Assembly (NCBI GenBank): GCA_030620005.1
Contig: JAUXAJ010000006.1
Coordinates: forward strand, 1 to 42,994
Reading direction: 5' to 3'
Origin: Promethearchaeota archaeon
GTDB taxonomy: Archaea; Asgardarchaeota; Lokiarchaeia; Sigynarchaeales; SOKP01
Length of the DNA: 42,994 nucleotides
A program made the translations under genes and the position numbers. Shown here in pieces: positions 1-42,994 of the stretch. The stretch's first letter is position 1, and the number at the start of each line of letters is the position of its first letter. The notes below the pieces were generated by a model that searched no databases, had not been told where the DNA came from, and worked only from the letters and a program-made list of their open reading frames with translations.

Positions 1-1
1 A

Positions 2-619
2 AGAAAAAAAAGAAACAAATTCTTATATTTCGATGATAGAGTTTGCGATTATCCGGGAGGATATATAGATGGGAAAATCGTTGATTTAAACTACATAAAA
101 CTTGTCGCAGAAAGAGGAACGGAACCAGCAAGAGATGCATTTAGAGACGCATGGATTGCATTTTCTAAAATTCCCGAACTTGAAGAACTATTGAAAAGGA
201 TACCCGTGTTTCAAAAAGAAGAAAAAATCGAAAAAGTAAAGAAGTTCAAAGCGCAATTGGAAATAGCCAAATGGGAAATAGGTGAGGCTGAAAGAAGAAA
301 CGATAGATATTATTTACTCCACGCAGCAACGGACATGGTGTTATTTGGTGGAAGAATGATTCTTGCTCACAATGAAATGCTCTATCCATTTCATAAACTA
401 TTCTTGGGAGTTTTAAAAGATGCCCCAGAAAAGCCCGAAAATCTCATGGAGTTAATAGATAAGTTATTAAAAGAACCAAATAGCGAAAATGCTCAAGCTT
501 TTTATAAAGCAGTAATGAGCTTTAGAAGGTGGGAGGGACGGGAAATAGCACCCGTCCGTTTCATGCTTGACACTGAATTGGCTTGGATCGACGGAAAAAT
601 TTTCGTAGGAGATTTGTAG
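2..619 (+). CDS. C-terminal part of a probable nucleotidyltransferase-superfamily protein (5' truncated by window)
   Basis: The frame is open from the first bases of the window to TAG at 617-619, so the start lies outside. An internal TTG at 191 is not a convincing start, because the frame upstream reads as ordinary protein (for example DYPGGYIDGKIVDLNYIKL). The helical C-terminal part, with YYLLHAATDMVLFGGRMILA followed by N-E-M-L-Y-P-F-H-K, resembles the helical domain that follows the catalytic domain in aminoglycoside-type and DUF4037-type nucleotidyltransferases. In those families this domain packs against the nucleotide site. The catalytic GSxxxGxxxxxSDxD motif would be off-window, so the family call is inference. 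The next ORF continues in the same frame directly after the stop, which is unusual. Confidence 0.5.
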   Translation, partial: RKKRNKFLYFDDRVCDYPGGYIDGKIVDLNYIKLVAERGTEPARDAFRDAWIAFSKIPELEELLKRIPVFQKEEKIEKVKKFKAQLEIAKWEIGEAERRNDRYYLLHAATDMVLFGGRMILAHNEMLYPFHKLFLGVLKDAPEKPENLMELIDKLLKEPNSENAQAFYKAVMSFRRWEGREIAPVRFMLDTELAWIDGKIFVGDL

Positions 620-631
620 CTCCTTAAGACT

Positions 632-955
632 TTGTTGTTCTTACGGCTCAGGCACGACATTGGGGAGAGTCTCTCTCAATACGAGGTCGTAAATCATTTG
701 AAGCGTACTAAGGGCCAAGTGTGGCTTAGTCTGGACAAGTTAGAAAGGAAAGGTCTGATACAAAGCGAGAAAATGGGAAAAAACAAGAAAATCGCTCTCA
801 CGAACAGTGGTTTCAGCGAATTAAAACGGATCAAGAGCGAATTGTCACCTTACTTTTACGCGAACAATAAAATCAAGGAACCAACTTTTTTTTCACGGTT
901 AAAGTTGCCCTTGATGATGTGTATGAAACGTTACCTTTTACCTCATTTTTCATGA
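632..955 (+). CDS. Small winged-helix (MarR/PadR-like) DNA-binding protein
   Basis: 107 residues starting at a TTG. The segment SQYEVVNHLKRTKGQVWLSL, followed by a LERKGLI strand and a basic wing (KMGKNKKIALTNSGF), is a typical winged helix-turn-helix: recognition helix, then an 'xxLTxxG' wing end. No ATG or Shine-Dalgarno sequence precedes it. It lies in exactly the same frame as the upstream gene, separated only by TAG at 617-619 plus four codons. It could be a separately translated regulator, or the C-terminal DNA-binding domain of the upstream protein cut off by a nonsense codon. Its 3' end overlaps the convergent multi-TM/zinc gene by 13 bases. Confidence 0.5.
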   Translation: MLFLRLRHDIGESLSQYEVVNHLKRTKGQVWLSLDKLERKGLIQSEKMGKNKKIALTNSGFSELKRIKSELSPYFYANNKIKEPTFFSRLKLPLMMCMKRYLLPHFS

Positions 956-2145
956 GGCTTCGTATCGGTCTTGGGGCTTTTTTGAGGCGGTTCGGATATT
1001 TCAATGTCGACTTCTTGTTCTTTTTTCTTGTCTAATTTCACGGGCTTTGATGGATCTAGCGCAGTATCGCACGCCCAACACGCGTTTTCCATATTGATTA
1101 ACGCTGACTTACATTTAAAGCAATAAAAAGCATTGCAGTCAGGGCAGATGTAATTATCTCCTGCTATTTTTCCCTTGCACACCAAGCAAATCTTCTTTTC
1201 TTTCGACACCGACACTTCTTCTTCCGTGACGGTCTCGGGTCGTGTGAAAACGCCGATGACACCAACGTTCTTTTTCGTGCTAGTTCCTTCTTCTTTTAAG
1301 AGGGCCTTGAGAATAAACGCGCACTCAAGACTAATATAAATGAGCATTATAAAACCATTAATAGCATATTCGGGGGTAAAAAATATAAAAAAAACAGAGT
1401 TGAACGCGTAAAACCCAATCGCGCTCGCGCAGAACGCGTACCAATAACTCGTGCTTTGCAAGAAGAACTTGGGATTCAAGAATGTCGGAGCCACGCAGAG
1501 AATCGCGCCCGTTATTAACGATAAAGGAATGAGTATTGAGGGCATTGCTCCACTCATCATGGTAAAGGGAGTTGCAAATACTATGGAATTGCCAATAAAA
1601 AGAGACCCCAAGATGACGAATGAAGTAGCTGCTTTTAGCTCCTTTTTCGCCCATTTCATGAGGGTAAATAACACATGAAAGTAATAAATTGCCATTATTA
1701 TTAATGGAATAAGATTTAATATGAAAAACATTTCGAATGGGACAAAAATCGTAAAAAAGATGCCAATGATGCCGAGAATGATACCGACAGGAATTTTTTT
1801 ATTTCGTATTTTATCACCAGCACGAATGAAAATTGCCGTGAAAGTGTAAAATGGTATCCACGAACCTCTATGCAGCCATTCGGAAAGTAAAGAGATGTGT
1901 TCAAGTTCAAGATTTCCCCTGTACGAATGGTCAACAGTATACCCTTCTAACGATAAGAAGTAAAGAACGAGCAAGCTAAATTGAATGGTAAGACAAATAA
2001 AAACGATGCCGAATGCGCGATTAATCAATTTTTCGTGGGGATTTTCCTTTTTTCGTGCCATTCCGAGAAATCGGAGAGCAGTAATGAACAGGAGAATGAC
2101 TCCAATGCCGTATAAAAACATGCCAAAGTCAGTATAAATGACCAC
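943..2145 (-). CDS. Multi-TM membrane protein with C-terminal C4-C4 zinc-binding domain (paralogue 1)
   Basis: 400 residues from a GTG start, with GGTGA about 16 bases upstream. Residues 1-290 form about eight or nine hydrophobic segments separated by short basic loops. The C-terminus holds eight cysteines as four CxxC pairs: C320/C323, C334/C337, C342/C345, C356/C359. It ends in a lysine- and proline-rich tail. The spacing resembles cross-brace zinc folds such as the Ssl1/p44 C-terminal C4C4 domain or RING-like domains, but no histidine ligand is present. A paralogue lies at 13623-14858. Both share the junction EEEVS(V/I)SKEKK before the zinc domain and an N-P-K-(F/Y)-F motif after a TM segment. 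Function is unknown; a membrane sensor or adaptor presenting a cytoplasmic zinc domain is a guess. Confidence 0.7.
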   Translation of the reverse strand: MVIYTDFGMFLYGIGVILLFITALRFLGMARKKENPHEKLINRAFGIVFICLTIQFSLLVLYFLSLEGYTVDHSYRGNLELEHISLLSEWLHRGSWIPFYTFTAIFIRAGDKIRNKKIPVGIILGIIGIFFTIFVPFEMFFILNLIPLIIMAIYYFHVLFTLMKWAKKELKAATSFVILGSLFIGNSIVFATPFTMMSGAMPSILIPLSLITGAILCVAPTFLNPKFFLQSTSYWYAFCASAIGFYAFNSVFFIFFTPEYAINGFIMLIYISLECAFILKALLKEEGTSTKKNVGVIGVFTRPETVTEEEVSVSKEKKICLVCKGKIAGDNYICPDCNAFYCFKCKSALINMENACWACDTALDPSKPVKLDKKKEQEVDIEISEPPQKSPKTDTKPHEK

Positions 2146-2487
2146 GTCCGATATTCTTGCTCACCTTTACACGATTAAGTTGTTGAGTTTCATTTGTACT
2201 ATTATATAAATTCACGATGACCTTATAAATGTTAACAATTTGTATTTACCTTCTAGCATTCCTCCATGTAGTACATTTCACGGACGAATAAAAATTGTAC
2301 AAAAAAAAAGAGAAGAAGAGAAGCAAGAATGAATAATTCAATCTCACGCATTAATCTTTTCTCCACATTGTCAATAAGTATTGAAAAAAACGAATCATTC
2401 TCAAAAAGGAAAAGAGGTACAATTATTTATAAATAAATATGAATATTAATAGATTAAAAAAAGAAGCTAGATAAGTCAATTCTAAAA
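2146..2487. other. Intergenic region between divergent genes
   Basis: AT-rich, with no credible coding frame. A TATA-like box (TTTATATAAT on the minus strand, 2201-2210) lies about 60 bases upstream of the multi-TM/zinc gene and could be its promoter. On the plus strand, TTATTTATAAATAAATATG around 2424-2443 is a plausible TATA region for the MNT-type gene. No strong inverted repeat or RNA gene was seen. Confidence 0.4.
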
Positions 2488-2898
2488 ATGATTAAGCCTA
2501 CTTTAATTAAAAAAATTGCTTTAAAATATGATTTACAATTAATATATCTTTTCGGGTCCAAGGCAACCGGTCGAGATACTAAAGTGAGTGATATTGATAT
2601 TGCTGTTCTTTTAAATAATCGTGAGGCTTACAACTTAAAAAATTTGATCTTAGACTTAATTTTCGATTTTTCCAGAGTATTTTGCTCAGATAAGATTGAT
2701 CTGATGATATTGAGTAAAGCCTCGCTCGCAGTTCAATATAATGTAATTTGTGATGGGAAAATCTTGTATGAATTAAACCCAGAAACAAGGTATAATTATG
2801 AAGTGAATTTGATTAGTCTATATTTGGATTTTAAAAGATATGAAGATGAATACTATGAAGCAATGCAAAAGCAAATTCTAGAGGATATAAACCCCTAA
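2488..2898 (+). CDS. mntA: MNT-type minimal nucleotidyltransferase, antitoxin of a HepT/MntA pair
   Basis: 136 residues. The N-terminal half carries the complete polymerase-beta-type motif LFGSKATGRDTKVSDIDIAV (G-S-x10-S-D-I-D-I) and a third acidic residue in KIDLMIL. In the established HepT/MntA toxin-antitoxin family, MntA AMPylates tyrosine residues of the HEPN RNase HepT and so silences it. The gene stop (TAA 2896-2898) overlaps an ATG at 2898, the classic coupling with hepT. The partner frame stops after 25 codons, so this appears to be an antitoxin left without a functional adjacent toxin. The catalytic residues are intact, so it may still be active on another HEPN protein. Confidence 0.85.
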   Translation: MIKPTLIKKIALKYDLQLIYLFGSKATGRDTKVSDIDIAVLLNNREAYNLKNLILDLIFDFSRVFCSDKIDLMILSKASLAVQYNVICDGKILYELNPETRYNYEVNLISLYLDFKRYEDEYYEAMQKQILEDINP

Positions 2899-2975
2899 TG
2901 ATTGATTCAACTGTAATAAATTCTCGAATCGCTAAACTACGAGAATATTTAAAGATTTTAAAAGCTAAATTGTGA
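2898..2975 (+). pseudogene. Remnant of HepT (HEPN toxin), truncated after 25 codons
   Basis: The ATG overlaps the MntA stop in the TAATG arrangement usual for mntA-hepT. The translated stub contains RIAKLREYLKILKAKL, matching the first helix of HepT proteins (V..RI..LREYL..L). A TGA at 2973-2975 ends it. A normal HepT is about 130-140 residues and carries the RX4-6H RNase motif, none of which is present before the convergent DUF3795 gene at 3019. The rest of the gene has therefore been deleted rather than merely frame-shifted. Confidence 0.65.
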
Positions 2976-3018
2976 TTAAAAACATAAATTTTAGGAAAAA
3001 ATTTACGCGAGGAAAAAA

Positions 3019-3486
3019 TTAATCTAAATCAACAGTAACACTACAATTAATACAAATTTTTGCTCCACGGAATAGTTGGTTCCCACATTCCGGGCATTGA
3101 TACCTTTTCTCTTCTTCTTCGACCCATTTTTCAGTTCCAAGCTCACGCCAAGCAGGAATAGCCCTGAGCATGACTTTTTTACCTCCTGAACTTGGCCAAT
3201 TTGTTATAATATCGCATGGAAAATCATCACATTGACGACATCCTTCAATTCCTTTATCTTTTATGCATTCCTTGATAGAACAAGTGCGACAGAAAGGAAA
3301 TAGAATGCCTTCAGATAAGCAACCTGTACACGCAATATCGTCCACATTTTTTGCTCCCCAAGCTTTAAAAGCAGGTAATAACTCTTGTTTAAATTTTAAA
3401 TTATCATCTTTATGCGCAATATAAACCCTATAAGCACCACAATATAAACCACACGGTGCTAATAGTTCCTTTTTGACATCTACCAT
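3019..3486 (-). CDS. DUF3795 cysteine-rich protein with C-terminal zinc ribbon
   Basis: The preferred start is the ATG at 3484-3486; a TTG at 3519 gives 11 more residues. The opening LLAPCGLYCGAYRVY matches the DUF3795 signature CGLxCxxCxxY, except that the third cysteine is tyrosine here (TAT, one transition from TGT). A middle block C.GC...........C..C...ECI....GCRQCDDFPC follows, as in the family. The last 25 residues add a zinc ribbon (CPECG...CINC). DUF3795 proteins are widespread in archaea and anaerobes and have no assigned function; metal or Fe-S binding is likely. The Cys-to-Tyr change may weaken the first metal site. Confidence 0.8.
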   Translation of the reverse strand: MVDVKKELLAPCGLYCGAYRVYIAHKDDNLKFKQELLPAFKAWGAKNVDDIACTGCLSEGILFPFCRTCSIKECIKDKGIEGCRQCDDFPCDIITNWPSSGGKKVMLRAIPAWRELGTEKWVEEEEKRYQCPECGNQLFRGAKICINCSVTVDLD

Positions 3487-3519
3487 TTTTTTAACATCTC
3501 TAATAAGATCAATATACAA

Positions 3520-3851
3520 AAAAAATCATTAGGTTATAATGTTTTTTAATGGATGAAATATTTTTTTTTCAAGAAGAATTAGCTTTATTGGTAGAAACGA
3601 TGATTTTTTAATCATAATGATTATTTGAATGTAGTTCCAAGAATGGTGAAAATGTTTTAAAAGTTTTTGAAGTGTTAGCAAGATCGGTCTTGAAATGTAA
3701 GTTTGAATGATATAAAACTAGAATTAAGAAGAACGGATTCTATTTCCTATTACTCCTCTTTTAATTTCTTATCAATTTCAAACTTTTGAATAAATTTTAA
3801 TAGGCTTGTCCTATATTTCTTATATCTTAAGTTAAAATTAGACAAGTTGAT
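3520..3851. other. Intergenic region upstream of the first DUF4139 gene
   Basis: No coding frame or RNA gene is recognisable. Just before the DUF4139 start there is a TATA-like stretch (CTATATTTCTTATAT, 3811-3825) and a short split repeat CTTGTC (3805-3810) / GACAAG (3841-3846). The repeat is too short and too widely spaced to call an operator. Confidence 0.35.
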
Positions 3852-5495
3852 TTGAAATTGGTAGAATCTGAAACAAAACAACTAGAAACTCGTATTGAAA
3901 GCGTGATCGCGTATCAGACAGGGGCACAGATAAAACAGAAAGGAAAAATATATCTTAACAAGGGAGAACAAATAATAACGATTACGGAATTGCCTGAATC
4001 GCTAGATAAAGAAAGCATGAGAGTAAAGGGCGTTGGAAAGGGGAAAATAATTAATATTGCAATCGAATTTAATTCCAAAAAGGAATACAAGACGGAAGAA
4101 CACGAAAAACTGCAAACCAAGAGAGAAAAGCTGGAAAGAGAAGTAAAAAGAAAAGAAATAGAGATAGAACGCCTAAACGAACAAATTGTCAAGTATAAAT
4201 CCGCTGAAGACGTTTTTTACGACGATTTTCCAAAAGCCTTCGCTGTTGGAGAAACAGAAATGGGCAGATTTTTCGATTTTAACGAAAAAATCAACGAGTA
4301 TATTGTTTCTAATACAGAGTTAATAGAATCCTTGAAAGAACAAGCCAAAGATATTCGAAAAGAACTTCGAGTTGTCTTAAATAAAGAATCTTATCTTGGC
4401 CCGATTGAAGAAATACACAATTTCTACGAAATTACTCTCAATATTAACGCTTTCCAGGAAGGAGACTTCGAGTTAGAAGTTCGCTATACAATGGGAAACT
4501 GTTGGTGGCAACCGTTCTACGACGTCTCGCTAAGCGAAGAAAATTTTGCTTTACTCACAATGATGGCAAATGTACATAACAGGACGGGGTTAGACTGGGA
4601 AAACGTCGAAGTTGAAATTTCAACAGCTTCTTTAAAACCAATTTCGTTAGTGAAGCCTACTCCAATGATATTAAAAGAATATTCCCCTCAAGCTTTTTTT
4701 GGTAAGCTTGTAGGTGAAAGAGGTGGTGATACGCCAGCACCTCTAATGAAATTGTCCTCTGCTTCAATGGGTCTCAAAGATAGTTTTGAAATGGACGACA
4801 TGGAAAAAGAGATTGAAGGTGAGATCGATTTAAGAGAAGAAAAACCCGCAATTGAAGATACTTACGCGGAAGTGTCAGAAAATATTGGAGTTCAATCCTT
4901 TAAGATTCCAAATAAAATTGATATACCAAGCGATGAAAACCCACATCCAGTCAATTTAACTGTTTTAAAACTAGAAGCTGAAAAAAAATATTATTGGTCG
5001 TGCGAAGCACCAGAAAATGTTATTATTCAAGATAAATTAATGAATGAAGATCTCCTTTTACTCGCAGGAAATGTCAAGATATATTATTTAGAAGAATTCC
5101 TAGGCGAAACAAGCATTCCAATCATTGCTCCAAAGGAAAGATTTAAGCTCGGCACGAGAGTTTCCTACGATTTAAAGATTGATAAAAAACTTATCGACAG
5201 GTCAAAAGGCAAAAAAGCTATCAAAGGAAAATTGAAGAATAATTACGAATATAAAATAACGATTAAAAATCTAAGCGATGTTAGTGAGGATTTAATCATA
5301 TTGGATAGAATTCCCCACTCAAATTCAGAAAACATTAAAGTTGAAATTGAAGATATTGAACCTGAACCGGATAAAAATGAGTTGGGAGTTCTCAAATGGA
5401 AGCTTAACCTAAAAGGTGTAAAAGATAAGGTCATTAATTATAAATATTTTGTTGAATATAAGAAGGGAATAATAATAACTCCTTCTTTACCTTGA
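3852..5495 (+). CDS. DUF4139 domain protein (mucoidy-inhibitor-A-like), paralogue 1
   Basis: 547 residues, read from a TTG at 3852 for lack of an ATG. The order is an N-terminal DUF4140-like beta region (residues about 15-75), a charged coiled coil (about 80-170), then the DUF4139 beta domain with the diagnostic stretch NRTGLDWENVEVEISTASL. There is no signal peptide, so a cytoplasmic location is likely. Eukaryotic and bacterial relatives are poorly characterised; bacterial MuiA was named for an effect on mucoid growth. The gene is followed 67 bases later by a full-length paralogue, with which it shares long identical runs such as SLDKESMRVKGVGKGKIIN. The two probably arose by tandem duplication and may form hetero-oligomers through the coiled coil. 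Confidence 0.8.
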   Translation: MKLVESETKQLETRIESVIAYQTGAQIKQKGKIYLNKGEQIITITELPESLDKESMRVKGVGKGKIINIAIEFNSKKEYKTEEHEKLQTKREKLEREVKRKEIEIERLNEQIVKYKSAEDVFYDDFPKAFAVGETEMGRFFDFNEKINEYIVSNTELIESLKEQAKDIRKELRVVLNKESYLGPIEEIHNFYEITLNINAFQEGDFELEVRYTMGNCWWQPFYDVSLSEENFALLTMMANVHNRTGLDWENVEVEISTASLKPISLVKPTPMILKEYSPQAFFGKLVGERGGDTPAPLMKLSSASMGLKDSFEMDDMEKEIEGEIDLREEKPAIEDTYAEVSENIGVQSFKIPNKIDIPSDENPHPVNLTVLKLEAEKKYYWSCEAPENVIIQDKLMNEDLLLLAGNVKIYYLEEFLGETSIPIIAPKERFKLGTRVSYDLKIDKKLIDRSKGKKAIKGKLKNNYEYKITIKNLSDVSEDLIILDRIPHSNSENIKVEIEDIEPEPDKNELGVLKWKLNLKGVKDKVINYKYFVEYKKGIIITPSLP

Positions 5496-5571
5496 TTAAA
5501 TTCAAGTAACTTACGGGTTATAAAATGTTAAAATTAAATTATGATATGGAAAGAATGAGAAGTTGATAAGC

Positions 5572-7200
5572 ATGGAAAGCGAAGCAAAAATTCTAGAAAG
5601 CTCAATTAAAAGTGTAATTGTCTACCAAAAAGGTGCCCAAATAACTGAAACCGGCACGATTAATCTCATAAAAGGAGAGCAAATCATTACTATCACGGAA
5701 TTGCCGGATTCTCTCGATAAAGAGAGCATGAGAGTGAAGGGAGTTGGAAAGGGAAAGATCATCAATATTTTGGTAGAATTTAACTCAAAAAAAGAATATA
5801 GGAAAGAGGAACACGAAAAGCTACAAAAAGAACGAGAAAGGACCCAAAAAGAAATAAAAAAGGAAGAGCAAAAAGTATCTCGGATAACTGAACAGATAGC
5901 TAAGTTAAAATCAACAGAAGATAAATTTTATTCGATTTGGCCAAAAGCATACGCGTATGGAGAAGCTAAATTGGCTAATTTCATAGAGTTTAACGAAAAA
6001 ATAAGCGAAAATATTAAGAAAAAAACGAATTTAATAGATTCATTGGAAGAAAATATTAGAGAACTCCGTAGAAAGCTTCAAGTAACGCGAAATAAGATGT
6101 CTAAACTCGGCCCTGTTGAAGAAATACACAATTTTTACGAAATTAAATTAAATTTAAATGTTATAGAAGACGGAGAATTTATTATTGAAATTAGGTACAC
6201 GATGACCCAAGCTTGGTGGATTCCCCACTACGATATTTCTTTAAGAAATAATAACGCTCGTTTAACCATGTACGCCAACGTTTACAACAGAACGGGCTTA
6301 GATTTTGAAAACGTGGATGTCGAGATCTCTACTGCTTCTTTAAAACCCATATCCTTGGTGAGGCCAAATCCCATGATATTACAAGAATATGTCCCGCATG
6401 TGTATAAAGCTAAAAAAGAAATGCGTGCTTATAGCGGTAAGGGTTTCTTGAAATCCGCACCATCGCCCAAGTTAGAAGAAAAAAAGTTAGATCTCTTAAT
6501 GGACTTCGACGAGGAAGAAGAAGCTTTCATTCCAGAAGAAGAACCAATGCCAGAAATCGAAGAAACCTACGCAGAAGTCGCAGAAAATATTGGTGTCCAA
6601 TCGTTTAAAATACCAGACAAGCTTACCATTCCCAGTGATAAGAATCCCCACCCCGTCAATTTAACAGTTATAGAATTGGAGACCGAAAAGAAGTATTTCT
6701 GGAGCAGCGCCGCCTCAGATAACGTGATAATAAGGGACAAATTTATAAACGGCGATTTACTATTACTTGCGGGAAATGTTAAGATATACTACTTAGATGA
6801 GTTTTTAGGTGAAACAACCAATACCATAATAGCCCCTAAAGAGGAGTTTAAACTTGGAACGAGAGTTTCTTACGATTTAAAAGTTGACAAGAAATTAATT
6901 GACCGAAGCAAGGATAAAAAGGTAATTAAAGGTAAAATAAAGAATAATTACGAATACAAGATCAGCATAAAGAACTTAAACAATGTAGCTGAAGATTTAA
7001 CGATTTTTGATCGAATTCCTCACTCTTCGTCTGAAAACATCAAAGTTGAAATCGAAACAATTATCCCAAAGCCAGATAAGAAAGAACTTGGCGTTCTAAA
7101 ATGGAAATTTAATCTCAAGGGAATCGAAGAAAAAAGCATTCAGTATAAATATTTCGTGGAATATAAAAAAGGAATGTCAATAACTCCATCGTTACCATGA
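5572..7200 (+). CDS. DUF4139 domain protein (mucoidy-inhibitor-A-like), paralogue 2
   Basis: 542 residues from ATG 5572 (a TTG nine bases upstream is the alternative). The architecture is the same as in the preceding gene: DUF4140-like N-terminus with VIVYQKGAQITETG, coiled coil rich in K/E, then DUF4139 with NRTGLDFENVDVEISTASL. The conserved tryptophan of the DW(E/N) motif is F here. An acidic, low-complexity insert (about residues 290-335) occurs in both copies but differs in sequence, so the insert evolves faster than the folded parts. The spacing suggests an operon with the first copy. The function is unknown. Confidence 0.8.
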   Translation: MESEAKILESSIKSVIVYQKGAQITETGTINLIKGEQIITITELPDSLDKESMRVKGVGKGKIINILVEFNSKKEYRKEEHEKLQKERERTQKEIKKEEQKVSRITEQIAKLKSTEDKFYSIWPKAYAYGEAKLANFIEFNEKISENIKKKTNLIDSLEENIRELRRKLQVTRNKMSKLGPVEEIHNFYEIKLNLNVIEDGEFIIEIRYTMTQAWWIPHYDISLRNNNARLTMYANVYNRTGLDFENVDVEISTASLKPISLVRPNPMILQEYVPHVYKAKKEMRAYSGKGFLKSAPSPKLEEKKLDLLMDFDEEEEAFIPEEEPMPEIEETYAEVAENIGVQSFKIPDKLTIPSDKNPHPVNLTVIELETEKKYFWSSAASDNVIIRDKFINGDLLLLAGNVKIYYLDEFLGETTNTIIAPKEEFKLGTRVSYDLKVDKKLIDRSKDKKVIKGKIKNNYEYKISIKNLNNVAEDLTIFDRIPHSSSENIKVEIETIIPKPDKKELGVLKWKFNLKGIEEKSIQYKYFVEYKKGMSITPSLP

Positions 7201-7286
7201 TCTTTTGAAGTTCCTCTCAAACATGAGATCCAACAAAGTAGCATGCAATTCACCATAGATCAATTAAAACTATTATATCTTGTTAT

Positions 7287-7772
7287 TTAATCTATTAAAC
7301 TTTTTAAATTCATTAATTTCTTCCGAAAATTTTCTCTGAATTCTTTTAATAAATTAATGGAGTTTGAGATTTCTTCTATTTTTATTAACTCTCTTAAAGC
7401 CAATAAAGTAATTCCATAATTGTGTTTTGGATTTAACGAATATTGAATTAGTTTCAAGGCGTTTTTACTCGCAAAATCTCGAGCTAAAAGCACGAGAAAA
7501 TCAGAACTCTGAGATGCTAAAGAAATGGCTATAAAATATCTAATTTTTGGTTGATTTGAATGATTCCTTACGATGATTAGAAAAAAATTTTTAAGTTGGT
7601 TCTTTAAATTGTAAATCTTCTTTACAAGCAGGGTTTTAGGTTCTCCTTCCACGAGTTCTGAAAATGGTAGGAACTTACCTTTAAATTTTTTGGCAGATTT
7701 CAAAATATTATTTTCGATGTAGGATTTCAGCATTGCTTGATGTGAATGCGAATTGTCCTTCATATCGTTCAT
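7287..7772 (-). CDS. Uncharacterised helical protein
   Basis: 161 residues from ATG 7772, 33 bases upstream of the AOR stop codon on the same strand. It is hydrophobic and amphipathic throughout, with motifs such as IRYFIAISLASQSSDFLVLL and GITLLALRELIKIEEI, which suggests a small all-alpha protein, possibly of HEAT/ARM-like helical hairpins. There is no signal peptide and no convincing membrane segment. No family is recognised. It lies downstream of AOR in the same direction, so co-transcription is possible. Confidence 0.5.
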   Translation of the reverse strand: MNDMKDNSHSHQAMLKSYIENNILKSAKKFKGKFLPFSELVEGEPKTLLVKKIYNLKNQLKNFFLIIVRNHSNQPKIRYFIAISLASQSSDFLVLLARDFASKNALKLIQYSLNPKHNYGITLLALRELIKIEEISNSINLLKEFRENFRKKLMNLKSLID

Positions 7773-7804
7773 GAAAACTTGACACCTATTGATTCTATTA
7801 GTGT

Positions 7805-9811
7805 TTAATATAAATCATTGATAACAAATTCCAAATCCAGATTCTTCAAAGTTTCTTTCAAAGGATATCCATTTTCCGGATTCCAACCCATTTCACGACA
7901 ATAACCCTTATAAAATTCCTTGTAGTCGACAGTTGTTCCTTTTGTTGGACCTCTCTCGTCTGGGGGAACGCCTATAACTCTTCCTGGGAGCTCGTTACTC
8001 GCAATATCCACGCCTTCTCTCAAGGTAAAGGCTTGTCTAAGGCTTTGAATTCTCAAGCCGGCGTTCACGAACTCATTTATTGTCATGTCCCATCCTGTTA
8101 ACGAATTAATGATATCTATTAGCGGATAGGGGCCAAATTGAGTTATAAAATTGCAAAGTCCAGCGCTACTTAACGCTTGATGGATCCCCGTGGTGAGTTT
8201 TTGTCCTTTTTGCCTTTTTTTCTCGTCTTTTTTCCATCCCTTTGGTAAACTGAATCCATCGTGAAACTTATCGATCTGACCTATATTTATCATGTCTATA
8301 CTTGCGGCAGTGTGCCTTCCTGGAGTTGGGTCGTAAGCGTAAGTTAAGGCTAAAGATTTGATAAATTTAGGATTGTGCATTGCAATTGCTATTCCCAATG
8401 AATCCATCGAATAATTTTCGCTACTTTTGCCAATTTTTTCTGAAGCTCTCTTGCATCCATCGGCTAAGACGTCTCCAATACCTTCCCGATTAATAATTTT
8501 CTTCACTAATTCTACTATTGCTTTGGAATTAGCCCAAGTTAACTCCAACCCATCGGTATCTTCTGTTGTAAGAACCCCATTTTCAAAACATTCAATTGCA
8601 AAAGCTACAGTTGCGCCCGTTGAAATCGTATCGATCGCAGCTCGATTGCATAGTTCGTTGATTTCAAAGATCGACATTAAATCGTTGTTAAGTAAAAGAG
8701 CTCCAAACGCGCAGCACGTCTCATATTCTGGAATGTGAGTTTCTTCCAAATTTAGTTCAGGAACTTTTAGAATTGCTCCACATTGAACTGGACAACTATA
8801 ACAACCATACTCCCTTATTTTATACTTAACAATATTATTGGCTGATAAAGCTTTTGAGATCTTAAGCGGAAAATCGTACATACCTATTCCGCTCCAGTTT
8901 TTTATCGGAGAATCGCCAATTTCTGCGCTAATTGTGTTTGCCATGCAAGTTCCAAAGATTCGACTTGTAATCTTTATTATGCCAGGAGGGCCAGAAAAAC
9001 CTATTTTAAATCTCCGTAACATTTTTGCCATGTTTGGGACCATCTTTAGCATTGATTTGGTTAACTTACCGGGTTCTTCGACTTTTCCTTCCAAATTATA
9101 TTTTTTTACCAAATTCATGAATCTATCTTTATCATGGAAGGCAATTTTTTGATTTCCTTTTAAGACAAGCATTTTTAATTTTTTTGATCCCATTATTGCT
9201 CCTATTCCTGATCTTGCGGCAATGCGCCCTTTATCGTTCGCAATTCCGGATATTAGAGATAATTTCTCCCCTGCCTGTCCAATGCCAGCAGTTTTTACGA
9301 ATTTTCCATGCTTTTCTTTTAATAATTTCTCTGCTTCTATTATATCCAAACCCCATATATCCGATGCGTCTAAAATTTGCTTGTCGTCGCCAATAATGGC
9401 AACATATTTAGGAGTCTTAGCAGTACCTTTAAATAAGATGGCATCGTATCCGCATTTTTTAATTTCCGGTCCAAAAGTTCCACCAGAATTTGCATCACCC
9501 CAAGTTCCAGTTAGAGGCGATTTTCCAGCAACCATGTACCTTCCAGAAAAGGGTGCTGCAGTTCCAGTCAATAAACCGGGAAAAAATCCGAATATCGAGT
9601 CGGAACTTAAAGCGTCAATATTAGGTTTCATTTGCTCGTAAATTAGTTTTACAGCTAAACCATACCCTCCTAGATATTGCCGGTAAATTTCCGGTGGTAC
9701 ATCCTCTTCTTTAAAGACTTCGTTCGTCAAATCTATCCAGAGGATTTTTTGAAAAAATCCATTTATCATAAGTTCGTATATTATTCCACCAGATTTAAGA
9801 TTATTGAACAT
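7805..9811 (-). CDS. aor: Tungsten-type aldehyde:ferredoxin oxidoreductase family protein
   Basis: The protein oxidises an aldehyde to an acid while reducing ferredoxin, using a tungsto- (or molybdo-) bispterin and one [4Fe-4S] cluster in the cytoplasm. The N-domain has ILWIDLTNE, YLGGYGLA, the pterin-binding GKSPLTGTWGDANSGGTFGP and AARSGIGAIMGSKKLK. The cluster ligands are C337, C340 and C344 (CYSCPVQCGA) with the fourth at C553 (GLCNF). The typical DPTPGRHT motif is near residue 494. The length of 668 residues is slightly above the usual 600-630, partly because of the N-terminus: ATG 9769 (MINGFFQKILWIDLT) fits the family better. The substrate cannot be told from sequence. A MOT1-type oxyanion transporter lies about 0.8 kb away on the other strand. 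Confidence 0.95.
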   Translation of the reverse strand: MFNNLKSGGIIYELMINGFFQKILWIDLTNEVFKEEDVPPEIYRQYLGGYGLAVKLIYEQMKPNIDALSSDSIFGFFPGLLTGTAAPFSGRYMVAGKSPLTGTWGDANSGGTFGPEIKKCGYDAILFKGTAKTPKYVAIIGDDKQILDASDIWGLDIIEAEKLLKEKHGKFVKTAGIGQAGEKLSLISGIANDKGRIAARSGIGAIMGSKKLKMLVLKGNQKIAFHDKDRFMNLVKKYNLEGKVEEPGKLTKSMLKMVPNMAKMLRRFKIGFSGPPGIIKITSRIFGTCMANTISAEIGDSPIKNWSGIGMYDFPLKISKALSANNIVKYKIREYGCYSCPVQCGAILKVPELNLEETHIPEYETCCAFGALLLNNDLMSIFEINELCNRAAIDTISTGATVAFAIECFENGVLTTEDTDGLELTWANSKAIVELVKKIINREGIGDVLADGCKRASEKIGKSSENYSMDSLGIAIAMHNPKFIKSLALTYAYDPTPGRHTAASIDMINIGQIDKFHDGFSLPKGWKKDEKKRQKGQKLTTGIHQALSSAGLCNFITQFGPYPLIDIINSLTGWDMTINEFVNAGLRIQSLRQAFTLREGVDIASNELPGRVIGVPPDERGPTKGTTVDYKEFYKGYCREMGWNPENGYPLKETLKNLDLEFVINDLY

Positions 9812-10115
9812 AAAAAAATAAATAAAACTGGATAAAACAAAGACTAGATGGATAAATAAATAGACAAAACCGCTTCAAAAAGCTTGTTTTTCGCGAACAG
9901 ATGATTTTTCTCAGATTTCGGGATGTTTTTTACATTTCAAAAGATTTAAATATTTCAATTTTTATTTTATTGATGGCATAATAATTTGGTTCGATATCGA
10001 ATTACTAATCCATTTATTAAAAACAAGCAGTAATAGGCATTTATCTATACTTTATAAACAGCAAGTTTATAACTTCAAACATGTATTAAAAATATAAAAA
10101 AAAAAGAGTGTATTA
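9812..10115. other. Intergenic region between divergent AOR and a small ORF
   Basis: The region is very AT-rich and should hold divergent promoters: TTTATTTATTTTTT on the minus strand close to the AOR start, and ACTTTATAAACAGC (about 10049-10062) on the plus strand, a good archaeal TATA match. No other structure was seen. Confidence 0.35.
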
Positions 10116-10340
10116 ATGGCGTTAGTTCCTACAATAAAGAAAGGGGCCATTCCCATAAGCAAATTTGTCGATTTCGATAAAGAAAAAAGGGTTTTTTATA
10201 ATAACATCTATTTAGATGAATTTAAAATGTGCGTTAAGATTCCGTTTGCAATGCAGAACCGAAATGGTAAAAAAAAAAAAAAAATTAAATTAAGTAAGTT
10301 TAATTTAGTGAAATACACTTACCTGCTCTCTTACGATTAA
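10116..10340 (+). CDS. Small hypothetical ORF, possibly frame-shifted at a poly-A run
   Basis: 74 residues from ATG 10116. The first 50 residues (MALVPTIKKGAIPISKFVDF and on to PFAMQNRNG) use codons like the neighbouring genes. The end is a run of about 14 A residues at 10268-10283, coding polylysine, and then a low-complexity tail. This looks like the 5' part of a gene whose frame is lost, or misassembled, at the homopolymer. No family is recognised. Confidence 0.35.
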   Translation: MALVPTIKKGAIPISKFVDFDKEKRVFYNNIYLDEFKMCVKIPFAMQNRNGKKKKKIKLSKFNLVKYTYLLSYD

Positions 10341-10388
10341 GTTACGATAGTAATACCTTTTTTTCTTTAGAATCTTACTCAAATTATA

Positions 10389-10532
10389 TTAATTTTTAGA
10401 TTCTTTATCACGAGTATTCTTAATTTTGAGATTAAAACAAGAGAAACATGAATAGGACTCGTCGCTTTCATTTAATAATACCAAGTCTTTTGGAGCTCTT
10501 ATCATTCCGCAATTTTTACAGCGATTTTTCAC
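10389..10532 (-). CDS. Tiny zinc-ribbon protein (47 residues)
   Basis: Reading the minus strand from GTG 10532 gives a protein with two CxxC knuckles: RCKNCG at residues 4-9 and SCFSC at 28-32, about 20 residues apart. This is the usual spacing of a zinc ribbon. The tail is basic. An in-frame stop lies eight codons upstream of the GTG, so the reading frame is self-contained. Similar free-standing ribbons are common in archaea and often bind nucleic acid or partner proteins. It sits between the AOR and the MOT1 genes. The call rests only on the cysteine pattern and the closed frame. Confidence 0.5.
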   Translation of the reverse strand: MKNRCKNCGMIRAPKDLVLLNESDESYSCFSCFNLKIKNTRDKESKN

Positions 10533-10621
10533 CGTCTCTTCACCAAGATCTAATCATGCATACACATTTAAATTATTTGACATTAGTTATCTTATTTGAG
10601 AAGAATTTGATTTGATAAACC

Positions 10622-11782
10622 TTGGAGTCAAATAAATATCAAGATAATAGTCTAAAAAAAGAAAGAGTAAAAAAATTCACATTAAAAGAATTGGGAGGGG
10701 CTCTTGGAGATTGGGGCACCTTAATCCCCTTTGTTATTGGCTATATTTCGATTGTTGGCTTAAATCCGTCAGGTATCTTCTTATGCTTGGGAATTACAAA
10801 TATCGTTTTAGGAATAAGATATAATCTTCCTTTACCCGTGCAACCGCAAAAGACCATTGGAACTGTCGCATTGGCTCAAAAATGGACGCCCAACATGGTA
10901 ATTTCCACAGGAATTGGAACGGGTGCAATTTGGTGCGTCCTTGGGTTTTCAAAAAAATTAAATTGGTTAGTGCAAAAAGTTCCAATCTTTTGCGTGCGTG
11001 GAATACAACTCGGTTTGGCTTTTATATTAGGTTGGAGTGCGCTCATTTTATTCATGGATAATTTATTGCTCGGTTTCATTTCAATTTTAATAATTATATT
11101 TTTAATGAATTCCAAGACAATACCTTCTGCGATTATTCTTACATTGATGGGAATTGGCATTATTTTCTGGTCAGGCTCAATAGTTTTGTCAGATATCGTA
11201 TTTGGCATTCCAGCGTTGGAATTTCAGATACCGACCTTGGAGAATTTATTCTGGGGGATGATTCTAGCTGGTTTCGCTCAGCTTTTTTTAACTCTCACGA
11301 ATGTCATGATTGCCACGGTAAGTCTAGCAAAAGAATTATTTCCTGAAAAGGAAGGAGTAATTGACGCTAACTCGTTAGCGTTAAATATGGGAGCAATGAA
11401 TTTAATTACCCCTTTTTTAGGAGGAATGCCAACATGTCATGGGTCTGGCGGTTTAGCAGCCCAATACGCTTTTGGGGCGCGAACAGGTGGTTCAATGATT
11501 CTAGAGGGGTTAATGGAATTATTTTTAGGATTTTTTTTCTCAGAGACCTTACTCATGCTTTTTATATCATTTCCTAAAGCAATTTTAGGCACAATGCTCA
11601 TCTATACAGCGTTTTTATTAGGCAAGATTAGCTTTAAAGATTTCAACCTGAAGACCTTTCCAATAATTTTAATTTCAGCGATAATCTGCTTTTTGGTAAA
11701 TATCTCTCTTGGTTTTTTAATAGGATTAGCTATATACTTAATTTTTAGGAAAAAAATTGAAAGCAGTGAAAACAACACTTAA
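10622..11782 (+). CDS. MOT1-type molybdate/tungstate transporter
   Basis: 386 residues from a TTG start, with 10-11 hydrophobic segments. Two motifs place it in the MFS_MOT1 / SulP-related family: GALGDWGTLIP (residues 26-36, family GxxGDxGTxxP) and GGMPTCHGSGGLAAQYAFG (267-285, family PxCHGxGGLA). These loops bind the oxyanion in relatives such as plant and algal MOT1. The expected job is uptake of molybdate or tungstate through the cell membrane. The position near the AOR gene fits cofactor supply; which of the two oxyanions is preferred cannot be read from sequence. The downstream MFS gene, 74 bases away, may be co-transcribed. Confidence 0.88.
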   Translation: MESNKYQDNSLKKERVKKFTLKELGGALGDWGTLIPFVIGYISIVGLNPSGIFLCLGITNIVLGIRYNLPLPVQPQKTIGTVALAQKWTPNMVISTGIGTGAIWCVLGFSKKLNWLVQKVPIFCVRGIQLGLAFILGWSALILFMDNLLLGFISILIIIFLMNSKTIPSAIILTLMGIGIIFWSGSIVLSDIVFGIPALEFQIPTLENLFWGMILAGFAQLFLTLTNVMIATVSLAKELFPEKEGVIDANSLALNMGAMNLITPFLGGMPTCHGSGGLAAQYAFGARTGGSMILEGLMELFLGFFFSETLLMLFISFPKAILGTMLIYTAFLLGKISFKDFNLKTFPIILISAIICFLVNISLGFLIGLAIYLIFRKKIESSENNT

Positions 11783-11856
11783 AAATTAAAGATGATAATA
11801 ATATATTAAATTTTAAAACCGATTAAAAAATATAAATTCTGAAAAAGATTAGTATC

Positions 11857-13194
11857 GTGTCGACCTCGAAAATTGAAAAGCCGAAGTTCACACTTGTACT
11901 CTTACTTTATTTTATAACTTTAAATATTATCACGATAGTGGATGCGGGCTTCATTGCACCATTGATCGTAAAGATGCAAAACATGTTTAATATCACCCTT
12001 ATAGAGATTGCGTTTTTCTTGTCCTTATTGACGTTAATTCCTGCGTTATTAAATCCCACTTTTGGAATTCTTGCAGATAAATATAAGAGGTTGGTTATTA
12101 TCTTTATTGCTATTTTGTGCGGAGCAACAGTGAGCACTCTAATGGTCGTCGTAATTTTATTCACGCAAAATTTCATGTTATTTGCCACCCTCGGAATTTT
12201 AGCAGCAATTATAAACATTGCCATTGGTCCCGCTGTTTTTTCGTTATTAGTAGACTTTGTTCCGGCAAAAAATAGGGCGGGCGTTATTGGTTGGATGGGA
12301 ATCGCAGGAACGACAGCGGTAGGCTTGGGTTTCATTGTATCGGGAATAATTCCAGGCATCATTTTTGGTCCTGATTTCCCATTGTGGTTTCCGTATGCTT
12401 TTGACGCTGTGGCTGGCTTCATTTTTGCCGGGCTCACGCTCTTAATTAAAGAACCCCCTCGTGGGATACAAGAAGAAGGCTTACAGGATTTATACGAAAG
12501 CGGAAAAAAATACGAATATACTTTAACTTTCGATGGTGCAAAAGGTTATATAACGAAAAGAATGAACCAAAAGATTATATCGTTTCTTGTCTTTGTTAGA
12601 TTGTTGAGCGGGATGTTAGGGGCATATTTCATCACTTTTCTTATAGTAAATCACGGATTTACGGTAGGAAACGCTACATCCTTGATGATGTTGATATTTG
12701 CAGTTCAATTATTTGGGCAAGTTTATTGGGGTAAAAAAGGAGATCAAGCTTTTCAAGCCCAAAAAGATAGACACGTGAAAATCATGATAAAAACTCTTAC
12801 GATATCTATACTTCTAGTGACCTGGATTTGGTTTATTCAAGCTGATTTATGGTTTGTGGTATTTTGTATAGTTTTAGCCGTGGGGTCTTTCTATGGAGTT
12901 GGCGTAAATCCTAATATAGGGGCTGTCGTTGCTGCCGTAAATCCTCCCGAGATAAGGGCAACGGCTAATTCCGTTAATTTTTTGGTAACAATAGTCGTAA
13001 AATCTGTAATGCTTGTTCTTTTTGCTCTCATCTGCGTGAACCTCCTTAATAGTAATTACGCTCTAACCTTTTTCTTTTTTTCTCTTTTCTACATTCCCGC
13101 CTTGGCAATTTTGTTTTCAATGAAAAAGACAATAATACACACAATCGAAAATGTTCAAGAAGAACTGAAAGAGAAATCAACAATTAAAAACTAA
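11857..13194 (+). CDS. Major facilitator superfamily transporter
   Basis: 445 residues from GTG 11857, with twelve predicted membrane segments and a central cytoplasmic loop of about 50 residues (near 200-250). The MFS motif A region appears as GILADKYKRLVI after TM2. The second half has GQVYWGKKGDQAF in the equivalent loop. Residues RAGVIGWMGIAGTTAVGLGF resemble TM5 motif C of antiporter-type MFS. The substrate is unknown. It follows the MOT1 gene on the same strand. Confidence 0.85.
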   Translation: MSTSKIEKPKFTLVLLLYFITLNIITIVDAGFIAPLIVKMQNMFNITLIEIAFFLSLLTLIPALLNPTFGILADKYKRLVIIFIAILCGATVSTLMVVVILFTQNFMLFATLGILAAIINIAIGPAVFSLLVDFVPAKNRAGVIGWMGIAGTTAVGLGFIVSGIIPGIIFGPDFPLWFPYAFDAVAGFIFAGLTLLIKEPPRGIQEEGLQDLYESGKKYEYTLTFDGAKGYITKRMNQKIISFLVFVRLLSGMLGAYFITFLIVNHGFTVGNATSLMMLIFAVQLFGQVYWGKKGDQAFQAQKDRHVKIMIKTLTISILLVTWIWFIQADLWFVVFCIVLAVGSFYGVGVNPNIGAVVAAVNPPEIRATANSVNFLVTIVVKSVMLVLFALICVNLLNSNYALTFFFFSLFYIPALAILFSMKKTIIHTIENVQEELKEKSTIKN

Positions 13195-13622
13195 AATCAA
13201 AATATTAATGTTAATATCTTCAATTTCTTTTTATCAAGCCAGCTCAAGAATACCAACGCTTCTTGCGAATAATGCTGGTGCTTATTTAGCTCTTGAAAGA
13301 TTTATCTTATTCTAGGGTCGGTTGCAAGTATTCTGTGCGCTTTCGAACTGTTTTTTCGCAGCGTCCTTGAAGAGTTTGCCTAAATAAATCAATAACCCGT
13401 CCAATCCTTGCTGTTCTACCAATTCTATCATGTGATATAAGATTAACGCTTGAGCGTTTATTTATAATACTTGAAATATAATTACACTTTAGAATTTCCA
13501 ATATTCAATTGGAAATTTAATCTAAAAAATACACGTGTTCGAAGTGCAAGTTTAAGCTAATCCTACTTTATTAAATTCTTTAGAAATTTTTTTTCATAAT
13601 AGATATCCGATATGGAAAAAAA
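13195..13622. other. Intergenic region with possible gene remnants
   Basis: Two different frames look like weathered coding sequence but neither is closed. On the minus strand, about 13455-13310, one frame reads HMIELVEQQGLDGLLIYLGK and on to a stop, while another frame of the same stretch gives a 64-residue ORF with less convincing composition. Around 13230-13300 a minus-strand frame reads APALFARSVGILELA after a stop. Local G+C is higher than in true spacers here. I read this as decayed coding DNA of unknown origin. Confidence 0.25.
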
Positions 13623-14858
13623 TTACTTCTTCCGTTTTGCGTCAGTTCCGACTTTTTTTGGAACGCCCTCTTCCACCACTACCTCTTCTTTTTCTTTCAC
13701 TTCTTCTTTCTTGAAAGGTTTAGAGGGCTTAGAATCGTCGAACGGGGTCTCACACACCCAACACATGTTTTCCAAATCGCTCAACATTCGAGCGCAGTTT
13801 TCGCAGTATAATACATCACATTCGGGGCAAATATAAATGTTAAAACGACCTATTTTTCCCTTACATACCAAGCAAACCTTCTTTTCTTTTGAAATAGATA
13901 CTTCTTCTTCAGTAATTTTTTGAGTTCTAGCAAAAGAGCTTAAGAAATCTTTCAATCCTTCTTTTTCCTCTAATTCAGGTTCGTGTTTTAAAATCCTAAT
14001 GAATTTATACAAAAAGTAAGTTTCAATTAAATGTGCTGCAAAAACCAATAATAAATCAGTAATAGGTAATCCAATGATTAGATATAAAGCAAACATGAAC
14101 CAGCAAAAAGAAATTGATAAAATGCCAACGCTAAACCAATAAATCGCAGCTCGAGAAAAATATTTTGGGTTAACGAGTGATGGAGCCATCATCAAAAGCG
14201 TGCCAAGTATATAGAATATAGGAGCGATTGATAAGGGAACAATATTAAGATTTTTTATTGAATCTTGATACAATAGCAAACCGTGCATTATAAGAACAAA
14301 ACCAAAAAAAATTACCGAAGAAATCGCCTTAAATTCAATTTTCGAATATTTTGTAAGCAAGAATAGAAGGATTGTTAAAAATGATATAAAAAATATCGCA
14401 ATAATAGATACAACAACATTCCATAATAACTCAAATGGAAATATAAACCAAAATATTATATAAGATATAATATTAATTGCGAAAATTATCGAAATAAGAA
14501 ATTTCGTGCGATTTAAAGACATTTCAACAGCTAAGAAGAAAAGAAAATATCCAATATAAGCAAATAAAAGACTCCAGAAGGTAAAAATTTGGTAATTTAT
14601 ATTATTTATATCAAAAATGCCATAAAAATCATTTTGCATGTAAATCCCTTCAATTTGTATTTCCCATAAAAAAACCACTACTTTGTGAAGTGCCCATCCG
14701 AAAAATAAAGATGAATATCCAAATAAAATTAATCTCTCGTTGCGATCTTCCCTCTGCGCACCTCTATAAGCGTAAATCAACCCACACATGAGTAATAACG
14801 TAATCGTTACGCCCCATAAAAATCGTTCCACGGGGTTCCAAATCATTACATATGCCAT
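13623..14858 (-). CDS. Multi-TM membrane protein with C-terminal C4-C4 zinc-binding domain (paralogue 2)
   Basis: 411 residues with eight to nine membrane segments over residues 1-300. A cytoplasmic tail follows with four CxxC pairs: C329/C332, C344/C347, C352/C355, C366/C369. It closes with a highly charged K/E tail. It shares with the 943-2145 protein the junction ITEEEVSISKEKKVCLVCKG (only conservative changes), the YICPEC knuckle, CWVCE and the NPKYF motif after a TM segment. The order and spacing of ligands are conserved while the membrane part has diverged strongly, which suggests the zinc domain is under tighter constraint. Function unknown. Confidence 0.7.
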   Translation of the reverse strand: MAYVMIWNPVERFLWGVTITLLLMCGLIYAYRGAQREDRNERLILFGYSSLFFGWALHKVVVFLWEIQIEGIYMQNDFYGIFDINNINYQIFTFWSLLFAYIGYFLFFLAVEMSLNRTKFLISIIFAINIISYIIFWFIFPFELLWNVVVSIIAIFFISFLTILLFLLTKYSKIEFKAISSVIFFGFVLIMHGLLLYQDSIKNLNIVPLSIAPIFYILGTLLMMAPSLVNPKYFSRAAIYWFSVGILSISFCWFMFALYLIIGLPITDLLLVFAAHLIETYFLYKFIRILKHEPELEEKEGLKDFLSSFARTQKITEEEVSISKEKKVCLVCKGKIGRFNIYICPECDVLYCENCARMLSDLENMCWVCETPFDDSKPSKPFKKEEVKEKEEVVVEEGVPKKVGTDAKRKK

Positions 14859-15006
14859 ATCTATTTACCTGCGTTAATTGAATTGCAAATTTGTGCAAAT
14901 ATCTAGTACCTTTAGGATTGATTAAAATATAAATTTTGATATCCGATGGCATCCTATAAAATCTTAAAAGTATTGTAATAATTGATGATTTACCTATATT
15001 AATGCA

Positions 15007-15032
15007 GACCGATTAATTTTCGGACCGATTAA
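15007..15032. repeat. Direct repeat of GACCGATTAA in a promoter region
   Basis: GACCGATTAA occurs at 15007-15016 and again at 15023-15032, a 16-base period, in the gap between the divergent genes at 14858 and 15096. Direct repeats at this position are consistent with a regulator binding site near the promoter of the plus-strand gene. No regulator is assigned. Confidence 0.35.
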
Positions 15033-15095
15033 CTTTATTTTTAATTTTATAGAATAATTAAATTCTAAATATTACAAAAAATCAGAAAGGGATAA

Positions 15096-15587
15096 ATGAA
15101 AATGTCTTCTTCCTCACAATTCAAGGCGAAATTATATGAATATTTTGAAACTCAATTCAGTTCTTATATTTCAGATTTCTTTAATCGAGTTGAAACAATC
15201 CAATTTCCACTTGATGCATCTACTCTTTATTTTAAGATTTCTCCAGAAGCATTTATGAAATTTGATGGATCAGATCTCGGGATAGTAGTTTATTGCTTAT
15301 CAGAGGATGAACAAGTTATAGAAATTGAAAGAATGCCCCGTTATATAATGGAACATAGGGAACCAACATGTACTCCTTCTATTTTTCAAGAGAATGAATT
15401 TTATATAAGTGAGGAGGATGGGCAATATGCATCTGGGCTCCTATTTACTGTAGAGAATTTAATGATATATCTTGGAGAGATGTGGCATGCTAAAGAGCGT
15501 AAGGTCTCGATAAAATTAATAACGCATATACATGATTCCCATACTTCCTACGATCTTATTAAGAGAGAATGGATTAAAGAAAGCTAA
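15096..15587 (+). CDS. Uncharacterised protein
   Basis: 163 residues from ATG 15096 (ATG 15102 also possible). It is a soluble mixed alpha/beta protein with no cysteine cluster and no signal peptide. Stretches such as GIVVYCLSEDEQVIEIERMP and LLFTVENLMIYLGEMWHAKE show it is a real coding sequence, but I recognise no family. A broken ferredoxin gene follows immediately on the same strand, so it may once have been part of a two-gene unit. Confidence 0.5.
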   Translation: MKMSSSSQFKAKLYEYFETQFSSYISDFFNRVETIQFPLDASTLYFKISPEAFMKFDGSDLGIVVYCLSEDEQVIEIERMPRYIMEHREPTCTPSIFQENEFYISEEDGQYASGLLFTVENLMIYLGEMWHAKERKVSIKLITHIHDSHTSYDLIKREWIKES

Positions 15588-15588
15588 C

Positions 15589-15885
15589 CTATCAGAAAGT
15601 GAGAGATTAAATATAGTCTTTCGGGAAGAAGTCAATGAAAACGATAAATCATTCTACACAAATGAAAATTGCACCAATTGTGGTATTTGTGAACAGGTTT
15701 GACCCGTTAATAATATAATAATTATAGAAAATAAACCCCAATGGCAACATAGATGTCAATTACGTTTAGCGTGTATTAATTTTTGCCTTGAAAAATCTAT
15801 TCAATACGGAGAAGAAACTTTAAAGATGGGCAGATATCACCATCCCGAAATCATTGTTAAAGATCTAATTAACCAAAAGAAGTAA
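15589..15885 (+). pseudogene. EFR1-type [4Fe-4S] ferredoxin remnant with in-frame TGA
   Basis: One frame from about 15589 to TAA 15885 translates as the C-terminal ferredoxin domain of EFR1-family proteins. The first cluster is CTNCGICEQV-stop-P, where the TGA at 15700-15702 stands exactly at the fourth cysteine of CxxCxxCxxxCP. The second cluster reads C-Q-L-R-L-A-C-I-N-F-C, with Arg (CGT) where the family has Cys, and the usual final CP is CL. The family tail IQYGEETLKMGRYHHPEI is well kept. The flavodoxin-like N-terminal half seen in full EFR1 proteins is absent. Two or three ligand losses point to a pseudogene; a selenocysteine reading of TGA is possible but less likely. Confidence 0.65.
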
Positions 15886-15964
15886 AGTCATGTCATATCA
15901 TGTCATCATTATAGATGTAAAGGGTATAATTTCGATTTTCAGCTTCGCCAATAGATAATAAAAT

Positions 15965-16582
15965 TTAAGGCTTTGAGCTTAAATATCTTATTGTAAACGC
16001 TATCATGTTAGAAAGATAATCTATCAAGTCTTCGTCATTTTCAAATAAATCCATGAACACAATGTGATGGTAAATTACGGCATTAATCATGTTGTATATA
16101 AATATAAAAGCCCTTATAAGGCGTTCTTTTTCCCTAGACCTAAAAATCTCGTTTGACTCTCTTAGTTTTTCAACTATACCATTTGAAACATCGTAAACTC
16201 TTTTCTTGTGAGCGTTAGACAATTCTTTATCCAGCACAATAGCCGATCTGAACGCCATATAATAGCCTTTATTTCGCCTATGTTCGTTAAGTACATTTGC
16301 GATAAATCCTTTGAAAGCAGATTGAATATCGTTCATATCAAACTTCGAAAAATCTTCGAGATTAAAAGTAGTTTCTACGGATTTATCAAAATAATTCCTG
16401 ATAATATCTATCTTTCCTTTTGGAAAATGATGGTACAAAGTCCCAATGCTTATATTCGCTCCTTTTGCAATTTTATTTGTACTAGCATGATGGTATCCGT
16501 TCTCTAATATTAGTTTGAAAAAAGTATCGTAGATCTTCTTAATTGTTTCTTCCTTGTTCCTTCCCTTTTTTTGATTAGACAT
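15965..16582 (-). CDS. TetR-family transcriptional regulator
   Basis: 205 residues. The N-terminal helix-turn-helix is canonical: TIKKIYDTFFKLILENGYHH, then ASTNKIAKGANISIGTLYHH, where the recognition helix ends in the family hallmark LYHHFP. The C-terminal helical domain would bind a ligand and dimerise. The gene is divergent from a DUF998 membrane-protein gene. The 109-base gap between them contains a 22-base near-perfect palindrome at 16651-16672 and a second inverted repeat at 16599-16620, so self-repression and repression of the divergent gene are likely. Confidence 0.92.
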   Translation of the reverse strand: MSNQKKGRNKEETIKKIYDTFFKLILENGYHHASTNKIAKGANISIGTLYHHFPKGKIDIIRNYFDKSVETTFNLEDFSKFDMNDIQSAFKGFIANVLNEHRRNKGYYMAFRSAIVLDKELSNAHKKRVYDVSNGIVEKLRESNEIFRSREKERLIRAFIFIYNMINAVIYHHIVFMDLFENDEDLIDYLSNMIAFTIRYLSSKP

Positions 16583-16598
16583 GTTTTTTCAAATTTTT

Positions 16599-16620
16599 TT
16601 ATCGAGTTACTATTCGATAA
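16599..16620. promoter_or_regulatory. Inverted repeat close to the TetR gene start
   Basis: TTATCGA (16599-16605) and TCGATAA (16614-16620) form a 7-base inverted repeat with an 8-base spacer, 17-38 bases upstream of the TetR start. Its outer bases ATCGA match the outer bases of the stronger palindrome at 16651-16672, so it may be a secondary, weaker TetR site. Confidence 0.4.
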
Positions 16621-16650
16621 CTTTATATATAATTAATACTATTTATAATT

Positions 16651-16672
16651 ATCGAGCGAGCACTCGCTCGAT
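16651..16672. promoter_or_regulatory. Probable TetR operator (10+10 palindrome, 2-base centre)
   Basis: The half-site ATCGAGCGAG is followed by CA and then by its exact reverse complement. It is much more GC-rich than its surroundings. It lies between two TATA-like stretches (TTTATATATAA at 16622-16632, ATTTATAATT at 16641-16650) and the DUF998 start at 16692, where a bound dimer would block transcription start. Size and symmetry fit TetR dimers. Confidence 0.75.
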
Positions 16673-16691
16673 TAGAAAAATAAAATGAAAA

Positions 16692-17360
16692 ATGTTAAAA
16701 AAAAAAGAGTTATATAAAATGGAAAGATTAGATGTTTTTTACGAAAAATTCCCAGGAAGTTATCTAGCATACGTCTTATTTGTATTCTCGGTAGGTTTTC
16801 TTTCTATTGCGGCTTTATTGTATAGTAACGCTGAATCCACTTTCAGTTTGCTAACTACATACATAAGTGATTTAGGAGCAGCATCAAGGGATTCATCTCT
16901 AGTTTTTGCTGTAGGCATGATTATTTCTTCTCCACTCCGCGTAGTGTTTGGGCTCTATTTACTTAAATGTTTAGAAATAAGAGGGGCAAACAAGAAAACC
17001 TTAAGAAACACCGCCATCGCAATGGTTATTGGTGCAATCGGGTCTATCGCATTAGCTGCGTTTCCTCACGATGTATTCCGACTCGGTCACATGCTCGGTT
17101 CTTTAATTTACTTCGTTAGCGTCGTTATTATTCAGACAAACATCTCAAAATTAGAATTGAGAATGAAGAGCATGCCGAAATACTTACCAGTTTTAGGAAT
17201 ATTCGTAGTTGTAAGTTATGTGCTGTTTTTAACCTTTGAAATTTCGGAAATAATTTTTGAAGGCTTCAGGCATGTAGCAATATTTCTTGAATGGTTAGCA
17301 TACTTTACAATAATGGCGTGGCTTGTAATGCATGGATATTACTTCCAAAAAACAGGATAA
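16692..17360 (+). CDS. DUF998 family membrane protein
   Basis: 222 residues with six hydrophobic segments; ATG 16719 (MERLDVFYEK) is an alternative start. The family signature appears as TYISDLGA in the first loop and FPHDVFRLGHMLGSLIYF in the middle, where the aspartate/histidine-bearing loop of DUF998 proteins lies. Function of the family is unknown; a role in membrane lipid or small-molecule handling is often supposed without proof. It is the obvious target of the divergent TetR regulator, so it probably responds to a chemical signal. Confidence 0.8.
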   Translation: MLKKKELYKMERLDVFYEKFPGSYLAYVLFVFSVGFLSIAALLYSNAESTFSLLTTYISDLGAASRDSSLVFAVGMIISSPLRVVFGLYLLKCLEIRGANKKTLRNTAIAMVIGAIGSIALAAFPHDVFRLGHMLGSLIYFVSVVIIQTNISKLELRMKSMPKYLPVLGIFVVVSYVLFLTFEISEIIFEGFRHVAIFLEWLAYFTIMAWLVMHGYYFQKTG

Positions 17361-17986
17361 ATTTTATTTTTTTTTTATTATTATTTTAAATTATTTTTTC
17401 TCTTTCTTTTTACTCTTAACATAGTTTTGTTGGGAATCAAATGATCGGGTCATCCAAGCAAGGCAAATCGAAATCCCCCCTCAAGTAATTTCTCTTTTAA
17501 TTATTTGAATTGTATAAATTAGCAAAATAGTTTAATTTAACTTGTATTTTTAAAAAATTATAATAAAAGAAAAGCAAGGAAGTGTTGCCATAAACGCTAA
17601 AAATTTTAAGTAAAAGTAAAATTAAACTCTTGTAGGAGTTTAATAGAGGGCGAAATCCAATGTTTTACATTTATGGTTTCCTTCCGATTAATTGAAATGG
17701 ATTTTTATACTTTATAAAGGTTCATTTTTTCACGTATTTTCGTTCTATTGCTACAAACAATCATTATTGATTCAAAAAAATTGGAGGTAGATATTTCATC
17801 ATCACAATTTTTATCTTCAATTTTTTATTATTCACCATTCTTCAGATGCCATACCCTCATATGTTGCAGATCTAACAAACCTATTTTTATTCTATTATTT
17901 CATTATTAACCTTTATTTTTTTTGTGACACAAGAAATTAAAAATATGAAGAAAATGTATATTATAAAAAAGAATTGAATTATAGAA
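17361..17986. other. Long intergenic region with one perfect hairpin
   Basis: No coding frame is convincing in 626 bases. The clear structure is a 9-base perfect inverted repeat, ATTAAACTC (17621-17629) and GAGTTTAAT (17636-17644), with a 6-base loop. A possible TATA box for the next gene (ATTATAAAAAAG, about 17958-17969) lies shortly before 17987. T-rich stretches directly after 17360 may end transcription of the DUF998 gene. No tRNA or known RNA family was recognised. Confidence 0.35.
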
Positions 17987-18316
17987 ATGTTTAATTCATC
18001 GGTAGTTCGCTCATTTGAAATAGGGGAATTAACATTACTTATTACATTAAGTATCGGTGTTATTGTATTTATAAGTGTTGCGTTAAAAAAAAATAAGGAA
18101 TTACTCAAGTGGATTCCAAGTATTATTGCTCTTTGGGTTGCCTTTTTATCAACAAATTTAGAAACTATGGAAGCTATAGGTAATTCTGATGCATGGAATT
18201 ATATAGAACATTTTTCTGCCATGCTAGCAGCACTTTTCATGTTAATTGCGTCATCCGTATACTTCTATCAAATATATTTAAAAAATAAAAAAGCGGAAAA
18301 GGTGGGTAAGAAATAA
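17987..18316 (+). CDS. Small three-TM membrane protein, possible partner of the histidine kinase
   Basis: 109 residues, mostly membrane: segments near 13-33, 42-60 and 75-95, ending in a basic tail. The last segment, with EHFSAMLAALFMLIASSVYF after an acidic W-containing loop, resembles the third membrane segment of the kinase encoded next (DDFGEMYAMFLISIVLLIGF). The gene ends 26 bases before the kinase start, so the two are probably co-transcribed. It looks like a free-standing sensor module, but this is inference from layout and similarity by eye. Confidence 0.55.
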   Translation: MFNSSVVRSFEIGELTLLITLSIGVIVFISVALKKNKELLKWIPSIIALWVAFLSTNLETMEAIGNSDAWNYIEHFSAMLAALFMLIASSVYFYQIYLKNKKAEKVGKK

Positions 18317-18342
18317 TCTTATTCCAAATAGAACCTGAAGAT

Positions 18343-19422
18343 GTGCTTGTAGCACCATTAGATTTACTTGGAACAATTTTCTTTTTTGGTTCGCTTATGA
18401 TATTACTTTTTATTTACCTTTCCAATTATGAAGAAAAAAACATTACAAACTTGTTTCTAATTTTTATGGTGAGTGGAGGATTTCTATACAGTTTAGCCAA
18501 TGCTTTAGATAAATACCAGATATGGACAGAATCAGATGATTTCGGAGAAATGTATGCCATGTTCTTAATATCAATTGTTTTATTAATTGGGTTCGTTTCT
18601 CTTCTTGAGAAAAGGTTTCAAGATTCAAAAAATGAATTAAAAAAAAATCGCGAACATCTTGAAGAACTAGTTAGGGAACGCACAGCGAAATTAGAAAAAA
18701 ATGAGAGAAGATATCGAGAAGCATATAATCTCGTAAATTTTTACAAGGATTTATTTGCCCATGATATGAACAACATCCTCCACAGCATCATCTCGTCAGT
18801 AGATTTTTATTTATTATTTAAAGATGATCCCGAAAAGTTAAAAGTGTTAGGGGATATCGAAGAAGTCGCTAAGAACCATGCAGTAAGAGGCTCGATATTA
18901 ATTTCAAATGTAATGAAGTTGTCTCAATTAGATGAAACTGAATATAAATTAAGCACTATTGAGATTTTTGATGTATTAAATAAGGCAGTGGAGAATACGG
19001 TTAATGGCTTTCAAGAAAGGAACGTGAACATTGAAATTGTCAGTTTATCTAAGGATTTGAAAGTGTTAGGGAATGAGCTCTTAATCGATATTTTTGATAA
19101 TATTTTAAACAACGCTGTTAAATACACCGATATCGAAAATGAAGTCAAAATTGATATCAGGATTTCGAAAACACAAGAAGAAAAAGTTAAATATTTAAAG
19201 TTTGAGTTCATAGATCGTGGAATTGGCGTGTCCGACGAAAAAAAGAATGTATTGTTTAAAAAAGAGTATGCAAGGGACATAAGCAAGAAAGGAATGGGAA
19301 TAGGCATGTCTCTTGTTAAGAAAATCGTGAGTAAATATGATGGCAAGATCTGGGTTGAAGATCGGATTAAAGGAGATTATACTCAAGGAAGTAATTTCAT
19401 CATTTTATTAAAAGAAGGTTAA
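18343..19422 (+). CDS. Membrane-bound sensor histidine kinase
   Basis: 359 residues from GTG 18343; no ATG is available upstream in frame. Three membrane segments (about 8-27, 35-54, 70-89) are followed by a coiled coil (90-125) and the dimerisation helix with the phospho-acceptor H140 in DLFAHDMNNILHSII. The ATP-binding domain follows with an N-box (DIFDNILNNAVKYTD), G1 (FIDRGIGV) and G2 (KGMGIGMSLVKKIVSKYDGK) and a closing strand. The protein should autophosphorylate and pass phosphate to a receiver protein. No response regulator gene lies in the window. There is no PAS domain, so sensing must involve the membrane part or the small upstream protein. Confidence 0.9.
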   Translation: MLVAPLDLLGTIFFFGSLMILLFIYLSNYEEKNITNLFLIFMVSGGFLYSLANALDKYQIWTESDDFGEMYAMFLISIVLLIGFVSLLEKRFQDSKNELKKNREHLEELVRERTAKLEKNERRYREAYNLVNFYKDLFAHDMNNILHSIISSVDFYLLFKDDPEKLKVLGDIEEVAKNHAVRGSILISNVMKLSQLDETEYKLSTIEIFDVLNKAVENTVNGFQERNVNIEIVSLSKDLKVLGNELLIDIFDNILNNAVKYTDIENEVKIDIRISKTQEEKVKYLKFEFIDRGIGVSDEKKNVLFKKEYARDISKKGMGIGMSLVKKIVSKYDGKIWVEDRIKGDYTQGSNFIILLKEG

Positions 19423-19574
19423 ATTTTTTTTAGAGAATGGTTCCAAAATACACGATTTTCAAGCTAATTTATTTTTCTAATTGATCAATTATCATCTTCT
19501 ACATTTCTAAAATCGTGAGAATTCATATTTACGAGAGTTAAAATTTCTATTTAATTAAAGGATTTTTAAAAAAA

Positions 19575-19769
19575 ATGCCAAATGTATCAATTGAAGGACC
19601 CATACTTAAAGATTTAGATATTTAAAGGACATTAATTAAAGAAATTACTGATGCCGTTGAGAAGGCTTACAAATTGCCCAAGGAACACATAATAATTTTA
19701 ATTAAAGGTTTTCTTCCCGAAGACGTGGGAGTTGCCGGAGTTCTCCTCGCTGATATGAAAAGAGGATGA
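19575..19769 (+). pseudogene. 4-oxalocrotonate-tautomerase-like protein interrupted by TAA
   Basis: ATG at 19575 is followed by proline, the catalytic Pro1 of the tautomerase superfamily (MPNVSIEGPILKDLDI). An in-frame TAA at 19623-19625 comes next, and then the rest of a normal small tautomerase in the same frame (RTLIKEITDAVEKAYKLPKE, then a strand and a stop at 19767-19769). The total, 64 residues, is the usual length. A single AAA-to-TAA change in ...DI(K)RTL... explains the break. In such enzymes Pro1 is the general base, so the truncated 16-residue product cannot work. Confidence 0.7.
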
Positions 19770-20006
19770 ATGCATTCCTTTTAAAATAACCTTTTCTCTA
19801 AGACTTTCTTTTTTTTTCTTGTTTTTTTCTATTTAAATCTTAAATTTTCGTGAAAGTATTTTGCCAAATAACGACATTAGGTTAACTCATATCGATGTCA
19901 CAACAACCACATGCCGATTTTCTTCAATTCGAAGTCATTGGTGATATGGTATGACTGAAGCATTAAAAGATGAAAAAATAATATCTAATAAATTACTTGT
20001 ATGTTT

Positions 20007-21965
20007 TTAATTGTTTAAAGCTTTCAAGTCTCGTAACAACCACACGGTCATTCTACCCTTTCCACGATGGGCCCAAGCATAATATGGAATCGCCAGAAAG
20101 TCTTGTTCGATTTTTTGAAGGTTCTCTTCACCTGCAACACGCTTAAGATAATGAATATGTCCCTTAATAACAACAATACCATTGAGCATGTCTTTACGAT
20201 GTTCAATCATGAGTTTAGCATCATCGTCAATGAATAGTCTAAATAGATTTTCAACCTCATTATCTGGCCATTCAACGCAATAAACGATAGGCCCACGTTC
20301 AAGGGCTACTTTTCCTTCATCTTCTCTAACTTTTTCGTGCGCCACCACGCGTTTAATAGGCATTGGCAAGTTTAATTCGAATACATCGCCATCATTCCAA
20401 GTGCGTTCAATAAAAACATAGCCATTTTTTATATCAAGATCAATAGGTTCGCTATTTACTTTAAGGCTTACTTTCGCGTCATTTTTGTTCAAATAACGAT
20501 ACAAATCGCTTGGCACTGGTTTGTCTTGAGTCCATCCCGGAATTCGAACAGCAGTGATAAAATCTACACTTCCTTGAAGCTTAACAGTGACTTTAACATC
20601 ACCGTTCCAAGGATAGTCCGTTTCTTGAATAATTGAGACATCCTTTCCATTAATGTTAACTGTGGCAGTACTCCCGACGAATAGATTAATATACAACATT
20701 TTTTCTCGCGAAGCATATATATAATCCGGAATAGAAGCCATGAAACGCGTGATGTTTGAAGGACAGCAAGCGCAATCGAACCATGGACTCCTTTCGTGTC
20801 GTCCTCTCGAAGCAAGCGGGTTTGGATAGAAAAATGACTTCCCATCCAAAGAAACTCCTGAGATTAGACCGTTATACAATGTTCTTTCTAAAACATCAAT
20901 GTATTTGGCATCTCCGTGCAATAAGAAAAGACGATGATTCCAAAACACGTTACCAATGGCAGCACAAGTCTCGTTATAAGTTCTTATGTTTGGCAATTTG
21001 TAATCTCTACCAAATGCTTCACCACGACGCTGAGAACCTATACCGCCCGTTATGGAAAGCTTTTTATATACTACATTTTCCCAAATACGCTTCAATGCTT
21101 TAATATATTCTTTATTATCAGTAAGTGCTGCGACATCAGCCATACCGGAATACATGTATGTTGCCCGAACAGCGTGTCCAACCGCTTCGTCTTGCTCAAC
21201 GACCTTTTCATGAGATTGGTTATATTCAAGGCGCTCAAGGCCCACATTAGGAAAAATTTCCATGGCTAGTTTCATATATTCTTCAACCCAATCTTTGGAA
21301 CCACGAATGTCAAGGAAAAACTTGGCCAGTTTTAAGTATCTTTCGTCATTAGTTACTAGACACAAGCTTGCTAATGCCATTTCAATAACTTGATGTCCAG
21401 GCACGCTTTCAATTTTGCCGGGACCGAACTCTTTATCAATTAAATCGGCAAGTTTGATGGCAACATCAAGTAATTTGCGTTTACCAGTTGCCTGATAATA
21501 TGCTATAGCACCTTCTATAAGATGTCCGGCATTATATAACTCGTGGCTCATAACAGAAACCAATTCCCATCTTTTTTTTCCCGCAAAAATGTGTGGTTTT
21601 TCAGGATTTATCGTCCGCGTCGTGTATAAATAACCGTCTTCTTCCTGAGCTGCGGCGATTTTATCGATGATATTGTCTATATATTTTTCTAGCTTAGGAT
21701 CGGGTTTCACATTAAGCGAATACGCTGCACCTTCAATGATTTTAAAGACATCCGAATCATCAAATGGAAAGCAAGGCTCTCTATCAATGTCAATCAATCC
21801 AGCCGCTTTCGAGAAATTGTCAATGCGTCCTGTCTTTTCGCACATCTCAAGCGCGTATGGTATTGTCACTTTACGGTTTGTCTCAATTCTGGACGACCAA
21901 AATTGATCAATAATTTGAACTTTAGTAAATGGGACTGGTTTAACGGGATAATCGTATTTACTCAT
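20007..21965 (-). CDS. GH127-family beta-L-arabinofuranosidase (DUF1680)
   Basis: 652 residues, no signal peptide, so intracellular. Glycoside hydrolase family 127 removes beta-L-arabinofuranose from plant-type glycans using a zinc-bound cysteine nucleophile. All ligands of the characterised enzyme HypBA1 (E322, E338, C340, C417, C418) have counterparts with the same spacing: E316 (GEAFG), E332 and C334 (YNETC), C400 and C401 (ACC). The substrate could also be a related arabinose-like sugar, since GH127 and its sister families are broad. No other sugar gene flanks it, and it is isolated between a degraded stretch and the MBL genes, so arrival by transfer is plausible. Confidence 0.93.
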   Translation of the reverse strand: MSKYDYPVKPVPFTKVQIIDQFWSSRIETNRKVTIPYALEMCEKTGRIDNFSKAAGLIDIDREPCFPFDDSDVFKIIEGAAYSLNVKPDPKLEKYIDNIIDKIAAAQEEDGYLYTTRTINPEKPHIFAGKKRWELVSVMSHELYNAGHLIEGAIAYYQATGKRKLLDVAIKLADLIDKEFGPGKIESVPGHQVIEMALASLCLVTNDERYLKLAKFFLDIRGSKDWVEEYMKLAMEIFPNVGLERLEYNQSHEKVVEQDEAVGHAVRATYMYSGMADVAALTDNKEYIKALKRIWENVVYKKLSITGGIGSQRRGEAFGRDYKLPNIRTYNETCAAIGNVFWNHRLFLLHGDAKYIDVLERTLYNGLISGVSLDGKSFFYPNPLASRGRHERSPWFDCACCPSNITRFMASIPDYIYASREKMLYINLFVGSTATVNINGKDVSIIQETDYPWNGDVKVTVKLQGSVDFITAVRIPGWTQDKPVPSDLYRYLNKNDAKVSLKVNSEPIDLDIKNGYVFIERTWNDGDVFELNLPMPIKRVVAHEKVREDEGKVALERGPIVYCVEWPDNEVENLFRLFIDDDAKLMIEHRKDMLNGIVVIKGHIHYLKRVAGEENLQKIEQDFLAIPYYAWAHRGKGRMTVWLLRDLKALNN

Positions 21966-22071
21966 GATGTTTTACTAATTAGATTAAGTTTTTTACAATA
22001 TTATAAATTACTAATTAAAATAATGAATAATGCCAAAAAAATAAATATTTAGTTGATACCTTGCAAATACC

Positions 22072-23154
22072 TTAAACAATTGCCCAGCTGTTCTCGTTTT
22101 CAGAAGATATTCTTTTTACTTTTTTTAATCTTTCTAATTCCGTTAAAATATTTAAATTTGAAGTCATTTCTGATGCCTCAGCTATTACAATTGTGTCTTG
22201 AAAAGCATCCTTAATTTGGAACTTTTCAAATCTTTTAATATAAGTCTTAAAAGTCTCAGCTGTTAATTGGTCTAGTGTCATCTTATCAAATCGTTCTAAT
22301 AAATCTAACACTTGTTTTTCCTTGATAGCGATCTTTTCGTAAAAGTTATTCAATTTCTCGTTTAATTTTTCATTTATAGGATTCCTCCCGTGTCCAGACA
22401 AAATAATATTAACAGAATTATCTTCTACCATTTTAATAATCGTGTTAATTGATGTTTTAAGGTCGTAAATATTTGTATTAGCTCCTGAGAAATTAGGTCC
22501 AATACTGCTCAAATATATATCCGAAGAAAAAAGTATTTTGTCTTGGCTTCTGAAAAAAATACACATCCCTGGAGTGTGCCCGGGAGCGTGAATAACTTTT
22601 AAATCACCGGGTAACATTTCTCCATGATTAAATGAGTGATCTATTTTTCTATCCTTTACATTCCATATGTCAAAAACCATCTTAAAACTTTCGCTGATTT
22701 GGGGATTGGTTTTAATTCCAGTGTAAAAATTTATAGTGTTGAGGAAATCCACATATTTTTGGTCTCTTTCAATTAAAGAAAAATTAAAAAGCGTTTTATA
22801 GTATTCACTAGCATTTTCTACATTTTTTTTATCTAAATGATGAATAAACGATTCTATCGCATTGTTCTTGCTTAGAAGATAATCCATCAATGCAACGTGG
22901 TCACTATGTCCGTGTGTAATATAAATATATTTTAGGTTCGAAAAATTAATATTATTTTGCTTTAGTGTGGCATTAAATTTTCGTTTGGAACAGCCGGGGT
23001 CAATGATCGCATAATTTTCGTCGCTAACTCTAATTAAATAACAATTACAAGAGTTAAAATTCATGGATGACATTGAATCTTGATGTATCAAGATGATATC
23101 GTCGTTAATTTGTGTGCATGCTTGCTGTCTTGTACCCGAACCTATAAAAGCCAT
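22072..23154 (-). CDS. Metallo-beta-lactamase-fold hydrolase
   Basis: 360 residues. The metal motif is complete: THGHSDH at 80-86 (H81, H83, D85, H86), a later APGHTPGM histidine, the aspartate in DIYLSS and the SGHGRNP histidine. The C-terminal 100 residues are helical and charged, with KTYIKRFEKFQIKDAF, and may form a small winged-helix-like cap as in LACTB2-type MBL proteins. The substrate is unknown; thioesters are common for this family and the acyl-CoA genes are next door. A truncated copy of the first 76 residues lies 24 bases upstream on the same strand. Confidence 0.88.
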   Translation of the reverse strand: MAFIGSGTRQQACTQINDDIILIHQDSMSSMNFNSCNCYLIRVSDENYAIIDPGCSKRKFNATLKQNNINFSNLKYIYITHGHSDHVALMDYLLSKNNAIESFIHHLDKKNVENASEYYKTLFNFSLIERDQKYVDFLNTINFYTGIKTNPQISESFKMVFDIWNVKDRKIDHSFNHGEMLPGDLKVIHAPGHTPGMCIFFRSQDKILFSSDIYLSSIGPNFSGANTNIYDLKTSINTIIKMVEDNSVNIILSGHGRNPINEKLNEKLNNFYEKIAIKEKQVLDLLERFDKMTLDQLTAETFKTYIKRFEKFQIKDAFQDTIVIAEASEMTSNLNILTELERLKKVKRISSENENSWAIV

Positions 23155-23178
23155 TTTTTTTCTATTTTTTCTTTTCTT

Positions 23179-23415
23179 TTAGAAAACATATTTTAGGTTA
23201 GAGAAATTAATATCCTTTTTTTTTAGAATACCTTTCATTTTTTTTCTCGAGCATCCAGGATCTATTACGGCATAATCTTTTTCGTTCACTTTAATTAAAT
23301 AACAATTACAAGTGTTAAAATTCATTGAAGTCATTGAATCTTGATGAATCAAAATGATATCATCGTTTATCTGTGTATATACTTGTTGCCTTTTTGTTTT
23401 AGCTTTAAAAGTCAT
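23179..23415 (-). pseudogene. Truncated tandem copy of the MBL-fold hydrolase N-terminus
   Basis: 78 residues that match residues 1-76 of the downstream gene almost position by position, sharing TQINDDIILIHQDSM, MNF.(S/T)CNCYLI, Y.(I)IDPGCS and INFSNLKY. The copy ends at LKYVF-stop, directly before the metal-binding THGHSDH of the full gene, so no catalytic residue is retained. It sits where the promoter of the full gene would be, which suggests a partial tandem duplication that now provides the leader region. The substitutions are largely conservative, so the copy may have been under selection for a while. Confidence 0.7.
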
Positions 23416-23520
23416 TTCACTTGCCTAATTGCTTTAGATCTATATCAATTTCTTTTTCTAATTGCATCAATTCATCATTTAAGAAATAAGTAATTTATTA
23501 TATATCCTAAATATACTCTT

Positions 23521-25146
23521 TTAAATTCTTTCTTTTTCCTTATTGACCAATGATTCAGCTAGTTTTTTGATTTCAATGCGATTAAGTTTTCCAGTTTTCG
23601 TCATTGGTAAGGAATTTACAAAATTTATGATGCGTGGTTTTTTATATGAAGCAATTTTAGCTTTACAAAACTCAGTAACTTCTTTTGAGGTCATTTTTTC
23701 ACCAAGTTCGAGTTTGATGAAAGCGGTTACGGTCTGACCCCAAATATTGTCGTGTTTACCCGTTATTGCCACATTCTCAATTTTTGGGTGTAATCTTAAT
23801 ACATCTTCTACCTCACCTGGGTATATCTTTTCTCCACCTGATATAATCAATTCACTCGTCCTCCCGATGTAATAAACATTTCCTTCTTCATCTATTTTAC
23901 AAAGATCACCCGAATGAAGCCAACCGTCTTTATTTAAGACCTGCTTTGTCATTGCATCATCTTTATAATACCCTTTCATTATGCTATCTCCTTTATAAAT
24001 CATTTCACCGACTTCACCCATGGGAATATCATCTCCCATCTCATTAACCACTCTCATTTTTATGCCAGCTACGGTCTGTCCAATATACCCTTTTTTGATT
24101 TTTGGGATATCATCATGAACCATAAATGCAACCGTAGAAATCCCTATTGTTTCAGTACTTCCATACCCATCCACAAGAATCTGGTCTGGAAACCTTTTTA
24201 AAATCTTGATTTTCATTTCCTTAGACATTTTTGCTCCACCAGAAGTAATCATAGTAAGTGAACTAAGGTCAAATTTGTCCATATCCGAATAATTTAACCA
24301 AAGTCGATACATTGTAGGCACCATAAAGATGGTGGTGACTTTTTCATCTTGAATGATTTGACATATCTCTTTTGGATTAAAACTTTTGCTAACTGGAAAT
24401 ATCATTAAGTTCCGCAATCCGAGATTTGTAAGGACTGGCATTAATCCACTCACATGATAAATTGGTGTTGGAATTAAAAATTTCATCCTCATACCGTGGG
24501 GTGGTATTAATGCTTTTGCGGGTATCTTCTTTTTCTTTATTAATTCCATTCCATGTTTAGGAGTCATATATGTTGCATTATATAAATTAAAATGAGTCAA
24601 CATCGCTCCTTTTGGTGATCCTGTAGTACCACCTGTATAAAGTAATAAACCTATCTCCTCATCGTCCACTTTAATGTCTGGATTGGTCAATTCTTTATCT
24701 TGAATAATTTTTTCATAATTAATCATTCCATTAAATTCTTCATCTTGTGGCGCATTTACGACAAATATATATTTAATATCTTCAAAATTAGCTTTTAATA
24801 ATTCACGAGTGATTTCAACAAAATCTTTATCTATAAATATTCCCTTAATGTCTGCATTTTCATATATAGATTTAAATTCCGTCGATCCATATCTAATATT
24901 GATGGGTACAGGAACGACTTCGATTTTTTGGAGTCCAAACATTATTTCTAAATATTCAGGTGAGTTATATAGTAAAATTCCATATTTTTCTCCTTTTTTT
25001 ACACCCAGATCCAAAAAAACTCTAGCTATTTGGTTTGCACGGTTGTTTAATTTATTATATGTGTAAACTTTATCTCCATGCTTTACTATCTCGATGTCGC
25101 CAAAATTCTTAACTAATTTTTCCAATACTTTATTTGCAAACCCCAT
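23521..25146 (-). CDS. Acyl-CoA synthetase (AMP-dependent synthetase/ligase family)
   Basis: 541 residues with the full ANL-superfamily motif set: the P-loop TGGTTGSPKGAMLTH, GYGSTETIGIS, GWLHSGDLCKIDEEGNVYYI, the hinge IGRTSELIISGGEKIYPGEV and the catalytic lysine near the end in TKTGKLNR. It should adenylate a carboxylic acid and transfer it to coenzyme A. The length and the YGSTE type fit medium- or long-chain fatty acid or cyclohexane/aryl acid ligases; the exact substrate is not readable. It is the most downstream member of the minus-strand acyl-CoA cluster. Confidence 0.93.
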   Translation of the reverse strand: MGFANKVLEKLVKNFGDIEIVKHGDKVYTYNKLNNRANQIARVFLDLGVKKGEKYGILLYNSPEYLEIMFGLQKIEVVPVPINIRYGSTEFKSIYENADIKGIFIDKDFVEITRELLKANFEDIKYIFVVNAPQDEEFNGMINYEKIIQDKELTNPDIKVDDEEIGLLLYTGGTTGSPKGAMLTHFNLYNATYMTPKHGMELIKKKKIPAKALIPPHGMRMKFLIPTPIYHVSGLMPVLTNLGLRNLMIFPVSKSFNPKEICQIIQDEKVTTIFMVPTMYRLWLNYSDMDKFDLSSLTMITSGGAKMSKEMKIKILKRFPDQILVDGYGSTETIGISTVAFMVHDDIPKIKKGYIGQTVAGIKMRVVNEMGDDIPMGEVGEMIYKGDSIMKGYYKDDAMTKQVLNKDGWLHSGDLCKIDEEGNVYYIGRTSELIISGGEKIYPGEVEDVLRLHPKIENVAITGKHDNIWGQTVTAFIKLELGEKMTSKEVTEFCKAKIASYKKPRIINFVNSLPMTKTGKLNRIEIKKLAESLVNKEKERI

Positions 25147-25196
25147 AAAGAACCTCTCTAATTATTGAATTTACTTCTGTTATTTTAATTACCTCG

Positions 25197-25619
25197 TTAA
25201 TCTAAAATTTTAAAAATATTAAAAGACAACTTTGAAACTCTGATTAAATAAATTGTAATTATTGCAAAAATTAGGTCCATCAAACCGAATAGCAATAAGC
25301 CTATTGCTATATCTGGTATTAATATCATATTAACGATTATGACGATCTGAATCGCAAATCGTAAAACCGTTATTAATATGACATTGAGTAAATATTTTTC
25401 AACATTTTGGGACGAAAATAGCAATATTAATCCTATTATTATCGCAAGCAAACCCCCCGTTTGATGGAAAATCGGATAATCCAATTGAGTTATATTCGCC
25501 CCTAGCATGTTTAATAAAGGAACGATATAAAGAATCATTAAAAATCCAAATAAAATCTCGTAAAAACCACCAATCATTGAAAAAATCTTTAAAAATTTTT
25601 TTGCTTTTTCCTCATCCAT
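25197..25619 (-). CDS. Small four-TM membrane protein
   Basis: 140 residues from ATG 25619 (MDEEKAKKFLKIFSMIGGFY); a longer version starting inside the preceding gene is less likely. Four hydrophobic helices are present, with short loops: FYEILFGFLMILYIV, GGLLAIIIGLILLFSS, LNVILITVLRFAIQIVIIVN and GLLLFGLMDLIFAIITIYLI. The pattern resembles small membrane proteins of the DoxX/DUF4345 kind, but no motif confirms that. It lies inside the acyl-CoA cluster, 22 bases after the crotonase-fold gene. Confidence 0.55.
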   Translation of the reverse strand: MDEEKAKKFLKIFSMIGGFYEILFGFLMILYIVPLLNMLGANITQLDYPIFHQTGGLLAIIIGLILLFSSQNVEKYLLNVILITVLRFAIQIVIIVNMILIPDIAIGLLLFGLMDLIFAIITIYLIRVSKLSFNIFKILD

Positions 25620-25641
25620 AATTTTCACCAAAAATTTGACT

Positions 25642-26460
25642 TTAACGACCAAAAAACTTAGGATCTCTCTTTTCAAAGAAGGCTAACAAGCCCTCAGTGA
25701 AATCAGTACTGTCAAAACACTTAAATAATGCATCAGATTCGTTATTACAAGCTTCAATCGTTTTAGCTTCCAATAATTTGTTAATTGCTAATTTGGCTAG
25801 TCCTATAGAGAATGTTGGACCCCTTGCCAATCTTTCCGCTACTTCTTTTACTTTATCCATGAATACATCGTCCGGGAACATGCCATTTATAAGTCCCATT
25901 TCCAACGCATCCTTAGCGCTAAACCGGTCGCCAAAGAAAATCAATTCCTTTGCCTTGTGGATTCCAACGATTCTAGGCAAGATGTAAGTGGACGACATCT
26001 CTGGAATAAGCGCGCGTTTCATGAAAAATGTCCCTAATTCAGCACTTTCGGCAGCATAAATTAAGTCACAATTTAATGCTATGTTCAAACCTCCACCAAG
26101 TGCTAACCCGTTAATGGCAGCAACGAGTGGTTTTGGAGTTTTTTGGAGTTTTAATACAGTGCGTTTTTGAGAAACATTGATTTCCATTTCTCCAGATTGC
26201 ATTTTTCCACCATCCTCGACTTCGCTGACATCTCCCGCCATCCCTTGGCTTGCCTGGTTAAAATCACCTCCAGCAGAGAACGCTCGACCCTTTCCCGTTA
26301 TTATAGCCGCCCTAATATCGTTATTATTAGTTACTTCGTCTAAAGCTTCCAAAATCTCGTCAAACATCAATCCATTAATTGCATTAAGCTTATTTTCTCT
26401 ATTAAAAGTAATGGTTGCTACTTTATTTTCAATCTCGAACATTAAATATTTAAATTCCAT
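25642..26460 (-). CDS. Crotonase-fold enzyme, enoyl-CoA isomerase-like
   Basis: The start chosen is ATG 26460, just after an AGG (GTG 26469 is the other option). The oxyanion-hole segments AFSAGGDF and GLALGGGLNIALNCDLIYAA are intact. Compared with classical enoyl-CoA hydratase, both catalytic glutamates are missing: N129 replaces E144 and F148/F149 stand at the E164 site. Instead, E157 in ALIPEMSSTYILPRI matches the single catalytic glutamate of delta3-delta2-enoyl-CoA isomerases (family PExxSS). I therefore read it as an isomerase or another CoA-ester crotonase rather than a hydratase. Numbering is from the GTG start. Confidence 0.85.
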   Translation of the reverse strand: MEFKYLMFEIENKVATITFNRENKLNAINGLMFDEILEALDEVTNNNDIRAAIITGKGRAFSAGGDFNQASQGMAGDVSEVEDGGKMQSGEMEINVSQKRTVLKLQKTPKPLVAAINGLALGGGLNIALNCDLIYAAESAELGTFFMKRALIPEMSSTYILPRIVGIHKAKELIFFGDRFSAKDALEMGLINGMFPDDVFMDKVKEVAERLARGPTFSIGLAKLAINKLLEAKTIEACNNESDALFKCFDSTDFTEGLLAFFEKRDPKFFGR

Positions 26461-26526
26461 AATCCTCACTTAAAAATTTAATTATCTTTAAATATAAAAT
26501 AAAAAAAATTGTTTAAAAATTAAATC

Positions 26527-26856
26527 TTACTTCATGAGCATCTGTAGCTTTAGCATGTCGTTCATTGGTCCCTTAGCCTTTAACTTACCACCCATAAACG
26601 CTTTAGTTGGACTTAATTCGCCATTCATGATGTCAATGATGATTTGACTCTGTGTTATAATCGTTATGTTAGGCTCGTCAATATTTCCTTCCTTAATTTC
26701 GCATTTAGAGTCCTTGAAAATCAGATAGTAATTGTCAGTGTCTGTAAAATCAAATTGTAAAACCTTATCAAACCCTTCAAACCTCTCGGCCATATCTGGG
26801 TCATCAAGCTTGGAGACCATCTTCTTAAGTCCTTCAACTAATTCTTCATTTGCCAT
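26527..26856 (-). CDS. SCP2 sterol-carrier-like lipid/acyl-CoA binding protein
   Basis: 109 residues with a strong GGAGGT ribosome site nine bases upstream. Features of the SCP2 fold are visible: FDFTDTDNYYLIFKDSKCEI (two beta strands), PNITIITQSQIIIDIMNGEL with the family's conserved polar turn, and the C-terminal AFMGGKLKAKGPMNDMLKLQ helix that closes the hydrophobic tunnel. It is a free-standing single-domain form. SCP2 proteins bind acyl chains or sterols; here it probably presents acyl-CoA or free fatty acids to the cluster's enzymes. Confidence 0.9.
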   Translation of the reverse strand: MANEELVEGLKKMVSKLDDPDMAERFEGFDKVLQFDFTDTDNYYLIFKDSKCEIKEGNIDEPNITIITQSQIIIDIMNGELSPTKAFMGGKLKAKGPMNDMLKLQMLMK

Positions 26857-26903
26857 TTTTTTATTACCTCCTTTCTTATTTTCTTAATTTTTGAAAAAAA
26901 TAA

Positions 26904-27704
26904 TTATTTACCTTTCCATTTTGGTTCTCGATTACCTTCCATGAATGCCGTAAAGCCTTCTATAACATCTTCACTCTGGAAGAGTTCATTGAACGGAGCC
27001 CAAAGTGCTCCAATGCACTTGCGTTGTTCTAAATGACCTCCTTCAAAGAACCATTTCTTTGTCCACTTATGACTTAACGGAGCGACTTTTTTCATATCAT
27101 TCGCCATCTCCATTACAGCATCATGCAATTGATCGTGCGGAACTACTTTATTAACAAGTCCAATTCGATAAGCCTCCTGAGCGTCAATGATTTTTCCAGT
27201 TAATAACAACTCTTTCGTGTATCGTAAACCTATCATTTCAGGTAATAGAATCATTGCTAAACCACTTGCGAGACCTCTACGATTCTCCCAGAAACCCATG
27301 ACTGCATCGTCAGCAGCAATCGCGCAATCACAAAATAACGTTAGCTCCAAACCACCAGCATACGCAACGCCGTTAATAGCAGCGATCATTGGTTTAGGAT
27401 ATCTCAGCATTATTTCGTTAGGATCAAGCAAGATGCCTAAAAATTCAGCTAAGCTTGCAAAACCTGCCGTAGCCATTTGTTTAATATCTAGTCCAGCCGA
27501 AAATGCCGATCGCCCCTTGATTATCGTGTCATTTCCAGTTAAAACAATGACGCGCACGCAGATATCACTTTCCGTGTCAACCAATACTTGCATTATTTCT
27601 TGCCATACCTCCCTAGCAAGGGCATTCCTCCTCTCAGGGCGGTTTATAGTAATCCAACCAACTTTATCTTCCACATCAAAAGTTATAGCTTCATATTTTA
27701 CCAT
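26904..27704 (-). CDS. Enoyl-CoA hydratase/isomerase family protein (hydratase-competent)
   Basis: 266 residues with a GGAGGT ribosome site upstream. The crotonase fold is complete: oxyanion hole SAFSAGLDIK and GVAYAGGLELTLFCD. Both glutamates used by enoyl-CoA hydratase are at the matching positions, E120 in GGLEL and E140 in GFWENRRGL. The ending FMEGNREPKWKGK is the usual 'RxPxFKGR' tail. It should add water to trans-2-enoyl-CoA. It is 22 bases downstream of the acyl-CoA dehydrogenase, whose product would be its substrate. Confidence 0.9.
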   Translation of the reverse strand: MVKYEAITFDVEDKVGWITINRPERRNALAREVWQEIMQVLVDTESDICVRVIVLTGNDTIIKGRSAFSAGLDIKQMATAGFASLAEFLGILLDPNEIMLRYPKPMIAAINGVAYAGGLELTLFCDCAIAADDAVMGFWENRRGLASGLAMILLPEMIGLRYTKELLLTGKIIDAQEAYRIGLVNKVVPHDQLHDAVMEMANDMKKVAPLSHKWTKKWFFEGGHLEQRKCIGALWAPFNELFQSEDVIEGFTAFMEGNREPKWKGK

Positions 27705-27726
27705 TTTTCTATACCTCCACTCTTTA

Positions 27727-28971
27727 TTATAATTTATCTGCTTCTTCTTTTGTTGGCCCTCTCACAGATGGAGGAATCATTCTGGTGTCAACTTCTTGCT
27801 TGAACAGGTTTCGTCCGATAAACAATTTTAATATGTCATTGGAACCTCCAGCTATTTGCATTAAGGCACCATTCTTCAAAATCGTTCCAACACCCGTTTC
27901 TTGAAGGTATCCATCACCACCAACTATAAAGAGCGCATCTAAAGCATTCTCAGTCAAAGTTTGAGTGCCAAATATTTTTGCTATAGAAGATTTCACAGCG
28001 AAAGTGAACATGTCAGCTTCTCCCGTATCCAATAAATGCGCCAGATAATAGATATACACGCGAATAAGGCTCATATTCATGGAAATGTTAGCCATTCTTA
28101 ACTGAACGCCATTATATCGGGAAATAGGCATTCCAAATTGGACTCTTCTACGGCCATAGGCGCGAGCCGTTTCTAATAAGTTTTTATTAGAGCCAACAAC
28201 GCTTGCAATTCCTAATCGTTCGATATTTAGCGCAGATGTCATTACAGTCCACCCATCACCAGGATCTAATATCATATATTCTTTTGGAACTCTCACATCT
28301 CGATATCTTATTACAGAATTAGCCATTTCCACATCTCCTATGAGTGTATTGATCTTTTCAATGGAGATTCCTGGAATATCCGTTGGTACTAAGAAGGCCG
28401 TTAGATGTCTATGAAGCCTTTTCATATCTGGATCTGAATTTGCGTACAGCATGTGATAATCGGATATCGCTCCTAATGTTATGAATCGCTTCCAGCCGTT
28501 AAGGACCCACTCATCACCATCTTTCTTTGCACTCAATTGAATGCCTGAAGCGTCATTACCGACATCAGGCTCAGTTACTGTAATACTGGCCCATTTATCA
28601 CCCTTTATTATTGGTTTCAAGAGTTTTTCTTTTTGAGTTTTAGTACCAAAGAGGTGAATTGGTCCTGCTCCAAAAACGCTAGTTAATAAAGGGTTTATAT
28701 TTATCCCGGAGCGTCCAACTTCTTCATTAAGAATTGTATATCCAGCAAAGCCTTTATCTCGACCTCCAAATTCTTTCTCCGCTAAAACCATTAACGGATG
28801 AAAACCCTTTTCAACACATAATTTTGATGCCCCCCATTGAATTTCCATGGGATCTTGGTTTTGTTCAAGCATCTTAGTTGTTAGGGGAAAAAGTTCAGTA
28901 TCAATAAAATTCTCTACTTCGTCGGCAAATGCTTTAGTTTCTTTATCCCACCAAGGCATGTAATCAAACAT
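27727..28971 (-). CDS. Acyl-CoA dehydrogenase
   Basis: 414 residues with the FAD and substrate motifs of the family: ASITVTEPDVGNDASGIQLS, GWKRFITLG, RRVQFGMPISRYNGVQLRMA and GGDGYLQETGVG. The common catalytic glutamate in the C-terminal YEGT motif is replaced (IAGGSND, G375). However, E251 in ALNIERLG is at the position of the alternative catalytic glutamate of isovaleryl-CoA and long-chain dehydrogenases (LDLERL). This suggests an IVD/LCAD-like active site. It would desaturate an acyl-CoA and pass electrons to an ETF-like acceptor. The stop of the preceding small gene overlaps its ATG. Confidence 0.92.
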   Translation of the reverse strand: MFDYMPWWDKETKAFADEVENFIDTELFPLTTKMLEQNQDPMEIQWGASKLCVEKGFHPLMVLAEKEFGGRDKGFAGYTILNEEVGRSGININPLLTSVFGAGPIHLFGTKTQKEKLLKPIIKGDKWASITVTEPDVGNDASGIQLSAKKDGDEWVLNGWKRFITLGAISDYHMLYANSDPDMKRLHRHLTAFLVPTDIPGISIEKINTLIGDVEMANSVIRYRDVRVPKEYMILDPGDGWTVMTSALNIERLGIASVVGSNKNLLETARAYGRRRVQFGMPISRYNGVQLRMANISMNMSLIRVYIYYLAHLLDTGEADMFTFAVKSSIAKIFGTQTLTENALDALFIVGGDGYLQETGVGTILKNGALMQIAGGSNDILKLFIGRNLFKQEVDTRMIPPSVRGPTKEEADKL

Positions 28972-29303
28972 TATCTATATCCCTCCGCATCGTAATTTGC
29001 ATAGGCATCCTTACCCATTCCAAACTTAAGATTAACTTCGCCAATCTCATTAAGACCACGCCATGAAATCTTCGCTAATTTTACTTTATCACGTTCAATG
29101 TAAAGATTGGCAAGCTCACTCTCTCCTAAAGTCTTCAATACAGTTTGAATATCATTTTTTTTAACACCCAATAAATTTGCCATATCATCGGCTTCCATGT
29201 GAAGCGCTTGATTATATTCAAAGTTCTTTGCTAAAAGTTTTAAGGTTCTCAGTTCTAATTCCTCATACAAATTAATACACCTTTTATTTCCTTTTTTGAA
29301 CAT
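28971..29303 (-). CDS. Small protein, possible winged-helix regulator of the acyl-CoA cluster
   Basis: 110 residues, the first gene of the minus-strand acyl-CoA cluster, overlapping the dehydrogenase start by one base, so translation is probably coupled. The middle, ADDMANLLGVKKNDIQTVLK followed by TLGESELANLYIERD, has the helix-turn-helix then wing layout of small archaeal transcription factors. There are no cysteines for metal and no membrane part beyond the N-terminus. It may bind the promoter in the divergent gap just upstream. I do not recognise a named family. Confidence 0.55.
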   Translation of the reverse strand: MFKKGNKRCINLYEELELRTLKLLAKNFEYNQALHMEADDMANLLGVKKNDIQTVLKTLGESELANLYIERDKVKLAKISWRGLNEIGEVNLKFGMGKDAYANYDAEGYR

Positions 29304-29614
29304 GTTTGGTAATTATAGTTATTATAAGATTATTAGGCGTTAATTTAAATAAACCCTAGCTCCATTCTAAATATTTTTAGATTGAGTTATACTCTATTTG
29401 AAATGTTTAAATTGATCTTAAATCTTCATAAAGATTAGCTGAAAATATTAAAATTGAGGATTGACAATATTTGGGTCTTCTGGAATTGACCTCTTTTTAT
29501 TACTATTTTTTCTTACTATTAAAAGAAAATTAAAATATTAGAAGAGATACTAATAAATTTAGCACGATCATAATTTTTGAAATTATTTTAAATTAGTAGA
29601 AGAATTGAGAAATT
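29304..29614. other. Divergent promoter region of the acyl-CoA cluster
   Basis: The 311 bases between the minus-strand acyl-CoA cluster and a plus-strand regulator are AT-rich and hold no coding frame. A short palindrome GAGT-TAT-ACTC (29384-29394) lies about 85 bases upstream of the cluster start. TAATTTAAATAAA at 29341-29353 is TATA-like for the cluster. The regulatory role is inferred from position only. Confidence 0.35.
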
Positions 29615-30424
29615 TTGAATCTTAACGAGATTTTTTTCGAATTTTCTAATATAGGAAGATATAATTTGTTTAAACGCCTTTATCAAGGAAGAAAAAGGCA
29701 TGGTCAGCTTGAGAATGAATTAAATATTCCAGGATCTGAAGTTTCCCGCCATTTAAAGCGTTTAACCCAAAAACATCTGATTACAAAGAGTACAGATAAT
29801 TATTACGAGATTACTAATATTGGTAAGATTTTTATACATGTAATGGACATATTTGAAGTATCGTTGGAGCATCAATCTTTTCTCAACACACACGATATAA
29901 CTGGAATTCCTCTAAATCTCATATTACAATTAGGAAATTTAAAGACTATTGAAATAAGCTATAAAACCATGCAAAACATTGAACTTTTTTCCGATTTAAT
30001 TAAAAATTCAGAGAAGTTCATTTACGCAATTTCAGAACAATTCCAAAACTCACTTCTTCCCATTGTTGAAAAAAAAATAAATGACAAATCAATTAATATC
30101 AGAGCTTTAGTGGATAAAAGTCTCTTGAAATTTTATAGGATTCCCGAAGAATGGTCTCAAATGTTTACAGACTCAGATATTTTTTATGAAAAAATTGATT
30201 TAGAGAATATATGTATACTAGATAAAATTGACTTCTCGCTCGTAGTTACTGATAAAGGATCAGTTTTGTTTTTAAGTCAGGATGGGGAGATAGATTACAA
30301 TCAATGTTTAATAGGTAATCAAGAGTCGTTCATAAAGTGGACTACAGAATTGTTCGAGTTTTATTGGAAAAAGGGTAAGTCGCTAAGACCTTTTATTAGA
30401 AAAGAAATAAAAGCAAAGAGATAA
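29615..30424 (+). CDS. ArsR-like winged-helix regulator with DUF1724-type effector domain
   Basis: 269 residues from a TTG start. The N-terminal 80 residues form an archaeal winged helix: FSNIGRYNLFKRLYQGRKRH, then ELNIPGSEVSRHLKRLTQKH and the wing YYEITNIGKIF. The remaining 190 residues match the DUF1724/FilR-type effector domain of methanogen-style regulators in its pattern of short strands and acidic loops, ending FELYWKKG-like (FEFYWKKGKSL). It is divergent from the acyl-CoA cluster, so it is a candidate local regulator; the MoaD gene runs towards it from the other side. Confidence 0.8.
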   Translation: MNLNEIFFEFSNIGRYNLFKRLYQGRKRHGQLENELNIPGSEVSRHLKRLTQKHLITKSTDNYYEITNIGKIFIHVMDIFEVSLEHQSFLNTHDITGIPLNLILQLGNLKTIEISYKTMQNIELFSDLIKNSEKFIYAISEQFQNSLLPIVEKKINDKSINIRALVDKSLLKFYRIPEEWSQMFTDSDIFYEKIDLENICILDKIDFSLVVTDKGSVLFLSQDGEIDYNQCLIGNQESFIKWTTELFEFYWKKGKSLRPFIRKEIKAKR

Positions 30425-30441
30425 ACATGTTCTGAACTATT

Positions 30442-30735
30442 TTATCCTCCAGCTATTGCTGGCATGAACGATATTTCGTCTCCATCTTGAACAATTGTAG
30501 TTAAACCGTTTATTGAACGAATATCTTTTCCATTCAAAATAGTTATTATAAATTTACTTAATTTTTCTTTTTTTGAAGGACCATAAATTAATTCCACGAA
30601 ATCTTTCCCGAATTCGGCAGCTAATTTATCTAATATGCTTTCAATCGTTAATTGGTTGTTAAAAGAGAGAACAATTTTTTCGGCACTCATGGCATCAGCC
30701 AATAATGATAAAAATCTAATTTTTACACTACTCAC
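30442..30735 (-). CDS. moaD: MoaD/ThiS-family ubiquitin-like sulfur carrier
   Basis: 97 residues ending in AIAGG, the C-terminal di-glycine that is adenylated and then thiocarboxylated in MoaD/ThiS/Urm1-type carriers. VKIRFLSLLADAMSAEKIVL and IITILNGKDIRSINGLTTIV followed by DGDEISFMPAIAGG are the expected beta-grasp strands. The partner E1-like enzyme (MoeB/ThiF) is encoded 1.2 kb away, divergently. It could serve pterin synthesis for the tungsten enzyme, thiamine synthesis or tRNA thiolation; sequence alone does not decide. Confidence 0.88.
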   Translation of the reverse strand: MSSVKIRFLSLLADAMSAEKIVLSFNNQLTIESILDKLAAEFGKDFVELIYGPSKKEKLSKFIITILNGKDIRSINGLTTIVQDGDEISFMPAIAGG

Positions 30736-30942
30736 GATTAATACCCATAAATCATTTTTTACTAATTAACAAAGTTTTCTAACTTTATAATAAATAACCT
30801 AACAATTAATATTTTGGATTATAATATGAAATATTGATGGATATTACGCATATAAAATATAAACTGAGTTGGCACATTTATAAGGGAAAATAAATTAAAC
30901 ATTGGACATTTATCAACGGCTTATCATACTAATTTTATTATA

Positions 30943-31818
30943 ATGGTAACTGACGATTTAAAGAATGATCTCAAGATGGATGTAAATTGGACCATGTATG
31001 GGACAGGACCTGAAATGATCAAGGCATTTAAGAATGGGAAATTAGATATTGGATACATGGGATTACCTCCAGCAATTATAGGTATAGATAATGGGGTTCC
31101 GATTAAATGCGTTGCTGGTGGACACGTTGAAGGAACAATCGTGATTGCGAAAAAGCATTACAAGACAATGACACAATTTAAAAACAATTTAAAAGAGGTT
31201 TTGGCTCAATTTAAAGGAAAATCTATTGGTGTTCCTAGTAAGGGTTCAATACATGACGTGATATTAAATCATTATTTAGAAGAAAATAATTTATTAAACG
31301 ACATCGAAGTAAAAAATTACGGACAACCTGAAATAATAGCTCATGACATGGAAAAGGGTTTAATTGAGGGTGGTGTCGGAACTCCTGCATTGGCAATTTT
31401 TGCTTCGACAATATTAAACTCTCACATGATTGTTAATCCAGAAAACTTATGGCCTTATAATCCTAGTTATGGTATTTTTGCTCACCGGAATTTGATGGAA
31501 AATTTTCCAGATTTGGTGGAAAAATTCCTTATTCATCATAAAGAAGCATCCAAGTTAATTAGAGAAACACCGCTTAGAGCCGCTGAGAAAATTTCAAAAA
31601 TTTTTAAAATCATGGATAATGAATACATTAAATCCATATTAGATATCTCCCCTAAATACTGCATAGCATTATCAGATGGGTACATTAATTCAACAATGGA
31701 GTTTGTAAATGTTCTTCATGAATTAGGTTATATCAAGAAAAATTTTAATATTGATGAAATTTTTAACTTTGAATTTGTTGAAAAAGTGCATCCGGAAAAA
31801 GAGCATTATAACATTTAA
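30943..31818 (+). CDS. NMT1/SsuA-like periplasmic-binding-fold protein, no signal peptide
   Basis: 291 residues from ATG 30943. The motif WTMYGTGPEMIKAFKNGKLD, then IGYMGLPPAII and IKCVAGGHVEGT, identifies the NMT1/TauA/SsuA substrate-binding fold. The frame is open upstream to 30868 and codes for KLNIGHLSTAYHTNFII, which resembles the normal first strand of this family; the real start is therefore upstream and must use a rare codon such as ATT 30901 or ATA 30880, or the gene has lost its start. No lipoprotein or secretion signal and no ABC transporter genes are nearby, so a cytoplasmic role linked to the sulfur genes is plausible. Confidence 0.75.
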   Translation: MVTDDLKNDLKMDVNWTMYGTGPEMIKAFKNGKLDIGYMGLPPAIIGIDNGVPIKCVAGGHVEGTIVIAKKHYKTMTQFKNNLKEVLAQFKGKSIGVPSKGSIHDVILNHYLEENNLLNDIEVKNYGQPEIIAHDMEKGLIEGGVGTPALAIFASTILNSHMIVNPENLWPYNPSYGIFAHRNLMENFPDLVEKFLIHHKEASKLIRETPLRAAEKISKIFKIMDNEYIKSILDISPKYCIALSDGYINSTMEFVNVLHELGYIKKNFNIDEIFNFEFVEKVHPEKEHYNI

Positions 31819-31903
31819 AAAAACTTAAATTAAATATCAGGAGTTTGGCTAATTTAATATTTTATTAGACTCTGATTTAATAATTAGTTTAGTCTTTTTT
31901 AAT

Positions 31904-32731
31904 ATGATAAAGATGAGTGATATCAAATTTAACAGCAACCAAATTGAAAGGTATTCTCGCCAAATTGTTTTAAAAGAAATAGGCGGAATTGGCCAAAAAA
32001 AGTTGTTAAAATCCAAAATTGTGATAGTCGGGGCAGGCGGTCTTGGTTCACCTGTAGCGTATTATTTAACTGCTGCAGGAATTGGGAGTTTGAAAATTAT
32101 TGATTTTGATGTTGTAGAATTATCTAACCTTCATAGACAAATCCTTCATTTTACTGGTGATTTAAACAGGAACAAAACACAAAGCGCTTTAGAAAAGTTA
32201 AATCAATTAAATCCAGATGTTAATATTGAAATAGTTAATGAGATGTTATTGCCAAGTAATATTAAAGACATTTTCAATGGGTTTGATTTTGTAATAGACG
32301 GCTCCGATAATATAGCCACGAAAATGTTAATTAACGATGCTTGCGTAAATCTTAAAATTCCGTTTACGATTGCTGGCGTCATTAGGTTCAACGGTCAAAT
32401 CATGACAGTTGTTCCAGAAAAAAAAACAACTTGTTACAGGTGTGTTTTTAACGATGTAACCGAAGGGTCAGCTTCAATGTCGTGCTCACAAGCAGGAGTC
32501 ATAGGTTTAATTCCAGGAATAATTGGCTGTATTCAAGCAAATGAAGCGATAAAACATTTATTAAACATTGGAGATTTGATAACAAACCGCATACTATTTT
32601 TAGATCTTCTTCACTATCGATTTAGTTTTATTAACATTGAAAGAAACGAAAAATGCATTGCTTGTAAGGAGAATGCAGAGGATTTGGTAAAAAACTACGA
32701 TTATAACATTGGTGACGCTTGTCGTGAATGA
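31904..32731 (+). CDS. MoeB/ThiF-type E1-like adenylating enzyme
   Basis: 275 residues (ATG 31913 also possible). It has the nucleotide loop VGAGGLGSPVAYYL (residues 42-55), the DFDVVELSNLHRQ arginine finger region and the catalytic aspartate in DGSDN (D134). Two zinc CxxC pairs follow (C177/C180 in CYRC, C251/C254 in CIAC), and C194 in SCSQAGVIG at the ThiF/MoeB cysteine site. It should adenylate the C-terminal glycine of a MoaD/ThiS carrier. Its gene overlaps the TusA frame by several codons and is followed by DsrE-type genes, so sulfur for the thiocarboxylate is probably delivered by that relay. Confidence 0.93.
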   Translation: MIKMSDIKFNSNQIERYSRQIVLKEIGGIGQKKLLKSKIVIVGAGGLGSPVAYYLTAAGIGSLKIIDFDVVELSNLHRQILHFTGDLNRNKTQSALEKLNQLNPDVNIEIVNEMLLPSNIKDIFNGFDFVIDGSDNIATKMLINDACVNLKIPFTIAGVIRFNGQIMTVVPEKKTTCYRCVFNDVTEGSASMSCSQAGVIGLIPGIIGCIQANEAIKHLLNIGDLITNRILFLDLLHYRFSFINIERNEKCIACKENAEDLVKNYDYNIGDACRE

Positions 32732-32987
32732 AAGGGATAGAAATTCAAATAAGGAGATAATAAAATTAGATATTAGGGGAAAAGTATGTCCCATGACATT
32801 TGTATACACGAAGTTAGAGCTGGAAAAGATGAAGAAAGGAGAAATTCTAGAAGTAACATTAGATTTTCCTGCAGCTGTGGAAAATGTTCCTAATAGTTGT
32901 AAGAGGCAAAACTTAGGAAAATTATTAGAGGTTAAACCTCTAGAGTCAAAAAAAAACACGTGGATTTTGAAAATTAAAAGAACTTGA
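32709..32987 (+). CDS. tusA: TusA-family sulfur carrier
   Basis: 92 residues read from TTG 32709; GTG 32712 or 32724 are equally possible. The frame overlaps the end of the E1-like gene, pointing to translational coupling. The TusA motif is complete: LDIRGKVCPMTFVYTKLELE, with the sulfur-carrying cysteine in CPM, followed by the strand GEILEVTLDFPAAVENVPN typical of the fold. In TusA proteins this cysteine receives a persulfide and hands it on. The next three genes encode DsrE/F/H-type partners. Confidence 0.9.
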   Translation: MVTLVVNERDRNSNKEIIKLDIRGKVCPMTFVYTKLELEKMKKGEILEVTLDFPAAVENVPNSCKRQNLGKLLEVKPLESKKNTWILKIKRT

Positions 32988-33071
32988 ATTTTTTAATCAT
33001 ATTTTTTTATAAAGAAAAAAAGTTTTAAGATTATAAATAATGTAATAATAACGCACATAATTTAAATTCAC

Positions 33072-33446
33072 ATGACGATGGTTACTTTTACACTAATAAT
33101 CTCTACGGAACCTTATAAGTTCGAAGCCGTAGACTCATTATTAAATTTAAGCAAATCAATCATAAAGAAAGGACACTCAATTAAGGGAATTTACTTATTT
33201 GGAAGTGGAGTTTATAACATTAAAAAAGATGCCCATACAGGGGACGAAGTTCGAAATTTACCCGAACGCCTTCAAGAATTCTGTACCATGAATAATGTGA
33301 AACTCGGAGGGTGTAGCACCTGGTTAAGTTTTACAGGAATTAAGTCTGATGAGTTCATCAATGGTGCTTGCCAAATGGGATTGGGGGAGCTTTCAGATTG
33401 GGTTGTTGAATCAGATAAAGTGATATTTTTTGGAACGGGAGGTTGA
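33072..33446 (+). CDS. DsrE/TusD-family sulfurtransferase subunit
   Basis: 124 residues (ATG 33078 also possible). The DsrE fold starts with FTLIISTEPYKFEAVDSLL; the persulfide-bearing cysteine region appears as RLQEFCTMNNVKLGGCSTWL with C71 and C81, where TusD/DsrE has its active cysteine. It ends with SDKVIFFGTGG. A TATA-like ATTATAAATAATG stretch lies in the 84-base gap upstream, so this gene may have its own promoter. It would form the catalytic subunit of a DsrEFH/TusBCD-like complex with the next two products. Confidence 0.88.
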   Translation: MTMVTFTLIISTEPYKFEAVDSLLNLSKSIIKKGHSIKGIYLFGSGVYNIKKDAHTGDEVRNLPERLQEFCTMNNVKLGGCSTWLSFTGIKSDEFINGACQMGLGELSDWVVESDKVIFFGTGG

Positions 33447-33450
33447 AATA

Positions 33451-33819
33451 ATGGTAAAATCAGTGCTAATAATTTGCGACCAATCACCCATTGGGAAAAA
33501 CCTAGCAGCAGAGGCTATTAGGTTGGGCTCAGGTTTGATTGCATACGGAGATTCTATAGACTGCAAAGTTGTTTATAGAGATGATGCCGTATATTTTTTA
33601 AGTAAGAGCTTAGAACCCGAAGCAGTAAACATGGATCCGATAACTCCAACAATAAGATTAATGGAATTATCCGATATTGAGGTTTACGCTTTAAAAGAAT
33701 CCCTCGATCGCGCAGGGTTAAACCGGTCAGATTTAATTGGTTATGATAATTTAGAGATTATAAATGAAAAAGAACTTGCGAATTTTATTTTAAATTCTGA
33801 AGCAACTTTTAGATTTTAA
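33451..33819 (+). CDS. DsrF/TusC-family subunit
   Basis: 122 residues from ATG 33451, which has GGGAGG in front (a TTG at 33430 would extend it by seven residues). The family pattern is clear in SVLIICDQSPIGKNLAAEAI and VVYRDDAVYFLSKSLEPEAV, matching the TusC/DsrF order of P-x-G, E-A-I/L and D-x-V-x-x-L. It should pack with the DsrE- and DsrH-like subunits. It overlaps the region of the previous stop by a few bases, so translation is coupled. Confidence 0.8.
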   Translation: MVKSVLIICDQSPIGKNLAAEAIRLGSGLIAYGDSIDCKVVYRDDAVYFLSKSLEPEAVNMDPITPTIRLMELSDIEVYALKESLDRAGLNRSDLIGYDNLEIINEKELANFILNSEATFRF

Positions 33820-33836
33820 AAGAGAAGGTAATCGAA

Positions 33837-34190
33837 ATGGGAGATTCAGAAATTAAGGATAAAAGCATTGTATATTTATTTGGTTTTAGTCCATGGCAAG
33901 GTACTCAATTAAAAAATCTATTAAATATTATAGAAAATCAATTAGAAGCAAACGCAGAAGTAACATTAATTTTAATGCATGACGGAGTTATCGGCACGTC
34001 AAGAAAGGGCATTACTCCTCCATCGTTAAAGAAGCTATTAAGTCTTCCGATAAGCGTTCATGTCATGATTCCAGACCTTAAAGCAAGAGCTATAAACCCT
34101 GAAGAAGTTCGGGATAAAATCTATAAGCTTGAATACGATGATCTAGTGGACATTTTAGTTGACGCACCAAGAATCGTTTCGTGGATGTGA
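33837..34190 (+). CDS. DsrH/TusB-family subunit lacking the usual cysteine
   Basis: 117 residues with AGAAGG about 10 bases upstream. The fold pattern, IVYLFGFSPWQGTQLKNLLN, LILMHDGVIGTS, VHVMIPDLKARAI, and a tryptophan near the very end (RIVSWM), matches DsrH/TusB. It contains no cysteine at all, whereas the characterised DsrH has one (Cys20) involved in sulfur transfer. It may therefore be a purely structural subunit here. It completes the TusA-DsrE-DsrF-DsrH order. Confidence 0.8.
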   Translation: MGDSEIKDKSIVYLFGFSPWQGTQLKNLLNIIENQLEANAEVTLILMHDGVIGTSRKGITPPSLKKLLSLPISVHVMIPDLKARAINPEEVRDKIYKLEYDDLVDILVDAPRIVSWM

Positions 34191-34330
34191 CTTTTATATC
34201 TCAACGAACTCTTTACCTGGTAATTTAAAAGGAAAGCAACAATATCTTTTTCCTTTTCTTTAATAAAAATTTTTAAATTATAAATTTATAATGATTTAGT
34301 AGAGCATTAGGAAGGAATAATTCGAAACTC

Positions 34331-34900
34331 ATGCCAAAAATTATTAATCTTATAAAAGTAAAGACAGATAATTTGGTCGAATTGGAAGTCGTTGACTTTA
34401 TTGAACTACTAGATCACTTTAAATCAAATACGATCTTCAAAGACGATGATTGTTATTACGTCATGAAAGAGGGATTTTGTTATTTCATGTATCATAATAA
34501 TGCATTCGATTCATTTGAAGAATTATTTAAGAAGGCTAAGGAGATCAAAGCAGCAGGCTTTAACAACATTGACTTATATGAATCTTCTAAGAGTTTTGGA
34601 AAGTTTGAGAATCAAGACGATTATATAACTTTTTCAGACGGGGGTTTCTTTCCCCATTTTGATGCGTACGTGGAATCAAAAAAGGGCGGATTTTCAAATC
34701 ACGATGATTATAAAGAAGCAAAACTGCTTGGAATTAAGTTTTACGAAGAATTAATTGAATTTAAGGAAAGTGAGTTTTATAACGATGATTATGCTTCTCG
34801 AATGTTCCAATTCGATGTATTTACGCAAAAACACAGAGATTTGAACATTGCGAAGTATCTAGAATTCTTACATTCGCGAGAAAAAAAATTAAAAGAATAA
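34331..34900 (+). CDS. Uncharacterised protein with internal helical repeats
   Basis: 189 residues. From about residue 60 a loose repeat recurs: an acidic F..(F/H)..Y unit, then a helix with A...G and a Y/F. Examples are EELFKKAKEIKAAGFNNIDL, DDYITFSDGGFFPHFDAYVE, DDYKEAKLLGIKFYEELIEF and SEFYNDDYASRMFQFDVF. The repeats suggest a solenoid or scaffold. No signal peptide or metal site is visible. The gene follows the sulfur-relay block after a 140-base gap and probably forms its own unit. Confidence 0.5.
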   Translation: MPKIINLIKVKTDNLVELEVVDFIELLDHFKSNTIFKDDDCYYVMKEGFCYFMYHNNAFDSFEELFKKAKEIKAAGFNNIDLYESSKSFGKFENQDDYITFSDGGFFPHFDAYVESKKGGFSNHDDYKEAKLLGIKFYEELIEFKESEFYNDDYASRMFQFDVFTQKHRDLNIAKYLEFLHSREKKLKE

Positions 34901-34919
34901 GAAGAAAAAACTCTTAATT

Positions 34920-35693
34920 TTATACATGCACATGAAATTGAAAAACAATCAACATTAAGCCCATACCAGCTAAGATCATTGATAATTGTTTGAGTAAATG
35001 TTTCCATCCTATCTTTCGATGCAATTCTGGTGCTAAATCTACAAGTGAAATATAAATAAAACTAGCGGCAGAAATTGCCATGATGAAAGGAATAGTTCCA
35101 TGGATGAAATCCAAGAGATAATAACTTATAACTGCAAATAATATGGTACTCGTGCTACTTAAATAATTGAATAGCATTGCCTTCTTTTTTTCGTATCCAG
35201 AATGAAGTAATATGGCAAAATCACCTATTTCTTGGGAGATCTCGTGAGTTATAACTGAAAGACTAACAGCCACACCTAACGTAAACGAGGACAGAAATCC
35301 TGCTGCTATGATAATACCATCTATAGCGTTGTGAAATAAATCACCCATGAGAATAACTGGACCTGCTGCTGTGTTTTCATCGCATGCAACCTCGTGACAA
35401 TGATGCCACGTTATTGCCTTTTCTAGAACGAAAAAAGCAATTATGGATATCAGAATTACCATGAAAATAGGAACGGGATCTTCACCAAATTCTTCTATTG
35501 CTTCTGGCATTAGACCTATGAAAGCAGAAGTAAGCAGGCTCCCGTTAGCGAAAGCAATTAGAAGGGGGACAAGTTTAGCTTGAGTTTTGTCGTTTAAAAT
35601 TAAAAAACTACTGGCAGATATAATCGAGCCTAAACTGCCTATTATGCTAAAAAGAAGGATCCAAATTATCATAATTAAAATACCTTTTTTCAT
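34920..35693 (-). CDS. ZIP-family divalent metal transporter
   Basis: 257 residues with about eight hydrophobic segments. The metal-binding helices are recognisable: DLFHNAIDGIIIAAGF (the family's HNxxDG in TM4) and THEISQEIGDFAILL (the HExxxExxD/G in TM5). A histidine-rich loop HHCHEV lies between TM3 and TM4, and the C-terminus ends FHVHV. It should import zinc, iron or manganese across the membrane. It lies convergently with the previous gene, ending 20 bases away. Confidence 0.92.
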   Translation of the reverse strand: MKKGILIMIIWILLFSIIGSLGSIISASSFLILNDKTQAKLVPLLIAFANGSLLTSAFIGLMPEAIEEFGEDPVPIFMVILISIIAFFVLEKAITWHHCHEVACDENTAAGPVILMGDLFHNAIDGIIIAAGFLSSFTLGVAVSLSVITHEISQEIGDFAILLHSGYEKKKAMLFNYLSSTSTILFAVISYYLLDFIHGTIPFIMAISAASFIYISLVDLAPELHRKIGWKHLLKQLSMILAGMGLMLIVFQFHVHV

Positions 35694-35906
35694 GCGTTTT
35701 TAATTTTTCCATTTTATTAAATAAATTGTGGTTTTAAAGCTTTATTTAAGAAGGATTAAGTAATTAGCTCTAATATAATCATCAAATTGGAAAGTTTTTA
35801 TCCCAGCATTCCCAAGAGTTCTACTAGCATGGTCTTTCCTCGTGATGCCAATAATAATAATAATAATAAAAATTCAATATTAAAAAATATTAAATGGAAA
35901 TAAAGG

Positions 35907-36974
35907 TTATTTAATTAAGTTATATGCCTGCTTTAACTTTTTTTCAGCATCGTGAACAACTTTGTTGATAATATTGGAAACACTCTCAATGTTGTTAATA
36001 ATTCCGATGCTCTGACCTAGTAGAACCGCTCCATCTTCAACATTTCCTTCGTATATATCTCTATAATGTTTTGAGTCTTCAAGATATGCCTCTAGAGTCA
36101 TCCCCTTTTCTTGGGCAATTTTTTCTTCCTTGCTTTCAACGAGGCCATGAGATAAGGCGTATTTATTTTTCCACAGTCTAATCGGACCAAAAACGCCCGT
36201 GGTTAAAACTGTATCTTGAGCTTTTGCTGGAGGAACTATGTCCTTATAGACTTGGTGAAATTCGCTTTCATTTGATGCGATAAATCTTGATCCCATTGCA
36301 ACAGCTCCAGCTCCCATTGTTAAAGCAGCTGCTAAACTCTCACCAGTAGCAAACCCACCACACGCAATTATTGGTATGTTTGGATATTTTTGAATAACTT
36401 GTTGAAGTAAAACTAAAGTACTAACTTTTTCATATGATTGATGCCCTCCACCTTCAGTTCCAGAAAGAATTATTCCGTCCACCCCCGAGTCAACGCATTT
36501 ACCGGCAAGCCATAACGCAGGCGCAACATGAAAATGTTTTATTTGTGACCCACTTTCTCTCAATTTTATAAAAGATTTACTTTGCGGCAGTGTTTTTGAA
36601 GACCCAGCACTTGTAATAGCATATATACATTGTTCTTTTAATTTTGGATTACTCATGATAAATTTTGGAATTTCCTTACAAAGACCAGGAGCGTCAACTT
36701 GCATTCTTGACGTTCTGATGTTGAATCCAAAAGGTTTATTAGTATGCTCAACAACATAACTCATGCTTTCTTTCATTACTTTTATCGTACTTCCTTGATC
36801 CCTTAAATTTTCTCCAGCAGATCTAGAAAAATTAGATGCGTGACTTATTACGCCGAGACCACCCGCTTCGGATACCGCTACTGTTAATTCAGTCGTGTAA
36901 AAAGGACCCATTGGGGCTGCAACTATGGGATGCTTTATCCCAAACATTTTTGTTATATTCGTTTCAATTACCAT
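35907..36974 (-). CDS. Nitronate monooxygenase / FabK-like flavoprotein (2-nitropropane dioxygenase family)
   Basis: 355 residues forming a TIM barrel with an FMN site: HPIVAAPMGPFYTTELTVAV, VDGIILSGTEGGGHQ (the conserved EGGGH with the catalytic-site histidine), IACGGFATGESLAAALTMGA and AVAMGSRFIASNES. Members oxidise nitronates or reduce enoyl thioesters; the longer C-terminal extension (after TTGVFGPIRLWKN) is usual for archaeal/propionate-3-nitronate forms. The role here is not fixed by neighbours. Confidence 0.9.
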   Translation of the reverse strand: MVIETNITKMFGIKHPIVAAPMGPFYTTELTVAVSEAGGLGVISHASNFSRSAGENLRDQGSTIKVMKESMSYVVEHTNKPFGFNIRTSRMQVDAPGLCKEIPKFIMSNPKLKEQCIYAITSAGSSKTLPQSKSFIKLRESGSQIKHFHVAPALWLAGKCVDSGVDGIILSGTEGGGHQSYEKVSTLVLLQQVIQKYPNIPIIACGGFATGESLAAALTMGAGAVAMGSRFIASNESEFHQVYKDIVPPAKAQDTVLTTGVFGPIRLWKNKYALSHGLVESKEEKIAQEKGMTLEAYLEDSKHYRDIYEGNVEDGAVLLGQSIGIINNIESVSNIINKVVHDAEKKLKQAYNLIK

Positions 36975-37202
36975 CTTGCTCCACTTTCATTTTCTGATTA
37001 TTAATCTTATATTTTTTTAATATTAAATAATTAAATTCTTCTAATAATAAATGTTTATTTTTATTAGGTTTAACAGTATTTTTGTTAATATATTGCTCTT
37101 TTATTTATATCTTGAGAGATCATATTTTATTTCATCACGATTTTTCCTACCATAATTAGAAGAAATAATAGTTTGAGATATTTCTCATTTTTCTTCAAAA
37201 AT

Positions 37203-38465
37203 TTAACTTCCTTTATTTTTATCGTAAGACTCTGCCAAATTTGGTATTAAAAGATATACGACACCTAAATAAAGAGGTATTAATAGCAATTCTACGAATA
37301 TTGAGATGATAAACGGTGATTTAGGGCCCGTTAAATCCCATACAAAACCACCTAAAATCGGTCCGATCACATTTCCAAAACTCGCAAAAAACGAACTAAC
37401 GCCCATAATTTTTCCTCGATGTTCAAACGTGATCCTACTCATTAGATTTTGGAAGATCAATCCTGCCGCTGTGTTGATGGTAATATCAAATAGTAATAGG
37501 ATTGCAAAGACCCAGAGGTTAGATGTGTTAACCAAAAACCAAGTAATAATAGCACCTAGTATGCTAGTAATAGTGATACCTATTAAAGGACGAGCCTTAT
37601 CTATTAAAGTTCCCAATTTCGGGGCTAAAAACGCAGCAACAATCCCCCCCGGCAAATATGCCATTGAAGCAAAAAAGAAATCGCTTTCAATATTTTCTAA
37701 CAAATAAATGTTTAAGAATGGCTTTGCAAGAGTGCCATTAATACTGGCCATTAATGTTACGCACATTAAGAAGATAACACCGATTAAAAATGGTCTATTA
37801 TCCTGTCTTTTTAAATTTGGAACTTGTTCTACTGACAAATCGCTTGAGAATTTAATTGAATCGTCCACATTTCTAAAAAATCTTATTCCAGCATAGATAT
37901 TAGCAATACCATAAAAGGGAATTATAAGATATAACAATACTGATTCATTAGTAAGATAGCTCATGAACACGAAAATGGAAAACCCTATAAGTGCTCCAAT
38001 AATCTGACCTTTAGTGTTATTAGAATTTTTTTTTCCGTAAGCGTAAGAGCGATGGTTTTTATTTGATTTTTCAGCTATAAGCGTATCAAATGGAACCCAA
38101 AAAATCCCAGCACAAAATCCTAGTACAAAGTTTCCATACCATAAACTAATTAAGTCATTTGTAATGATAGAGGCAAATATCATGAAATATGATATAGCCC
38201 TACCAAATGAGCCAATTAATATTAATATCTTTCTTGATTCAGTTCTATCCGTTATAATCCCAATTAAAAAACTACTGAGCATGCGACCAATTACTTGAGA
38301 AGAAACTAATAATCCTATTTCTATACCAGAAGCACTCATATTAAAACGAGCAATAATCGGAATAAAAAATCCCATGAAAAAGAAGCCCAAGCTGTTCCAG
38401 ATTGAGATATTTAACATTGCATCAAAATCTTCCGTACAGCGGACCGTATTATCTTCAGACGCCAT
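37203..38465 (-). CDS. Major facilitator superfamily transporter
   Basis: 420 residues from ATG 38465 (TTG 38477 is the alternative), with twelve membrane segments. MFS signatures are visible in the first half: SFLIGIITDRTESRKILILI (motif A) and the following helix. The second half has the equivalent FLAPKLGTLIDKARPLIGIT. The family-level match is to drug/metabolite efflux-type carriers; the substrate is unknown. An acidic N-terminal stretch precedes TM1. Confidence 0.85.
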   Translation of the reverse strand: MASEDNTVRCTEDFDAMLNISIWNSLGFFFMGFFIPIIARFNMSASGIEIGLLVSSQVIGRMLSSFLIGIITDRTESRKILILIGSFGRAISYFMIFASIITNDLISLWYGNFVLGFCAGIFWVPFDTLIAEKSNKNHRSYAYGKKNSNNTKGQIIGALIGFSIFVFMSYLTNESVLLYLIIPFYGIANIYAGIRFFRNVDDSIKFSSDLSVEQVPNLKRQDNRPFLIGVIFLMCVTLMASINGTLAKPFLNIYLLENIESDFFFASMAYLPGGIVAAFLAPKLGTLIDKARPLIGITITSILGAIITWFLVNTSNLWVFAILLLFDITINTAAGLIFQNLMSRITFEHRGKIMGVSSFFASFGNVIGPILGGFVWDLTGPKSPFIISIFVELLLIPLYLGVVYLLIPNLAESYDKNKGS

Positions 38466-38658
38466 TATTGTATTCAAAAATGCTGCATTTTTTTACTTTT
38501 TAAGATATATAATTCTTAATTTTACAAGTTATTTAGAATTTAAGAAATTCTTTTTCTAAAAATGGTTGGAAATGCCAATCATAGCGACTTAGGGGAAAAA
38601 AGTAGGGTGGCATGAAAAATTTATTGATAAAACAAGTATAGCTTAAAAAGCAACAAGT

Positions 38659-39441
38659 TTAATCCCTAAAACCATAATACAAGTTTATGAGTAATAACAG
38701 AGTTTCACGGAAAGACAACTCAAAGAAAGATGTGATTCCTACTGAATAGTCCCAATTAACAGTATAGCACAACAATGATGTTATTGCGGCAAGTAATATC
38801 AACATGGAAAGAAAACTCTTACCTTTCTGCCTCCACCAGCTAGGTTTCTCATCTATTAGGTTTTCAAGGATTTCGTATTTAGTAAGAGATTGGTAATCTC
38901 TCATGTTTATTATCTGATTTTTGATCTTTTTCTTTTCTCTATAATTTCCAATGCCCCTAAAAAAAGCACCAACCACGAAAAGACAAATGATTATCAAAAG
39001 ATCTACCAGCGTGTTAGTTATAGTTGATTCAAAAGGAACAGTTGGTCTAAAGATATTTATAATAATTATTGCTGTTAACATTATTAATAACAACACTCTT
39101 ACGGAAAACTTTGGTAAATATAATGGTTTTTTCTCCTCTTTTGCTACGTATTTTTCGGGATTTTTTATTTGCTTAATAATTCGCTTTAGCTTGTCTTTGC
39201 CGCTTTTTCTCGCTTGAAAGTAAAACGCAACCAAGATGAAGATCGCGTTAATGATCAAGCTCGGTATTTCTTCACCCGTAAGTAAATAATTGAAAGGAAA
39301 AGAGATTATTAAAAGAGTAATGAAAGCTCTGACAGTTCCACGAGGCATCCCAAGAGGTTGTTCTTCGATTTTACCATCCTTCATAAAACGTCTTGCCGTG
39401 CACCATATAACTAGCACCATGCATATAATCCAAGTAATCAT
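38659..39441 (-). CDS. Uncharacterised membrane protein
   Basis: 260 residues with an N-terminal anchor (MITWIICMVLVIWC), two more helices near 45-75, two near 110-160 and one at the end. It contains LGMPRGTVRAFITLLI, a sequence pattern seen in several uncharacterised prokaryotic membrane proteins (L-G-x-P-R-G-x-V-R-A). Between the helices are basic cytoplasmic loops (KDKLKRIIKQIKNPEKY). No catalytic residues are evident, so only a membrane location can be claimed. Confidence 0.55.
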   Translation of the reverse strand: MITWIICMVLVIWCTARRFMKDGKIEEQPLGMPRGTVRAFITLLIISFPFNYLLTGEEIPSLIINAIFILVAFYFQARKSGKDKLKRIIKQIKNPEKYVAKEEKKPLYLPKFSVRVLLLIMLTAIIIINIFRPTVPFESTITNTLVDLLIIICLFVVGAFFRGIGNYREKKKIKNQIINMRDYQSLTKYEILENLIDEKPSWWRQKGKSFLSMLILLAAITSLLCYTVNWDYSVGITSFFELSFRETLLLLINLYYGFRD

Positions 39442-39521
39442 AATAATTTTAAATTTATTTTAAAAATTAATAAATCTTGTTTTTTTCTGCTATTTTAACA
39501 ATTAAAATTTAATGAAGTTTA

Positions 39522-39809
39522 CTACTCATCTTTAATTCTTCTTAGTTCTATTTTAACTGCGTTCGTTCGATCCATGCATTCTAACTCGACAACTTCAGGG
39601 TCTTCAACCCACTTTTCAGGAAAGGACCCTCCAAACTGGAGCATCATGATATAAGGAAAAATATCGTGATAAAAAAATCCACACAATCCTCCTGTATTAT
39701 GACCACTTAATTCTAGTTTATCTCCTTTTTTATGGCCAGCATTACAATATCCTTTTACGTCTTTTATGGTACCAACAATACGATACCCAACTTTTAACTT
39801 TTCAACCAT
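39522..39809 (-). CDS. TIGR04076-family small protein
   Basis: 95 residues with a good GGAGGT ribosome site nine bases upstream. The family pattern is clear: YCNAGHKKGDKLELSG, GGLCGFFYHDIFPYIMMLQF, GGSFPEKWVEDPEVVELECM and D-R-T-N-A-V near the end. The family is made of short cysteine-containing proteins common in anaerobes, of unknown function. Compared with the usual family it keeps C22, C42 and C78. Confidence 0.8.
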   Translation of the reverse strand: MVEKLKVGYRIVGTIKDVKGYCNAGHKKGDKLELSGHNTGGLCGFFYHDIFPYIMMLQFGGSFPEKWVEDPEVVELECMDRTNAVKIELRRIKDE

Positions 39810-39968
39810 TATACTATACCTCCTTTTAATTGATTTGAAATAGATTAGAAATGATTTCTTATTATAAAAACAATTATATTGTTATTTTTTTAACGATATA
39901 AAAATATTCATTGGCATCAATGTAAATAAAGAAATCAGTTGATAGAAGTCTTTATTCAAAAGATTCAC

Positions 39969-40820
39969 TTAAAAACCAACTAATTGCTTCAATTTGTTAA
40001 ATTCTTCTTCTTGAGCAATTTCCTCTTCGGATTTATGATAGTCTTCATCTTGAGCCCACTTCAAATCTCTTAGTTTAGAATCAACGCATAAACCTAAATC
40101 AGTAATGAAATAGTTTTTAGCTGGCGAATATTCCTTATAAAACCCGTTTTTCTTTAACACCGTAAAAAAATTCCATTCTTTTCCCTGTTCTGCCTTGCAT
40201 TTATTAAAACAGCCTAAAATCTTTTTATGAATAACGCCTTCATTGTCTTCAGTTCTTTTGTTAAAAATAATGCCTTTATCATTTCGAACAAATAATAGAA
40301 ATTTGTATAACGGGTCGTTTTGCATTTTTTCCTGTAATTCCCCGACCACGTTATTAAAATCTTCCTTTTCCATCTCCATATCATCCAGTTCTTTAATTGA
40401 TTTCCTTGCAAAATCAAGACACTCACTTAACTTCTGATCGAAATCCTTGGATTCTTCTGCAGGCACCATGTTTTCTATAATCTCTACAAGCTCTGCTTTC
40501 TTCCTTTTTCTCATCCAAATCTCGTCCTTTAACAAGTCTATTGTTTCTTGATATTTTTGGTAAAAAAAATTCTCAAATTTATCAATATGAAATTCATAGC
40601 TTTTAACAGGTTTTAAATCCTTAACTAGCCCTAATCTTATTAAAGGTTTGATTTCAGCGTAATTTCTTTGAATGCAACTCAAAAAAACAGGGATTTTTGA
40701 AGTTGATTTACAAAAATAACTAATTAATTCAATATTTTTCAAATTTTCCTTTAATATATTCTCAGCTACATGTTCGAGCGATTCAAGTGATTTAAGTGAT
40801 TCTTCCATGTTTTGTTTCAA
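39969..40820 (-). CDS. Uncharacterised, largely helical protein
   Basis: 283 residues without signal peptide or membrane segment. The N-terminal 80 residues are amphipathic helices with FCKSTSKIPVFLSCIQRNYA then LIRLGLVKDLKPV, which looks like a helix-turn-helix followed by a linker. The middle is a charged coiled coil (about 110-180), and the C-terminal part has NGFYKEYSPAKNYFITDLGL, a second possible winged-helix wing, before an acidic tail. A regulator is possible. Its promoter region carries an 11-base inverted repeat, 37 bases upstream, and the transposon lies about 145 bases away. Confidence 0.5.
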   Translation of the reverse strand: MKQNMEESLKSLESLEHVAENILKENLKNIELISYFCKSTSKIPVFLSCIQRNYAEIKPLIRLGLVKDLKPVKSYEFHIDKFENFFYQKYQETIDLLKDEIWMRKRKKAELVEIIENMVPAEESKDFDQKLSECLDFARKSIKELDDMEMEKEDFNNVVGELQEKMQNDPLYKFLLFVRNDKGIIFNKRTEDNEGVIHKKILGCFNKCKAEQGKEWNFFTVLKKNGFYKEYSPAKNYFITDLGLCVDSKLRDLKWAQDEDYHKSEEEIAQEEEFNKLKQLVGF

Positions 40821-40857
40821 TAAAAAACAAAAAATTTAAAATATTTATTTTTATGTT

Positions 40858-40897
40858 GTTAAAACATTTTCACTCGAAATCCTCACAATGTTTTAAC
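40858..40897. promoter_or_regulatory. 11-base inverted repeat upstream of the helical protein gene
   Basis: GTTAAAACATT (40858-40868) and its exact reverse complement AATGTTTTAAC (40887-40897) are separated by 18 bases. The repeat sits directly upstream of a TATA-like stretch (about 40838-40855) of the 40820 gene, so it could be an operator, perhaps for the gene's own HTH-like product. No matching protein can be named. Confidence 0.5.
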
Positions 40898-40965
40898 CTT
40901 AACTCTAATATTAAAACAATTCAAAGAAATGACATTAATTCTCTATACCCATTTATAGCCTTTTT

Positions 40966-41010
40966 GTCAAGAAAACCCCCTGGTCGCTTGCGCCAGTGGG
41001 ATGAATTGAC
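40966..41010 (-). repeat. Right-end hairpin of the ISC element
   Basis: On the plus strand GTCAA (40966-40970) and TTGAC (41006-41010) flank an imperfect hairpin (40976-41000) with arms CCCCCTGG and CCAGTGGG around a TCGCTTGCG loop. Subterminal hairpins of this kind are bound by TnpA, which cuts a short site about ten bases beyond the foot. The pairing of the outer pentamers is compatible with the guide/cleavage-site interaction described for IS608 and ISDra2. Confidence 0.65.
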
Positions 41011-41022
41011 AATAATAAGATT

Positions 41023-41415
41023 TCAACCTTGGTTTTCAATATATTGGCTAATGATCTTAATAGAGGTATTGCCTATAGACGTGCAAAAATACCCATCACT
41101 CCAAAAAGGCTTCTTTTTCCAAAACTCGCTTGAAAGCTCGGGGTGCTCGTGCCAAATTTGTCTCGTGCTCTCCATCTTCAAGCGCCGAACAATTTGAGAG
41201 GGTGAAAGTCGTGGAAGGCTTGATACGAGCACGTGAATGTGGTCACGTTCGACTTCCATTTTCTTGATAGAAAAATACGATTTCTTGGCAATAAGGTTGA
41301 AGATCTCTTTAATTCTCTGACCATATTCGACCAAGAGAGGGTTGCGGTATTTTACTACAAAATTGAAATGAAAGACGATCAAGAACTTTATCCTATTTTT
41401 TCGTTGATACTCCAT
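41023..41415 (-). CDS. tnpA: TnpA, Y1 HUH single-strand transposase (IS200/IS605 type)
   Basis: 130 residues, the normal length. The HUH motif is intact (D58-H59-I60-H61 in VERDHIHVLVSSLPRLS), as are the conserved FWSDGYFCTSIG and the catalytic tyrosine Y125 near the end (IISQYIENQG). The enzyme excises and inserts the element as circular single-stranded DNA. It starts three bases after the iscB stop, and the last codons of iscB supply its ribosome site (GGGGGG), so the two are translationally coupled. All catalytic residues are present, so the element should be autonomous. Confidence 0.93.
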   Translation of the reverse strand: MEYQRKNRIKFLIVFHFNFVVKYRNPLLVEYGQRIKEIFNLIAKKSYFSIKKMEVERDHIHVLVSSLPRLSPSQIVRRLKMESTRQIWHEHPELSSEFWKKKPFWSDGYFCTSIGNTSIKIISQYIENQG

Positions 41416-41418
41416 GTC

Positions 41419-42744
41419 TTACCCCCCTCGACAGATCCCCTTGCGCCACCGAACCGGCTTGACCGATGCTATCCTGACAGGTCTGTCGAGTCCATCTAAC
41501 TTGATGTATGTACCGTAGTTTTGCATTCCCTTGACATGACGATGCTGTCCGTCATGACTCACGATATCGTTCGGCTGGTATTTGTAGCGCTGCCGACGAA
41601 TGCTTCTTCGACCCTTTGAAAGCTTGTGTCCCCTGTATTTCCGCAGATTTTCACCGCTTCGTTGCTTGTTCCGGGAACTCCTGCCGCTTGAGAGGTCTTT
41701 TCCACCAGCACGCTCGCCTGTACGGATATCGAGATATTTTGCATCGTAAAACTTTTGTAATGAACGATTATTACGGCGAACTTGTTCTAATTTCAAGAGC
41801 GTTGCTCGTTTTTGAATAGTTCCTCCCGCAATAACAAAGGCATCATTCGCATGTGTTTTCGAGAGACCTAAAGCAGTTCGGTCTTGCTTGGTCACATGCC
41901 CATAGGTGTGGTTGCATTCAAGTGCATTCACCAACCGCCAGCGAACCGTGGTCATGAACGTTTCAGGCTTGAATGACTTGAGAGATGGGTGCCAGCCGTG
42001 AAGAAAACCGCCTTCTTGATGGTTGCGGGGGATGTGGCATTGAATGCATAGCGTGATCAAGTTGCCGGGTCTATCCGTCCGATCTCCACGCCAGTACCCG
42101 ATATGATGCACCTTCAATATTTTCTGCGTGGTTCGGTTCGAGCAATTTGGGTTTTGGCATTCATGATCATCGCGGTGCATCACATACTCACGGATATTCA
42201 TGAACCCGTATTGATCGCCGTGTTGATACTCCGCGCCATAAATAGAAGGATTCTTAATCTTTTGAATGTCAAAGCTTGCGATTTCAATGGTCTTTTTCGC
42301 GATGGGGAGCATTAACTCAATGTGCTTTACCACACGAAGGTGCGAATCGTACTTGTGGTGGATCGAGGGAGCCAGCCACCCTTCTCGTCGACGCCTGTTA
42401 TCAAAACGGGGCTGACGGTATTGCTTACGCTGGCGTCTCTGACGCCGATTCGTTCTTTTTTTCGTGAGCCGTTCGGACATCTCGCTGAGAAGCACTAATT
42501 CACCGCAGAGCACTTCTTTTTTGCCGGTTTTTGCTGAAAATCCAATCACTTCATAGCCAGAATCAATGCCGAGCTCGATCGGTTGCTTGTAGCCGCTTGA
42601 TCCGTGGAGCAATTGAATGGCAAAGACCGGGTCGTGGCGAAAAATCCGTGCCTTTCCCTGCTTTAACAAGAGTCGAGCCTTGCGCGGTGAAGTTGGCATG
42701 AGGGGTTTCCCGTGGTGATTAATCACGAATACCGTTTGACTCAT
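41419..42744 (-). CDS. iscB: IscB, RNA-guided RuvC/HNH nuclease (Cas9 ancestor)
   Basis: 441 residues. The order is PLMP domain (G-K-P-L-M-P at 12-17, SPRKARLLLKQGKARIF), RuvC-I with D61 (ELGIDSGYEVIGF), the arginine-rich bridge helix (95-120), RuvC-II with E154 (KTIEIASFDIQKI), then an HNH domain inserted in the RuvC fold. The HNH part has zinc cysteines C196, C201, C233, C236 and catalytic H213/H214 (LKVHHIGYW). RuvC-III has H298 and D301 (KTHANDAFVIAGG). A basic C-terminal domain for target-adjacent motif reading closes it. Both nuclease centres look intact. Family members cut double-stranded DNA with an omega RNA encoded upstream. Confidence 0.95.
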   Translation of the reverse strand: MSQTVFVINHHGKPLMPTSPRKARLLLKQGKARIFRHDPVFAIQLLHGSSGYKQPIELGIDSGYEVIGFSAKTGKKEVLCGELVLLSEMSERLTKKRTNRRQRRQRKQYRQPRFDNRRRREGWLAPSIHHKYDSHLRVVKHIELMLPIAKKTIEIASFDIQKIKNPSIYGAEYQHGDQYGFMNIREYVMHRDDHECQNPNCSNRTTQKILKVHHIGYWRGDRTDRPGNLITLCIQCHIPRNHQEGGFLHGWHPSLKSFKPETFMTTVRWRLVNALECNHTYGHVTKQDRTALGLSKTHANDAFVIAGGTIQKRATLLKLEQVRRNNRSLQKFYDAKYLDIRTGERAGGKDLSSGRSSRNKQRSGENLRKYRGHKLSKGRRSIRRQRYKYQPNDIVSHDGQHRHVKGMQNYGTYIKLDGLDRPVRIASVKPVRWRKGICRGG

Positions 42745-42987
42745 TTTTTTTCATTTTTTCATTTTTTTTTCTATTTCATTGGTTTGCCGGCTAAAATAAA
42801 GCCTGCCTCCCGAAAGAGTGGTCCACATCGCCAATATTATCGCGGGTTTCCAGAAAGTTTCCCTTCGGTTGTCAGAAGCACTGTTCCTATCCCTGCAGAA
42901 CTGTTTAACCCCTGACCGTAGTGTATGGGACTTGTGGAGCATCCCGATGTATCTTAGTACCTATGCATTCCGCGATAACGTAGCCCC
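42745..42987 (-). ncRNA. Probable omega RNA (HEARO-type) of IscB
   Basis: The 240 bases upstream of iscB, read on the minus strand, are non-coding, GC-rich and strongly foldable. Stems seen by eye: CGGTCAG (42918-42912) with CTGAC-AA-CCG (42875-42866); inside it GTTC/GAAC (42898-42901 with 42883-42886); a GGGA/TCCC hairpin at 42945-42927; GGCT/AGCC (about 42803 to 42788). IscB omega RNAs lie in this place, with the guide taken from DNA beyond the left end, here cut off by the window edge. Start and end of the RNA are estimates; about 30 bases before the ATG are A-rich and probably outside. Confidence 0.7.
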
Positions 42988-42994
42988 GTCAAGT

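Follow-up and report, generated by a model that had tools for sequence, protein, structure and literature searches.

An ISC-type IscB-TnpA transposon at the end of an Asgard archaeal contig

The window analyzed in this work, a 42,994-nt stretch of contig JAUXAJ010000006.1 from a Promethearchaeota archaeon, almost certainly carries an IS200/IS605 transposon of the ISC type, inserted into Asgard DNA. Its two protein genes and its right end are intact, but the contig breaks off before the left end. IscB is an RNA-guided nuclease related to the ancestor of Cas9, and ISC transposons are reportedly called both bacterial and archaeal in one work. Read along the minus strand, the omega-RNA comes first, followed by iscB, tnpA, the right-end hairpin and ATAAA:

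42816..42994, minus strand: HEARO / omega-RNA, 3' part only (positions 63-211 of the 211 in model RF02033)
41419..42744, minus strand: iscB, an ORF of 441 aa (NF040563)
41023..41415, minus strand: tnpA, IS200/IS605 Y1 transposase of 130 aa (HIH at 59-61, Y125)
40964..41012, minus strand: right-end hairpin, ATTCATCC ... GGGGGTTTTC within a TTGTCAA/TTGACAA stem (from the fold and the signature in relatives)
40952..40956, minus strand: ATAAA, presumed target (TAM) flank just beyond the right end (spacing as in relatives; TAM of OrufIscB)

The element is another instance of the already known IscB and TnpA type. As in ISC transposons described before, iscB and a Y1 tnpA form one unit, with an omega-RNA 5' of iscB, a hairpin end and an ATAAA-type flank; the differences are that the host is an Asgard archaeon and that the left end lies beyond the contig. 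ORFs, family profiles, aligned residues and host genes agree with the preliminary description of an ISC element with intact catalytic residues in an Asgard contig.

The iscB and tnpA genes

IscB matches the NF040563 guided_IscB family above its curated cut-off and contains the RRXRR and HNH domains of Pfam, while its fold match spans residues 2-440. The PLMP N-terminus, the split RuvC domain with its HNH insert and the catalytic residues are all present. From the N-terminus, the motifs are presumably PLMP, RuvC I (D61), an arginine-rich stretch, RuvC II (E154), HNH (H213, H214, N228), RuvC III (H298, D301) and a C-terminal domain. The nuclease residues had been named correctly from the sequence beforehand: D61, E154, H213, H214, H298 and D301 are invariant across an alignment of 37 sequences. 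The characterized proteins OgeuIscB and OrufIscB share the same fold, and their RuvC and HNH residues align with those of the window IscB (alignment shown for 11hx). Identity to OgeuIscB is about 25% over the structural alignment, and OgeuIscB is 496 aa long versus 441 aa in the window.

TnpA was assigned to NF033573 transpos_IS200 (E 1.2e-35, above the curated cut-off) and to the Pfam family Y1_Tnp (E 2.4e-33). Its H59/H61 and Y125, again as first proposed, align with the HIH motif and the tyrosine of the solved IS200 transposases 2ec2 and 2f4f, so that both the HUH (here HIH) motif and the catalytic tyrosine of an IS200/IS605 Y1 transposase are present. Only three bases separate the two genes (TAA-GAC-ATG, from the iscB stop to the tnpA start), which places them in one unit. 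An SD-like GAGGGGGG lies just 5' of tnpA and overlaps the 3' end of iscB, and translation of the two genes is probably coupled.

The omega-RNA and the boundaries of the element

At a permissive threshold, HEARO (RF02033) matches 42994..42816 directly 5' of iscB with 64.6 bits (E 3.3e-12), the match being cut off at its 5' side. Rfam at the gathering threshold reported nothing in the window; the score falls below the gathering cut-off of 83 because the contig end truncates the match. Folding 42745-42994 as a single strand gave an unremarkable result (z -1.58; 12 of 200 shuffles fold equally well), too weak to serve as proof of an omega-RNA, and the Rfam match was used instead. The structured omega-RNA region proposed earlier is thus upheld by the covariance match, whereas single-sequence folding fails to show the structure.

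Full-length HEARO matches at gathering score, each over positions 1-211, were found in 14 of the 16 relatives' loci scanned; L016 and L017 gave no match. We aligned the window with 13 of the 14 matching relatives, leaving out L006. The alignment predicts 59 base pairs. For 35 of them, one or more sequences differ at both partners of the pair; the window holds 36 of the 59 pairs, and 25 of these 36 show such a double change (both counts made without a shuffle control). The HEARO segments of all 13 aligned relatives begin with GTCAA. Twelve of these 13 full-length relatives have 79-133 nt before the CTACGTTA box, the thirteenth (L004) having no such box, whereas only 11 nt precede it in the window. 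Therefore, the contig lacks some 70-120 nt of the omega-RNA together with the guide and the left end, and the element is incomplete. The preliminary description had called it complete, a claim that fails with a HEARO match that starts at model position 63 at the very end of the contig.

The opposite boundary is better preserved. The right-end hairpin sits 3' of tnpA, its two sides carrying ATTCATCC and GGGGGTTTTC. We scanned for this signature, with ATAAA not required by the pattern, in 48 near full-length relatives of at least 49% identity; this set includes L104, which represents the same locus as L001, and three loci with at most 40 nt downstream (L018, L030 and L085). Ten relatives matched. 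Two of them, L003 and L020, were dropped, as their matches lie more than 1.3 kb from iscB and have neither the ATTCATCC context nor ATAAA in the printed strings. Eight of the 48 thus have the signature 3' of iscB/tnpA (L011, L022, L024, L027, L029, L043, L082 and L086), and it is absent in 38. L071, at 39% identity, shows it too and was added by eye, making nine relatives with ATAAA. With a looser pattern, 10 of 158 loci gave a match. The signature was also seen downstream of more distant IscB proteins (39-40%) in L060, L063 and L068, which are Thiotrichaceae and Marithrix loci.

In the window, 15 nt separate ATAAA from the TTTT of the hairpin; the corresponding distance is 12-15 nt in the nine relatives, which are not independent (L022, L027 and L043 share a bin, and L024 is closely related to them). 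By composition, ATAAA is expected at 0.0046 per position on a strand this rich in AT, a chance of about 2% over the four allowed offsets, which makes the motif modest evidence alone. The best TAM of OrufIscB is ATAAA (PMC13180657), a likeness to the flank of the window element. Judged from the sequence, the element probably extends some 10 bases past 40966 on its right side, up to ATAAA at 40956..40952. In our reading, ATAAA belongs to the flanking target in the host, and the junction reflects a genuine insertion. The right-end pattern was found in none of nine genomes close to the host; the pattern has CC as its last two bases and the window AC, so the window's own end would escape it and the result carries little weight.

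Composition, relatives and probable source

The composition of the element is foreign to the surrounding genome, as first noted. IscB has a GC content of 0.49 and a GC3 of 0.53, and TnpA a GC3 of 0.48, versus 0.26-0.37 for GC3 in 20 host ORFs; the codon scores correspond to z values of -4.5 for IscB and -2.3 for TnpA. In other loci, iscB lies above its flank in L001 (0.39 versus 0.33) and below it in L003 (0.49 versus 0.61), therefore iscB may deviate from host composition in either direction.

Among the matches listed, the closest relatives are the Logan proteins P0002 (IscB, 77% identity) and P0121 (TnpA, 82%), both of unlabelled source and with a longest contig of 1856 bp. Pairing of IscB and TnpA relatives by equal longest-contig size, which is indirect, gave five cases: 1856 (P0002/P0121), 2790 (P0007/P0124), 2484 (P0009/P0135), 30520 (P0057/P0134) and 78295 (P0056/P0164). 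Organism labels were available for 25 of the best 120 of 4508 IscB relatives, 15 Asgard and 10 bacterial. The Asgard labels, which derive from metagenome bins, include Promethe-, Odin-, Heimdall-, Hod- and Thorarchaeota.

The IscB tree comprised 80 rows (P0002-P0060, 10 further listed proteins, 10 loci and the window, with L001 left out) and was built by a quick method with SH-aLRT support only and rooted on one row. The unlabelled P0002 is sister to the window (SH-aLRT 100). Both fall in a 40-row branch with an SH-aLRT of 94, slightly short of the starred level; every one of the 15 Asgard rows lies in this branch, and the 20 bacterial rows all lie outside it. The other 24 rows of the branch, P0002 among them, are unlabelled. 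In the TnpA tree (133 columns, 86 rows; 83 inner branches, 17 of them starred), the window clusters with P0121 and P0122 (SH-aLRT 96). Since the window IscB belongs to a branch with all Asgard and no bacterial rows, the donor seems likelier to have been another Asgard archaeon. Of the recent entry from another lineage suggested earlier, the foreign composition stands, but the IscB tree places the window among Asgard relatives.

Direct recent transfer out of a bacterium would also account for the foreign codon use, and the bacterial loci L024 and L027 have the same iscB-tnpA order with TnpA proteins at 58-59% identity. We consider such a transfer unlikely, given that all 14 labelled IscBs at ranks 2-59 of the best 120 of 4508 are Asgard and that no bacterial row enters the window's branch, although most of that branch, closest relative included, carries no label.

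We give about an even chance to a broader proposition: that a TnpA-carrying ISC lineage has become resident in Asgard archaea, with autonomous IscB-TnpA elements circulating among several Asgard groups, those of the labels named above, and not as single arrivals from bacteria. Any IscB match was found in 15 of 227 Asgard genomes searched, with the close type (65%) only in G001. This genome, which carries a locus titled Hodarchaeota, sets the phylum to which all 227 belong; other matches over more than 300 residues reach at most 50% identity. TnpA matches occur in 27 of the 227 genomes, the best-scoring at 35% identity, and none was found in G001; the TnpA-linked form of IscB was not seen in this set. 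The Asgard-labelled IscB of L001, a Hodarchaeota MAG, is 65% identical to that of the window and has a full HEARO upstream, but differs in having no TnpA match at E 1e-5 within its 11-kb locus. Asgard residence of the TnpA-linked form would thus rest on the window contig, one labelled TnpA (P0141, Promethearchaeota) and the unlabelled metagenome pairs.

The near search of plasmids gave no match, and the phage search with the TnpA protein returned 84 records, all below 60% identity and the best at 44%. Elsewhere, another type of IscB (about 47% identical) seems to have expanded, with 43 match rows in G002 (the genome of L053, Borrarchaeota) and 13 in G177, some rows being pieces of one gene.

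Predicted activity and host context

By analogy with the known families, TnpA, an HUH/Y1 enzyme, would excise and insert the element as single-stranded DNA by means of the end hairpins, beside ATAAA. The HEARO RNA would load IscB, with its 5' guide read from the host DNA flanking the left end. IscB might then cut both strands, with RuvC and HNH, in matching DNA followed by ATAAA, which is the resealed donor site, and repair after the cut would restore or copy the element. The window could instead hold a decaying, immobile remnant whose nucleases are out of use, for the left end is unseen and there is no sign of a burst nearby: among the nine genomes close to the host, only G157 (38%) and G121 (30%) have IscB matches, both distant. 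With both frames open, the conserved catalytic residues retained and the right end intact, we regard decay as improbable.

HEARO and IscB have already been reported from archaea (PMC9755519; PMC12988326), and the first of these papers describes TnpA linkage of IscB as uncommon. The window adds to Asgard archaea an IscB with its own adjacent tnpA, the arrangement so described (PMC9755519). No description of an Asgard IscB element was found in a literature search of open PMC papers, as far as their retrieved text goes. The existing picture of the origin of Cas9 is unchanged by this element; what it offers is a specific right end and a target motif with which the cooperation of IscB and TnpA can be probed. 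Its hosts, the Asgard archaea, are thought to be the archaea nearest to eukaryotes.

The contig is Asgard, as the preliminary description had it, according to two protein genes and one DNA stretch that are nearest to Asgard archaea. Two of the 227 genomes of the G001 phylum, G120 and G113, have an acyl-CoA dehydrogenase with 87% identity to the one encoded at 27727-28971. The nearest labelled relatives of the acyl-CoA ligase (23521-25146) belong to Promethearchaeota (76%) and Helarchaeota (62-64%), with unlabelled relatives closer at 77-80%. A DNA stretch within 39455-39822, some 1.1 kb away from the element, has counterparts of 70-77% identity in 5 of the 14 genomes searched. In the same search the element itself gave only short matches at 42735-42785, an A-rich stretch, which were taken as low complexity. 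The gene adjoining the element (39969-40820), used in a search for an empty site, had no match in any of the nine close genomes, a result uninformative as evidence. A misjoin of a bacterial ISC element to an Asgard contig is highly improbable: the element does sit at the contig edge, with a GC3 unlike that of host ORFs and beside a gene whose unmatched status proves little, but the join follows immediately after a full right-end hairpin with ATAAA at the relatives' spacing, the host DNA is recognizably Asgard up to about 1.1 kb away, and the IscB falls in the Asgard-rich branch.

Several other genes of the contig were noted. Two neighbouring similar ORFs lie at 3852-5495 and 5563-7200, the first with DUF4139 and DUF4140 and the second paralogue-like by eye. 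The ORFs at 943-2145 and 13623-14858 (400 and 411 aa), the former having no Pfam match, are apparently paralogues as well, with hydrophobic stretches and, by eye, similar cysteine-rich ends. A GH127-type beta-L-arabinofuranosidase is encoded at 20007-21965.
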